Positions 1 through 47,098 of a stretch of DNA of 47,098 nt are shown piece by piece (positions within the stretch are counted from its first letter, which is position 1; each line of letters starts with the position of its first letter). The position numbers and the translations under genes are program-made. The notes below the pieces were generated by a model that ran no database searches, was not told the DNA's origin, and was given only the letters and a program-made list of their open reading frames with translations. This DNA comes from Nitrosopumilus sp. LS_AOA (GTDB lineage Archaea; Thermoproteota; Nitrososphaeria; Nitrososphaerales; Nitrosopumilaceae): the NCBI GenBank assembly GCA_001543015.1, contig LFLC01000004.1:1-47098 (forward strand), given 5' to 3'.

Positions 1-365
1 AATTTTATTCAGCTTTGCTAGATTAGCTAAATTCTAAGCATAATTGGAACTTTTCTAGAGACAAGTTAGTACCCTAGACCGGTCGGACTCACACCATGAA
101 TCACATAGATGTGTTGAATTGACAGTGTGTTACCATGTTGTGAAATTCTCTATAGGGGATTTGTCTAATTGGTTCAAATCTCTAAAACCTATGTCAGCTG
201 TTTACAAAAGAGATTATTGACAATCAATAAAAATAGAATGCCCCCCTTTTACGAGTAAAAACAGACGCTACTCTAGCGATTACAAAAAAGATGTTTTGTT
301 GGAAATTGGTTAAACGTTATGAAGAAAATAATGACGTTCAAATATGAAAAATAATATGTCGTTAC
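1..365. other. Gene-free leader region with possible RNA structure
   Basis: I see no convincing coding frame here. CCCTA at 72-76 can pair with TAGGG at 153-157. Inside this span are CACA-TAGA-TGTG near 103-114 and CACAC/GTGTG arms. The motif CCGGTCGG at 79-86 recurs near 7427 in another gene-free region, and both copies are followed by a CTCT..ATAG..GATTTG-like stretch at different spacing. This could be an unannotated RNA, a promoter region, or chance in A+T-rich DNA. Confidence 0.25.
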
Positions 366-872
366 ATGAACAGGTTTTTTTCAAAACTTCATTCTGAATA
401 TGATTGGAAAGAAGTTAAACAAAGATACAAAATATCGCTTTTAATTCAATTTGGAATAATTGTTTCAATACCTTGGTTTCTTGCTTTAACATTTCCATAC
501 CAAAATTATTCTTGGGTTAATTTTTTTAGAGATAACTATGGACTAGTCACAGTTTTGGCAGTACCCTTGTATCTTTTAGCACTAAGTACCATAAAAGATG
601 AATTAAACCAAAAAGCGACACTTGTGTACTTCATTACGGGGTGGAATTTTTTATTTAATTATATGATATCGACCATAATTTCAGATGCCTATTTAGACAT
701 AAATTTATCCAACTTACTTTCAAATAATTTTACATTTTTTAATAATTTGATTATGTATGATCTATTTGTAGATTTAACAATTGCACCAATTATTGTGCTG
801 TATTCTCTTTTTGGATATTTGGTTCTATCAAGAACAATGTTTAATCCTAATTTACTTCGCCCTAAAAAATAA
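366..872 (+). CDS. Hypothetical four-helix membrane protein
   Basis: A 168-residue protein that I cannot assign to a family. After a charged N-terminal 20 residues it has about four hydrophobic segments, near residues 24-44, 57-76, 84-105 and 125-152, and it ends with a basic tail (RPKK). It is probably an integral membrane protein. The next gene, 45 bases downstream on the same strand, is also a small membrane protein, so the two may be co-transcribed. The ATG at 366 is the first start in an open frame. No catalytic or ligand-binding motif is visible. Confidence 0.55.
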   Translation: MNRFFSKLHSEYDWKEVKQRYKISLLIQFGIIVSIPWFLALTFPYQNYSWVNFFRDNYGLVTVLAVPLYLLALSTIKDELNQKATLVYFITGWNFLFNYMISTIISDAYLDINLSNLLSNNFTFFNNLIMYDLFVDLTIAPIIVLYSLFGYLVLSRTMFNPNLLRPKK

Positions 873-917
873 TTTTTAGAAATTGCCTTTTATTAATGAC
901 CATTCAAAATTTTAAGT

Positions 918-1388
918 ATGGATATCGGTACTAGAAATACTGTAATTCATAACATCATTATGGTTTGCATTGGACTCTTCTTTCTAATTTATTTTGGAAT
1001 GGTTCAAGGTAGTCCTACGTTACAAGCACAAATTGATGAGAACATTGAAGCAATTCCAATATGGCAACTTTTGGCTTACGAGTCATATGCAGGCTATGTT
1101 ATTTTGAAGCAAATTAGACGAATGCAAGAAAAAAGAAAACTAGAACCTACTCTTTCAAATATTGTATCCATAGGAAGTCGAGTGTTTCATGAATATTCTA
1201 CAATCATGATAGATTTGATAGGAATTACAATAATTACTATGAGTTTCTTTTTCTATGCTTATCCACAAGCATCTCCCAATACACATGAAATTATGAATAT
1301 TTCAAATGCATATTTTTTGATATTTGTGCCTACGATTGGATTTGCAATCTACAAGTTACTACACAAAAAGAAATTACCTTGGAAATAA
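918..1388 (+). CDS. Hypothetical membrane protein
   Basis: A 156-residue protein with hydrophobic segments near residues 8-29, 95-115 and 131-149, separated by a hydrophilic loop of about 60 residues with several Arg and Lys (QIRRMQEKRK). It ends in a basic tail. I do not recognise the family. It follows another membrane protein on the same strand, and the two may form a small membrane unit. The ATG at 918 follows an A+T-rich stretch typical of promoters here. Confidence 0.55.
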   Translation: MDIGTRNTVIHNIIMVCIGLFFLIYFGMVQGSPTLQAQIDENIEAIPIWQLLAYESYAGYVILKQIRRMQEKRKLEPTLSNIVSIGSRVFHEYSTIMIDLIGITIITMSFFFYAYPQASPNTHEIMNISNAYFLIFVPTIGFAIYKLLHKKKLPWK

Positions 1389-1434
1389 AATAGGCAGAAC
1401 GTACTTTTCTAGAAAAAGCAAGTTCACCTCGAGT

Positions 1435-1468
1435 ACCTCCAGCGTAGACATGAGAATGTCCAAGAGGT
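1435..1468 (+). ncRNA. Candidate structured RNA hairpin with GAGA tetraloop
   Basis: Within the 1389-1540 gap, ACCTC (1435-1439) pairs with GAGGT (1464-1468). An inner perfect stem GACAT (1447-1451) / ATGTC (1456-1460) is closed by a GAGA loop, a GNRA-type tetraloop. An asymmetric internal loop (CAGCGTA / CAA) separates the stems. Just upstream is the palindrome TTTTCTAGAAAA near 1404-1415. The opposite strand also stays open here for about 40 codons (for example GHSHVYAGGTRGELAF), so a decayed gene fragment on the minus strand is an alternative explanation. Confidence 0.3.
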
Positions 1469-1540
1469 AATATTTCTACAAATAATGAAGTACTAAACAC
1501 ATGTGGATTGATGGGTTTTTAGTAAATACGTGACACTAAA

Positions 1541-2221
1541 TTGACAAAGATAATTAGTATTGATTTGAAACACAGCACATTGTCATCAGAACGTGAAGAA
1601 GTAAAATGGAAATGTCAAGTTTTAATTGAAAATACAAATTCCATAATTAATTTAATTGAAACTGAAAGAAAATTCTTAGAGAATAGGATTGACAAATTTG
1701 TAAACACGATAGATAATATGAGAAAACATTGGTTCACAGGTCTAGCAATAATTACTACTATTATGTTGGCATTTATTTTTGAAAAAGATCTTGATGGGTG
1801 GTATTATTTAGGAATTATAATACCCGCATTAACAGCATTTGTAATTTTCTTTATCACTAATTTGAAGATAGATAAATTTGATCGAGTTTATTTAGACATA
1901 GGTGATTTTTATTATAATTTGATGCGAATAGAATTACATCCGTTAAAGAGTTTGATTACTATGTACGCATTGGAAGGATCAATTACAATTCAAAAAATAA
2001 ATATTCTAACTGATTATATACGAATGCATGGTTCCGCAATAGGATTTCTGTTAGAAAAATACATGGATGAAAAATTAGAATTACATGAATTTGATAAAAA
2101 AAAATATGTGGAAGATTATGAATTTACAAAAAATAATATGAATGTTATAAAAAATGAAAATTATTCAACAGGTACTGAAACAATAGAAAAATTCATCGGA
2201 CTGTATGAATCAATGAAATAA
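1541..2221 (+). CDS. Hypothetical two-helix membrane protein
   Basis: A 226-residue protein starting at a TTG. Residues 1-60 are helical and charged. Two adjacent hydrophobic segments follow (about 65-82 and 87-106), then a long cytoplasmic-looking helical C-terminal region rich in Glu, Lys and Asn. This layout (helix, two transmembrane segments, helical domain) resembles the general plan of small 2TM effector or sensor proteins, but I cannot name a family. The next gene starts one base after the stop and also encodes a membrane protein with a coiled coil, so the two are likely one operon and may act together. Confidence 0.55.
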   Translation: MTKIISIDLKHSTLSSEREEVKWKCQVLIENTNSIINLIETERKFLENRIDKFVNTIDNMRKHWFTGLAIITTIMLAFIFEKDLDGWYYLGIIIPALTAFVIFFITNLKIDKFDRVYLDIGDFYYNLMRIELHPLKSLITMYALEGSITIQKINILTDYIRMHGSAIGFLLEKYMDEKLELHEFDKKKYVEDYEFTKNNMNVIKNENYSTGTETIEKFIGLYESMK

Positions 2222-2222
2222 T

Positions 2223-3005
2223 ATGGTTGGATTTTACGAAAGCAAATTATTTCAAAATCGTTTTGTTGCATCCCTAGTGATATGGGGATTAATGCTATGG
2301 ATGAGGATACACATCATATTTTTCCCGTTTAGATATATCAATAAATCAAATATTGTCAAAAAGATAGGTAGTGAGAAAATAAAAAAAATAGATATTTTTT
2401 CAAACGATAAATTATTTTTGAAGGTGATTGTAGTTTTCATAATAATTATAATTGGAATAATCATTCCACTGGAGTTAATTGGATTAGAATTTAGTAACAA
2501 TGCAACGTTAGTTGTAGAAATTGGGGTGGGAATAGTAATCGCATTGTTTGTTCATAAGGCATTTCGTAAATCTGAAAAGGATAACCAAAAAACATTAGAA
2601 GAAATTCGAAAGATGGTCAGAATAGACTATACGACATCTTCTGATGTTAAAAAGGATCTAGATGAAAAATTCCTACAAGGATTTAATGAATTGAAACTGC
2701 AAACAAATCATATGTTAAGGAATATACAAGATAAAGAAAATAGTAGTAATGAGCAAATAAAAAAAGACATTCCAGGTATGCTTTCTGAATTTTCTTCTAT
2801 TAAAGAGAAAATTGATCAAAAACTCAATAAAATATATTTAGAAAATTCTGAAGTAATAACTGAACAAAAACAAAAGATTATTCATGAAATATTAAACAAA
2901 TCTAATTCTGAAAATTTTAACAAAAATAAATTGATACAGATATCTGCTATTGCAAAAAGAGGCATCAAGGTATTTTCTAACAAACAGGATTTATCTGAAA
3001 TTTAG
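2223..3005 (+). CDS. Hypothetical membrane protein with coiled-coil C-terminus
   Basis: A 260-residue protein. Hydrophobic segments lie near residues 14-34, 66-84 and 93-112. After them comes a long hydrophilic, heptad-like region (about 115-240) rich in Lys, Glu and Asn that looks like a coiled coil. It directly follows the 2TM protein at 1541-2221 with one intervening base, which supports translational coupling. I do not recognise the family. The minus-strand frame at 2252-2500 inside it is a shadow. Confidence 0.55.
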   Translation: MVGFYESKLFQNRFVASLVIWGLMLWMRIHIIFFPFRYINKSNIVKKIGSEKIKKIDIFSNDKLFLKVIVVFIIIIIGIIIPLELIGLEFSNNATLVVEIGVGIVIALFVHKAFRKSEKDNQKTLEEIRKMVRIDYTTSSDVKKDLDEKFLQGFNELKLQTNHMLRNIQDKENSSNEQIKKDIPGMLSEFSSIKEKIDQKLNKIYLENSEVITEQKQKIIHEILNKSNSENFNKNKLIQISAIAKRGIKVFSNKQDLSEI

Positions 3006-3223
3006 ATGTTGTCTTTACAAAAATAATTAAAAGATATTGACATTGATTCATTCATAGACTCATCAATTGATTCAATTCGTCCTAACCACAATCTTTTCCT
3101 ATCTGCATTCAAATTTACTTCTCTAGTAAGTGGTCTAATCTTTCCAATGTCTTGTATTTTATTTTGAATGATACTTGAACGAAGTCTTGAATTTCTCAAT
3201 ACATTAGAAAAGAGAGTAATCAA
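3002..3223 (-). CDS. Possible small hypothetical protein
   Basis: A 73-residue minus-strand frame opening at a TTG directly after a stop codon. The product is basic and helical, without recognisable motifs (for example NADRKRLWLGRIESIDESMN). It ends four bases inside the 3' end of the plus-strand gene at 2223-3005 and overlaps the start of a plus-strand remnant (3191-3466). Its composition is protein-like, but it could be a chance frame. No promoter or ribosome binding site decides the question. Confidence 0.3.
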   Translation of the reverse strand: MITLFSNVLRNSRLRSSIIQNKIQDIGKIRPLTREVNLNADRKRLWLGRIESIDESMNESMSISFNYFCKDNI

Positions 3224-3466
3224 TTAGATGAATCCGAGTTATGTGGTCTTGATGATTTCAGTTATGAGATATATCCGAATGATTCAGAGATTGATAAAAA
3301 ATTCAAGGAATTTGCTACGAGGGTATTGGAGTTGAAACCAAAAGATGTCAAAGTATTTGGAATTTCTAAACAGACATTGTGGAATGCTGTGAATAAAATT
3401 AACAATAATCAATTTTATAGGATATCAAAAATCATGAAAATTAAATTTATAGAAATCTACTTATGA
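3191..3466 (+). pseudogene. ORF remnant resembling the C-terminal tail of Cas1
   Basis: A plus-strand frame is open from the stop at 3188-3190 to a TGA at 3464-3466, with no ATG near its beginning. The last 60 residues are protein-like: acidic (YEIYPNDSEIDKKFKEFATR), then VLELKPKDVKVFGISKQTLW and a basic end. From memory, many archaeal Cas1 proteins end with a comparable segment (a 'W..LGISKGTLHYMK'-type helix-turn-helix tail). Nothing of the Cas1 catalytic domain is present and I see no CRISPR array. It is probably a decayed gene end. The Cas1 link is a guess from recalled sequences. Confidence 0.3.
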
Positions 3467-3487
3467 TAATATTCTGTTAATCTTTTG

Positions 3488-4195
3488 ATGAAATTCAGAT
3501 CTATAAATTTTGGATTGATCGTACTCTTTTCATTTTTCTTCCTAATGTCATTAAATCAAATACATGCAGAGGAAATAGAATCTTCGTCAACCATTTCTGA
3601 AAAATTGATTGGTATTGAAAATAATGTAAAAATAATCAAAAATCAACATCAGAGTTCAAACAGTGATGAAAATCTGAATCTACCGATTGCTCTATTTACG
3701 GGTGTGGCAATTCCACTGGGACTTTTGATATATCAACCAATACGATCTAAACGAACACTGGTAAATCAAAACTCTGTATCTTTAATTAAAGAAATTGAAT
3801 CTAATGAAGGTGCTTTAACTGGAAAACAAGATTATCCTATTGTAAGTTATACAGGATTAGATAATGAAAAATCTTCAATTAAATATACTAATGCTTTTTT
3901 GGATTATGATAGTTATGAAAATCTAATTAATTCTGGTCAATTTTCTTATTTTGTTCCTGAGACTCAATTTTCGCTTAGGGAACTGTACACTAGAATTAAA
4001 GATCATGATAGAACTATGAAATACATCGATGAGTTAGAAGATAAATTCAAACTTGAATTCCCAGACGACAACAAAAAATTCTTACAAGCCGTAGCAAGAT
4101 ATGAAGTAGTTCTAACTTTATGGGAATCCCAAATTCTAGAATTAATCCCATCTACAAAAATAAACTTGGAAAATGAAAAAAAGTTTGTAATCTAA
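3488..4195 (+). CDS. Hypothetical exported or membrane-anchored protein
   Basis: A 235-residue protein from the ATG at 3488; a TTG three bases earlier would add one residue. It begins with a signal-like segment (FGLIVLFSFFFLMS, then HAEE at the likely cleavage point). A second hydrophobic segment lies near residues 64-82, followed by a soluble C-terminal domain of about 150 residues with a helical end (DRTMKYIDELEDKF). I do not recognise it. Its stop overlaps by a few bases the 3' end of the convergent small gene at 4192-4317. Being next to the small-protein cluster does not by itself suggest a function. Confidence 0.55.
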   Translation: MKFRSINFGLIVLFSFFFLMSLNQIHAEEIESSSTISEKLIGIENNVKIIKNQHQSSNSDENLNLPIALFTGVAIPLGLLIYQPIRSKRTLVNQNSVSLIKEIESNEGALTGKQDYPIVSYTGLDNEKSSIKYTNAFLDYDSYENLINSGQFSYFVPETQFSLRELYTRIKDHDRTMKYIDELEDKFKLEFPDDNKKFLQAVARYEVVLTLWESQILELIPSTKINLENEKKFVI

Positions 4196-4317
4196 TCTGT
4201 GGTTTTTTCATCTTTTTCTGTATTTTTCTTTGGACGAGATTTTAACGGGGCATTTCTAGAGGCTGTTGCAATTGTCCATTTTGATTTCTTTTCTTTATTG
4301 GAATCCTTATTTTCCAT
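4192..4317 (-). CDS. Charged microprotein with SRxAPLKxRP core (copy B)
   Basis: A 41-residue frame, ATG at 4317 and TAG at 4192-4194. The product is strongly charged: a Lys/Glu/Asn-rich head, the core ASRNAPLKSRP (residues 19-29), then a Lys/Glu/Thr/Asp tail. The same core occurs in three neighbouring minus-strand frames: ETRQAPSKKRP at 4307-4435, PSRSAPLKKR at 4482-4594 and ASRTAPLKARP at 5445-5555. Recurrence of one motif in the same strand, size and position within four short frames is strong evidence that it is real. The start overlaps the stop of copy A (ATG...TAA), suggesting translational coupling. No membrane segment or known domain is seen. Function unknown; it is probably disordered. 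Confidence 0.6.
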   Translation of the reverse strand: MENKDSNKEKKSKWTIATASRNAPLKSRPKKNTEKDEKTTD

Positions 4318-4435
4318 CTGAGGAATCACTTGGTCTTTTTTTTGACGGTGCCTGTCTAGTTTCGTATATTGGTTTTCTATCCCCTAAAAGTCCACTTTTA
4401 TCTGGTTTTGATTTTTTATCTTTTGATTCTACCAT
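4307..4435 (-). CDS. Charged microprotein with TRxAPSKKRP core (copy A)
   Basis: A 42-residue frame with ATG at 4435. The head is MVESKDKKSKPDKSG, followed by the core ETRQAPSKKRP (residues 25-35) and the tail SDSSDGK. The core is a diverged version of the SRxAPLKxR motif in copies B, C and D. An AGGAGGG Shine-Dalgarno sequence (4444-4450) lies 8 bases before the ATG, an ideal spacing and unusual in a genome where many transcripts look leaderless. This strongly supports the start. The plus-strand frame at 4266-4469 is antisense to copies A and B and is rejected. Function unknown. Confidence 0.6.
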   Translation of the reverse strand: MVESKDKKSKPDKSGLLGDRKPIYETRQAPSKKRPSDSSDGK

Positions 4436-4443
4436 GATATTGT

Positions 4444-4450
4444 CCCTCCT
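4444..4450 (-). promoter_or_regulatory. Shine-Dalgarno site for microprotein A
   Basis: The minus strand reads AGGAGGG, complementary to the 3' end of 16S rRNA, 8 bases before the ATG at 4435. It fixes the start of the 42-residue gene. A second AGGAGG lies within copy C (about 4569-4574). Confidence 0.6.
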
Positions 4451-4481
4451 TGTGAATATTAAGTCTTAAAAATAATTCTTT

Positions 4482-4594
4482 CTAATCCGCAGTTACTCCA
4501 GAATCTGATTCTGTAGTGGGTGTGACTATTCTTTTCTTTAACGGGGCACTTCTTGATGGCCATACACTCCTCCTTCAACTTTTTTATCTGCCAT
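4482..4594 (-). pseudogene. Frameshifted microprotein with SRSAPLKKR core (copy C)
   Basis: The minus strand begins ATG at 4594 (MADKKVEGGVYG...), but that frame stops early. The frame ending at the TAG at 4482-4484 reads WPSRSAPLKKR and then IVTPTTESDSGVTAD, with no start of its own. The span is 113 bases, so one missing base or two extra bases around 4564-4567 would restore a 36-37 residue protein. That matches intact copy D (36 residues) in length and motif. Either the gene is recently broken or the assembly has an indel. An AGGAGG followed by an out-of-frame ATG (about 4562) lies at the break; a short start there would give an unrelated peptide. Confidence 0.5.
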
Positions 4595-4610
4595 GATATC
4601 TTAATTATTA

Positions 4611-5437
4611 TTATGAGTTATTAAAATTAACATAGTTTTCAAAGCTAAAAGTACCATCAAAATTATAGCATTTTGCAGAATCTAAATCATATGCATGTGC
4701 AATTTTATTTGAAAATAATTTTATCGTTTCTTCTATCTTAGCATCGGATAAATCATTCAAATTGATTTCTTTTTTTATCAATATATTTTTGTGATAAGTC
4801 TCTGTTATGTTGCGACATGATTAGTATCGTAAATGCCTTGCCAAGTTATTCCATCTCTATCCGTTTTACCTTTGAATCCAGTTAAGCTAAGAACATCACT
4901 GTTTCTAATAATTATGCGTAGATCTATATTTCCAGAAAATTTAATTTTAGAATAATATTTTTTAAAAAAATACAAAAAACACCAAAAAGCCATAGTTATT
5001 CTTCCTAAACTGAGCCCTATTGGTTCATCCCTACCGCCACCATAAATCATAGGGAATGTGAATCCTTGTTCTATGAACCCATTTTCATAATATTCTACAT
5101 ATTGTCTTATTCGTCCATTAAAATCATCATTTAAAATTAATGAATCCACATCAAAATGTTCTTTAGATGTTTTTAGATAATTAATTTCATAATCTTGAAT
5201 TGTAATTGTTGAATGTTCTTTAATCCATTGGATGTGATTTGAATCTTTTACAGCAATTTCCATTAAATCTGTAGGACATGCTGAAAATAATACAAACGGA
5301 ATATCCTTTTTAGATTCCGAATTTGCATCATCGTGTAATCGTCTAGAATTATGATTAAGGCCAAAATTTTCAGATTCAAGATCAAGCAAATTTCTAAACT
5401 CTAGAAATTTCTCAAAATCTTGCTTTTCAGATGTCAA
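4611..5437 (-). pseudogene. Hypothetical protein gene split by a frameshift
   Basis: The first part (TTG at 5437, stop at 4805) gives 210 residues. They include a hydrophobic stretch (MAFWCFLYFFKKYY) and a C-terminal IDLRIIIRNSDVLSLTGFKG. Immediately after, another frame is open to the TAA at 4611-4613 and is clearly protein-like (NLNDLSDAKIEETIKLFSNK, then IAHAYDLDSAKCYNFDGTF). It overlaps the first only around 4802-4817. Adding one base near 4810 joins them as ...DTNHVA-NITETYHKNI..., a continuous protein of about 275 residues. Alternatively the second part starts at the TTG at 4781 as a 56-residue protein. I recall similar folds in the C-terminal half of some AlbA_2/schlafen-type proteins but cannot support that. 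It starts 7 bases after microprotein D, and microproteins C, A and B follow, so it is probably the middle of their operon. Confidence 0.5.
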
Positions 5438-5444
5438 TTTACTA

Positions 5445-5555
5445 TTATTTGTCAGTGGTATCTTCAGAATCTTGATTTCTAGGTCTTGCTTTTAGTGGCG
5501 CAGTTCTGGATGCGATCAGTGCTCTTCCAGATTTCTTTTCTTCTTTTTCAGTCAT
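5445..5555 (-). CDS. Charged microprotein with SRTAPLKARP core (copy D)
   Basis: A 36-residue frame, ATG at 5555 and TAA at 5445-5447. The head is MTEKEEKKSGRALI, then ASRTAPLKARP (residues 15-25), then an Asn/Gln/Asp/Thr tail. It is the best-conserved member of the four-copy family and the first gene of the apparent minus-strand operon D, 275-residue gene, C, A, B. A TTTATTATTTA-like TATA element (about 5572-5583) lies about 25 bases upstream of the ATG, consistent with a leaderless transcript. No transmembrane segment or Cys is present. Function unknown; the short basic core could bind nucleic acid or a protein groove, but that is speculation. Confidence 0.6.
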   Translation of the reverse strand: MTEKEEKKSGRALIASRTAPLKARPRNQDSEDTTDK

Positions 5556-5759
5556 ATCATTACTTGACTTCCTAAATAATAAAGGTGATAAAAAATGATC
5601 AGTATAACATAATTACCACTCATTCAATAATTCCAAAAAAATTTTCTAAAATTTAATACAAGAAAATAAGCCGATCAATAATATTTGATTTCATCAGCTT
5701 TGACATCAATGTACTTTAATTTCCACATTTCTGTATCCTATTTCTTAAAATAAAAAAGA

Positions 5760-5909
5760 TTAGAAATCTTCTTCTACAACTGATACGTCGCTATCTGAGA
5801 AGAATTTCTTTATTGTCTTGTTTACAAGGTCTGAGACGATGTCTGTATTTCCGGCGTCTCTGACTTCGATAATGCGGTTTTCACCAAATTGTACTTTGAA
5901 ATCAACCAT
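5760..5909 (-). CDS. Small conserved-looking acidic protein
   Basis: A 49-residue frame with ATG at 5909 and TAA at 5760-5762. The sequence looks folded: a beta-like start (MVDFKVQFGENRIIEVRDAG), then a helix (DIVSDLVNKTIKKFFSD), then a strand (VSVVEEDF). I do not recognise a family. It stands alone, divergent from the plus-strand gene at 6050. The roughly 200 bases between it and the microprotein operon contain no convincing gene, only a 17-residue frame (MWKLKYIDVKADEIKYY) that is too short to call. Confidence 0.55.
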   Translation of the reverse strand: MVDFKVQFGENRIIEVRDAGNTDIVSDLVNKTIKKFFSDSDVSVVEEDF

Positions 5910-6049
5910 ATTTTCTGACAGGATATATGATATTCAAATGTTATCTACCGTGTTTCATAGTTAGAACTGAAAAATTCACTGTATTCTGGAGTTTCTCTAG
6001 ATCGGATCTTCCTTGATATACTAATAAGAAACTAAAATATTAAAAAATT

Positions 6050-6235
6050 ATGCATAAAATACGAAATATGGGAAATCTAACATTAGTAACACGTAGTTAT
6101 GGTACAGAAAATATGGGTGTTCTTGCAGCTTGGAAGTGTAATAATTGTAATTTACATACTATTACCGTTGATCAGGAAATACGAAGCTTTGTTGAAGTAA
6201 AACCCGAATTTAGATTTTATCATAAAAATTTATGA
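6050..6235 (+). CDS. Small hypothetical protein with one CxxC
   Basis: A 61-residue protein from the ATG at 6050; an internal Met at residue 7 is a possible alternative start. It has one CNNC pair (residues 30-33) in WKCNNCNLHTITVD, which looks like half of a zinc ribbon, so metal binding may need dimerisation. An A+T-rich element (ACTAAAATATTAAAAAATT) precedes the start. It lies upstream of the winged-helix gene at 6270 on the same strand. Function unknown. Confidence 0.45.
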   Translation: MHKIRNMGNLTLVTRSYGTENMGVLAAWKCNNCNLHTITVDQEIRSFVEVKPEFRFYHKNL

Positions 6236-6269
6236 ATATATACATGCAGATATTTTTTTAATAATACCC

Positions 6270-6596
6270 TTGAAAAATGAAATAAAGATTTTAAAGGAAA
6301 TTCGGAAACATCAGTCTCAAAAAGCAAGAGAAATTTGTACCAGTTTAGACATAGATTATGAAGAATCAATGCCAGTAATTAGACATTTAACAAATCAAGG
6401 ATTCATCACTCTAGTACAACCTCTTGAACAAATAGGATCACTTGTTGACTGGCGAGATCCATATGATATTACTACGAATGGGATAAAACATTTAGAAAAT
6501 CGTATTCCAAAGTTTGTTAAATCATACATTCCAATCATTTTTTCATCTATAGCCCTTGGAATTTCAATATTATCATATTATAATTCAGTCATCTAA
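6270..6596 (+). CDS. Winged-helix protein with C-terminal membrane anchor
   Basis: A 108-residue protein starting at TTG. Residues 1-75 look like a winged helix-turn-helix: EIRKHQSQKAREICTSLDI, then the recognition-type helix YEESMPVIRHLTNQGFI, then a wing-like segment ending in DPYDITTNGIKHLENR. Residues 86-105 (YIPIIFSSIALGISILSYY) are one transmembrane helix. This suggests a membrane-tethered transcription factor or a small sensor. It is 15 bases upstream of the 216-residue gene at 6612 and probably shares its transcript. Confidence 0.55.
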   Translation: MKNEIKILKEIRKHQSQKAREICTSLDIDYEESMPVIRHLTNQGFITLVQPLEQIGSLVDWRDPYDITTNGIKHLENRIPKFVKSYIPIIFSSIALGISILSYYNSVI

Positions 6597-6611
6597 ATTA
6601 TTGGTGATAAT

Positions 6612-7262
6612 ATGGTCGATATTTCTAAAGATGAACTAATCAAAAATCTAGACTCATTGCATGAAAGACTGTTTAAAATGATTCCAAAACCTATTGATGA
6701 TGGGAATCTCAATAATGTTGAATTAGAAATTTCTGGTATGATGTATGATGTGCAATATTTCAAAGGACTGATACAGATTACATATCCATTAGAAACAATG
6801 GGAAAAGCATTACTAGTGAATCCCGCCAATGTTGGGCGAATACGACATGTTGAGTTGTTTGTTCAGCGTACAGATTTCAATATGCGTAAATCATTCATAA
6901 CAATAATGCAATTTAATTTAGAAACATTGTTGGGGATTATTGCAAAAGAACACGAAATAACTTTTAGTAAAAACACACCAATTCTTAAGAGATACAATAC
7001 AACCATGAATTTCTTTACAATTACAACGAATAATTATCAATCATTGTTAAAGACGTATCATTATGTAAGAAACACATTACATGCTGGAACAAAGATAAAA
7101 GATGATTTTGGACCACACAGTTACAAAGGATGTACGTTTGAAGCAAAGAAAGGACAAGGTTACATCGAGTTTGCAGATTGGAGACATTTTACATGGTTTA
7201 CATCTGAGGTGCTAGAAATTTATGAAAAAATACTAACGTCTGAAAAATACAAATTAAAGTAG
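6612..7262 (+). CDS. Hypothetical helical protein, possibly HEPN-like
   Basis: A 216-residue, mostly helical soluble protein. Near residue 153 it contains YHYVRNTLHAGTKIKDDFG. An R-N-x-x-H sequence ending a helix recalls the catalytic R..H motif of HEPN RNase and abortive-infection families, although canonical HEPN spacing is R-x4-6-H. The rest matches no family I know. Being paired with a membrane winged-helix protein inside an island would fit a defence or toxin-type role, but that is inference only. Confidence 0.5.
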   Translation: MVDISKDELIKNLDSLHERLFKMIPKPIDDGNLNNVELEISGMMYDVQYFKGLIQITYPLETMGKALLVNPANVGRIRHVELFVQRTDFNMRKSFITIMQFNLETLLGIIAKEHEITFSKNTPILKRYNTTMNFFTITTNNYQSLLKTYHYVRNTLHAGTKIKDDFGPHSYKGCTFEAKKGQGYIEFADWRHFTWFTSEVLEIYEKILTSEKYKLK

Positions 7263-7736
7263 TATATTTTCTCTAAGTTAATTTATCAGTTAACCAAAAC
7301 ATTAAAGTTTCTAATTACTTGTTAATTATTCATGTTGATCTGCAAGACAACAAACTTTTTGTAAATTTAATTCTCATATTATTTAAATTTTAATTGTATG
7401 AACCCGATTATACAACCGACACTAATCCGGTCGGGTCCGAACCATTTTTGAGACAATTAAAACTCTCATAGAGATTTGATGAATCAGTTCAACACTCATC
7501 ATGATTTTCATGAACTGGGAATTTGAAAGTAAAAGACCGTTATCTGATAGTCATTCAGTGGGGAGTGACAATAGGAAAGACAGCCCTTTACCTATTATTA
7601 TAATGTGAATGTATGATTTATGATTGGCGATCTAGTATATTGGTTTCAAAAAATATGATGATTTTTCATTCACTAGTACGATGTAATCAACGATCAAAAA
7701 GTGATTATAATGATATTATAATAAAAGCAATAGATT
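7263..7736. other. Gene-free region with several hairpins
   Basis: No coding frame is visible upstream of the helicase gene. CCGAC/GTCGG arms around 7417-7433 flank a 9-base loop and include the CCGGTCGG motif also seen at 79-86. CAGTTCA (about 7484) pairs perfectly with TGAACTG (about 7511). AATAGG...CCTATT (about 7570-7600) has AAG/CTT inside. The region may encode a structured RNA or hold the promoter and leader of the XPB-Bax1 operon. No C/D-box pair is clear. Confidence 0.3.
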
Positions 7737-9191
7737 TTGACATCCAATCCTTCTGCTACCCCAAAATTATTCTTTGATAAAGGCACAATTCGCATTGAAG
7801 ACAGCAAACTACTAAGTATTCCAGGCACAAAATTTGATGATAGAACCAAAGCACTCAGATCGTATGGTCTAAACTATTCAGAAATTATCGAGTATTTGAA
7901 AAAAAGTGATCTTGATTTTGTTGATAATGTTCCTGATTTCATTCCATCCCCTGTTTTCCAAATGAAAGATTTAGAATTACGAGATTATCAAAAACATGCA
8001 ATACACAATTGGGAAAAATCATCCATGAGGGGGTGTGTTATTTTACCTACGGGTGCAGGAAAAACTGCTATAGGAATTAAGGCAATTCAAAAAGTAAATG
8101 CATCTGCACTAGTGGTTGTTCCAACAATTGATTTAATGGATCAATGGGCAAACAACATTTCCAAATATCTATCAATTGATAATAACCAAAACTCACAAAA
8201 CATTTCTATTGGACGATTAGGTGGAGGAGAAGATAATCTTCAAGCAATTACTGTAGCAACATATGATTCAGCATATCTTCGAGCATCAACAATAGGAAAC
8301 CAATTCAAATTAATCATATTTGATGAAGTACACCATCTTCCAGCCCCTGGATACCGTTCTATTGCAGAACAATTCATTGCACAATACAGATTAGGATTAA
8401 CTGCAACAATAGAACGAGAAGATGAACTACATGAGTTGATTCCATATCTAACTGGTGGAGTTGTGTTTCGCCTTGGATCTAAAGAACTATCAGCACAAAA
8501 ACATTTAGCAGAATACACCATAGACCGAATACAAGTCAATCTAACTCCAGAAGAGCAAACAGAATACGAAGTTAACCATACAAAATTCTTAACCAATCTT
8601 AGACAGTTAGGATTTAAAGTTCCATCAATGTACAATCTCAAACGACTAATCATGATGTCAAACAAAAACAAGATTGCAAGAGAAGCAATGCTTGCACGAA
8701 ACAAAGCAAATGAAATCGCACTAAACAGCAAATCCAAAATAGATGAATTACAAAAAATATTACAGCAAAACAAAAAAATCAAAACAATAATTTTTACACA
8801 AAACAACAAAATGGTCTATACATTATCAAACAAATTCTTGATTCCCAATATCACTTACAGAACAATAAAAGAAGAAAGACGAGATGTTTTGGAGGGATTC
8901 AAGTCTGGTCGATATAACGTGGTAGTCACATCTAGAGTTTTAGATGAAGGAGTAGACGTTCCTGATGCAGAATTAGGCATAATTATGAGTGGCACAGGCA
9001 GTGGACGAGAGTTAATCCAGAGGCTAGGACGAATTCTAAGGCCAAAACAAGATGGTAGAAAGGCAAGACTAGTTGAGCTAGTCTCAAAACATACGCGAGA
9101 AACTAGCACCAGTGCAAAAAGAATAACTGCACTGAAAAAAAATTCAGAGATGGATAGTGGTTTTTCATCATCATCATCATATGGAAATTGA
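7737..9191 (+). CDS. xpb: XPB-type superfamily 2 DNA helicase
   Basis: A 484-residue archaeal XPB homologue starting at TTG. It is an ATP-dependent 3'-5' helicase/translocase used in nucleotide excision repair. Visible motifs: Q-like RDYQKHAI (82-89), Walker A LPTGAGKTA (103-111), Walker B DEVHH (196-200), motif III GLTAT (220-224) immediately followed by the XPB-specific RED motif (REDE, 227-230), and motif VI QRLGRILRP near 432-440. The N-terminal 70 residues correspond to the damage-recognition-like domain of archaeal XPB. The next gene encodes Bax1, its known nuclease partner, 48 bases downstream, giving the classic archaeal pair. The frames at 8240-8809 and 8855-9109 on the minus strand are shadows. 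Confidence 0.9.
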   Translation: MTSNPSATPKLFFDKGTIRIEDSKLLSIPGTKFDDRTKALRSYGLNYSEIIEYLKKSDLDFVDNVPDFIPSPVFQMKDLELRDYQKHAIHNWEKSSMRGCVILPTGAGKTAIGIKAIQKVNASALVVVPTIDLMDQWANNISKYLSIDNNQNSQNISIGRLGGGEDNLQAITVATYDSAYLRASTIGNQFKLIIFDEVHHLPAPGYRSIAEQFIAQYRLGLTATIEREDELHELIPYLTGGVVFRLGSKELSAQKHLAEYTIDRIQVNLTPEEQTEYEVNHTKFLTNLRQLGFKVPSMYNLKRLIMMSNKNKIAREAMLARNKANEIALNSKSKIDELQKILQQNKKIKTIIFTQNNKMVYTLSNKFLIPNITYRTIKEERRDVLEGFKSGRYNVVVTSRVLDEGVDVPDAELGIIMSGTGSGRELIQRLGRILRPKQDGRKARLVELVSKHTRETSTSAKRITALKKNSEMDSGFSSSSSYGN

Positions 9192-9239
9192 TAAAATGAT
9201 GTACAACAAAATTAAAAAAATTATTGAGGTGACATCCTA

Positions 9240-10931
9240 ATGCTTTCATCTGAATTATTACGTACCAAAATTAGTAGAGGTAAGATAACTCCATTATTTT
9301 GTAGCACTGACTTTGGAAATGGAACTGATTATGAACTAGCCAATAAACTAATTGTACTTTTTACAAATGCTCAAAAAAATAAACAATATAAAGGAGATTT
9401 ATTGCAAAAAATTAAACTACTTGAATCAGAATATGATTACAAACTAGTACGTGGTTTCTTTGCATTATTAGAGCGGCGTTCCGTTTTTGGACAATTAAAC
9501 TCATCATCATCTATTGCAACTCCAATGTTCATAAGACAAAAATTATTTGAGAAATCCTCAAAACAGGGTTTAGCTTTGTCTATCCCACAAAGAAAAGATA
9601 TCATCCAACAAATTGCAACTCAGATGCATATTTCATCTGATGATGTTGAAAATATAATGTGGAGTGACAAAGATGAGAATCTTGTACTGACACAATTTGA
9701 TATTATTAATACTAAAGATCTAATCTTGTGGTATAATCTTTCATTGTTTCAAACACTTCTTTTCAAATGTACACGATTAGAATTTTATGTAAAAGGTGGA
9801 ATCTACTGGAAACAAGTTTTACGTAATGTCAAAAGATATGGCTTGATGTATAATTTGGAATATTATTCTGATGGTAACTCCGATGATGATGATTCTATAA
9901 AATGTGTTTTAGAAGGACCGCTCAGTCTTTTCAAAATGACTGATAGATACGGTACATCAATGGCTAAATTATTGCCCTCAATTGTAGGCACACCCATCTG
10001 GAAAATCAATGGCTCAATAGTGAAAAAGTATGATGACGGACAAAAAATCTATTCATTTGAATTATCAAATAAAGATACACAAGAATTTCTTCGCTCAACA
10101 ATAGATGTGACATCCCAAAATGATGATAATAACGTAGGAAATAACGCCTATGATGATAATTATGTTTATGATAGTTCTACAGAAACAGCATTTGCAAAGA
10201 AATTTCATCAACACTTTGATCAAAATGACAAGTTTACATGGAAACTTTCTCGTGAACCAGATCCATTAATTGCAGATGGCAAAGCTATGATTCCTGATTT
10301 TCTATTTGAACGATTTGGACGTAAAGTATATTTTGAAATTGTAGGCTTTTGGACAAAAGAATATCTTGAAAGAAAAGCAGCTAAACTCAAAACATTATTT
10401 GAGGACAATGAAAAAAATAACAACTCCCACAAAAATATTGATTTATTGGTAGCTGTAAACTCTGAATTGTCATGTTCACAAATAGAAACTATTTCAAAAG
10501 ATAAAATTTTTACTTTTAAAAAAGAAGTATCACTAAAACCAATCTTAGAACATCTAAAAAAAATAGATGCAGAAATTACTGCAGAAAAGATTGATGATAC
10601 TCAAATTAAATTAGATGAAAACAGTTTGGATTTAATTTCTATAAAACAAATAGCTCATGAGCATTCTATTCCAGAATCTGCAGCATTAAAGATTCTTCAC
10701 ACTGATTATCCTGATAATTATATTACAATTGGTTCTTATCTAATTTCAAAAGAAAAAACTAATTTGATAAATAGTTCACTTGATGGAATTTCTAAATTTC
10801 TTCAAGCTTGTACTGTTATGACATCTCATAATATTCCTGATTCGTGTCATGCTGATTTATTATCACAGTTGGGTTATGATGTACTTTGGAATGATTTAGA
10901 TCCTAATAATGCAACAATAGGAAAAAAATAA
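9240..10931 (+). CDS. bax1: Bax1 nuclease (XPB partner, DUF790)
   Basis: A 563-residue protein starting at ATG. The start MLSSELLRTKISRGKITPLF matches the usual opening of Bax1/DUF790 proteins. A nuclease core of the PD-(D/E)xK type is visible: E315, then IPDFLFERFGRKVYFEIVGF with D353 and E366, followed by WTKEYLERKAAKL with a candidate Lys. Bax1 binds XPB and incises DNA at bubbles, so the two can act together in nucleotide excision repair. There is an Asp/Asn-rich insert near residues 293-312. It forms an operon with xpb. Confidence 0.88.
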   Translation: MLSSELLRTKISRGKITPLFCSTDFGNGTDYELANKLIVLFTNAQKNKQYKGDLLQKIKLLESEYDYKLVRGFFALLERRSVFGQLNSSSSIATPMFIRQKLFEKSSKQGLALSIPQRKDIIQQIATQMHISSDDVENIMWSDKDENLVLTQFDIINTKDLILWYNLSLFQTLLFKCTRLEFYVKGGIYWKQVLRNVKRYGLMYNLEYYSDGNSDDDDSIKCVLEGPLSLFKMTDRYGTSMAKLLPSIVGTPIWKINGSIVKKYDDGQKIYSFELSNKDTQEFLRSTIDVTSQNDDNNVGNNAYDDNYVYDSSTETAFAKKFHQHFDQNDKFTWKLSREPDPLIADGKAMIPDFLFERFGRKVYFEIVGFWTKEYLERKAAKLKTLFEDNEKNNNSHKNIDLLVAVNSELSCSQIETISKDKIFTFKKEVSLKPILEHLKKIDAEITAEKIDDTQIKLDENSLDLISIKQIAHEHSIPESAALKILHTDYPDNYITIGSYLISKEKTNLINSSLDGISKFLQACTVMTSHNIPDSCHADLLSQLGYDVLWNDLDPNNATIGKK

Positions 10932-10957
10932 TCAAAAATCCTAAATTTATTTTTAGA

Positions 10958-11110
10958 TTAACTTGAGTCTGATTGTTCCACTAGACGTTGAATTCCATAT
11001 TCAAAAGCATGAGATCTATTAGCGAATTTTCTAATCTTTATTTGTGAATCAATCCATTTGAGCAAGTCATCAGATACTGCAATACTGACTTTTTCTTTTC
11101 CTTTTGCCAT
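10958..11110 (-). CDS. Ribbon-helix-helix regulator
   Basis: A 50-residue frame, ATG at 11110 and TAA at 10958-10960. The order is a basic N-terminus (MAKGKEKV), one beta strand (VSIAV), helix one (DDLLKWIDSQIKIRKFA), a turn (NRSH) and helix two (AFEYGIQRLVEQ). This is the Arc/CopG ribbon-helix-helix fold, with SHAFEYGI in the usual 'S..ea.r.al' position. It is expected to bind short inverted repeats as a dimer. Two such repeats lie between it and the divergent gene at 11389 (11111-11130 and 11161-11236). It converges with bax1, 26 bases away. Confidence 0.75.
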   Translation of the reverse strand: MAKGKEKVSIAVSDDLLKWIDSQIKIRKFANRSHAFEYGIQRLVEQSDSS

Positions 11111-11130
11111 TACGAATTTCCTCGTTCGTA
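11111..11130. promoter_or_regulatory. Inverted repeat abutting the RHH start codon
   Basis: TACGAA (11111-11116) and TTCGTA (11125-11130) are perfect arms with an 8-base spacer, directly upstream of the ATG of the ribbon-helix-helix gene. The position fits an autoregulatory operator. Confidence 0.4.
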
Positions 11131-11160
11131 TTGATTAATTCTTGATTTGTTCATTCTGAA

Positions 11161-11236
11161 ATTACTACTCAGTAGCAATATGGAAGATTTAACTAGGTGT
11201 AAGACTGGTTACTACTTGGTAGTAATGAGTAGTAAT
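11161..11236. promoter_or_regulatory. Cluster of TTACTAC/GTAGTAA operator-like palindromes
   Basis: A perfect 17-base palindrome, TTACTAC-TTG-GTAGTAA, lies at 11209-11225. A near copy, TTACTACTCAGTAGCAA, lies at 11162-11178, and a further half-site, GAGTAGTAAT, at 11227-11236. They sit between the divergent ribbon-helix-helix gene and the gene at 11389. Multiple short inverted repeats are the usual target of ribbon-helix-helix dimers. The plus-strand frame 11147-11392, which runs through these repeats, is probably not a gene. Confidence 0.5.
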
Positions 11237-11388
11237 ATGATATACGTGAATTTGGGAATAATCCTCGTTTTTTCAATTTTAATGTCTAAATCTATTCTCA
11301 AACATCAGATAATAATTCACACATCATTCCACAACGGATTAAAAATACAACAAAATTTTGAGCAATTTCTAATGGAGTTCCTTACCTC

Positions 11389-11871
11389 ATGAAAGATATT
11401 CCATTATGGGAAAATGAAGAGAATCTTTTAGAGGCCAAAATAGGATTACCTGGAATAATTACTAATTCTGCTGGAGGTCGTACGGGAAAATTAATGATTA
11501 CTAATCAAAGAATAGTATGTTCTTTTCCCGGATTAGGATTATTTTATGGAATGCCACATGACCTGATAACTAGTTTCAAATGGGATTTAGGATTCATGAA
11601 GGGTGGAAATTTCAAGATAACTTGGTTTGTAAACCAACAAAGTACCCAAATACACTATCAGACAAATCATAAAAAGAAAATTGTAAGAATACTTGAAAAA
11701 ATGCCATACTATGATCAACCTGCGGTACTAAAACCTTGGTCTGGTGATATACAAGAAACTGATCTTACTGTTGTCCCAAATGATCTTGTAACTATTTTAA
11801 AAATCAGATATGCTAAAGGCGAAATCTCAAAAGAAGAATTTGAAAAAATGAAAAAAGTCTTGACAGAATAA
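11389..11871 (+). CDS. PH/GRAM-like protein with C-terminal SHOCT motif
   Basis: A 160-residue soluble protein. Residues 15-110 have the pattern of a bacterial/archaeal PH-like (GRAM-type) domain: GKLMITNQRIVCSF, then a turn-rich strand region. Residues 130-158 (DLVTILKIRYAKGEISKEEF) match the short SHOCT helix-turn-helix motif often found at protein ends and thought to mediate oligomerisation. It lies downstream of the palindromic operator cluster, so it may be controlled by the divergent ribbon-helix-helix protein. The next gene starts after one base. Confidence 0.65.
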   Translation: MKDIPLWENEENLLEAKIGLPGIITNSAGGRTGKLMITNQRIVCSFPGLGLFYGMPHDLITSFKWDLGFMKGGNFKITWFVNQQSTQIHYQTNHKKKIVRILEKMPYYDQPAVLKPWSGDIQETDLTVVPNDLVTILKIRYAKGEISKEEFEKMKKVLTE

Positions 11872-11872
11872 A

Positions 11873-12058
11873 ATGGAAAAAAGAAAATGGAATACTGTCC
11901 CTAAAAAGTGGAATTGTTGTGATGAGTTGGTATCCCCAAAAGATTTGGGAATACATTATCTAAAAAAACATTCAACTGGGTGTAATTGGAATGGTGATGC
12001 TAAAAAATTAATGTTAATTGTAACAGGATTTATTGTTGGAATATTTTTGATGGCGTAA
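11873..12058 (+). CDS. Small zinc-finger-like protein with membrane anchor
   Basis: A 61-residue protein. The N-terminal half has Cys and His residues spaced like a C2H2-type finger (NCCDELVSPKDLGIHYLKKH, then STGC). The C-terminal 17 residues (LMLIVTGFIVGIFLMA) are one transmembrane helix. It begins one base after the stop of the PH/SHOCT gene and is almost certainly co-transcribed. I infer a small membrane-bound accessory to the preceding protein. Function unknown. Confidence 0.55.
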   Translation: MEKRKWNTVPKKWNCCDELVSPKDLGIHYLKKHSTGCNWNGDAKKLMLIVTGFIVGIFLMA

Positions 12059-12105
12059 AACAAAGATGAGATGAGATAATACGAGATACAAACAAAAATT
12101 TATCG

Positions 12106-12127
12106 TATGATCAAAATTTTGATCATA
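12106..12127. repeat. Palindromic repeat, copy 1
   Basis: A perfect 22-base palindrome with arms TATGATCAAAA / TTTTGATCATA, preceded by CG. It is identical over these bases to copy 3 at 12953-12974. Confidence 0.6.
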
Positions 12128-12236
12128 GAATAATCCATTAGAAAATGGGAAATATAGAAATTGAAAAGCCTATATCTATGTTATAGTTCTTGTTTGTATA
12201 TTATTTAGAATTACGTTACCTGATAGAACATTCGTG

Positions 12237-12308
12237 TTTCAAAAATAAATGAAAGTTACCAATACGTAATCAAAATTTTAATTATATATTAGACAAAAGG
12301 TCGTAAAC
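12237..12308. repeat. Palindromic repeat with flanks, copy 2
   Basis: The palindrome TAATCAAAATTTTAATTA (12267-12284, one mismatch) lies in a longer repeat unit shared with copy 4. The upstream flank TTTCAAnAATAAATGAAAGT (12237-12256) matches 13065-13084 with one difference, and the downstream AGACAAAAGG(T/C)(C/T)GTAA also matches. Confidence 0.6.
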
Positions 12309-12407
12309 GGTTATGTGATTTCAATTTATTCCAATAGAACTAATTTTATGTCAATACTTCATTGGGCTCCATTTGGTTCTCTTTTTAGTCGAATCTCACT
12401 ACGCCCA

Positions 12408-12454
12408 GATTCCCTTAAAGAATCACAAAATGGTTACAAATGATAACCATTTTT
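12408..12454 (+). other. Two adjacent hairpins, the second with a T-run
   Basis: GATTC (12408-12412) pairs with GAATC (12420-12424). Then AAAATGGTTA (12427-12436) pairs perfectly with TAACCATTTT (12444-12453) around a 7-base loop and continues into T. The second resembles a terminator. It shares its context with the hairpin at 12592-12608. Confidence 0.4.
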
Positions 12455-12470
12455 CATCAATAGAATAAGA

Positions 12471-12528
12471 CTCAAGGTTTGTTCTTGGGGGAACGTGACA
12501 GATAATGGAAATTACCACGACCCTTGAG
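12471..12528 (+). ncRNA. Candidate three-way-junction RNA
   Basis: CTCAAGG (12471-12477) pairs perfectly with CCTTGAG (12522-12528). Inside are GTTC (12481-12484) / GAAC (12491-12494) with loop TTGGGG, and TAAT (12503-12506) / ATTA (12511-12514) closed by the GNRA-type tetraloop GGAA. The closed multi-helix layout is more organised than expected by chance, but I know no RNA family with it. Confidence 0.35.
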
Positions 12529-12591
12529 CCTATGATATTATCATATTAGATGAATAAATCTATGATCATTGATATTTTGAAATCTCAAAAT

Positions 12592-12614
12592 GGTTTCACT
12601 GTGAAACCCTTTTT
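12592..12614 (+). terminator. Hairpin followed by T-run
   Basis: GGTTTCAC and GTGAAACC (12592-12608) form perfect arms around one T, so a hairpin with a 5-base loop is possible, followed by CTTTTT. The preceding AATCTCAAAAT matches the context of the 12427 hairpin, so the two are related copies. Confidence 0.4.
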
Positions 12615-12952
12615 GAATTTTTTAGGTGTAATATTTCCTAAAATCTGCTAATTTTCCAGATTTTAAAAAAAAGTTACTCAAAATTCAGAGTTAAATTCTA
12701 TTTGAATCAATTTTGATTTAACATGAAGTTATTCCAAAACATCAAAGATCGTATTACTAAATTCATCAATAATAGGGAAATCACTAACGTTAATTTTTAT
12801 TTCATGTTTGTCTCATTTAGAATTAATACGAAAAAGTAACAGAGATATTATAATTTCCAAGATTCCACTACCAAATCCACAAACTGTCAAAATGTAAACT
12901 TTGAATTCAGTCATAAAATGAAATGTACAATTTGATAAAGGAGGATGTAACG

Positions 12953-13017
12953 TATGATCAAAATTTTGATCATATGATTCCTAATTAAAATTCTAAAGGC
13001 CGTAAGGAGGAACGATA
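12953..13017. repeat. Palindromic repeat, copy 3
   Basis: The palindrome at 12953-12974 is identical to copy 1. It is followed at about 12996-13017 by AAAGGCCGTAAGGAGGAACGA, which matches AAAGGCTGTAAGGAGAAACGA after copy 4 with two differences. Confidence 0.6.
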
Positions 13018-13064
13018 CCTGAATGAAATGAGGGGGCAGTTATGACTGAAGGCCCATATTTGTA

Positions 13065-13146
13065 TTTCAAGAATAAATGAAAGTCGCTGTCACGTAATCA
13101 AAATTTTGATTATGTGATAGACAAAAGGCTGTAAGGAGAAACGACA
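13065..13146. repeat. Palindromic repeat with both flanks, copy 4
   Basis: The core at 13091-13116 has arms CACgTAATCAAAA / TTTTGATTAtGTG with one mismatched pair. It carries the upstream flank shared with copy 2 and the downstream GTAAGGAG flank shared with copy 3, so it is the most complete unit. It ends about 80 bases before the small basic gene at 13225. Confidence 0.6.
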
Positions 13147-13224
13147 TAACACATACGGTTAGAAGTAAAATTAGAAAATAAAATGATAATCTTGTTACTT
13201 AAATCTAATCCAAGATTACATTGT

Positions 13225-13455
13225 ATGACCAAAGACAAAATATTATTTTCCACAATCATCAAAAAAAATAAAACAAAATCAAGCAATTCAACAAAAATCA
13301 CAATTCCAAAATTAGCTATTCAAGCATTTGATTCCAAACCACATTATTTTGAACTCAGAGTATTTCCAGATAGAATTGAACTCAGACCACATGAATTCAA
13401 ATTTGTTAGTGGGAAAAGTAAATTAACAAAAACAAAGAAAAAAAAGAACAAATGA
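13225..13455 (+). CDS. Small basic protein, AbrB-like fold suspected
   Basis: A 76-residue protein from the ATG at 13225; an upstream ATG at 13183 would add 14 residues. The middle (STKITIPKLAIQAFD, then FELRVFPDRIELRP) resembles the swapped-hairpin AbrB/SpoVT pattern of a 'T.r.tIPk..' strand followed by 'v.i....i.l.p'. The C-terminus is a run of Lys (KLTKTKKKKNK) suited to contacting DNA. It follows the palindromic repeat array, so it may bind it. The family call is tentative. Confidence 0.5.
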   Translation: MTKDKILFSTIIKKNKTKSSNSTKITIPKLAIQAFDSKPHYFELRVFPDRIELRPHEFKFVSGKSKLTKTKKKKNK

Positions 13456-13603
13456 AAAAACACAATATAGTATATTGCGAATCTTTTATTTTTTTGGTGA
13501 TTTTTTGGTTTATTGTAGATATTTTCATAAAGTATGATGTTTTCATGCCTAGTTTATTGAAGTTTGATGACAATATGGAAAATTGAAAGTAGGGTACACT
13601 ATG

Positions 13604-13660
13604 TTACTTGTATCACTAATGTTACAGGGGTTACTGGCATTACTTGTATCACTAATGTTA
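13604..13660. repeat. Perfect 21-base direct repeat upstream of AbrB-like gene
   Basis: Two identical 21-base copies lie at 13604-13624 and 13640-13660 (core TACTTGTATCACTAATG), spaced 36 bases start to start, with a degenerate TTACTGG / TTACCTG echo between and after them. They end about 80 bases before the AbrB-like gene at 13739, so they could be its operator or iteron-like sites. Confidence 0.6.
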
Positions 13661-13738
13661 TTGAGATTACCTGTAGGAACATATTTCATCATTTATTCCA
13701 CAAAATAACCCCTTAAACCAAACATAATCATAGGTATT

Positions 13739-14245
13739 GTGAAAAACCAAAGTAATACTGAGATTGAGGTGAGAAAAATCACCAGAGTAGGTTCTAAAAG
13801 AAATAGTTGGATAGTTACAATCCCACCAAAGTTTATCAAGGATTTGGGAATGGAAGATAGTTTTGTAACTTTTCAAATTATAAAAAAAATGATCATAATT
13901 ACAAAAGTAACAAGTAAAGTCACTAGAAAAAAATTAGATATCATTGAATCTCAAAACATTTCTGAAGAATCTACAACAACCAACAATGAGATGAAAACAG
14001 AATCACCAATGGAAGCATATGATAGGAGAATTGAGGATTTCAAACGTGGTAAAAAACCAGATGAAGAACATACTAGGATTGAAGATGAAAGAATAGATAA
14101 GATATTAGATGGTGTTGAAGAGCAATACGAAGAGAATAATACAAAAGAAATGAAGAGAATACTAAAGTCATCAACTGAAAAACAAAATGAGAAAGATAGA
14201 ATAAGCAAATTGATAGAGGATTCAGTAAATAAAATAGAACTTTAG
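13739..14245 (+). CDS. AbrB/SpoVT-type DNA-binding protein with charged tail
   Basis: A 168-residue protein starting at GTG. Residues 10-55 are an AbrB-like domain: VRKITRVGSKRNSWIVTIPP with KFIKDLGMEDSFVTFQII. This is the typical 'TiP..ik.lg...gd.v' pattern. The remaining 110 residues are highly charged and helical (Glu, Lys, Asp, Arg), probably a coiled coil or disordered. AbrB proteins bind DNA as dimers, and the direct repeats at 13604-13660 are a natural candidate target. It lies between the palindrome array and the integrase. Confidence 0.7.
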   Translation: MKNQSNTEIEVRKITRVGSKRNSWIVTIPPKFIKDLGMEDSFVTFQIIKKMIIITKVTSKVTRKKLDIIESQNISEESTTTNNEMKTESPMEAYDRRIEDFKRGKKPDEEHTRIEDERIDKILDGVEEQYEENNTKEMKRILKSSTEKQNEKDRISKLIEDSVNKIEL

Positions 14246-14364
14246 TTCAGTGGATTGTAAATAATAAAGATCATGGATCCTACTAATCACAGATGTGGGA
14301 TTCGTACTTTACATGATACTATTTTTTGAATAAATGATTTTTCACGGTAAAATTCTATTTTTGA

Positions 14365-15705
14365 TTATTTTTTGTCTTTTTTGATGGCGTTTAATTCCGA
14401 ACGCATTATTTCCATTTCCTCATGAACCTTTTTGTATTCTTTTTGTAGATTTCTTGTAAAAAACTCATCTTGATATCTTGTTATGGTGTACTCTTTTTGT
14501 CGTTTTATTAGTTCATCCACTTCTTTAATTTTCTCTTCAAGCTGTATTTTCTCAGCCTTTTCTTGTTCCCCTTTTTCTATTGCAACCTCCAAACTTAGTG
14601 GTTTTCCACATTTGGAGCAAATCTTTGAATCATACGAATTTGGTATGTTGCAAATATGGCAAATTTTTGGTCTGCTTACAATATCTTCATTTTTGCTAGT
14701 TGAGATTCCATAATGCTTGAAGATGGCCTCCTCAACATCTGAGTTCATCATGTGTTCATACCGTCCTGGCATCTTTGATCCTGATGACCATCCATACCTC
14801 TTTTTTTGTAGAGATTCTGTAAGAAACATTCCAGTTTTTGTAGCACCTGTATGACGGAATAGATTTGGCCAAATTCGCTTGTGAATTTGAGCAACATCAC
14901 AAATTCTCTGTAGTCTTTTCCTCATGGCGTGATATGACCATGATTCTCCAAACTTTTTTTCATTCATTGCAATCCATAATGGTGCTTCAGGATCAGAATT
15001 GTTTGGATGTTTATCAAAGTATGATGCCAAGTCTGGCACACATTCTATTACTCTAACTGGTCTTGGACCTGTCTTTCCATCAACTACAATCACTGCCCCC
15101 TTGTCATCAAATTTTACATGTTTTATTTGACGACTCAGAATTTCTCCTGGTCTACAAGCTAAATCTGAAAAAGTATGAATGAACGCTCTGTCTCTAAGAT
15201 TCTCTCCACATGCTTTGAGTAGTGAATTCTTTTCAGCTTCTGTGATTAGCATATCTGCAGTAAGGTTCTCTCTTGGCTTTTTGATTCTAATCCAACTAGT
15301 TTCTGTGGGGTCTCCTACTGATTTTTGGTCCCTTGAATCAAACTTTAACCATCTATAGAAATTCTTTAGAATTTTTTTATGATCTGATGTTGTGTTTGTT
15401 TCTTGACCCTCTTTGCTGAATTTCTTGTTAAAATTATACACCAATTCTTCAATGTCTTCTTTGTTAGCCTCATTCCAATCCTTCTTTAGCATTCTTGAAA
15501 GACTAAGTAATGTTCCAAGAATCTTTGAGCGTCTTGCATCTGACAATGATTCGTTTACTAAAACTCTATCAAATTTTTTCATTATCTGAAAATTGTTTTG
15601 GCTCAAATCTTTTTGCATCAATGCAAAGGTACGGAAAATAATTCTGTCATAATTGTATAATTTTATTCCATCTTGTCTATTGCCTGAAATCTGCTGTTTT
15701 GACAT
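14365..15705 (-). CDS. Tyrosine recombinase/integrase with zinc ribbon and coiled coil
   Basis: A 446-residue site-specific recombinase. An N-terminal SAM-like core-binding domain (about 20-140) is followed by the catalytic domain: R185 in LACRPGEIL, K211 in VVDGKTGP, R284-H285 in NLFRHTGATK, and the likely nucleophile Y316 in MPGRYEHMM. The H-x-x-R box reads N281-L-F-R284, so the usual first His is Asn. After the catalytic domain are a CxxC...CxxC zinc ribbon (C349, C352, C363, C366) and a Lys/Glu coiled coil to the C-terminus, making it much longer than XerA. It lies 45 bases from the 3' end of tRNA-Glu on the same strand, as expected for an element integrated at the tRNA. Confidence 0.85.
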   Translation of the reverse strand: MSKQQISGNRQDGIKLYNYDRIIFRTFALMQKDLSQNNFQIMKKFDRVLVNESLSDARRSKILGTLLSLSRMLKKDWNEANKEDIEELVYNFNKKFSKEGQETNTTSDHKKILKNFYRWLKFDSRDQKSVGDPTETSWIRIKKPRENLTADMLITEAEKNSLLKACGENLRDRAFIHTFSDLACRPGEILSRQIKHVKFDDKGAVIVVDGKTGPRPVRVIECVPDLASYFDKHPNNSDPEAPLWIAMNEKKFGESWSYHAMRKRLQRICDVAQIHKRIWPNLFRHTGATKTGMFLTESLQKKRYGWSSGSKMPGRYEHMMNSDVEEAIFKHYGISTSKNEDIVSRPKICHICNIPNSYDSKICSKCGKPLSLEVAIEKGEQEKAEKIQLEEKIKEVDELIKRQKEYTITRYQDEFFTRNLQKEYKKVHEEMEIMRSELNAIKKDKK

Positions 15706-15750
15706 CTAGTATATAATAGAATGAACAGGGTATTAAACCAGAATGATAAT

Positions 15751-15824
15751 GCTCCCATCGGGATTTGAACCCGAGTCTTTGGCTTGAGAAGCCAAAATGC
15801 TTAACCGGACTACACTATAGGAGC
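15751..15824 (-). tRNA. tRNA-Glu (anticodon CTC)
   Basis: Read on the minus strand, the 74-base sequence folds as a cloverleaf. The acceptor is GCTCCTA/TGGGAGC with one G-U pair. The anticodon stem is TTGGC/GCCAA around TTCTCAA (anticodon CTC, reading GAG). The T arm is CGGG-TTCAAAT-CCCG. No intron and no encoded CCA is seen. The start GCTCCTATAGTGTAGTCCGG is typical of archaeal tRNA-Glu. Its 3' end faces the integrase gene, so it is a likely attachment site. Confidence 0.93.
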
Positions 15825-15935
15825 TTGATAAAAAATTAATCAATCTCAATTTAAAGGAAATGTTTTGAGTTTACATGAATTTGTAAAATTTTATGAGTTT
15901 CCACCTTTATAGAAAATTCAATTCAATTCAATTTC

Positions 15936-16826
15936 ATGGATATAAAGCAAATTATCAAAGATCAAGGACTATCTGATTTTCCAGTTGGCTTGGGTGGTTG
16001 TAGAATTTCTGATAATTCTTTTAATTCATGCAGTTATGATGTTGTAGTTTTTGATGGAAAATCTGAATCAGATAAAATCATCAAAATTGAAAATGACTTT
16101 GCAACAATTCATCATGCTTCTTTTTCTGAGACATTATCCAAAAAACTACTTCAGTATGATAATTTACAAATTATACAGGATGAATCTTGGGAGTTGAGAA
16201 TGTTTCTTTCAAAAATCAGTCAAAAACTTCCTTCACTTTTTTCAGATCATGCAAAAAATTCTTTGATAGAGTCATTGTTTTGTTGCCAAAAAACTAAAGA
16301 GGCAATTCAAAATTCTGATGCATTTGCTCCATGTTGGCAAAAGTGTGCATCATTTTATCTAGCTGATTCAATTTCTTCTTTAAACAATCAGCGTTCCAGC
16401 CCCTCACATATGCTTGATTTATTTCGAAAACTTGAAAAAAATTCAATTAATGAACACATTTCAATTGTTACTCAAACAGTTGGAATTGAGAGGGCAACTC
16501 CAATTTTACTTGAAAGAATATTGAAATCAACCATTGGATTCTCTGATCTAGTTGAAAAAAATAATCATTCTGAAATAATTCGACAAAAACATGATTTCTT
16601 TGTAAAAAATTCCATGATTTCAGATTGCTATTTTTATCTAGAATACATTAACAAAGAGATTTTTGTTCAAATCAAAGATACTTTGAATAGAAATCCTGAT
16701 TTATTTCATATTTTGAAAATTGCATTTGATGTTGAGGCTGATTCGAATCTATTATTGCAACAAGCCGATTTAATCCAAAAATCTTGTAATGAAATTATTG
16801 AATTTATCGCCAAGCCTGTGTTCTAG
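15936..16826 (+). CDS. Hypothetical protein
   Basis: A 296-residue soluble protein that I cannot place in a family. The N-terminal third has a strand-rich pattern with FPVGLGGCRIS and SYDVVVFDGKSESDKIIKIE, faintly like nucleotidyltransferase-type sequences. The rest is helical (LFRKLEKNSINEHISIVTQT, then TPILLERILKST). It lies just across the tRNA from the integrase and probably belongs to the host backbone. The ATG at 15936 follows an A+T-rich promoter-like stretch. Confidence 0.6.
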   Translation: MDIKQIIKDQGLSDFPVGLGGCRISDNSFNSCSYDVVVFDGKSESDKIIKIENDFATIHHASFSETLSKKLLQYDNLQIIQDESWELRMFLSKISQKLPSLFSDHAKNSLIESLFCCQKTKEAIQNSDAFAPCWQKCASFYLADSISSLNNQRSSPSHMLDLFRKLEKNSINEHISIVTQTVGIERATPILLERILKSTIGFSDLVEKNNHSEIIRQKHDFFVKNSMISDCYFYLEYINKEIFVQIKDTLNRNPDLFHILKIAFDVEADSNLLLQQADLIQKSCNEIIEFIAKPVF

Positions 16827-16871
16827 GTTTTTGTACTAACCTTTTAAAACAAGTACAATTATTGGTTTTAC

Positions 16872-17018
16872 ATGGTAGATCAAGCATGTGGTTGCGAAGC
16901 TGACAGCGGCGACCCAGATTATTCTTGTGATTGTGCAATGCAAGGTCATTGCATATGTAGTGCCGATTGCAAATGTGCAACTGACGTTTGTAAAGAAGCA
17001 GTTGGACAAATGTCCTAA
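16872..17018 (+). CDS. Cysteine-rich metallothionein-like microprotein
   Basis: A 48-residue frame from the ATG at 16872. It has nine Cys, at positions 6, 8, 19, 21, 27, 29, 33, 35 and 40, mostly as C-x-C pairs (ACGCEADSG, YSCDCAMQGHC, ICSADCKCATDVC), plus one His. Such density of CxC pairs in so short an acidic protein is characteristic of metallothioneins that chelate Cu, Zn or Cd. The overlapping longer frames on both strands (16804-17022, 16888-17181) arise from the same repetitive codons and are rejected. It converges with the small minus-strand gene at 17054. Confidence 0.65.
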   Translation: MVDQACGCEADSGDPDYSCDCAMQGHCICSADCKCATDVCKEAVGQMS

Positions 17019-17053
17019 ACACACAAAATTACATCTTTTTCTTTTCTTTTTAT

Positions 17054-17221
17054 TTAATCGTCATCTTGTTCAAAGCCCCACGATTTTACTAATTCTTTTT
17101 GGAACTTGTCAGCTTGTTTTTCATCTAGTGCAAATCCACAATTCTTATGAGTTGGAACAACTGCCATTCCATCTAATTTGAATTCTACTTCAAACAAGTG
17201 AACTTTGGAACATTCGCACAT
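17054..17221 (-). CDS. Small protein with N-terminal CxC motif
   Basis: A 55-residue frame, ATG at 17221 and TAA at 17054-17056. It begins MCECSKVHLFEVEFKLDGMA, has one further Cys (KNCGFALD), and ends with a helix and acidic tail (KELVKSWGFEQDDD). The CxC pair near the start and a third Cys could bind a metal, which would fit the neighbouring metallothionein-like gene, but I know no family. Confidence 0.55.
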   Translation of the reverse strand: MCECSKVHLFEVEFKLDGMAVVPTHKNCGFALDEKQADKFQKELVKSWGFEQDDD

Positions 17222-17342
17222 TTCTTAAATTTTAGTACATTTTCCTCTATATTTGCTTATTTGAATTACTTCCCTCATCTCTTTTTCTTAATTTTTTTTA
17301 ATACTGAATAAGGTTTAACTAGGTAATTCATTAATTATTTTT

Positions 17343-18842
17343 GTGATTAAGAATATTGTTGTTTTAGTAGTTTTAACTGTAGTATTTTCCCTTGGATTTT
17401 CAAATATGGCTTTTGCTCAAGGTGTTCAAACATCTGGTGGTGTAGACGTTGAAGGAACGTGGTACTTAGGTGAAGGTCTCCAAGTTGGAGATTATTTTGA
17501 ATATTCTTTATGTGAATTAGATCTTAATGATTGTGCTCCAATAAAACTGCAAATGTGGATTAAGGGAGAAATCCCATATGAAACTGAATCATTGTGGGAT
17601 GCACGAGTTGTTATTTATGATGGCGATAAGATTATCAAAGGTTCATGGGGTCTTGGTAAAAGTTCTCCTGAACCAATAACTTTTGATGATGACCTTTTTG
17701 ATTATGCAATTGCATTCAAGTCTTCTTTGGCTTGGTTAGGTGCTTTTGCTACTTCTGTTGAAGGTGATAGAATTCATGGTCCACAAAAATTTAGTGATCC
17801 AGCATGGGGAAAAATAGGTGCAATTGGTGGCGCTCAATTAGTTCCAGTTAGAACAGAAACAATTAGTGTTCCTGCCGGAACTGTGGATACTGTAGTTGTT
17901 GGTTGGTATAGTGGTAATTATAATCATATTTGGATAGTGGATGATTTTCCTTTCCCTGTTAAAGCAGAAACTTATGCATGGGTTACTACTGGCATTGCCC
18001 CTACAATGCACAAGTACACTTTGTTAGATTTTACTGAAAATGTTGTAGATGATCCTTTCAAAGATATTGTGGAAACTGTAACAAAAGAAAAGTTGTTTGG
18101 ATGTCCTACAAAATTTTATGATTATACCAGTGGACGTGTTTCTCCAAATACCCACACCATGACTATTCAGTATAATTATGCTCCAGCATTTCCTCTTGAA
18201 GGATGTGATATTGATTGGAAAATTAATTTCATGAATAAATTTAATGATGTTGAATTTGTAGATCAACTTCATTATGATATTTGGGTTTTAGATGAGGATG
18301 GTAATCTATTACGTTCATATGCTCAAGAACTTGGACGAGCTGAATTATTTAATGGATTTGGCCAAATTCACGTTCTTCTCCCAGTAAAAGAAGAAGCTGG
18401 AATAGTTGGTTATACAATATTTATTCATGGTACCGGACCAGAATATGAAATACCTGATCCGACCCTTGGTGGATTTGCTACCATCGAAATTGAAATCATT
18501 GAAAACCCTCTCTTTGAAAAAACCACAACACCTGAGGTAATTTCACCACCTGAGGTAACTACACCACAAGAAATTCCTAATTGGATTAAAACCAATGCTG
18601 GATGGTGGGCAGATGGCTCAATTGATGATGCTTCATTTGTAGGTGGAATTCAATATTTAATTGAGAATGAAATCATGAAAATCCCTACAACATCACCGGG
18701 TTCCACTGGAGGTAGTACTGAAATTCCTAATTGGATTAAAACCAATGCTGGATGGTGGGCAGATGGCTCAATTGATGATGCTTCATTTGTAGGTGGAATT
18801 CAATATTTAATTGAGAATGGAATCATGAGTATTTCTTCTTGA
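17343..18842 (+). CDS. Secreted protein with two C-terminal NWIKTNAGWWADG repeats
   Basis: A 499-residue protein starting at GTG. A signal peptide covers about 1-26 (VVLVVLTVVFSLGFSNMAFA). A beta-rich ectodomain (about 27-390) follows, then a Pro/Thr/Glu linker. Two copies of a ~40-residue repeat (EIPNWIKTNAGWWADGSIDD and ASFVGGIQYLIENEIMK) occupy about 409-447 and 459-499. This repeat is widespread in secreted thaumarchaeal proteins, where it probably mediates surface attachment or carbohydrate/protein contacts. Copies are separated by a Gly/Ser linker. The ectodomain function is unknown. The two repeats are nearly identical in DNA. Confidence 0.8.
   Translation: MIKNIVVLVVLTVVFSLGFSNMAFAQGVQTSGGVDVEGTWYLGEGLQVGDYFEYSLCELDLNDCAPIKLQMWIKGEIPYETESLWDARVVIYDGDKIIKGSWGLGKSSPEPITFDDDLFDYAIAFKSSLAWLGAFATSVEGDRIHGPQKFSDPAWGKIGAIGGAQLVPVRTETISVPAGTVDTVVVGWYSGNYNHIWIVDDFPFPVKAETYAWVTTGIAPTMHKYTLLDFTENVVDDPFKDIVETVTKEKLFGCPTKFYDYTSGRVSPNTHTMTIQYNYAPAFPLEGCDIDWKINFMNKFNDVEFVDQLHYDIWVLDEDGNLLRSYAQELGRAELFNGFGQIHVLLPVKEEAGIVGYTIFIHGTGPEYEIPDPTLGGFATIEIEIIENPLFEKTTTPEVISPPEVTTPQEIPNWIKTNAGWWADGSIDDASFVGGIQYLIENEIMKIPTTSPGSTGGSTEIPNWIKTNAGWWADGSIDDASFVGGIQYLIENGIMSISS
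18570..18819 (+). repeat. Two exact ~100-base copies within the secreted protein gene
   Basis: Bases 18570-18669 and 18720-18819 are identical, a 150-base offset that keeps the frame. Exact identity, including third codon positions, points to very recent duplication or ongoing gene conversion. Confidence 0.85.
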
Positions 18843-18891
18843 AATTTGTACATTCAAATTGTTGAAACTTTAAAAAAATAATGAATCAATA

Positions 18892-19251
18892 ATGCTTGGT
18901 ATTTTTAATCATCCAAAACGTCGTCTCAAAAAATTCATCAGAGATGGAGAATATGTTGAAGCAATTGCATTTGGGAAAAACTTGGAATCTGAATATGCAG
19001 ATGATCCTGATTTTATGTTCATTATGGGGAGTATCTACTATATTGTAGAGGATTCAAAAAAAGCATTACCTTATTTTGAAAAATCTTTTCAACTCAATGA
19101 CTCTGATGCTGAAACATTGCGATTAAAAACAAATGTTCATCTGGCTTTGGAGCAAAAAGATGAGGCAATAGATTGTTGTTATAGAATTTTAAAAATTGAA
19201 CCAAGAAACCCAGAAGCTTTACAATTAATTAAAGAACTTGAAAGTCTATAA
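18892..19251 (+). CDS. TPR-repeat protein
   Basis: A 119-residue protein with about three tetratricopeptide repeats. Visible matches include EYVEAIAFGKNLESEYADDP, FIMGSIYYIVEDSKKALPYF followed by EKSFQLNDSD, and VHLALEQKDEAIDCCYRIL followed by KIEPRNPEAL. The last two show the canonical 'A...y..A...y..al.l.P' pattern. It is cytoplasmic and likely a protein-protein scaffold. It follows the secreted repeat protein by about 50 bases. Confidence 0.8.
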   Translation: MLGIFNHPKRRLKKFIRDGEYVEAIAFGKNLESEYADDPDFMFIMGSIYYIVEDSKKALPYFEKSFQLNDSDAETLRLKTNVHLALEQKDEAIDCCYRILKIEPRNPEALQLIKELESL

Positions 19252-19260
19252 AATGTAAAA

Positions 19261-19758
19261 CTATTTTTTACTTTTCATTAAATATGCATTTTCCAATAAC
19301 CAATCACAAAATTTAGTTACCTTTTCATCAAATTCAGTCCAAATATGCACTGAATGCGGTAAAATGTCAATCTTTGAATTTTTAATTAATACTCTGACTC
19401 CTTCTTTGTCTTCATACATGTACGCATCCTCAGTTTGAATATCCACTAGAATTTCTTTTGCTTTTTGTTTGATGAGTTCTCTATCAATTGGAAATTTTTT
19501 CACTTTTTGATCAACTATCAAACTAAGGTCTCTTTTCCCATACATTTCATACTCTTCAATTTTTCCTTGTTTTGGAAAATTCACAACTAGATTGATGTTG
19601 TACTTTTTTCCTACTTCTTTACCAATTGCTACAATTCGATTATATCCCATTGGTGGACTCTTTTTTAACAGAAATCTAATTTGGGCCAAGTCTCTTTTTA
19701 ACTGATTTTGAAGATCTGTAGTAATTTCAGAAAATATCATTATTGAATTGCATTTCAA
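19261..19758 (-). CDS. Hypothetical protein
   Basis: A 165-residue protein (a Met at residue 7, position 19740, is an equally good start). It is an alpha/beta soluble protein with many Lys. Segments such as IVAIGKEVGKKYNINLVVNF and GVRVLIKNSKIDILPHSVHI suggest a folded domain, but no family is recognised. It converges with the TPR gene and is divergent from the gene at 19823. Confidence 0.55.
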   Translation of the reverse strand: MKCNSIMIFSEITTDLQNQLKRDLAQIRFLLKKSPPMGYNRIVAIGKEVGKKYNINLVVNFPKQGKIEEYEMYGKRDLSLIVDQKVKKFPIDRELIKQKAKEILVDIQTEDAYMYEDKEGVRVLIKNSKIDILPHSVHIWTEFDEKVTKFCDWLLENAYLMKSKK

Positions 19759-19822
19759 TTCCTATTATAATCATTAATTTTTCGCAAGATTGGTTTTTTT
19801 AGAACTTCATTTGATATTCATC

Positions 19823-20467
19823 ATGGCAATGCCTCAGGATTATGATGGAATGAGAACTGATGATGCATCATTAAGAACTGATAATGTAGATGAATATCGA
19901 CGAACATGTATTGACTTTATTGAAGATATCTCTCATAATTACGAGGAATGGATTGAATATTACAAATTACCTGAAGATGAGGACAAAAAAAGACGTGCAG
20001 AAGTTCATGCAATCATTACAAAAACAAACAAGTGGATTGCAAAAGTTGCACAATCAATCAAAGCAGTCGATGTAGTCATGAATGATGGAATTCAAAAGAT
20101 GGCTGAATCAACTGCTGGAAAACCCATTGAAATTGGAGTTTTCATAAATCAGACATCAAGTTATACTGAAACAAAATCCAGAATTATTGACATCGTTGTT
20201 AAAGCAAGTGGAAGAAAAGGAAGAAAAACAAAACTAGGATATCATTTTAAAAATGATAGATTTAGAGTAGAATCTAGTTGTAAGGCATATTTTGATGAAA
20301 CTAATTTACCTGAACAAGAATTCGAAATGATGGATATTCATCTAAAACTTTATGCAGAAAAAGCAAAACAGCGTGATGTAATTTCATTTACTGTAACTGT
20401 ATGTGAGATGGAAAATGATGTGGAAATTGACAGACGTGGATTAACTACAATTATACATCTAGTCTAA
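19823..20467 (+). CDS. Hypothetical protein
   Basis: The start is taken at the ATG 19823 (MAMPQDYDGMRTDDASLRTD, 214 residues); the frame is open further upstream but only with a hydrophobic, non-conserved-looking lead. Two parts are visible: a helical N-terminal half (EYRRTCIDFIEDISHNYEEW) and a strand-rich C-terminal half (KSRIIDIVVKASGRKGRKTK, then VISFTVTVCEMENDVEI). I do not recognise it. It ends 4 bases before the convergent beta-propeller gene. Confidence 0.6.
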   Translation: MAMPQDYDGMRTDDASLRTDNVDEYRRTCIDFIEDISHNYEEWIEYYKLPEDEDKKRRAEVHAIITKTNKWIAKVAQSIKAVDVVMNDGIQKMAESTAGKPIEIGVFINQTSSYTETKSRIIDIVVKASGRKGRKTKLGYHFKNDRFRVESSCKAYFDETNLPEQEFEMMDIHLKLYAEKAKQRDVISFTVTVCEMENDVEIDRRGLTTIIHLV

Positions 20468-20471
20468 ATTT

Positions 20472-22733
20472 CTAAGGCATACTATCTTGTTCTGAAATCA
20501 TTTCTAATTCTATTGATGGTTCTTCTTCAAAGTATTCAATAAATTTTCCAGTGTTTTCAAGTTTAATTGAATTGATTTTATCTAAATTATCAAAAGAATT
20601 CATTTTTAGATATCCTTGAGATGCCGTATACAATACATCATCAATGTAGAATGTTCTTGCATTACTCATTCCGTAATATCTAGAGTCACTATCTGAATGT
20701 GTAATAGTTCCCTTTACTTCAAACCCATTTGATTTATCTACATCAAAAATATAGAATCCATTCCATCGGTTATAGTCTGGTGCAAACATTTTTGAGCTTG
20801 TATTCTCCAAACCTTTCACATCACCGCTAATTGGAATTGAAATCACTCCTCTTGTTTTATCAAAAAAGAATGCTTTGTGGTTGTATAGTGCTTCTGAATG
20901 AGTGGAACTATCTCCAATTATGATATCGCCTGCAACTTTGGGATTATTAACATCAGACACATTGAATAACGAAATTTTTATTCCTAATTGCTGAACTCTA
21001 CCGTTATCAATTTCTTTAGTATCTCTTCCTACACCAATAACATGTTCTTCATCAAATGGATGCAAATAATTTGAAAATCCTGGAATTTTTAATGCACCTA
21101 AAATTTTAGGAGTATCTGATGACAAATCAATTACAAAGAAAGGATCAATTTGTTGAAACGTTACCAAGTACAATCTATCACCCATAAATCTGGCTGAAAA
21201 TATGCTCTCTTCAGGTGCAATATCTTCTAGTTGCCCTACAATGTCTAATTTCTCATCTAAAACATATACTGCATTTGAGCGGATGGTTCCCTCATACTGT
21301 GTATAAATCTCAGTTGTAGTGGCAACTCTGAATCTATCTCCACTTTGATCCATTGAAAATTGATTGAGTAATCTTCCTGGAACTTCACCTTTTGCAACAT
21401 ATTTGATTTTTTCTTCATCAATTGATATTTTATGGATGATTGTTTTTCTTGTATCTTCTTGGATTTTTACATCATATTCATTTAGTGCATTTTTAATTTT
21501 TTCAAACAACTTTTCTTTTTCATTTTTATTCATCTCATTGTATGACTTTTGCATTAATTCAGAAATTTGAATCCATTGTGTAGATGAACTAAGTGTTGAA
21601 TCATTTTGAATTAATTTAATTTCATTTTGAATTTCATTTGGTAATAGGGGCACTATGACATCAAAGAATCTATTTTGAGCAGAGTTTTCATAAAATACAT
21701 TTGGCATGTACTGCTGATAAGTCAGATAAAAATTATCTTCTGATACATAAAATGCACCAGTATGGCCCATTAGAAATGTTTCAGAGTTTATTGTATCTCC
21801 AAATATGTCAATTGCAGTAAGTGTGCTAAAGTTTGAAAATTCTTCAATATTATCAAAGTAGAATGCATCTGGTGTCATTATTCTAATTGAATTCTCTAAA
21901 ATGACTGGGAGTTTTGGATATTGGTAATTAATGTAATTGTTTGTTACAAAGTATGCATAGTTTCCAATCATTCGTGCATCCTTAAAATGTCCATCAATTG
22001 TATAGTCTTTGAGAATTGTGGGTTTTTCTTTATCAGATACATCTACAATTAATGCATGAGTAACTGAACTGTATGATCTCCTTGGAATAAAGTCAAACTG
22101 TGGAATTATCTCATCATCGCTTTGTCCATTGTAAAATATTACTAGTTTGTCTTCATTTAGGAACATATTTTGGATATATTGAGATTCGATATCTAGTGCA
22201 ATTTTGAGAATTACTTTTGCATCTTCTGCAGGATATGCATCTATAATTGATAATGTATTTCTTGATACAATGTAAACATACTTTGAATCATTTTTGATAT
22301 AGTCTGGTTCATCGACATTTGCAACTTGAACATTTGTAGTCGAATAGTCTGAACCTCCAGACGTTGATTTTGATTCAGCATTTGCAGGCATTGGTGAAAC
22401 AGAAGGGGATGACATTTCATCAAATCCAGAATCAAACATCATTTCCTCAGTAACTGCCATATTTCTGACAATAATATTGGTGTCATAGAAATTTCCACTA
22501 AATAATGTGGATGCCTCAAGAATATTTTTCAGTTCTTCTTGGGATGATATTTTTTTAATTTCATTTGTTCCCTCAAAAAATTCTGATATTGATTTATCTA
22601 CATAGATTATTTCAGGAGGAGATTGAATAATTTGTGGTTCAATTTGTTCAAATGATATTGAATACATTATTCCTGCTGTTACTAAAACTGAAATAGCTAT
22701 CACAATTGGGATTGTTATTATTTTTGAACTCAT
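20472..22733 (-). CDS. Secreted protein with C-terminal beta-propeller domain
   Basis: A 753-residue protein with an N-terminal signal anchor (IITIPIVIAISVLVTAGIMY). The long ectodomain carries regularly spaced blade-like segments such as DYIKNDSKYVYIVSRNTLSI, ALIVDVSDKEKPTILKDYTI, RFMGDRLYLVTFQQIDPFFV and ISLFNVSDVNNPKVAGDIII. This matches the Beta_propel family (COG4880, 'secreted protein containing C-terminal beta-propeller domain') common in archaea and some bacteria. Ser/Gly-rich linkers occur near residues 110-130. It is likely a cell-surface protein of unknown ligand. It is divergent from a membrane-tethered HTH regulator that may control it. Confidence 0.85.
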   Translation of the reverse strand: MSSKIITIPIVIAISVLVTAGIMYSISFEQIEPQIIQSPPEIIYVDKSISEFFEGTNEIKKISSQEELKNILEASTLFSGNFYDTNIIVRNMAVTEEMMFDSGFDEMSSPSVSPMPANAESKSTSGGSDYSTTNVQVANVDEPDYIKNDSKYVYIVSRNTLSIIDAYPAEDAKVILKIALDIESQYIQNMFLNEDKLVIFYNGQSDDEIIPQFDFIPRRSYSSVTHALIVDVSDKEKPTILKDYTIDGHFKDARMIGNYAYFVTNNYINYQYPKLPVILENSIRIMTPDAFYFDNIEEFSNFSTLTAIDIFGDTINSETFLMGHTGAFYVSEDNFYLTYQQYMPNVFYENSAQNRFFDVIVPLLPNEIQNEIKLIQNDSTLSSSTQWIQISELMQKSYNEMNKNEKEKLFEKIKNALNEYDVKIQEDTRKTIIHKISIDEEKIKYVAKGEVPGRLLNQFSMDQSGDRFRVATTTEIYTQYEGTIRSNAVYVLDEKLDIVGQLEDIAPEESIFSARFMGDRLYLVTFQQIDPFFVIDLSSDTPKILGALKIPGFSNYLHPFDEEHVIGVGRDTKEIDNGRVQQLGIKISLFNVSDVNNPKVAGDIIIGDSSTHSEALYNHKAFFFDKTRGVISIPISGDVKGLENTSSKMFAPDYNRWNGFYIFDVDKSNGFEVKGTITHSDSDSRYYGMSNARTFYIDDVLYTASQGYLKMNSFDNLDKINSIKLENTGKFIEYFEEEPSIELEMISEQDSMP

Positions 22734-22875
22734 TTTTCATCTTCTCTTTTTAATTATTTTTTTGAAAACCAACATTTAGTGATTACTATCCCTTGATAGT
22801 TTGTGATAAAAGGTTTAGTGAAAATCAATTTTTACCAAATAATTTACATATGCTAAATTTGTATGAACAATTCTA

Positions 22876-23604
22876 ATGTCTGATGATGTACCTTTTGATG
22901 ATTTCATTGAAAAAATAAAAATTCTATCAACTGATGATGAAAAAATAAAATCATTTGGTGAGATATTTACAAATGATGCTAGTCGTGAAATTCTTCAATT
23001 ACTCTTTAATGAAGAATTATCTGCAAATCAAATTGCACAAAGGATTAATGTTTCTCTTCAACTAGTAAAATACCACATAAACAAACTTCAAGATTTAGGA
23101 GTTGTCAAAATATCTAAAATTGAAAAAAATTCAAAATCTAAAGATATGAAAATTTATTCTGCAATAAAATTTAGTTTAGTTATTGTTCCACCAAAACTTT
23201 CTAAAAAGACCAAAGAAAGTAAATTACTAGTTCGTTCTTTTAGACATATTTACAAAGTTACAGGACTTGGAATTGCAACTGGTCTTTCAGGATTACTTTC
23301 ATTATTACAACTACCTGAAAAATTTGTTTCAGTAGATAGTGTAGATGAACAATTTTATGATGAATCTCAAAAAAGCCTAAAAACTATTTCTCAAGATGAT
23401 GCCCAAGAATCTTTTTCAGCGTCTGACCTCTTGATTGAATCAGAACCTCAAGATTTTACTCAATATGATTTAGAGATTGCAGAATCTGTAATTGATTCTA
23501 ATGTTTCAGAAAGTTTTGATCTGTTTTTCCCTTTTGTAATAACTACTATAATTTTTGGTGGATTAACAATTTATTATTTTATAAAATCAAAAAAATTATT
23601 CTAA
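22876..23604 (+). CDS. ArsR-like HTH protein anchored in the membrane
   Basis: A 242-residue protein. Residues 30-100 are a winged helix: ASREILQLLFNEELSANQIA with QRINVSLQLVKYHINKLQDL and GVVKISKIEKNSKSKDMKIY. This is the ArsR/TrmB-like 'S...isyHL..L...Glv' pattern. Residues 130-150 are weakly hydrophobic (GIATGLSGLLSLLQL), and residues 218-238 (FFPFVITTIIFGGLTIYYFI) are a transmembrane helix. The Asp/Ser-rich stretch between would be outside. It may be a one-component membrane regulator of the divergent beta-propeller gene. Its 3' end overlaps the next convergent gene by 9 bases. Confidence 0.75.
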   Translation: MSDDVPFDDFIEKIKILSTDDEKIKSFGEIFTNDASREILQLLFNEELSANQIAQRINVSLQLVKYHINKLQDLGVVKISKIEKNSKSKDMKIYSAIKFSLVIVPPKLSKKTKESKLLVRSFRHIYKVTGLGIATGLSGLLSLLQLPEKFVSVDSVDEQFYDESQKSLKTISQDDAQESFSASDLLIESEPQDFTQYDLEIAESVIDSNVSESFDLFFPFVITTIIFGGLTIYYFIKSKKLF

Positions 23605-23913
23605 AGTAATTTCTATTGCAATCCTTTTTTCATTTGCTCTTTCTTCTCCTGGATATTTTAATTGAGAAATTTTTTCATTTAGTTTTTCATCTTTTACAAT
23701 TTTTGCATTTCCTAAAAAAACTGAATCATTGTATTTTATTTTGACTATGGGATTTACCATAACATTTTGAAACCAATCCCCATCTGGCTTGTGTCTTGAA
23801 ACGTAAATTTTTTCATTATAATTTACTGCTCGAAGCATTACTGAATGCTCTTTGCCTGTCTTTCTTCCTTTGGTTACCAGAATTGGTCGAAACAGTTTTT
23901 CTTTAATCTGCAT
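23596..23913 (-). CDS. Deazaflavin-dependent nitroreductase-like protein
   Basis: The start is set at the ATG 23913 (105 residues). A longer frame runs to 24072, but it would overlap the divergent PRC-barrel gene and adds a non-family lead. The sequence RPILVTKGRKTGKEHSVMLR, NEKIYVSRHKPDGDWFQNVM and VNPIVKIKYNDSVF fits the split beta-barrel F420H2-dependent nitroreductase (DUF385) pattern 'l.ttGRkSGk.r..pl', 'g..WyhNl.anP.v'. Such proteins bind F420 or flavin and reduce diverse substrates. Thaumarchaea are known to make F420. Confidence 0.7.
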   Translation of the reverse strand: MQIKEKLFRPILVTKGRKTGKEHSVMLRAVNYNEKIYVSRHKPDGDWFQNVMVNPIVKIKYNDSVFLGNAKIVKDEKLNEKISQLKYPGEERANEKRIAIEITLE

Positions 23914-24001
23914 GCGTAATTTTTCCCTGTCAAGTAATTTAACCCCATTGATAGAAATTTCTGATATTTGGTGTGATAAGCAAATCTGGGCAATTGGCAT
24001 T

Positions 24002-24454
24002 ATGCCCGTAAAACTCGAAGGAATGCCTATCAATATGGCTACTGCAGATACTTTTACTGGAAAAAAGGTCAAAGATAGAGAGGGAATTCAATATGGTAAA
24101 GTCAAACACATTCACATTAATCAAGACACCCTTACTGTATGTGGCGTAACAATTCGTCAAGGATTCAATAGAGATTATTTTCTTTCAGAAGATTACATTG
24201 ACAAATTTTCTGAAGAAACTTTGCTTCTTAGTAGACCTCCTGTAAGAATAGGAATTGCAGTTGTTGATATTGATGGTCATAAAATTGGTAAAATCAAACG
24301 ATTGCATAGGACTCCTGAAACTGATGAATTGGAATCAATCGAAGTAAAACATGGTTTGACACATTCAAAAATCCTATCAAAATCAGAGATTTGGGGAGTA
24401 GGGGAAAAAGTCATTTTAAGAATGACTAAAGAAGAATTCAAAAATATTGAATAA
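24002..24454 (+). CDS. PRC-barrel domain protein
   Basis: A 150-residue protein from the ATG at 24002 (MPVKLEGMPINMATADTFTG); the open frame extends to 23852, but that part is antisense to the neighbour. Residues 18-65 (GKKVKDREGIQYGKVKHIHI) and 85-140 (IDGHKIGKIKRLHRTPE) have the PRC-barrel pattern 'G..V.d..G..iG.v..i', so two such units may be present. PRC-barrels in archaea often mediate RNA or protein contacts. The divergent neighbour is the nitroreductase-like gene. Confidence 0.7.
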   Translation: MPVKLEGMPINMATADTFTGKKVKDREGIQYGKVKHIHINQDTLTVCGVTIRQGFNRDYFLSEDYIDKFSEETLLLSRPPVRIGIAVVDIDGHKIGKIKRLHRTPETDELESIEVKHGLTHSKILSKSEIWGVGEKVILRMTKEEFKNIE

Positions 24455-24491
24455 ACTCTTTCAAACTTCTTTTTTCACAAATCTATTTTGT

Positions 24492-24590
24492 TTATTCTAT
24501 TTTTTTAGAACATTTTGTACAAATAGGAATTCCTTCTTGAATTGTTATCTCTACATTAGATGAGTGACATTTTTGACATAATCCATTCAT
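24492..24590 (-). CDS. 32-residue zinc-ribbon microprotein
   Basis: ATG at 24590, TAA at 24492-24494. The product has two CxxC knuckles (LCQKCHSSN and PICTKCSKK) separated by a short strand pair (VEITIQEGI), a minimal zinc ribbon with nothing else. The spacing of 15 residues between knuckles is normal for rubredoxin-like zinc ribbons. It sits alone between the PRC-barrel gene and the ABC operon. Function unknown. Confidence 0.6.
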   Translation of the reverse strand: MNGLCQKCHSSNVEITIQEGIPICTKCSKKIE

Positions 24591-24656
24591 GATTTAATTT
24601 CAAAAATTACTCTTTAAATTTATTATGAGGATCGATGAATCCTTAGCAATTTATAA

Positions 24657-25676
24657 TTGAAAAAAGCGATCAAAATATTGTACTCTATTGAAACAAAGTC
24701 TCTTACAAAATCATTTGGTAAGGTAATTGCAGTAAATGATATTTCGTTTTCAGTTAAAACTGGGGAGATCTTTGGATTTTTGGGTCCTAATGGTGCTGGA
24801 AAAAGTACAACTATGATGATCCTTACAACTTTGCTAAAACCAACATCTGGTCAAGCTTTGATTTCAGAATTTGATGTAATGACAAATGCGAAAAAAGTAC
24901 GAGAAAATATTGGTTATGTTCAACAAGAAACAACAGTTGATGAATATCTCACCGGACGAGAAAATCTCTTACTGCAAGCAAAATTAAACCATATTCCAAA
25001 AAACCAAATCAAACAAAGAATTGATGAAATTTTAGAATTAATTGAATTATCTGATAAACAAAACGATGCAGTAGTTACTTACTCTGGAGGGATGCGGAAG
25101 AGACTTGATATTGCTGGCGGTCTTTTGCATAGACCAAAAGTTTTGTTTCTTGATGAGCCTACAGTTGGTTTGGATATTCAGACTCGGAGGAAGATTTGGG
25201 AGTATATCAAAAAAATTCACAAAGAATTTGACATGACCATATTTTTATCAACTCACTACATGGAGGAGGCAGACAAACTCTGTGATAGAATTGGAATTAT
25301 TGATGGTGGAAAAATTCAAGTAATTGATACTCCTGAAAATCTAAAAAATGCAATGGGTGCTGAGGTTATTTCAATAATAATGGAGAATAGTACCAATCGT
25401 AACTCTTTCTTATCTAAACTCAAGGAAATTGAATTTGTAAAAAATATTACAGAAGATGGAACAAAACTGACACTTTTTGTATCAAATGGTACCAAAGTTA
25501 TTCCAATAATTTTTCAAATTTCATCTGAACTTGAAATTAAAATTAATACAATTTCTTTAACTCGACCAACACTTGATGATGTTTTTCTTTCATACACTGG
25601 CCATGAAATAAGAGATGACAATTCAGGATTTAATCGAAAGCGTGAACACGCAAAGATGAAGAGGTTACGTTCATGA
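24657..25676 (+). CDS. ABC transporter ATP-binding protein (DrrA-like exporter)
   Basis: A 339-residue ATPase starting at TTG 24657; a TTG at 24678 is an alternative. Walker A GPNGAGKST, Q-loop near VQQETTVDEYL, signature YSGGMRKRLDI, Walker B VLFLDEPTVGLD and the H-loop STHYMEEADKLCDRI are all present. The extended C-terminal region after about residue 225 is typical of the drug-resistance/polysaccharide DrrA-NatA class. It overlaps the permease gene by 4 bases (ATGA), so the two form a two-gene exporter. Substrate unknown. Confidence 0.9.
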   Translation: MKKAIKILYSIETKSLTKSFGKVIAVNDISFSVKTGEIFGFLGPNGAGKSTTMMILTTLLKPTSGQALISEFDVMTNAKKVRENIGYVQQETTVDEYLTGRENLLLQAKLNHIPKNQIKQRIDEILELIELSDKQNDAVVTYSGGMRKRLDIAGGLLHRPKVLFLDEPTVGLDIQTRRKIWEYIKKIHKEFDMTIFLSTHYMEEADKLCDRIGIIDGGKIQVIDTPENLKNAMGAEVISIIMENSTNRNSFLSKLKEIEFVKNITEDGTKLTLFVSNGTKVIPIIFQISSELEIKINTISLTRPTLDDVFLSYTGHEIRDDNSGFNRKREHAKMKRLRS

Positions 25677-26458
25677 ATACTTTGATGTATGATACCTATA
25701 CAATTTTTTGGAGAGAAATAAAGAGATACAAGAAATCTAGAAGTGGAGTTTTAATTAGATTAATTCAACCAGCCATTTGGATAATTGTTGTTGGAAATAT
25801 TTTTTCAGGAACTCAACCACTAATCCAATCAGTTGGATTTGAAGGCGAGTATATTGAATTTATGGCACCTGGTGTCATAATACTTACTGCAATTTTTACA
25901 AGTATCTTTGGTGGTGTTAACACATTATGGGATAGACGTTATGGTTTTATGAATAAGGCATTAACTTCTCCAATCTCTCGTTCAGCAATTGCTTTGGGAA
26001 AAATGTCTGCCATTTCATTAGTTGCAGCAATGCAAGCAAGCTTGATTATAGGAATTGCTTTGGCAATTGGTGTTAATTTTCCAAACCCAATTATGATTAT
26101 ACCAATTATGGCAGTTGTTATTTTATTTTCGTTGGGATTTTCTGGAATATCTGTGATTGTGGCTGCTACTGCAAAGTCGCAGGAAACTTTTTGGGGAATG
26201 ATAAATTTTCTTGGAATGCCTTTGTTTATGCTAAGTCCTGCTCTATTTCCACTAGAACTATTACCTGATTGGCTTGCAGTTATTGCAAAACTAAATCCTG
26301 TCACATACACTGTTTTACTTGTTCGAGAATTAATGACTGGAGTTTCTGATGGAGGAATTCCAATTTTATTCAGCCTGGGAATTTTAATTCTATTTGTATT
26401 GGTGATGATTGGACTTGCAAGCTATGTGTTTACGCGTGAAGTAAACAAGCCATTTTAG
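25673..26458 (+). CDS. ABC-2 type transporter permease (DrrB-like)
   Basis: A 261-residue integral membrane protein with about six transmembrane helices. The family hallmark appears as YIEFMAPGVIILTAIFTSIF near the second helix and GMINFLGMPLFMLSPALFPL with LPDWLAVIAKLNPVTYTVLL in the C-terminal half, the ABC-2 'LP.wl..i...nPlty.v' signature. It pairs with the overlapping upstream ATPase to export an unidentified, probably hydrophobic, compound or lipid. Confidence 0.9.
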   Translation: MNTLMYDTYTIFWREIKRYKKSRSGVLIRLIQPAIWIIVVGNIFSGTQPLIQSVGFEGEYIEFMAPGVIILTAIFTSIFGGVNTLWDRRYGFMNKALTSPISRSAIALGKMSAISLVAAMQASLIIGIALAIGVNFPNPIMIIPIMAVVILFSLGFSGISVIVAATAKSQETFWGMINFLGMPLFMLSPALFPLELLPDWLAVIAKLNPVTYTVLLVRELMTGVSDGGIPILFSLGILILFVLVMIGLASYVFTREVNKPF

Positions 26459-26525
26459 ATAAAGTTGACAAAAAATCAAACTTTTGTTAACTTTGCTTAT
26501 CTTTGTAAAATTCTGAAACCACTGA

Positions 26526-28106
26526 ATGTTGTCAACTATCCCTGCTGTGATTGTAATAATTTCTGCAATTTTATTAATTAGCTCTTTTACTCAATACTCT
26601 TTTGCATTTGGAGATTATGATCTTATTTCTGAATGGGGCGAATTTGGAATAATGACTCCTGGTCACTTTTCATACCCTCAATTCATTGCAGTAGATGATG
26701 ATGGAAATTCGTATGTGAGTGATTTGGGAAATAAACGAATTCAAAAATATTCTAGCACTGGTGAATTTGTTTCCACTTGGGGACAAAGTGGAACATTGCC
26801 TGGAGAATTTCATTACCCTTCTGGAATTGCAGCAAATGACAATTTTGTTTTTGTTGCAGATCATGATTTACATACGATTCAAAAATTCTCACTAAATGGA
26901 ACCTTTGTTGATCAATGGGGCAGTTTTGGAATTCATGATGGCCAATTCAAATATCCATACGGTGTAACTATTGATTCTGAAAATAATGTCTATGTTGTAG
27001 ATACTGGAAATCAAAGAATTCAGAAATTCAATTCTGATGGAGAATTTATTTTGTCATTTGGAACTAGTGGATTGGGTGAAGGCCAATTTCTCACTGCAAT
27101 AGGAATTGATGTTGATAGTGATGACAATGTGTATGTCACTGATAAAGGAAACAAAAAGATTGAAAAATTTGATTCTAATGGTATATTGATTAAATCAATG
27201 CCTTTTCGTGGATTAAATTATATTTTCTCACCTGAGGGAATCACAATTGATTCTGAAGGAAAAATTATAGTTGTAAATACTGCAAATAATCGAGTTTTGT
27301 ATCTTGATCAAGATGATGATTTGACTTTGAATATTTTTGAGCAAATTGGTCCTTATCCTAGAACATTTTCAATGTTGACTGATGTTGCATTTGGAATTAA
27401 TGGTGAATTATTAATTATTGATTCAGCATCGCACAAAGTCCAATCCTTTGAGACTTCATTGTATGTAGAACCACAAGTAGTAGAAGTAATTGAAATTATA
27501 GTGCCTGAAATTGAATTAGATTTCTCAAATGATACAATTGATCCAACTATTATGGTTCCAAGTGATATGATCTTAGATGCTACAGGCTTATTCACCCCAG
27601 TTGTACTAGGTGATTCTATTGCATCTGATTTTGATAGTGGAATTAAAACAATTTTGAATAACGCCCCTGAAGCATTTTCCTTAGGAGTTAGTAAAGTCAC
27701 ATGGATTGCATTTGATAATGCTGGAAATACTGCTGAGGGATTTCAAACCATTACGATAAACGCATGCGGAAATGTTTATTCTGATTATAATTTGATTGTG
27801 GGAACCAATAATGATGATATTCTAATAGGAACTAGTTCTGATGATTTGATATTTGGATTAGATGGAGATGATATTATCAGTGGTTTAGATGGTAATGATT
27901 GTCTCTTTGGTGGAGATGGTAATGATGTCATTTATGGACATGATGGATATGATACAATTAATGGCGATGCTGGCAATGATATTCTAAAAGGCCAATCGGG
28001 ATCTGATGTCATTTATGGAAATTCTGGAATGGATGTAATTGATGGTGGAACTGAAAATGATCGTTGTTATGATTCAATCAATGATGTTATTGTTAATTGT
28101 GAATAA
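26526..28106 (+). CDS. Secreted NHL-HYR-RTX multidomain protein
   Basis: A 526-residue protein. A signal peptide (about 1-28, ending QYSFAFG) is followed by five or six NHL-type beta-propeller repeats (residues 30-310; for example GQFKYPYGVTIDSENNVYVV with DTGNQRIQKF). A HYR-like domain follows (about 335-415, DPTIMVPSDMILDATG and GVSKVTWIAFDNAGNTAE). Then come RTX calcium-binding nonapeptides (about 430-510, GLDGDDIISGLDGNDCLFGG and similar GGxGxDxL units). RTX motifs bind Ca2+ and stabilise exported proteins, usually in Gram-negative type I secretion; here export is presumably via Sec. Likely a cell-surface or extracellular adhesion/binding protein. Confidence 0.85.
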   Translation: MLSTIPAVIVIISAILLISSFTQYSFAFGDYDLISEWGEFGIMTPGHFSYPQFIAVDDDGNSYVSDLGNKRIQKYSSTGEFVSTWGQSGTLPGEFHYPSGIAANDNFVFVADHDLHTIQKFSLNGTFVDQWGSFGIHDGQFKYPYGVTIDSENNVYVVDTGNQRIQKFNSDGEFILSFGTSGLGEGQFLTAIGIDVDSDDNVYVTDKGNKKIEKFDSNGILIKSMPFRGLNYIFSPEGITIDSEGKIIVVNTANNRVLYLDQDDDLTLNIFEQIGPYPRTFSMLTDVAFGINGELLIIDSASHKVQSFETSLYVEPQVVEVIEIIVPEIELDFSNDTIDPTIMVPSDMILDATGLFTPVVLGDSIASDFDSGIKTILNNAPEAFSLGVSKVTWIAFDNAGNTAEGFQTITINACGNVYSDYNLIVGTNNDDILIGTSSDDLIFGLDGDDIISGLDGNDCLFGGDGNDVIYGHDGYDTINGDAGNDILKGQSGSDVIYGNSGMDVIDGGTENDRCYDSINDVIVNCE

Positions 28107-28251
28107 TACTAGTTCTTGATTTTTGTTTTATCTTTTTAGAATTACACTATGATCTTTTTTCTATAAAGACTATTCGAATCATCTAAAGTTGTATTCCATA
28201 AACAGAGAATCATTAGACAGCTTATAGGTGAAATTTCCTTTGTTGATTTCA

Positions 28252-29886
28252 ATGACTATTAAAAATGCAAAACACATTGTAATGTTTAGTATTATTGCAC
28301 TGTTTACATTGTCATCAGTAGAACTTTCAAATGCATTTGCAGAAGAAAGTAGAGAATACAAAATGATAGGAGATGTTACTCCTGTATTGACATTTACCTT
28401 CAGAGATGGAATTGAAATCTATGAATTCCCTGTATTTGAAATGAATGAAAACTTTGCAGATAACTCTGGAGTTTCATTTTCAGTAGAGGGTACTGTAACG
28501 AACTCTCCATTACTCCATGAGGCGATGGATGAGGCATACAAGTACGGTCTTTCAAACGCTGCATTTGATTATCAATTCAAATATTTTGATGTAAATGCAG
28601 ATTTTGTTAGAAACGGTGAATCCATTATTTCACTTGATTATTCCAACTGTAGAATAGATAACTATCACATTGAAACTCTTGATTCAAATGACTTTGAGAG
28701 TTATTTCAAAGAAGTTGGATTTGCAATAGTTGATATGATTGATTTTGTATGTAGTGGATTAAATTCTAGTACTGATGCATCAACTACCTCTGAATCATTT
28801 ACCAATTATGGTGAATCAGAATTCAGATTTGCAAATAACATGAAAACATCTGTCACTTTCATCTATGATAATGATTCAGAGCAAATTGAATTTCCTGTGT
28901 TTAATCTAGTTTCAGCATATGCTGAATCTGTTGATAATGTTGTTGCAGAATTCAAAGTAGAAGGACTATTGGAGTATTATCCATTATTGTATCGTGCAAT
29001 TGATAATTCAAGAGCCGTATCTGGAAATATTTACTCATCGAACATCAATTTTGATGTCCTTGTGGAATTCACAAATGGTGAACAAACACTACGAGGATTA
29101 GATTTCAGTAAATGCACAATTAGTGATGCTAAAATCACTACTCAAAGAGACAAAGAAGAAGGATTTACTGGAAAGAGTGCATTTGTACTTGTTCATCAAT
29201 TAGGTTTTACTTGTTCTGGACTAACTCCAGTTAACATGTATTATGATGAACTTAAAGGCGATACTCCTATTTGGAAAATCAAACAACTTTCAAATGTATT
29301 TCTAGAACCTATACAAAACACTGACCAGGGATTGAAAACAATTTCAACGTTTACTTTTGCAGATGGAATTGAGACTATAGAATTTTCAATGTTTAAACAA
29401 AATGAAATTCTTTCGAGAACTGAAAAAGTAAATGACGATAATGGCCAAAAAGCTTTAGCTGCTGATGCCTTTACAAGAAAAACAACATATCCCACCATCG
29501 AATTTCGAGGAATTGTTGGTGATTACCCTCTACTGTATAATCACGTAGATGAAAATCTCAAAATTCAAGGTGTCAGTGGAACTCAATTGAGAAATCTTAT
29601 AGATATTGATGTGGATATTGTATCTGACGGACAAGTAATTCGTGGTTTTAACTATGTAAATTGTAGAGCCATAAATTATGATGTTGATACTAATGCAAAC
29701 AAAGAAGAAAGTTATTCTAAAAATAAATTTGCACTAGAGAATCTATTTGACTTTGAATGTCAAGGATTCCATCCAAACAATCCTATCTATGATGCAATGT
29801 TTAGTTTTGAACAAGCAAATACTGAAAGCTCTAAAGATCTAAGAAATACTGATAGATGGAGTCCTCTCTTTACTATAAGAGAATAA
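28252..29886 (+). CDS. Secreted protein with three ~170-residue tandem domains
   Basis: The start is placed at the ATG 28252 (544 residues), giving a clean signal peptide (HIVMFSIIALFTLSSVELSN, then AFAEE); a GTG at 28228 is possible. Three repeats are evident. Each has a strand pair ending in a '.F.dG.e.iEFPvF' element, a 'v.F.veG.....PLLy.a.d' segment, an 'f.v...f..g...l..ldysnCri' segment and an 'f....v...gF.CsGl.P' end. Two conserved Cys per repeat could form a disulphide. I recall such proteins as abundant in Nitrosopumilus, but I assign no function. Confidence 0.75.
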   Translation: MTIKNAKHIVMFSIIALFTLSSVELSNAFAEESREYKMIGDVTPVLTFTFRDGIEIYEFPVFEMNENFADNSGVSFSVEGTVTNSPLLHEAMDEAYKYGLSNAAFDYQFKYFDVNADFVRNGESIISLDYSNCRIDNYHIETLDSNDFESYFKEVGFAIVDMIDFVCSGLNSSTDASTTSESFTNYGESEFRFANNMKTSVTFIYDNDSEQIEFPVFNLVSAYAESVDNVVAEFKVEGLLEYYPLLYRAIDNSRAVSGNIYSSNINFDVLVEFTNGEQTLRGLDFSKCTISDAKITTQRDKEEGFTGKSAFVLVHQLGFTCSGLTPVNMYYDELKGDTPIWKIKQLSNVFLEPIQNTDQGLKTISTFTFADGIETIEFSMFKQNEILSRTEKVNDDNGQKALAADAFTRKTTYPTIEFRGIVGDYPLLYNHVDENLKIQGVSGTQLRNLIDIDVDIVSDGQVIRGFNYVNCRAINYDVDTNANKEESYSKNKFALENLFDFECQGFHPNNPIYDAMFSFEQANTESSKDLRNTDRWSPLFTIRE

Positions 29887-29897
29887 CCTCTTTCATC

Positions 29898-29923
29898 TTT
29901 TTTTCATTTTTTTCTAAACAATA
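29898..29923 (+). terminator. Oligo-T terminator after the triple-repeat gene
   Basis: Two T-runs (TTTTTTT and TTTTTTT separated by CA) follow the stop by about 12 bases, the usual archaeal termination signal. No hairpin is needed. Confidence 0.5.
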
Positions 29924-29944
29924 TTTTCTAGTTTCGATTATTTT

Positions 29945-29979
29945 AGATCTATGTACCGAAATTGTTTCTATATAGATCT
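29945..29979. promoter_or_regulatory. Inverted repeat in the phosphate-transport promoter
   Basis: AGATCTAT (29945-29952) and ATAGATCT (29972-29979) are perfect 8-base arms with a 19-base spacer. The right arm runs into CTATACTATA (29980-29989), a likely TATA element about 45 bases before the DUF47 start, so a protein bound here could control PiT expression. Confidence 0.5.
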
Positions 29980-30030
29980 CTATACTATACGTTCATTAGG
30001 CTTAATTCTATTTTTTGAATTAGAAATCTT

Positions 30031-30660
30031 ATGGGACAATGGTTATCGTGGATTAAATCAAACGAAAAACAACTATTAACGATTCTTGATAATTTAGCAA
30101 AAAAGGCAGTTGAAACTTCAGAGGCCGTAGTAGTATTATTTTCAGATCTCAGTAATACTGAACAGGGTGAAAAAATCCATAGACTTGAAACTGAAGCAGA
30201 TCTCTTAACACGAGAAATTTTTACTGAACTAAACAAGACATTCATCACTCCATTAGACAGGGAAGACATGCAAAGAATTGCATCAAAAATTGATGATGTA
30301 ATTGATTTCATGGATGGAATTGCTTCTAGAGTGTACAGCTACAAAATTACCACTCCTCCACCATATTGTGAAAAAATGGCAGAAGAACTAGTCAAGGCAA
30401 CAAAAGAGGTAGAATACATGATATCACAACTACATAACATCAAAAATCCAAAAGATATGATTCAACATTGTAGAAATACTGGTGATATTGAGCATGTTGT
30501 AGATATTTTGTATCGTGAAGCTATCAAAGAATTGTTTGAAACAGAAGATGCAATTAAAATCATTAAACTAAAAGATATCTATGAAACAATGGAAACTGCA
30601 TCAGATAGATGTGTAGATGTTGCAGATGTAATTGAAGATATTGTTTTAAAATATTCATGA
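30031..30660 (+). CDS. DUF47 / PhoU-like Pit accessory protein
   Basis: A 209-residue all-helical protein of the DUF47 (PhoU_div, 'Pit accessory') family. Metal-binding-like E/D motifs are visible: EKIHRLETEADLLTREIFTE and DREDMQRIASKIDDVIDFMD, then LYREAIKELFETEDAIKIIK and TASDRCVDVADVIEDIV. The family occurs almost always next to PiT permeases and is thought to regulate them. Here it precedes pit by 9 bases, in one operon. Confidence 0.9.
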   Translation: MGQWLSWIKSNEKQLLTILDNLAKKAVETSEAVVVLFSDLSNTEQGEKIHRLETEADLLTREIFTELNKTFITPLDREDMQRIASKIDDVIDFMDGIASRVYSYKITTPPPYCEKMAEELVKATKEVEYMISQLHNIKNPKDMIQHCRNTGDIEHVVDILYREAIKELFETEDAIKIIKLKDIYETMETASDRCVDVADVIEDIVLKYS

Positions 30661-30669
30661 GTTGATAAT

Positions 30670-31656
30670 ATGATCGAGATAGCCATTGCTGCAATAATTG
30701 TAGCATTAATCTTTGATTTTGTAAATGGTTTTAATGATTCTGCAAATTCTGTTGCAACAGTTATTGGAACACGTGTTCTAAAACCAATTCATGCAGTAGG
30801 GTTATCTGCTGCCATGAATTTCATCGGTCCTTTTGTTTTTGGTGTAGCTGTAGCAACTACAATAGCTAAAGGAATTGTTAGTCCTGATGACATTACTGTT
30901 TACATGATAATTGGTGGATTGGCTGGTGCTATTAGCTGGAGTGTATTGTGTACCTATTTTGGATTACCAATTTCAAACAGCCATTCTTTAGTTGGTGGAA
31001 TTATGGGTGCAGGAATTATGGGATTAGGTTTTGAAAAATTAGTTTTTGGTGGTTTGACTAAAATTTTTGCAGGAATTGTAATTGGACCAATTGGTGGAAT
31101 AATTGTTGGTTTACTATTAACTGGCTTAATAATTACACTCTTTGCAAATTATAGACCTGCAGTTGTAAACAAAACTTTTGGCAGATTACAAATTATTTCT
31201 TCAGCTTGGTTTGCTTTAACTCATGGTGCAAATGATGGACAAAAAACTATGGGTATTATTGTTTTAATTTTATTTTCAGCAGGAATGGTTCCTAATCTTG
31301 AAATGCCTCTGTGGGTAATTTTAGCTGCAGCATCTGCAATGGGATTGGGAACTTTCTTTGGAGGTTACAAAGTTATCAAAACACTTGGTGTAAAAATTAC
31401 AAAACTCAAACCATATCAGGGATTTGCTGCAGAAACTGGGGGTGGATTGATGCTGGCAGTTTTTGCAATATTTGGTATTCCTGCTAGTACTACACATGTC
31501 ATTACAGGCACAATTATGGGAGCTGGTTCTGCACGAAGAAAGCGTGCTGTACGCTGGAGCGTTGGGAGACAAATTGTTTTTGCATGGATAATTACAATTC
31601 CTGGCAGTGCTGCAATGGGCATTGGCTTTACCTATGTGATTAGCTTATTTGTTTGA
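30670..31656 (+). CDS. pit: PiT-family inorganic phosphate permease
   Basis: A 328-residue transporter of the PiT family (PF01384) that imports phosphate by cation symport. The two inverted signature repeats are plain: FDFVNGFNDSANSVATVIGT near residue 15 and ALTHGANDGQKTMGIIVLIL near residue 182, each with the conserved N-D/D pair. About nine to ten hydrophobic helices are predicted. It follows the DUF47 gene. The minus-strand frames inside it are shadows. Confidence 0.93.
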   Translation: MIEIAIAAIIVALIFDFVNGFNDSANSVATVIGTRVLKPIHAVGLSAAMNFIGPFVFGVAVATTIAKGIVSPDDITVYMIIGGLAGAISWSVLCTYFGLPISNSHSLVGGIMGAGIMGLGFEKLVFGGLTKIFAGIVIGPIGGIIVGLLLTGLIITLFANYRPAVVNKTFGRLQIISSAWFALTHGANDGQKTMGIIVLILFSAGMVPNLEMPLWVILAAASAMGLGTFFGGYKVIKTLGVKITKLKPYQGFAAETGGGLMLAVFAIFGIPASTTHVITGTIMGAGSARRKRAVRWSVGRQIVFAWIITIPGSAAMGIGFTYVISLFV

Positions 31657-31710
31657 GTATCTGCAATACCTTGATTTTTATTTCAGCAAAAATTTTTTTG
31701 AGATGCTAAT

Positions 31711-32793
31711 ATGGAAATTTTACAATTAATTCAATCAAATCTATTAACTCCGATTATTCTATTCTTTTTGTTTGGAATTATTGCAGCTAGAATAAAATCT
31801 GATTTAAAAATACCTGAAGCAATTTCTGAATTTTTACCAATCTATCTTCTTGCAGCTATTGGGCTTCATGGTGGAATAGAGATGAGAAATACTGGATTTG
31901 AAAATATGTTAATTCCTATGTTTGTTGCAATTGGTCTTTCATTGTTATTTACTTTGAATCACTATCAAATCTTAAGACGATTAGGAAAATTCAATATCTT
32001 TGATTCGTATGCGTTAGCATCAACTTATGGTGCAGTAGGCGCTGTAACTTTTTCAGTTGGCTTGTCATTTTTGAAAAATCAGGGAGTTACATCTGAAGGA
32101 TACCTTGCTGCCATTTTAGCTATTTTAGAACCTGTGGCCTTTATCATGGCAATATTTTTGACAAATATGGCCGTATCAAAACAAATTCGTGCAAAAAAAC
32201 AGTCTTTTACAAATGATGAATTATCTGATATCGATGTTGGGTTAAAAGAAACTAAAACTAAACTTTCTCAAGTTTTACATGAATCACTTACTGGAAAAGC
32301 TATTGTAATTTTACTTGGAAGTATTGTGATTGGTTATATGATTGGGGCTGAGGGATTTAGTTCTATTAGTATAGTCTTTGATCAAATGTTTACTGGCGCA
32401 ATTGTAATTTTTATGATTGAGATGGGAATTATTGCTGGTCAAAGATTAGGTGATATCAAAAAAGTTGGGATTTTTCTTGTGGCGTTTGCAATAATTATGC
32501 CTACATTTAATGGAATTATTGGAGTTTTAGTTGCAACTGCAATGGGATTGAGCCTAGGTGGTGCAGTAATGTTTGGATTACTACTAGCTAGTGCATCATT
32601 TATTGCAGCACCTGCAGTATTACGTCATGCAATTCCTCAAGCAAATCCTAGTCTCTATATTACATCTGCATTAGGAATTACATTCCCATTTAACATTATT
32701 GTTTTACTACCAATCATGTTTATTGTTTCAACTATTGTTCACGGAGAAGGATCGATAGACTTATTCAATTATATCACAAAGGGATTGATATGA
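31711..32793 (+). CDS. sbtA: SbtA-like sodium-dependent bicarbonate transporter
   Basis: A 360-residue membrane protein with about ten helices in two halves. It starts LIQSNLLTPIILFFLFGIIA and contains ESFLPIYLLAAIGLHGG-like (actual SEFLPIYLLAAIGLHGGIEM), DSYALASTYGAVGAVTFSVG and FGLLLASASFIAAPAVLRHA, all matching the SbtA (DUF897) family. The overlapping next gene encodes a PII-like protein, as with SbtB in cyanobacteria. In an ammonia-oxidising archaeon that fixes bicarbonate by the hydroxypropionate/hydroxybutyrate cycle, a bicarbonate importer is expected; the substrate is inferred from family and context. Confidence 0.85.
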   Translation: MEILQLIQSNLLTPIILFFLFGIIAARIKSDLKIPEAISEFLPIYLLAAIGLHGGIEMRNTGFENMLIPMFVAIGLSLLFTLNHYQILRRLGKFNIFDSYALASTYGAVGAVTFSVGLSFLKNQGVTSEGYLAAILAILEPVAFIMAIFLTNMAVSKQIRAKKQSFTNDELSDIDVGLKETKTKLSQVLHESLTGKAIVILLGSIVIGYMIGAEGFSSISIVFDQMFTGAIVIFMIEMGIIAGQRLGDIKKVGIFLVAFAIIMPTFNGIIGVLVATAMGLSLGGAVMFGLLLASASFIAAPAVLRHAIPQANPSLYITSALGITFPFNIIVLLPIMFIVSTIVHGEGSIDLFNYITKGLI

Positions 32794-33092
32794 AACTATA
32801 CAATGTAAAATTGCTAACTATTACTTGTGAGATACTTGCACAAAAAAATATTATTGAAATTTTAAAAAGACATGACATAACTGGGTACACAACATTTGAA
32901 GTTGAAGGAAATGGTTCACGTGGTTTACGCGGTCATGGATTGGAAACTGAAAAAAATGTCAAAGTCGAGGTAATAATACGTGAGGAAAAGTTATCTGGTA
33001 TAATTGAGGAAATTTCAAGAACAATGTTTACTGATTTTGCTCTAGTACTTTATGTCAGTGATGTTGGTGTACTAAGAACTGAAAAATTTTAA
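32790..33092 (+). CDS. SbtB-like PII signalling protein
   Basis: A 100-residue protein whose start overlaps the sbtA stop (ATGA). It has the beta-alpha-beta PII-like fold: YNVKLLTITCEILAQKNIIE, then a Gly-rich T-loop-like segment (EVEGNGSRGLRGHGLE), VKVEVIIREEKLSGIIEEIS, and a last strand (ALVLYVSDVGVLRTEKF). SbtB proteins bind adenine nucleotides and gate SbtA, and the pairing strongly suggests this role. No C-terminal redox Cys hairpin is present. Confidence 0.85.
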   Translation: MKLYNVKLLTITCEILAQKNIIEILKRHDITGYTTFEVEGNGSRGLRGHGLETEKNVKVEVIIREEKLSGIIEEISRTMFTDFALVLYVSDVGVLRTEKF

Positions 33093-33388
33093 CAGCAATT
33101 GTTATCTGTACACAAGATTGGAATTTTCTTGCTTGTTTTTATAACATTTGAAATAAGTTCTGATAATTGATTATTTGAAATCGTATACATTGCTTTTTTC
33201 CCTTCATCTCTTGATTTCACAATTCCACATTTTTTTAATGTCTTTAGATGGTGTGATACAAGTGGTTGGTCTTTCTTTAATTTTTCTACAAAATCATTGA
33301 CACACAATTCTTTGTCTTTTTGTAATAATTCTAAAATCTCAAATCTTGTTTCATCACAAATACATTTTAATAAACTGAGGCCATTCAT
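33089..33388 (-). CDS. arsR: ArsR-family repressor
   Basis: A 99-residue winged-helix protein: CDETRFEILELLQKDKELCV, NDFVEKLKKDQPLVSHHLKT and LKKCGIVKSRDEGKKAMYTI. The metal box of typical ArsR is 'ELCVCDL'; here it reads ELCVNDF, with one Cys lost. The C-terminus ends CTDNNCC, so As(III) may be bound by Cys at the end together with C33. It is divergent from the arsenate reductase-aquaporin gene and shares its operator. Its 3' end overlaps the PII-like gene by 4 bases. Confidence 0.88.
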   Translation of the reverse strand: MNGLSLLKCICDETRFEILELLQKDKELCVNDFVEKLKKDQPLVSHHLKTLKKCGIVKSRDEGKKAMYTISNNQLSELISNVIKTSKKIPILCTDNNCC

Positions 33389-33416
33389 ATCAATCTATAT
33401 TTATATAAACTGATAT
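33387..33416. promoter_or_regulatory. Divergent ars promoter with inverted repeat and TATA box
   Basis: ATATCA (33387-33392) and TGATAT (33411-33416) form inverted arms around the TATA element TTTATATAA (33400-33408). The TATA lies about 25-30 bases before the TTG at 33432, which fits a leaderless transcript and supports that start. ArsR binding here would block both genes. Confidence 0.55.
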
Positions 33417-33431
33417 TTATGTGATGATACA

Positions 33432-34520
33432 TTGACTCCAAATATCCTATTTGTATGCGTAGAAAATGCTGGTAGAAGCCAAATGGCTGAGGCTTTTTTT
33501 AGAAAATATGGTGGAAAAAAATTCAATGCCACTAGTGCTGGAACTACTCCTTCATCAGAACTAAACCCTATGGTAGTCAAAGTAATGAAAGAAATAGGAA
33601 TTGATGTAACCTTACAATCTCCAAAATTATTATCTGATTCCATGATTGATGAATCGTTTCGTACTGTAAACATGGGCTGTATGGATAAAGAATCTTGTCC
33701 TGCATTGTTTGTTAATGATGTGATGGATTGGAATATTTCTGACCCCAAAGACAAAACAACTGATCAAGTGAGAATTATTCGTGATCAAATAAAATCTGAA
33801 ATAATCCATCTCATTAATTCACTTGAAGAAAAAAAAATAAAATATTCTAATTTACAAATTTTCATTGCAGAATTCGTTGGAACTTTTATCTTGGTGATTT
33901 TTGCAACTGGTTCTATAGTTTATGATGTCCAAGTCTTTGATGGACAATTGGGTATTCCATTTGCAGCTTTGGCACCTTTTATTGCATTGTTAATTGGTGT
34001 ATATGCATTTGGTAAAGTGTCACTAGCTCATTTTAATCCTGCAGTAACTATTGGCTATTATATCACAGGTCATATTACAAAATTACAGGTTGTATACTAT
34101 TTTACAGCAGAAATTATTGGTGCATTACTTGGATCACTATTCATTTTACAATTTATTGGTGATGATGCAAATCTTGGTGCAAATGCTCCAAATTATGATT
34201 TCTCTATTCTTTTAATATTTTCAGTAGAAGTTTTAGCTTCTGCAATGCTTATGGGTGTAATTTTTTATGTTATGTATACAAAAGGCTTGAGGGGATTTAG
34301 TGGAGTGGCAATTGGTGGCATAGTTGGATTGGATATTTTGTTTTTGGCTTTTATTTCTGGTGCATCAATGAATCCGGCAAGAGCTTTGGCACCAGCATTA
34401 CTTTCAGGCAGTCTTGGGGATTTATGGTTGTACTTGAGTGCACCATTCATTGGAACAATGATTGCGGCATTTTTGTTTCGAGGTAAATTTCATGCTCAAA
34501 GAATTGCAAATAATGAATAA
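33432..34520 (+). CDS. Arsenate reductase-aquaglyceroporin fusion
   Basis: A 362-residue two-domain protein starting at TTG. Residues 1-130 are a low-molecular-weight phosphatase-type ArsC: P-loop C9-VENAG-R15 followed by SQMAEAF, and C83 and C89 (MGCMDKESCPAL) matching the redox Cys of thioredoxin-coupled ArsC, with the acid motif SDPKD. After a short linker, residues 142-350 are an aquaporin/glycerol-facilitator channel with six helices and two NPA boxes (HFNPAVT at 200-206 and MNPARAL at 313-319). The expected action is arsenate reduced to As(OH)3 and released down its gradient through the attached channel. It is regulated by the divergent ArsR. An N-terminal enzyme and C-terminal channel is a rare order. 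Confidence 0.92.
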   Translation: MTPNILFVCVENAGRSQMAEAFFRKYGGKKFNATSAGTTPSSELNPMVVKVMKEIGIDVTLQSPKLLSDSMIDESFRTVNMGCMDKESCPALFVNDVMDWNISDPKDKTTDQVRIIRDQIKSEIIHLINSLEEKKIKYSNLQIFIAEFVGTFILVIFATGSIVYDVQVFDGQLGIPFAALAPFIALLIGVYAFGKVSLAHFNPAVTIGYYITGHITKLQVVYYFTAEIIGALLGSLFILQFIGDDANLGANAPNYDFSILLIFSVEVLASAMLMGVIFYVMYTKGLRGFSGVAIGGIVGLDILFLAFISGASMNPARALAPALLSGSLGDLWLYLSAPFIGTMIAAFLFRGKFHAQRIANNE

Positions 34521-34548
34521 GAATAGAGTATGTGCTGGTATGCTAGAT

Positions 34549-34800
34549 TCATTTTATTCCTAAATGTTGTTTTATCTTATCTACATCTTCTCCAACCATT
34601 GCAATTTGACTACTTAGTGCCCAAACAGTATTTCGTGACTGGATATTTTGATTATTTAGATATTTTACTAGGGTAATGGTAAATTCCGAATTTTTTGTCT
34701 TTTCAAGATATGTGATGATTTCATGAATCATTTGTGGAGGTAATCCTTGATTTAATTTTTCAATCATTTCCCTGCATTCCTCATCACTTTGTATTGGCAT
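34549..34800 (-). CDS. Small helical hypothetical protein
   Basis: The start is set at the ATG 34800 (MPIQSDEECREMIEKLNQGL, 83 residues); an ATG 15 bases upstream adds a hydrophobic pentapeptide. Mostly helical, with a HEAT- or ARM-like feel (MIHEIITYLEKTKNSEFTIT, then LVKYLNNQNIQSRN) and no motifs. Convergent with the ars fusion gene. Function unknown. Confidence 0.6.
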   Translation of the reverse strand: MPIQSDEECREMIEKLNQGLPPQMIHEIITYLEKTKNSEFTITLVKYLNNQNIQSRNTVWALSSQIAMVGEDVDKIKQHLGIK

Positions 34801-34870
34801 GATTATACAGTGCACATTCTTTTAATTAAAGAAAAGGCTTAGACCTTTCTCAACTCTATTACGAATAATA

Positions 34871-36172
34871 ATGACCAATTTTCATATTCAATCAATGTCT
34901 AAATCCAGAAAATTATTTGACATTGCTAAAAAAGTAACCCCCTCAGGAGTTAATAGTCCCGTTAGATATTTTGAGCCTTATCCATTTTTCACAAAAAAAG
35001 CAAATGGTGCATACATTTGGGATGTGGATAACAACCGTTACATTGATTATTGTAATGGATATGGTGCTTTACTTTTAGGACACAGAAGAAAGGAGATTAT
35101 TAGTTCTGTAACAAAACAACTATCTCGAGGTACTCTATACTGTACTCCTACTGAATCAGAAATTGAATTATCAAAACTAATTATTGGAAATTTTCCATCA
35201 ATTGACAAAGTTCGATTAACAAATACTGGCGGCGAGGCAACAATGACTGCAATTAGACTTGCACGTGGATTTACAAAAAAGAAAAAAATAATTAAATTTG
35301 AAGGATGCTATCACGGTGCTCACGATTCAGTTTTAGTCAAAGCTGGTTCTGGTTCTGCACACAACGGAATTTCAGTCTCTGATGGGGGATTAGATGAGGT
35401 TTCAAGAAATACTTTGGTGGTGCAATACAATAACATTGAAGATTTACAAAAAACAATTAAAAAAAATAAAGATGTTGCCGGAGTGATTGTAGAGCCAATT
35501 CTTGCAAATATGGGATTAATCTTACCTGAAAAGAACTTTCTACATGATTTGAGAAAAATTACTAAAGAAAATAACATTCCACTAATTTTTGATGAGGTAG
35601 TTACAGGATTCAGAGTGGCCCCTGGTGGTGCACAAGAACATTTTGGAATTAAACCTGACATTACTACACTGGCAAAAGCACTATCAAATGGATTTACAAT
35701 TTCAGCAGTTGGTGGTAAAAAGGAAATTATGGATTTACTTTCTCCTGGTGGTAAGGTATATCAGGCAAGTACATTTGCAGGAAACCCAATCTCTGTTAGT
35801 GCCGCAATTGCATCAATTAAGACAATAAACAAAATAAAAAATAAATTGTATTCTAAACTTGAACGATACAATTTGTTATTCTCAACTGCACTTGATGATA
35901 TGGCAACTGACATGAAAATCCCTCATCAAATTAATTTCACTGCATCTATGTTTCAGATTTTCTTTACTAGTAAGCCTGTGACCAACTATGAGACTTCAAA
36001 GAATGCAAATGGTAAAAAATTCCAGAAACTATTCAAAACATTACTAAAAAAAGGAATATTCATAGCTCCTTCTCAGTTTGAGGTGGTTTTTCTATCTGAT
36101 GCTCATACAGAAAATGACTTGAACAAAACACTTGATGCATACCATGCTGCATTAAAGTCGGTGAAAAATTGA
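34871..36172 (+). CDS. hemL: Glutamate-1-semialdehyde 2,1-aminomutase
   Basis: A 433-residue PLP enzyme that converts glutamate-1-semialdehyde to 5-aminolevulinate in the C5 tetrapyrrole pathway, which starts from glutamyl-tRNA. The start SRKLFDIAKKVTPSGVNSPV is the family signature; a Met at residue 9 is an alternative start. Other landmarks: TNTGGEATMTAIRLARGFT, CYHGAHDS, FDEVVTGFR and the PLP lysine in TLAKALSNGF. It is the first gene of hemL-hemC-cobA-hemD with overlapping stops and starts. Confidence 0.95.
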   Translation: MTNFHIQSMSKSRKLFDIAKKVTPSGVNSPVRYFEPYPFFTKKANGAYIWDVDNNRYIDYCNGYGALLLGHRRKEIISSVTKQLSRGTLYCTPTESEIELSKLIIGNFPSIDKVRLTNTGGEATMTAIRLARGFTKKKKIIKFEGCYHGAHDSVLVKAGSGSAHNGISVSDGGLDEVSRNTLVVQYNNIEDLQKTIKKNKDVAGVIVEPILANMGLILPEKNFLHDLRKITKENNIPLIFDEVVTGFRVAPGGAQEHFGIKPDITTLAKALSNGFTISAVGGKKEIMDLLSPGGKVYQASTFAGNPISVSAAIASIKTINKIKNKLYSKLERYNLLFSTALDDMATDMKIPHQINFTASMFQIFFTSKPVTNYETSKNANGKKFQKLFKTLLKKGIFIAPSQFEVVFLSDAHTENDLNKTLDAYHAALKSVKN

Positions 36173-37104
36173 AGTATGTAATAGGGGCTAGGGGCAGTCA
36201 GTTATCCGTTGCCCAAACAAACTGGGTGATTGCAGAACTAAAAAAAGTAAATCCTGATTCAGAATATGAAATTAAAACCATTACAACAAAGGGCGACACT
36301 GATAGTAGACCATTATTTACAATAGATCAAAAAGGAATTTTTGAAAAAGAAATTGATAGAGCAGTTGCACAAAAGGAGGTGGACTTTGCAGTACATAGTC
36401 TCAAAGACGTTCCAACAGAACTTGATGCTACTCTAATTTTGGCATGCATTCCAAAACGTGAGGCTGCAAATGATATCTTTATCTCATTTGATAATTCATC
36501 TTTGGATGACATTAAAGCAGGTGCTGTAATTGGAACCAGTTCACTTCGTCGTGCAGTACAAGTGAGTAGACGAAGACCTGATGTAATAGTTAAACCAATT
36601 CGAGGAAACATTGAGACTAGAATAAAAAAAGTATCTGGAGATACTTTTGATGGTATAGTGCTTGCAAAAGCTGGAATTACAAGACTCGGTGTTGATGTAA
36701 AGTATACTGAACTATCTGTTTTTGATTTTTCTCCATCTCCTGGTCAGGGGGCAATTGCTATAGTTGCAAGGGCGAATGATTCTGAAATCATTTCAATGCT
36801 TAAAAAAATTGAAGACTCTGATTCTAGATTAGAGATAGAGGCTGAACGTGCATTATCTGATTATGTGGATTCTGGATGCCGATTCCCTGTAGGTGCATAT
36901 GCAAAATCAGAAGGCACTCAAATTAGACTTGATGTGTCTGTATTTTCAGTTGATGGCAAAGAATCCCTTAGTGTATCAGTAATTGGTGATAAAAATAATC
37001 CAAAAGCCATTGGTAAAAATGCAGGAGAACAATTACGTAAGAAAGGCGTACAGGATCTTGCATTAAATTGGAGAGAAAAAGTAGAGGAGTGGAATGAGAC
37101 ATGA
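36169..37104 (+). CDS. hemC: Porphobilinogen deaminase
   Basis: A 311-residue hydroxymethylbilane synthase. The TTG start overlaps the hemL stop (TTGA). Landmarks: ARGSQLSVAQTNWV, DFAVHSLKDVPTELD, GTSSLRRAVQVSRRRPDVIV with KPIRGNIETRI, and the dipyrromethane-cofactor Cys in SGCRFPVGAYA. It polymerises four porphobilinogens for the heme, siroheme and cobalamin branch. Translationally coupled to hemL and cobA. Confidence 0.95.
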   Translation: MKYVIGARGSQLSVAQTNWVIAELKKVNPDSEYEIKTITTKGDTDSRPLFTIDQKGIFEKEIDRAVAQKEVDFAVHSLKDVPTELDATLILACIPKREAANDIFISFDNSSLDDIKAGAVIGTSSLRRAVQVSRRRPDVIVKPIRGNIETRIKKVSGDTFDGIVLAKAGITRLGVDVKYTELSVFDFSPSPGQGAIAIVARANDSEIISMLKKIEDSDSRLEIEAERALSDYVDSGCRFPVGAYAKSEGTQIRLDVSVFSVDGKESLSVSVIGDKNNPKAIGKNAGEQLRKKGVQDLALNWREKVEEWNET

Positions 37105-37841
37105 GTGGTAAAGTGTATTTGGTAGGTGCTGGACCTGGAGATAGTAAATTAATTACATTGCGTGCAGTTGAATTACTCAAAAAAGCAGATGTTGTACTTT
37201 ATGATAGACTAGTTAGCAAGAAAATAATTTCAATGATTCCAAAAAAGACTAAAAAAATCTATGTTGGACGAGCTGTTGGGGATGATACTACTCATCAAAA
37301 TTCTACTAATGATTTGATGGTGATTCATGCAAAATCTAAAAAAAATGTAGTCCGACTAAAGGGTGGTGATCCTATTATCTTTGGACGTGGTGGAGAAGAA
37401 GCAGAATTTCTCAAAGAAAATAACATAAAATATGAAATTGTTCCAGGCATTACATCAGGTATTGGGTCTGCAACTTATGCTGGAATTCCTCTTACTCATA
37501 GAAAATACGCATCATCTGTAGTTTTTGTTACAGGCCATGAAGATCCTGAAAAAAAATCAGAGATTGTAAAATGGAAAAGACTAGCAAAGTCAGTTGATAC
37601 TATAGTAATCATGATGGGTTTATCTAGAATTGATGTAATTTGTAAACAATTAATCGCAGGTGGACTGGATAAAAAAACTCCAGTAGCAGTAATTCAAAAT
37701 GGAACTACGCCAAAACAGAAAATGATTAAAGGAACTGTCACAAACATTGCAAAAAAAGTTAAAGAAAATAAAATTACTCCTCCAACAAACATCATAATTG
37801 GCAAAGTAGTTGATTTGTCAGATACCATAGGTTGGAAATAA
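37101..37841 (+). CDS. cobA: Uroporphyrinogen-III C-methyltransferase
   Basis: A 246-residue SAM-dependent methyltransferase (SUMT), starting inside the hemC stop (ATGA). The motifs VYLVGAGPGDSKLITLRAVE, VVRLKGGDPIIFGRGGEEAE and ITSGIGSATYAGIPLTHRKY are the classic CobA/CysG-A set. It converts uroporphyrinogen III to precorrin-2, leading to siroheme and cobalamin. Thaumarchaea make cobalamin, so this is expected. The stop overlaps the hemD start (TAATG). Confidence 0.95.
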   Translation: MSGKVYLVGAGPGDSKLITLRAVELLKKADVVLYDRLVSKKIISMIPKKTKKIYVGRAVGDDTTHQNSTNDLMVIHAKSKKNVVRLKGGDPIIFGRGGEEAEFLKENNIKYEIVPGITSGIGSATYAGIPLTHRKYASSVVFVTGHEDPEKKSEIVKWKRLAKSVDTIVIMMGLSRIDVICKQLIAGGLDKKTPVAVIQNGTTPKQKMIKGTVTNIAKKVKENKITPPTNIIIGKVVDLSDTIGWK

Positions 37842-38641
37842 TGCTTGATGGAAAAACTATAGCAATTACCCGCTCAAAAGATGATGCTACAGAGTTTATC
37901 ACACTATGTCAAGAAAACAATGCAACACCAATTCCATTACCTACAATAGAGTTAATCAGTAAAGGTGAAAAAATTGTCTCAGAGTTTTTAGATTCAGTGG
38001 AGAAATATAATCCTGATTACTGTATATTTCTTAGTTCAAAAGCAGTAAAATTACTTTTTGATACTGCAAAAAATATCCAAAAATTTGAGCAATTACAATT
38101 AGCAGTTGCAAATACAATTGTAATGTCAGTTGGTCCTAAAACTAGTGCAACACTAGAATCCTATGGAATCAAAGTTAATCATCAACCAGAAAATTCATCA
38201 TCAGTTGGAGTTGGAGAAGAATTTTCACAAATTAATGCAGTGGGAAAAAAAGTAATAATTCCACGTAGTGGTGCTGCAAATTCATTTCTTAAAGAATTAC
38301 TAAACAAAATTGGAATTGATGTACTGGAGATTCATTTGTATGATGTTTGTGCATTTAGAGATACAACACAATGGAATGGATTTCGAGAACTATTCTCACA
38401 AGGGAAAATTAGTGGTGTTATCTTTACTAGTGCATCATCTGTTCGTGGATTCTTTGAGATAATGCTCAAAGACTATGAAAAATCTTCTTTGATCGATAAT
38501 CTCTCAAAATTACCTCTAGTTTCAATTGGACCATTCACTTCTGATGAATTAAAGAAATTTGATGTGTCATTTACAATGGCTAAAATTCATACTGTTGCAG
38601 GTGCATTTGATATTTTAAAAAATATTTTGATTAGTAAATAA
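37841..38641 (+). CDS. hemD: Uroporphyrinogen-III synthase
   Basis: A 266-residue protein from the ATG at 37841 (MLDGKTIAITRSKDDATEFI), which overlaps the cobA stop; an in-frame TTG at 37832 is less likely. Two Rossmann-like halves are visible: PDYCIFLSSKAVKLLF and ISGVIFTSASSVRGFFEI, the usual 'i.fTS..av' pairs of the weakly conserved HemD family. It cyclises hydroxymethylbilane. Its place directly after hemC and cobA makes the call secure. Confidence 0.9.
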   Translation: MLDGKTIAITRSKDDATEFITLCQENNATPIPLPTIELISKGEKIVSEFLDSVEKYNPDYCIFLSSKAVKLLFDTAKNIQKFEQLQLAVANTIVMSVGPKTSATLESYGIKVNHQPENSSSVGVGEEFSQINAVGKKVIIPRSGAANSFLKELLNKIGIDVLEIHLYDVCAFRDTTQWNGFRELFSQGKISGVIFTSASSVRGFFEIMLKDYEKSSLIDNLSKLPLVSIGPFTSDELKKFDVSFTMAKIHTVAGAFDILKNILISK

Positions 38642-38683
38642 TTTAGCTAGAGCTATTTAGCTAGGCCTATTTTTCCTCATGTA

Positions 38684-38690
38684 TTTATAA
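38684..38690 (+). promoter_or_regulatory. TATA box of the suf operon
   Basis: TTTATAA within ATTTATAATATA, 25-31 bases before the ATG at 38715. The spacing predicts a leaderless transcript starting at that ATG and argues against the in-frame ATG at 38703. Upstream, repeated TTTAGCTAG elements (38642-38664) may be part of the hemD terminator or a control site. Confidence 0.55.
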
Positions 38691-38714
38691 TATAACGGGG
38701 TTATGGTAGTCATC

Positions 38715-40115
38715 ATGGCCACTGAAAATATTAACATGGATTATTCTAAATATGATTTTAAAGATACTACCGAAATGTATGTTCATCTTAGCAAGAAAGG
38801 ATTGAGCAGAGATACTGTAATTGAAATAAGTAAATTAAAAGATGAACCACAATGGATGCTTGATTTTAGATTACGTTCATATGAAATTTTCATGAAAAAA
38901 CCAATGCCAACTTGGGGTGGAGATCTTAGTTCTATTGATTTCCAAAATATCTATTATTATATGCGAGCAACAGAAAAGGTAGAAAAAAATTGGGATGATG
39001 TTCCAGAAAAGGTAAAAAATACTTTTGAGAAACTTGGAATTCCAGAAGCTGAAAAGAAATTCTTGGCAGGAGTTGGTGCACAATATGAGTCTGAAGTTGT
39101 ATATCACAGTCTACGTGAAGACTTGGCAAAACAAGGTGTTCTCTTTTTGGATACTGATGCTGCTCTTAAAGAACATCCAGAACTTTTCAAGAAATATTTC
39201 GCTAAAATTATTCCTCCAGAGGATAACAAATTTGCAGCACTAAACAGTGCAGTTTGGAGTGGTGGCTCATTTATTTACATTCCACGTGGTGTCAAAGTTG
39301 ACATGCCACTACAAGCATACTTTAGAATTAATGCAGAAAATATTGGTCAATTCGAAAGAACATTAATCATTGTAGATGAAGGTGCAGAAGTTCATTACAT
39401 TGAAGGATGTACTGCTCCTGTTTATTCTTCAGAATCACTTCACTGTGCTGTTGTAGAACTAATTGCACACAAAGATGCAAAATTAAGATACACAACAATT
39501 CAAAATTGGAGTAGTGATGTTTACAATCTCGTAACAAAACGTGCTTATGCATATGAAGGTGCAACAGTTGAATGGATTGATGGAAATATTGGTAGTAAAC
39601 TAACAATGAAATATCCTGGAATATATCTAATGGGTGAGCGTGCATATGGTGAAACACTCTCTATTGCATTTGCAGGTAAAGGACAACATCAAGATACAGG
39701 TGCAAAAATGGTTCATCTGGCACCAAATACAACATCCAAAGTTACATCAAAATCTGTTAGCAGAATGGATGGACGTTCTACTTATCGAGGAATGCTTCAT
39801 GTTGCAAAGGGTGCAACTGGTGTAAAATCTACTGTTCGTTGTGATGCATTACTATTAGATGATACATCAAAGACTGATACTTATCCTTACATGGAAATCA
39901 ATCAAGAAGATGCAACAATCACTCACGAAGCCACTGTTGGCAAAATTGGTGACGAGCAAATTTTCTATCTAATGAGTAGGGGATTTAATGAGGAAGAAGC
40001 ATTAACTCTAATTGTAAATGGCTTCATGGAACCATTTACAAAAGAATTACCAATGGAATATGCTGTTGAATTAAACCGACTCATCAAATTAGAAATGGAT
40101 GAATCTGTCGGATAA
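38715..40115 (+). CDS. sufB: Fe-S cluster assembly scaffold SufB
   Basis: A 466-residue protein beginning [20 protein letters not shown]. The SufB/SufD family beta-helix region is plain: [40 protein letters not shown] and the C-terminal [20 protein letters not shown]. The Cys in EGCTAP and the conserved Glu/His sites of SufB are present. With SufC and SufD it forms the scaffold on which clusters are built. It heads an operon with sufD, a Rieske gene, sufS and sufU. Confidence 0.93.
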
Positions 40116-40137
40116 ACTAAAATCAAACTAATCAATC

Positions 40138-41538
40138 ATGTCTCAAGAACTCCTATCAAAATTAGACATTAGTCATATTGAAGAAATTTCATCATCTAGA
40201 AATGAACCTGATTGGCTAAAGGAATATCGAAAAACTTCGTTATCAGTATATGCTGAACTCCCAATTGAAATGTCTCCTCTTTACAACAAATACACTGATG
40301 CAAAAAAAATGGATCCTGAAAAAGTCTCTCTTTCTACAACCACTGCTGAAACAGTTCCAAAATTCCTTGAAAAAAGATTATCCGAATTAGAAAATGAAAT
40401 TTGTATTATCCAAATTGGAACAAATATTCATAAAATCAATCTTCCTGATGAACTAAAATCAAAAGGATTGGTGATTTCATCAATTTCTGATGCAATTCAA
40501 AATAATTCAGATCTTGTAAAAAAATCACTAGAAGCCTCAAATTCAAAAGATGATAAATTTACAGCATTAAACAACGCTGCTTTTAATTCAGGTATATTTA
40601 TCCACATTCCACGTAATCTAGTCATAGAGAAACCTATCCATTTCTTGACTTGTCTTTCTGATGATGGACATTCTACAATTTCAAGAAATATTATTTTTGC
40701 AGATGAAAGTAGCAAGGCAACAATCGTTCAAGAATTATACTCTCCACAAATTGAAACACAACAAGCATATCTTGAATTACTAAACACAAACCTTGCAGCA
40801 AATTCACAATTAGATATTACTACTTTACAAATGATGGATCAACATGCCGTAACATTTTCAACAAGACATACAAATGTGGCACAAGATGCTAAAGTAAACT
40901 GGTATTCTGGATTATTTGGCTCAATGCTATCCCGATACAAAACTGAATATTTTCTTAATGGTACTGGTGCATCATCTAATGATTCTGAAGTAATTTTTGG
41001 AAATAATGAACAATCATTTGACATTCAAACTAATGTAACACACGAGAGTCCATCTACTGAAGGACGAGTCGTAGAAAAATCTATTCTTCGAAATAAATCA
41101 AAATCTTTATTCAAAGGAATGATTCGAATTCAAAAAAATGCAACAAAATCAAATTCATTTTTGTCTGGTCGTTCTATTCTTTTAGATAAAGATGCAAAAT
41201 CCGATTCAATTCCTGGATTGGAAATTTTTACAAATGATGTAAAGGCCACACACTCTGCATCAGTAGCACAAATTGATGAAGAACAGATTTTCTATCTTAA
41301 AACTAGATGTTTAACTCATGAGGAAGCTGAGAGAACAATTATTGAAGGATTCTTAGAACCACTTTCAAGAAAAATGTCATTTCAAGTTAGAGCCTGGATT
41401 GCATATCTAATTGAATCAAAATGGGATAATAGAGAACTCACCATTAACACTGATAAAGAATTAGCTAAATTCGTTGAAATTGAAGAGACTCGTTATAATG
41501 AAGATGCTGAAATTGAGCAGCACTACAAGTATCGGTGA
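40138..41538 (+). CDS. sufD: Fe-S cluster assembly protein SufD
   Basis: A 466-residue SufB paralogue. It shares NSGIFIHIPRNLVIEKPIHF and the C-terminal GFLEPLSRKMSFQVRAWIAY with the family but is more diverged. It forms the SufB-C-D complex. It begins 22 bases after sufB, and its stop overlaps the next gene. Confidence 0.9.
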   Translation: MSQELLSKLDISHIEEISSSRNEPDWLKEYRKTSLSVYAELPIEMSPLYNKYTDAKKMDPEKVSLSTTTAETVPKFLEKRLSELENEICIIQIGTNIHKINLPDELKSKGLVISSISDAIQNNSDLVKKSLEASNSKDDKFTALNNAAFNSGIFIHIPRNLVIEKPIHFLTCLSDDGHSTISRNIIFADESSKATIVQELYSPQIETQQAYLELLNTNLAANSQLDITTLQMMDQHAVTFSTRHTNVAQDAKVNWYSGLFGSMLSRYKTEYFLNGTGASSNDSEVIFGNNEQSFDIQTNVTHESPSTEGRVVEKSILRNKSKSLFKGMIRIQKNATKSNSFLSGRSILLDKDAKSDSIPGLEIFTNDVKATHSASVAQIDEEQIFYLKTRCLTHEEAERTIIEGFLEPLSRKMSFQVRAWIAYLIESKWDNRELTINTDKELAKFVEIEETRYNEDAEIEQHYKYR

Positions 41539-41852
41539 TATTTTTGTCTGAATGGATTAAAGCTTGCAAGTTAGAGCAGGTAAAAGATGGACAACTTTTT
41601 AGTTTTATTCATGATGAGAAAAAAATTCTTTTAGCAAATATGAAAGGAAAAATTCATGCAACTGATCTAATCTGCACTCATGCTGATGCAGATCTTTCTA
41701 CAGGATTTCTAAGTGATGAAGGGGTCAGATGCCCACTACATCTTTCTGTTTTTAATTTAGAGGATGGGTGTCCACAAAATCTCCCTGCAGAAACTGCACT
41801 TGGTGTTTATAATGTTAAAATAGATGATAACGAAATTTACGTGGAGATTTAA
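41535..41852 (+). CDS. Rieske-type [2Fe-2S] ferredoxin
   Basis: A 105-residue protein with GTG start overlapping the sufD stop. The cluster ligands are C47-T-H49 (LICTHADADLSTG) and C66-P-L-H69 (VRCPLHLSVFNLEDG), the standard Rieske arrangement without a disulphide pair, as in NirD/BphF-type soluble ferredoxins. Inside the suf operon it may deliver electrons to cluster assembly or be a client. Cytoplasmic; no signal peptide. Confidence 0.9.
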   Translation: MIFLSEWIKACKLEQVKDGQLFSFIHDEKKILLANMKGKIHATDLICTHADADLSTGFLSDEGVRCPLHLSVFNLEDGCPQNLPAETALGVYNVKIDDNEIYVEI

Positions 41853-41854
41853 AA

Positions 41855-43099
41855 TTGCAAAGTACTGATTCTTCTTTTGAAAATTTAAGAAAAGATTTTC
41901 CAATTCTTAAAAGAACTGTTAGAGATAATAAACCACTAGTTTATCTTGATAATGCATCAACTACACAAAAACCAAACCAAGTAATTGATTCTATTACTGA
42001 TTATTATCAAAATCATAATGCCAATATTCACAGAGCAGTTTATGCTTTAGCTGAAGAAGCAACTGAAGCATATGAGGCAACACGAGATAAAATTGCAAGT
42101 TTCATAAATATACAAGACAGACAAGAAATAATTTTTGTTAGAGGCACTACTGAGGCAATTAATCTTGTTGCATATGCATGGGGTAGATCTCATATCAAAG
42201 AAGGCGACATTATTGTTACTACTGAATATGAACATCACAGCAATATCGTTCCATGGCAGCTTCTCACTCAAGAAAAGAAAGCTAAATTGGAATATATTGG
42301 AGTGGATGATGATGGGGAATTAATTTTAGATGATCTTGATAAGATACTTGCAACAGGTAAAGTCAAACTTGTAACATTTAGTTTAATGTCAAATGTTCTT
42401 GGAACCATCACTGATTCCAAAAAGATTATTGAAAAATGTAAAGCAGCAGGTGTTCCAACTTTAATTGACGGTGCACAAGCTGTCCCTCACATGAAAGTTG
42501 ATTTAGAAAAATTAGGATGTGACTTTTTTGCATTTTCTGGTCATAAAATGTTAGGACCCACAGGAATTGGAGTTTTATGGGTGCGGAAATCCATACTTGA
42601 AACTATGAATCCATTTCATGGTGGTGGAGACATGATTAGAGAAGTTCACAAGTATGAGACTACTTGGAATGATTTACCCTACAAATTTGAGGCTGGTACT
42701 CCAAATATTGCAGATGTTGTAGGGTTTGGAGCAGCAATTGATTATCTTACAAAGATTGGGATGGATAATGTACGAAAACACGAAATTGAGTTAACCACCT
42801 ATGCCATTGAAAAATTATCAAATGTTAAAGGATTACACATCTATGGCACAAAAGATATTTCAAAACGCGGTGGCGTGATATCATTTAATTTTGCAGACGT
42901 TCATCCTCATGATGTTGCTCAAATAATTGATGGAGAAGGAATTGCAATTCGTTCTGGGCATCACTGTGCACAAGTATTGATGGAGCGACTAAATGTTGCA
43001 GCCACATCACGAGCAAGTTTTTACATTTACAACACTAAATCTGAGATCGATGTATTAGTTAACTCATTAAATATAGTAGCAAAGGTGTTCAAACTATGA
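41855..43099 (+). CDS. sufS: Cysteine desulfurase SufS
   Basis: A 414-residue PLP enzyme (SufS/CsdA, group II) starting at TTG. Landmarks: YLDNASTTQKPNQVIDSITD, EYEHHSNIVPWQLL, the PLP lysine in FSGHKMLGPTGIGVLW, and the catalytic Cys in RSGHHCAQVLMERL. It supplies sulfane sulfur to SufU. Its stop overlaps sufU by 4 bases. Confidence 0.95.
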   Translation: MQSTDSSFENLRKDFPILKRTVRDNKPLVYLDNASTTQKPNQVIDSITDYYQNHNANIHRAVYALAEEATEAYEATRDKIASFINIQDRQEIIFVRGTTEAINLVAYAWGRSHIKEGDIIVTTEYEHHSNIVPWQLLTQEKKAKLEYIGVDDDGELILDDLDKILATGKVKLVTFSLMSNVLGTITDSKKIIEKCKAAGVPTLIDGAQAVPHMKVDLEKLGCDFFAFSGHKMLGPTGIGVLWVRKSILETMNPFHGGGDMIREVHKYETTWNDLPYKFEAGTPNIADVVGFGAAIDYLTKIGMDNVRKHEIELTTYAIEKLSNVKGLHIYGTKDISKRGGVISFNFADVHPHDVAQIIDGEGIAIRSGHHCAQVLMERLNVAATSRASFYIYNTKSEIDVLVNSLNIVAKVFKL

Positions 43100-43539
43100 C
43101 TGGTACTGCAGATATTTATCATGAAATGATAATTGATTATTCAAGAAACCCTATCAACTTTGGAGAAATTAAAGATCATGATGTAACTTTTCATGATTCT
43201 AATCCATTATGTGGTGATAGTATTGATATTGATATGAAAATTGATGATAACAAAGTAACTGATATTAAATTTCATGGAAATGGTTGTGCAATTTGTATGG
43301 CTTGCTCTTCTGTTTTAACTGAAATTACTAAAGGTAAAACACTTGATGAGGTAAGAAAAATCGATAAAAATGATATCCTAGGTGAATTGGGTCTTGAACA
43401 TTTACAAGCAGTCCGAATAAAATGTGCTCTGCTTTCACTCAAAGTGGTAAAATCTGCACTTTATACATACATGGGAGAACATCTCAATGACTCTCCAGAT
43501 GTAGATAAGCTAAAAGAAGAGGCTGCCAATCTATACTAG
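43096..43539 (+). CDS. sufU: SufU-type sulfur acceptor
   Basis: A 147-residue IscU/SufU-family protein. It has the conserved NPLCGDSIDI, GNGCAICMACSSVLTE and RIKCALLSLKVV, that is, three Cys plus an Asp as in the zinc site of SufU. It accepts sulfur from SufS. The ATGA overlap with sufS shows translational coupling. Confidence 0.92.
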   Translation: MTGTADIYHEMIIDYSRNPINFGEIKDHDVTFHDSNPLCGDSIDIDMKIDDNKVTDIKFHGNGCAICMACSSVLTEITKGKTLDEVRKIDKNDILGELGLEHLQAVRIKCALLSLKVVKSALYTYMGEHLNDSPDVDKLKEEAANLY

Positions 43540-43540
43540 T

Positions 43541-43888
43541 ATGAGTAATTTCACCCCTAAAACTCCAATTGAACTTCAAATAAGAAAAATAATTTTTGAG
43601 AAATTCAATGATGTTGACTCTAAATTTTCAAATGATGAAATTTTTGAAATAATTAAAGAAAATAGCGATATTGATCCTTCTTGGATTATTGATGATATTG
43701 AATCTTTTATCAACAAAATATGTGATTCAGGCCTTGCAAGAAATATTGCACAGAATTTCACTACTATCTGGCTAAAACTATTTGATCCTGTTGAAAAATT
43801 TCAATGCACTACTTGTAATCATGACATATGTCTTGGAACTTCTGAGGAAAGAATATGTCCGAATTATTCTTGTAAATCTTCTATTTAG
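43541..43888 (+). CDS. Winged-helix-like protein with C-terminal zinc ribbon
   Basis: A 115-residue protein starting just after the sufU stop. A helical N-terminal domain (residues 8-80) is followed by a compact Cys cluster: C89 and C92 (QCTTCNHD), C97, C106 and C111 (RICPNYSCK), a likely zinc ribbon or Fe-S site. As the last gene of the suf operon it may be a regulator that senses Fe-S status, but I know no family. Its end overlaps convergent pgk by 8 bases. Confidence 0.65.
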   Translation: MSNFTPKTPIELQIRKIIFEKFNDVDSKFSNDEIFEIIKENSDIDPSWIIDDIESFINKICDSGLARNIAQNFTTIWLKLFDPVEKFQCTTCNHDICLGTSEERICPNYSCKSSI

Positions 43889-45089
43889 TATTGTGTCTAA
43901 TTGCAGCATCTTCAAGTGCTTTGATCATTGGTAATTTTTCTCCTGTAAGGTATAGAACTAGTGCACCTCCTGCAGTGCTAATGTGATTAATTTTATTTAC
44001 TAATCCTTGCTGTTTTAGTGCAGTTGTTAAATGTCCACCACTAACAATTGTTGTTGCCATAGAATTTGCAACTGAATTAAGTAATGCTTTTGTTCCATAA
44101 CTGAAATTCTCTTTTTCAAAAAATCCTGCAGGCCCGCTGATAAAAACAGTTCCTGCACCTGAAATTAATTTAGAATAATATTCTATGGTTTTTGGCCCCA
44201 AATCAAATATTTTATCCCCTTTACCCATCTCTCTTACATCCATTTCTACTCTTTCTCCATCTTTGTCAATTGCAATATCTACTGGTGTGGCAAAAACATC
44301 TGGATATTCACCAATCAGAGCATGAGCTTTTGCTACTACCTCTTCTTCTCTTTTGATTCCAAGTGATGATTTGATTCTGGCTTGAGCTCGCATGAACACA
44401 TTTCCAATCAATCCTGTTAATAGAACATGGTCTGCTCTGCCATTTTCAATTAATAGCTTTATTGCCTCAAGTCTATCTGGAACTTTGGAGCCTCCAAGGA
44501 CAATAACGTGTGGTGCTTTGGCAACAGTCATTATCTCATCTAAATTCTTTACTTCTCTTTCCACAATTTTCCCTGCACATGCCGGTAGAACTTGTGCGAA
44601 TCCAATAATTGATGGATGTGATCTATGAGCACTTGGAAATGAATCCAAAACACAAAGATCAAATAATTTTGATAACCTCGAAACCATAATTGTTTTTGCA
44701 GCATTTTCTGGTGAAAACTCATAATTCTCTTCTGCACATAATCTGAGATTATCTAAAACCAAAATATCACCATCCTCTAAATTTTTGATTGCATCTTGTG
44801 CAGCTTTACCAATTACATCTTCTACATATTTTATTTTTCTATTCATTAATTTTTCAAGAACTTTTGCATGCTTGTCCATCCCCGTATAGTCATTATTTCC
44901 AACTCTTCCTTGGTGTGACGCAACAACAACTTTGGCATCTTTTAGTGCTTCTAAAGTTTCAATTGTCTCCTCAATTCTTTTAGTACCTAAAATTTCCAAT
45001 GTTTTAGGATCAATTGGACAATTCATGTCCACTCTTAAAAAAACAGTTTTACCCTTTAGGTCAAAATCATCTAATGTGAGCACCTTCAC
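43881..45089 (-). CDS. pgk: Phosphoglycerate kinase
   Basis: A 402-residue archaeal PGK catalysing the ATP-dependent interconversion of 3-phosphoglycerate and 1,3-bisphosphoglycerate in gluconeogenesis. Visible: GKTVFLRVDMNCPIDPKT near the start, SHQGR, DNLRLCAEENYEFSP, SFPSAHRSHPSIIGF, VLGGSKVPDRLEAIKLLIEN and the C-terminal TTIVSGGHLTTALKQQG and STAGGALVLYLTGEKLPMIK. It is monocistronic. Confidence 0.95.
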   Translation of the reverse strand: MKVLTLDDFDLKGKTVFLRVDMNCPIDPKTLEILGTKRIEETIETLEALKDAKVVVASHQGRVGNNDYTGMDKHAKVLEKLMNRKIKYVEDVIGKAAQDAIKNLEDGDILVLDNLRLCAEENYEFSPENAAKTIMVSRLSKLFDLCVLDSFPSAHRSHPSIIGFAQVLPACAGKIVEREVKNLDEIMTVAKAPHVIVLGGSKVPDRLEAIKLLIENGRADHVLLTGLIGNVFMRAQARIKSSLGIKREEEVVAKAHALIGEYPDVFATPVDIAIDKDGERVEMDVREMGKGDKIFDLGPKTIEYYSKLISGAGTVFISGPAGFFEKENFSYGTKALLNSVANSMATTIVSGGHLTTALKQQGLVNKINHISTAGGALVLYLTGEKLPMIKALEDAAIRHNTK

Positions 45090-45229
45090 GACTTTTCTAT
45101 TATGCCCTTGGTTAAATTCTTTAAGCCGATCAGAATTATTTCTACAAATAATTTTTTAAACTATGACTTTGGTTTCTAAAACTTATCAATTGACAAAAAT
45201 TAAAAGATACGAACATGAGGTTAATTTAA

Positions 45230-45898
45230 TTGCAAAATTGGATTTTTGATATAAGATCACGCTCATTCGTATTACTTACAATTCTCTTTTTGATCATTAC
45301 AGCTTTTGTATACTTTGGAGTTACTGAAAGTTTTGATCAAAGTGTAATTTTATTCTTCTCAGAAAATGTTGGAAATCCTACACTTGATCTAATTATGCAA
45401 TACGTGACTGAAAGTGGTGAAGCTGTGTGGATGCTAGCATTTGCAATTTTAATACTTATCATTCGAAAAACACGAAGAATTGGAATTACCTTAATGATCC
45501 TAATTGTAATTTCTCTTCTACTTACAGGATATATCAAATGTGGTGTTGATAGGGACCGACCTGATTTTGAGTATGGTGGCGCTCCTTTCCCTGTACCTAT
45601 TAGTCAAGACACCTTTGCGTTATTTTGTGAGGGTGGATATAATGCATCATTTCCTTCTGGACATGCTGCAAGGTCCATGATATTTGCAATTATTTTTGGA
45701 TATGTCCTTTCAGAGCGATTCCCTAGAGGTGCATATTTGGTGTTCATATATCCTGTAATGATATCTCTTAGCAGAATCTATGTTTTACAACATTATCCAA
45801 TGGATGTAATTGGTGGTGCCGTAATTGGAATAATGCTTGCAGGAGTAATGGCCAGGAGAACTAAACTTTATCAGTATTTTGGTAAATCAAAAACCTAA
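45230..45898 (+). CDS. PAP2-family membrane phosphatase
   Basis: A 222-residue protein starting at TTG with about six transmembrane helices. The three PAP2 motifs are complete: KCGVDRDRP (K-x6-RP), PSGHAARS, and SRIYVLQHYPMDVIGG (SR-x5-H-x3-D). It probably dephosphorylates a lipid phosphate such as an isoprenyl diphosphate on the outer face of the membrane. The 3' end overlaps the convergent gene at 45887. Confidence 0.88.
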   Translation: MQNWIFDIRSRSFVLLTILFLIITAFVYFGVTESFDQSVILFFSENVGNPTLDLIMQYVTESGEAVWMLAFAILILIIRKTRRIGITLMILIVISLLLTGYIKCGVDRDRPDFEYGGAPFPVPISQDTFALFCEGGYNASFPSGHAARSMIFAIIFGYVLSERFPRGAYLVFIYPVMISLSRIYVLQHYPMDVIGGAVIGIMLAGVMARRTKLYQYFGKSKT

Positions 45899-46198
45899 TT
45901 CTTCTAGTGATAATCTACTAATCAAAACAATTGCATAATGTCCGTCATCATGGTGGTATGTCCAATATTTTATGTCTCTACTTTTATTTACTTGTCCAAG
46001 TCCTTGTATTATTCCAGTTGTTATAGTATACCCAATTCTTTTAGCAAGTCTTGATTCTTTTGGCATCAAAACTTTGAATCCATCTTTTCTTCCTTCAAAT
46101 CCCAACCTTACCATGTCTTCAACTGCATTTACTGCATCTTTCTCATTTTTTAGATCATATGTTTTTGATATTGGTAATTCTTTTGGATGAAAATCCAT
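45887..46198 (-). CDS. Hypothetical protein
   Basis: A 103-residue basic alpha/beta protein (MDFHPKELPISKTYDLKNEK, later TGIIQGLGQVNKSRDIKYWT). The composition and ATG start are convincing. I do not recognise a family. It overlaps the PAP2 gene end by 12 bases. Confidence 0.6.
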   Translation of the reverse strand: MDFHPKELPISKTYDLKNEKDAVNAVEDMVRLGFEGRKDGFKVLMPKESRLAKRIGYTITTGIIQGLGQVNKSRDIKYWTYHHDDGHYAIVLISRLSLEELGF

Positions 46199-46333
46199 GG
46201 TTATGATGAAACCTTTTGACTAATATTTTTTAAAAAAATGGATTTTGCGATCAATGATGGTTAATTTTCTTAACTTGAAAGTCAAATCCTGATCATATTC
46301 ACCACTTAACCGACTTAATTATCTTGATTAATC

Positions 46334-47098
46334 ATGGCATCATTAGAAAAACTAGTTGTTCAATTACGTCAAAGAAAACAAGACGCAACAAAACTTAGGA
46401 AACGAGCTGAAAAACAGCTTAAAGAAGTACGTTCTGCTGAAAGACGTTCTACATCTGGTTTGCATTCAATTGATAAAAAAATAGAATCAGAACGAGAAGA
46501 TGTTACTGATGTTTCAGGTACTCTCAATCAAAAAAATTCTCAATTAGAAAGTATTGAAAGATTGGTGAAATCAGCTGAGGATCGAGTTATTCTGGAAAAA
46601 GAGGAAGTTGAGCAAGTTCAGCAAGAAATTGAATTTTCTTCAGATTCTGATGAAAAACAACGTTCTGAGAATAGACTACGTTCACTAAATGACCATATTC
46701 AAGAATTAATTACTGAAATCAAAAGTAGACAAAAAACTGCTAAAAAAATTGCTATGGATGTTACTCAATTTTCTGATATTAAATCAAAGATTAGCTCCAA
46801 AATCCAAAAACAAACAAAATCAAAACCATCTCTACGTGAGACTGTATCTACCAGTCACAAGGCTGCTGAAAAATTTGTTAAAGAATTAGAAAAGCAACTA
46901 AAAATTGAGGAATCCACTAAAAAATTATTGGATAAAGCATCTACTAAATTTAAAGAACTTTTGTCAAATCAACTCGCAGCAAGAAAGAAAGCTGCAGCAA
47001 GAAAAGCAGCTGCTAGAAGATCAGCAAAAAAGAAAGTAGCAAAAAGAAAACCAGCTAGAAAAACTGCAGCAAAAAAGAAAGTAGCAAAAAGAAAACCA
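46334..47098 (+). CDS. Coiled-coil protein with histone-H1-like tail (cut by window end)
   Basis: The ATG at 46334 opens a frame that runs off the window (255 codons). Residues 1-215 are charged heptad-like helices (KLVVQLRQRKQDATKLRKRA, then EEVEQVQQEIEFSSDSDEKQ), a long coiled coil. The visible C-terminus is a Lys/Ala/Arg/Pro-rich tail (KKAAARKAAARRSAKKK, then VAKRKPARKTAAKKK) like that of eukaryotic histone H1 or bacterial HU/Hc1 tails, and the VAKRKPA unit repeats. It probably binds DNA or RNA, perhaps organising the chromosome. Promoter TTAACTTGAAAG-type A+T-rich sequence lies upstream. Confidence 0.7.
   Translation, partial: MASLEKLVVQLRQRKQDATKLRKRAEKQLKEVRSAERRSTSGLHSIDKKIESEREDVTDVSGTLNQKNSQLESIERLVKSAEDRVILEKEEVEQVQQEIEFSSDSDEKQRSENRLRSLNDHIQELITEIKSRQKTAKKIAMDVTQFSDIKSKISSKIQKQTKSKPSLRETVSTSHKAAEKFVKELEKQLKIEESTKKLLDKASTKFKELLSNQLAARKKAAARKAAARRSAKKKVAKRKPARKTAAKKKVAKRKP

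Follow-up and report, generated by a model that had tools for sequence, protein, structure and literature searches.

Orphan genes for small proteins, as outlined in smORF catalogues (PMC11364881) and in the enterobacterial microproteome (PMC11188072), encode fewer than 50 amino acids, fall below the usual gene-calling length, have a narrow taxonomic range and lie in accessory regions; the locus described here is like them in these respects, but it differs in that four local paralogues share one linear motif and in that there is no orthologue to prove selection. The cryptic integrated elements and islands outlined for the Thaumarchaeota (PMC6563490) likewise carry accessory genes of unknown function, and a tyrosine-integrase-like gene by a tRNA-Glu gene is present on the contig studied here as well. 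In contrast to those elements, no proven element boundary surrounds the region at 4.2-5.5 kb, and the integrase and tRNA genes lie about 9-10 kb from the microproteins, across XPB/Bax1. RAPP arrest peptides (PMC10951233) are also encoded by short frames with an Arg/Ala/Pro motif, and one of the frames reported here lies just before a larger gene, whereas the microprotein motif is RxAPxK and there is nothing for the last copy of the unit to regulate. The protein encoded by the larger gene is found in DAC/TIR defence neighbourhoods (NCBIfam NF053872 DS2_3_antiphage; Pfam DACNG/DACNH/DAC; TIR_2), from which, however, the microproteins are absent.

The window, i.e. the whole stretch of 47,098 nucleotides of contig LFLC01000004.1 from the marine-type archaeon Nitrosopumilus sp. 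LS_AOA that was analysed, encodes on its minus strand, at 4192-5555, four copies of the core [ST]R-x-A-P-[LS]-K-x-R. A degenerate core pattern gave four matches in the whole window, exactly these copies, versus 0.01 expected, and none of 100 shuffles of the window reached four matches. In agreement with the shared core that the original prediction had put forward, the top direct-repeat family (D1) of a repeat search that was blind to the motif consisted of exactly the four 20-base cores, which are irregularly spaced (100, 196 and 954 bases):

4241-4260, minus strand: D1 copy, core of m5 (reference copy of the repeat search)
4341-4360, minus strand: D1 copy, core of m4, 75% match to the 4241-4260 copy
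4537-4556, minus strand: D1 copy, core of m2, 90% match to the 4241-4260 copy
5491-5510, minus strand: D1 copy, core of m1, 75% match to the 4241-4260 copy

When a stricter core pattern was applied to the whole 1.93-Mb genome, three sites only were found, all of them at the 4192-5555 locus. The frames that carry the cores, and the larger gene between them, are the following:

5445-5555, minus strand: m1, open frame with ATG start, 36 aa, core ASRTAPLKARP, protein MTEKEEKKSGRALIASRTAPLKARPRNQDSEDTTDK
4611-5437, minus strand: frame-disrupted homologue of a 272-aa, apparently defence-associated protein, with an intact homologue in genome G130 and a TIR-fused relative in genome G259
4482-4594, minus strand: m2, probable broken paralogue, core PSRSAPLKKR, with its ATG head (MADKKVE..) and core in different frames
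4307-4435, minus strand: m4, open frame with ATG start, 42 aa, core ETRQAPSKKRP, protein MVESKDKKSKPDKSGLLGDRKPIYETRQAPSKKRPSDSSDGK
4192-4317, minus strand: m5, open frame with ATG start, 41 aa, core ASRNAPLKSRP, protein MENKDSNKEKKSKWTIATASRNAPLKSRPKKNTEKDEKTTD

The proposal of four short frames of 36-42 residues held for m1, m4 and m5, which are open, but not for m2, which stops after 18 codons when read from its ATG (MADKKVEGGVYGHQEVPR). The core frame of m2 contains no usual start codon between the upstream stop and the core, and the start context of m2 is a DNA repeat of that of m4 (77% over 26 nt). A programmed frameshift in m2 was also weighed and set aside: in the core frame a TGA lies between the A-run and the core, and no slippery site of a usual kind follows. 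The ideal Shine-Dalgarno sequence attributed to one of the frames was located a few bases 5' of the m4 ATG (AAGGAGGG) and is strong, and the overlap of two frames was confirmed at the end of m4, where 11 bases (ATGGAAAATAA) contain the start of m5. Seven bases separate the m1 stop from the TTG start of a 210-aa frame belonging to the larger gene, and the m5 stop overlaps the end of a convergent plus-strand gene (3485-4195). Because the adjacent m4 and m5 are in different frames, each with its own start, the possibility that the copies are pieces of one decayed long repeat gene was rejected. In m1, m4 and m5 the core occupies a like position, 7-12 residues before the C terminus. As predicted, Lys/Glu-rich heads and acidic Ser/Thr/Asp tails flank the cores, but it is their composition that is shared, since little of their sequence can be aligned and the similarity is that of the core only.

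Full-length comparison of the m1 and m5 proteins gave a score of 70, which was reached by none of 3000 shuffles (scores of 55 or less), and judged from these sequences the two copies are homologous over their length. The full-length similarity of m4 and m5 was not significant (223 of 3000 shuffles reached it), and m4, the divergent copy (ETRQAPSKKRP), and m2 are tied to the other copies mainly by the core. Because no orthologue was found, selection was judged between paralogues only and over 11 codons only. In m1 versus m5, the only pair that could be judged, 11 of the 33 core bases differ, seven of them at third positions, and, unlike the neutral pattern that the original prediction named as refuting it, seven codons differ synonymously and two change the amino acid, 9 of the 11 residues being kept. 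Random mutation kept as many residues in about 1 of 10,000 trials of a crude simulation. When all four copies were considered, the enrichment of change at third positions was not significant, either overall (P = 0.12) or on conserved codons (P = 0.08). We also computed a coding score from codon log-odds, with 24 longer window genes as the training set. By this score m1 and m4 stood at the 52nd percentile of the true in-frame stretches and m5 at the 30th, and all three exceeded every off-frame stretch tested, while the core frame of m2 (-0.03) lay under every in-frame gene stretch. Read antisense, the DNA of these frames came close to their scores in its best frame (0.22-0.24), as real genes also do. 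Taken together, the paralogy, the codon use, the m1/m5 conservation, the Shine-Dalgarno sequence of m4 and the m4/m5 overlap suggest that m1, m4 and m5 are probably genes, which would be translated, and that m2 is probably a broken paralogue.

The view that these repeated paralogues, below the usual gene-calling length, are undescribed agreed with searches of Pfam, PHROGs, NCBIfam and PADLOC, in which no microprotein match reached any family cut-off, and Rfam gave no match to the repeats. The homologous short frames that had been expected in related genomes were not found as far as the searches reach: degenerate patterns revealed no microprotein homologue in all 250 genomes of the family or in 400 genomes of the order, nor was there any in GTDB contigs, IMG/VR contigs, phage records or plasmid records. 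The searches comprised a protein query (61 genomes), a profile (100 genomes) and degenerate patterns (100, 151, 250 family and 400 order genomes); with queries as short as these a match can hardly be confirmed at E <= 1e-3, and the patterns would miss a core that had diverged. In 99 relatives the stricter core pattern produced six scattered single matches in total, none in a comparable frame. Degenerate-pattern matches from relatives and viral contigs that were read in frame (L005, L006, L008-L011, L016-L019, L021-L028, L030, L032, L065-L067, L118 and L119) were rejected as high-G+C, out-of-frame or unrelated, with no head-core-tail layout. The 36-aa protein matches in G021 (E 0.19) and G048 (E 0.5) were at chance level; the motif is absent from the one frame translated at the G021 site. 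The order-wide pattern matches and the weak profile matches were isolated sites, about as frequent as chance would give, as judged by their scatter and not by frame. Since no related short frames were found and the m1/m5 change is non-neutral, the family looks real but confined to one genome. The microproteins are thus probably a lineage-restricted orphan family, present in one genome among those searched, and not a widespread peptide system.

The best DNA match to this region, genome G065 (93% over the stretch), shares DNA only from window position 7511, some 200 bases ahead of the gene for the XPB helicase, and all to the left of this synteny break differs. Because G065 has other genes there, the 4.2-5.5 kb segment lies in a variable region adjoining XPB-Bax1. 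Two adjacent genes of this region, m2 and the larger gene, are frame-disrupted, and since this affects one of the four copies together with the neighbouring larger gene the unit may be decaying; the breaks themselves may be real or may be assembly errors. Further along the window, at 14365-15824, a tyrosine-integrase-like gene lies directly beside a tRNA-Glu (CTC) gene, which suggests that an integrated element lies between this tRNA gene and the XPB-Bax1 pair. Parts of a stretch of about 450 bases (2998-3454) recur at several places in several genomes of the genus; it encodes a fragment, ELKPKDVKxFGISKQTLxN, that recalls the Cas1 C terminus or a transposon remnant and gave no Pfam match.

The larger gene had been described as one of 275 residues, but it is not a single open frame, consisting instead of a 210-aa frame (4805-5437, TTG start) and an out-of-frame remainder (4617-4823). 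An AlphaFold model of the 210-aa frame was uninformative (mean pLDDT 36), and the domain of about 270 aa gave no match in Pfam, PADLOC or NCBIfam. G130, a genome of the same family and another genus, contains an intact 272-aa homologue (75-76% identical, L069 11160-11978), preceded by an 84-aa gene and followed by the gene for a 594-aa DACNG-DACNH-DAC protein (L069 12024-13808) that matches NCBIfam DS2_3_antiphage over approximately its full length, at 573 bits and thus below the cut-off of 630. By eye, the usual RHR motif region of the 594-aa protein reads RYN. A gene further upstream in G130 matches a TIR effector model, and a fragment similar to that encoded at 2998-3454 lies near this defence locus (L069 13812-13964). 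In G259, which belongs to the same genus as the window, a 36% identical domain follows an N-terminal TIR_2 domain in one fusion protein (L075 2691-3908), with OLD-like and NYN genes nearby. Free-standing by a DAC-type gene in G130, TIR-fused in G259 and disrupted in the window, the domain appears from this company to be defence-associated. The G130 and G259 loci contain no microproteins, and the 84-aa gene of G130 is without the motif. Because neither relative has microproteins, the link between microproteins and larger gene is not conserved.

It could be argued that the locus is non-coding and that the 20-base direct repeats work as DNA or RNA elements, either to bind proteins or as processed RNA, and fall within short open frames by chance. 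The repeat is indeed visible at the DNA level, m2 is not in a usable frame and the mismatches among all four copies show no significant third-position bias; nevertheless, the divergence of m1 and m5 keeps amino acids, with seven synonymous versus two changed codons, three copies are similarly placed in complete frames with gene-like codon use, the full-length m1/m5 similarity goes beyond 3000 shuffles, Rfam offers no match and the irregular spacing is unlike that of iterons or CRISPR, and we consider this reading quite improbable. A role as leader or arrest peptides, which would halt the ribosome and so govern the following gene (compare RAPP, PMC10951233), is very improbable, because m5 is the last gene of its unit, with only a convergent gene beyond and none downstream on its strand, the core is RxAPxK and not RAPP/RGPP-like, the two relatives of the larger gene are without such a leader and at least seven further residues follow the core in each copy. 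These observations have to be set against the position of m1, which ends 7 bases before the larger gene, the overlap of m4 with m5 and an Arg/Ala/Pro-rich core that recalls RAPP-type stallers.

The same-strand arrangement and close spacing around the larger gene might also mean that the microproteins are small antitoxin-like, adaptor or inhibitor proteins that partner the defence-type protein next to them, the whole unit being a defence module. Relatives of the larger gene lie by a DAC-domain anti-phage-type gene, or are fused to TIR near OLD-like/NYN genes, and in G130 another small gene (84 aa) directly precedes the 272-aa gene. However, neither relative has microproteins, the motif is missing from the 84-aa gene, and because the larger gene is broken here such a partner would have lost its target, so we regard a partnership of this kind as unlikely. 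The suggestion that the products are secreted or ribosomally modified precursors, or a classical toxin-antitoxin pair, found no support and appears extremely improbable: although a row of short paralogous genes is the layout of some precursor clusters, the microproteins have neither a signal or hydrophobic segment nor Cys and belong to no known toxin or antitoxin family, and the surrounding unit has no recognisable modifying enzyme, protease or transporter, RiPP enzyme, protease and exporter families being absent among the genes tested at 2.2-7.3 kb.

The explanation that we favour, at about even chances, is a young, tandem-duplicated family of probably disordered microproteins that carry one short linear binding motif and sit on a defence-type island, which is variable and in part decaying. 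It builds on what was observed: the paralogy, intact frames with coding-like codon usage, amino-acid conservation in the best pair and restriction to one genome among those searched. The family would have been born as one small gene and then multiplied by local duplication, leaving m1, m4 and m5 intact and m2 broken, and each copy would present one conserved motif, [ST]R-x-A-P-[LS]-K-x-R-P, with a Lys/Glu-rich head before it and an acidic Ser/Thr/Asp tail after it. The Arg/Lys/Pro core may dock on a cellular macromolecule, either protein or nucleic acid, a role to which the architecture points, and the charged arms would keep the peptide soluble. Docking is favoured because a single motif lies in charged, Cys-free and otherwise free-running chains of 36-42 aa; that the product is folded, secreted or modified is made less likely by this length and by the lack of Cys and of hydrophobic segments. 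Expressed from one minus-strand unit, the copies might regulate the accessory island or serve it as accessory peptides. The defence-type neighbour would be the obvious candidate partner, although its relatives do not support it, and a more specific version, in which near-redundant, defence-linked archaeal peptides use the SRxAPLKxRP docking motif to regulate or mark a TIR/DAC-associated protein, is quite improbable. The original prediction is thus partly supported: its observation was mostly right, with details corrected here, and its interpretation half right, with function a matter of conjecture.

If translated, these microproteins would clearly exemplify a small-protein family of very recent origin that is multiplying around a single short motif; the archaeal lineage concerned is hard to cultivate, and gene callers would miss the family. 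The 272-aa defence-associated domain may matter more than the microproteins themselves.
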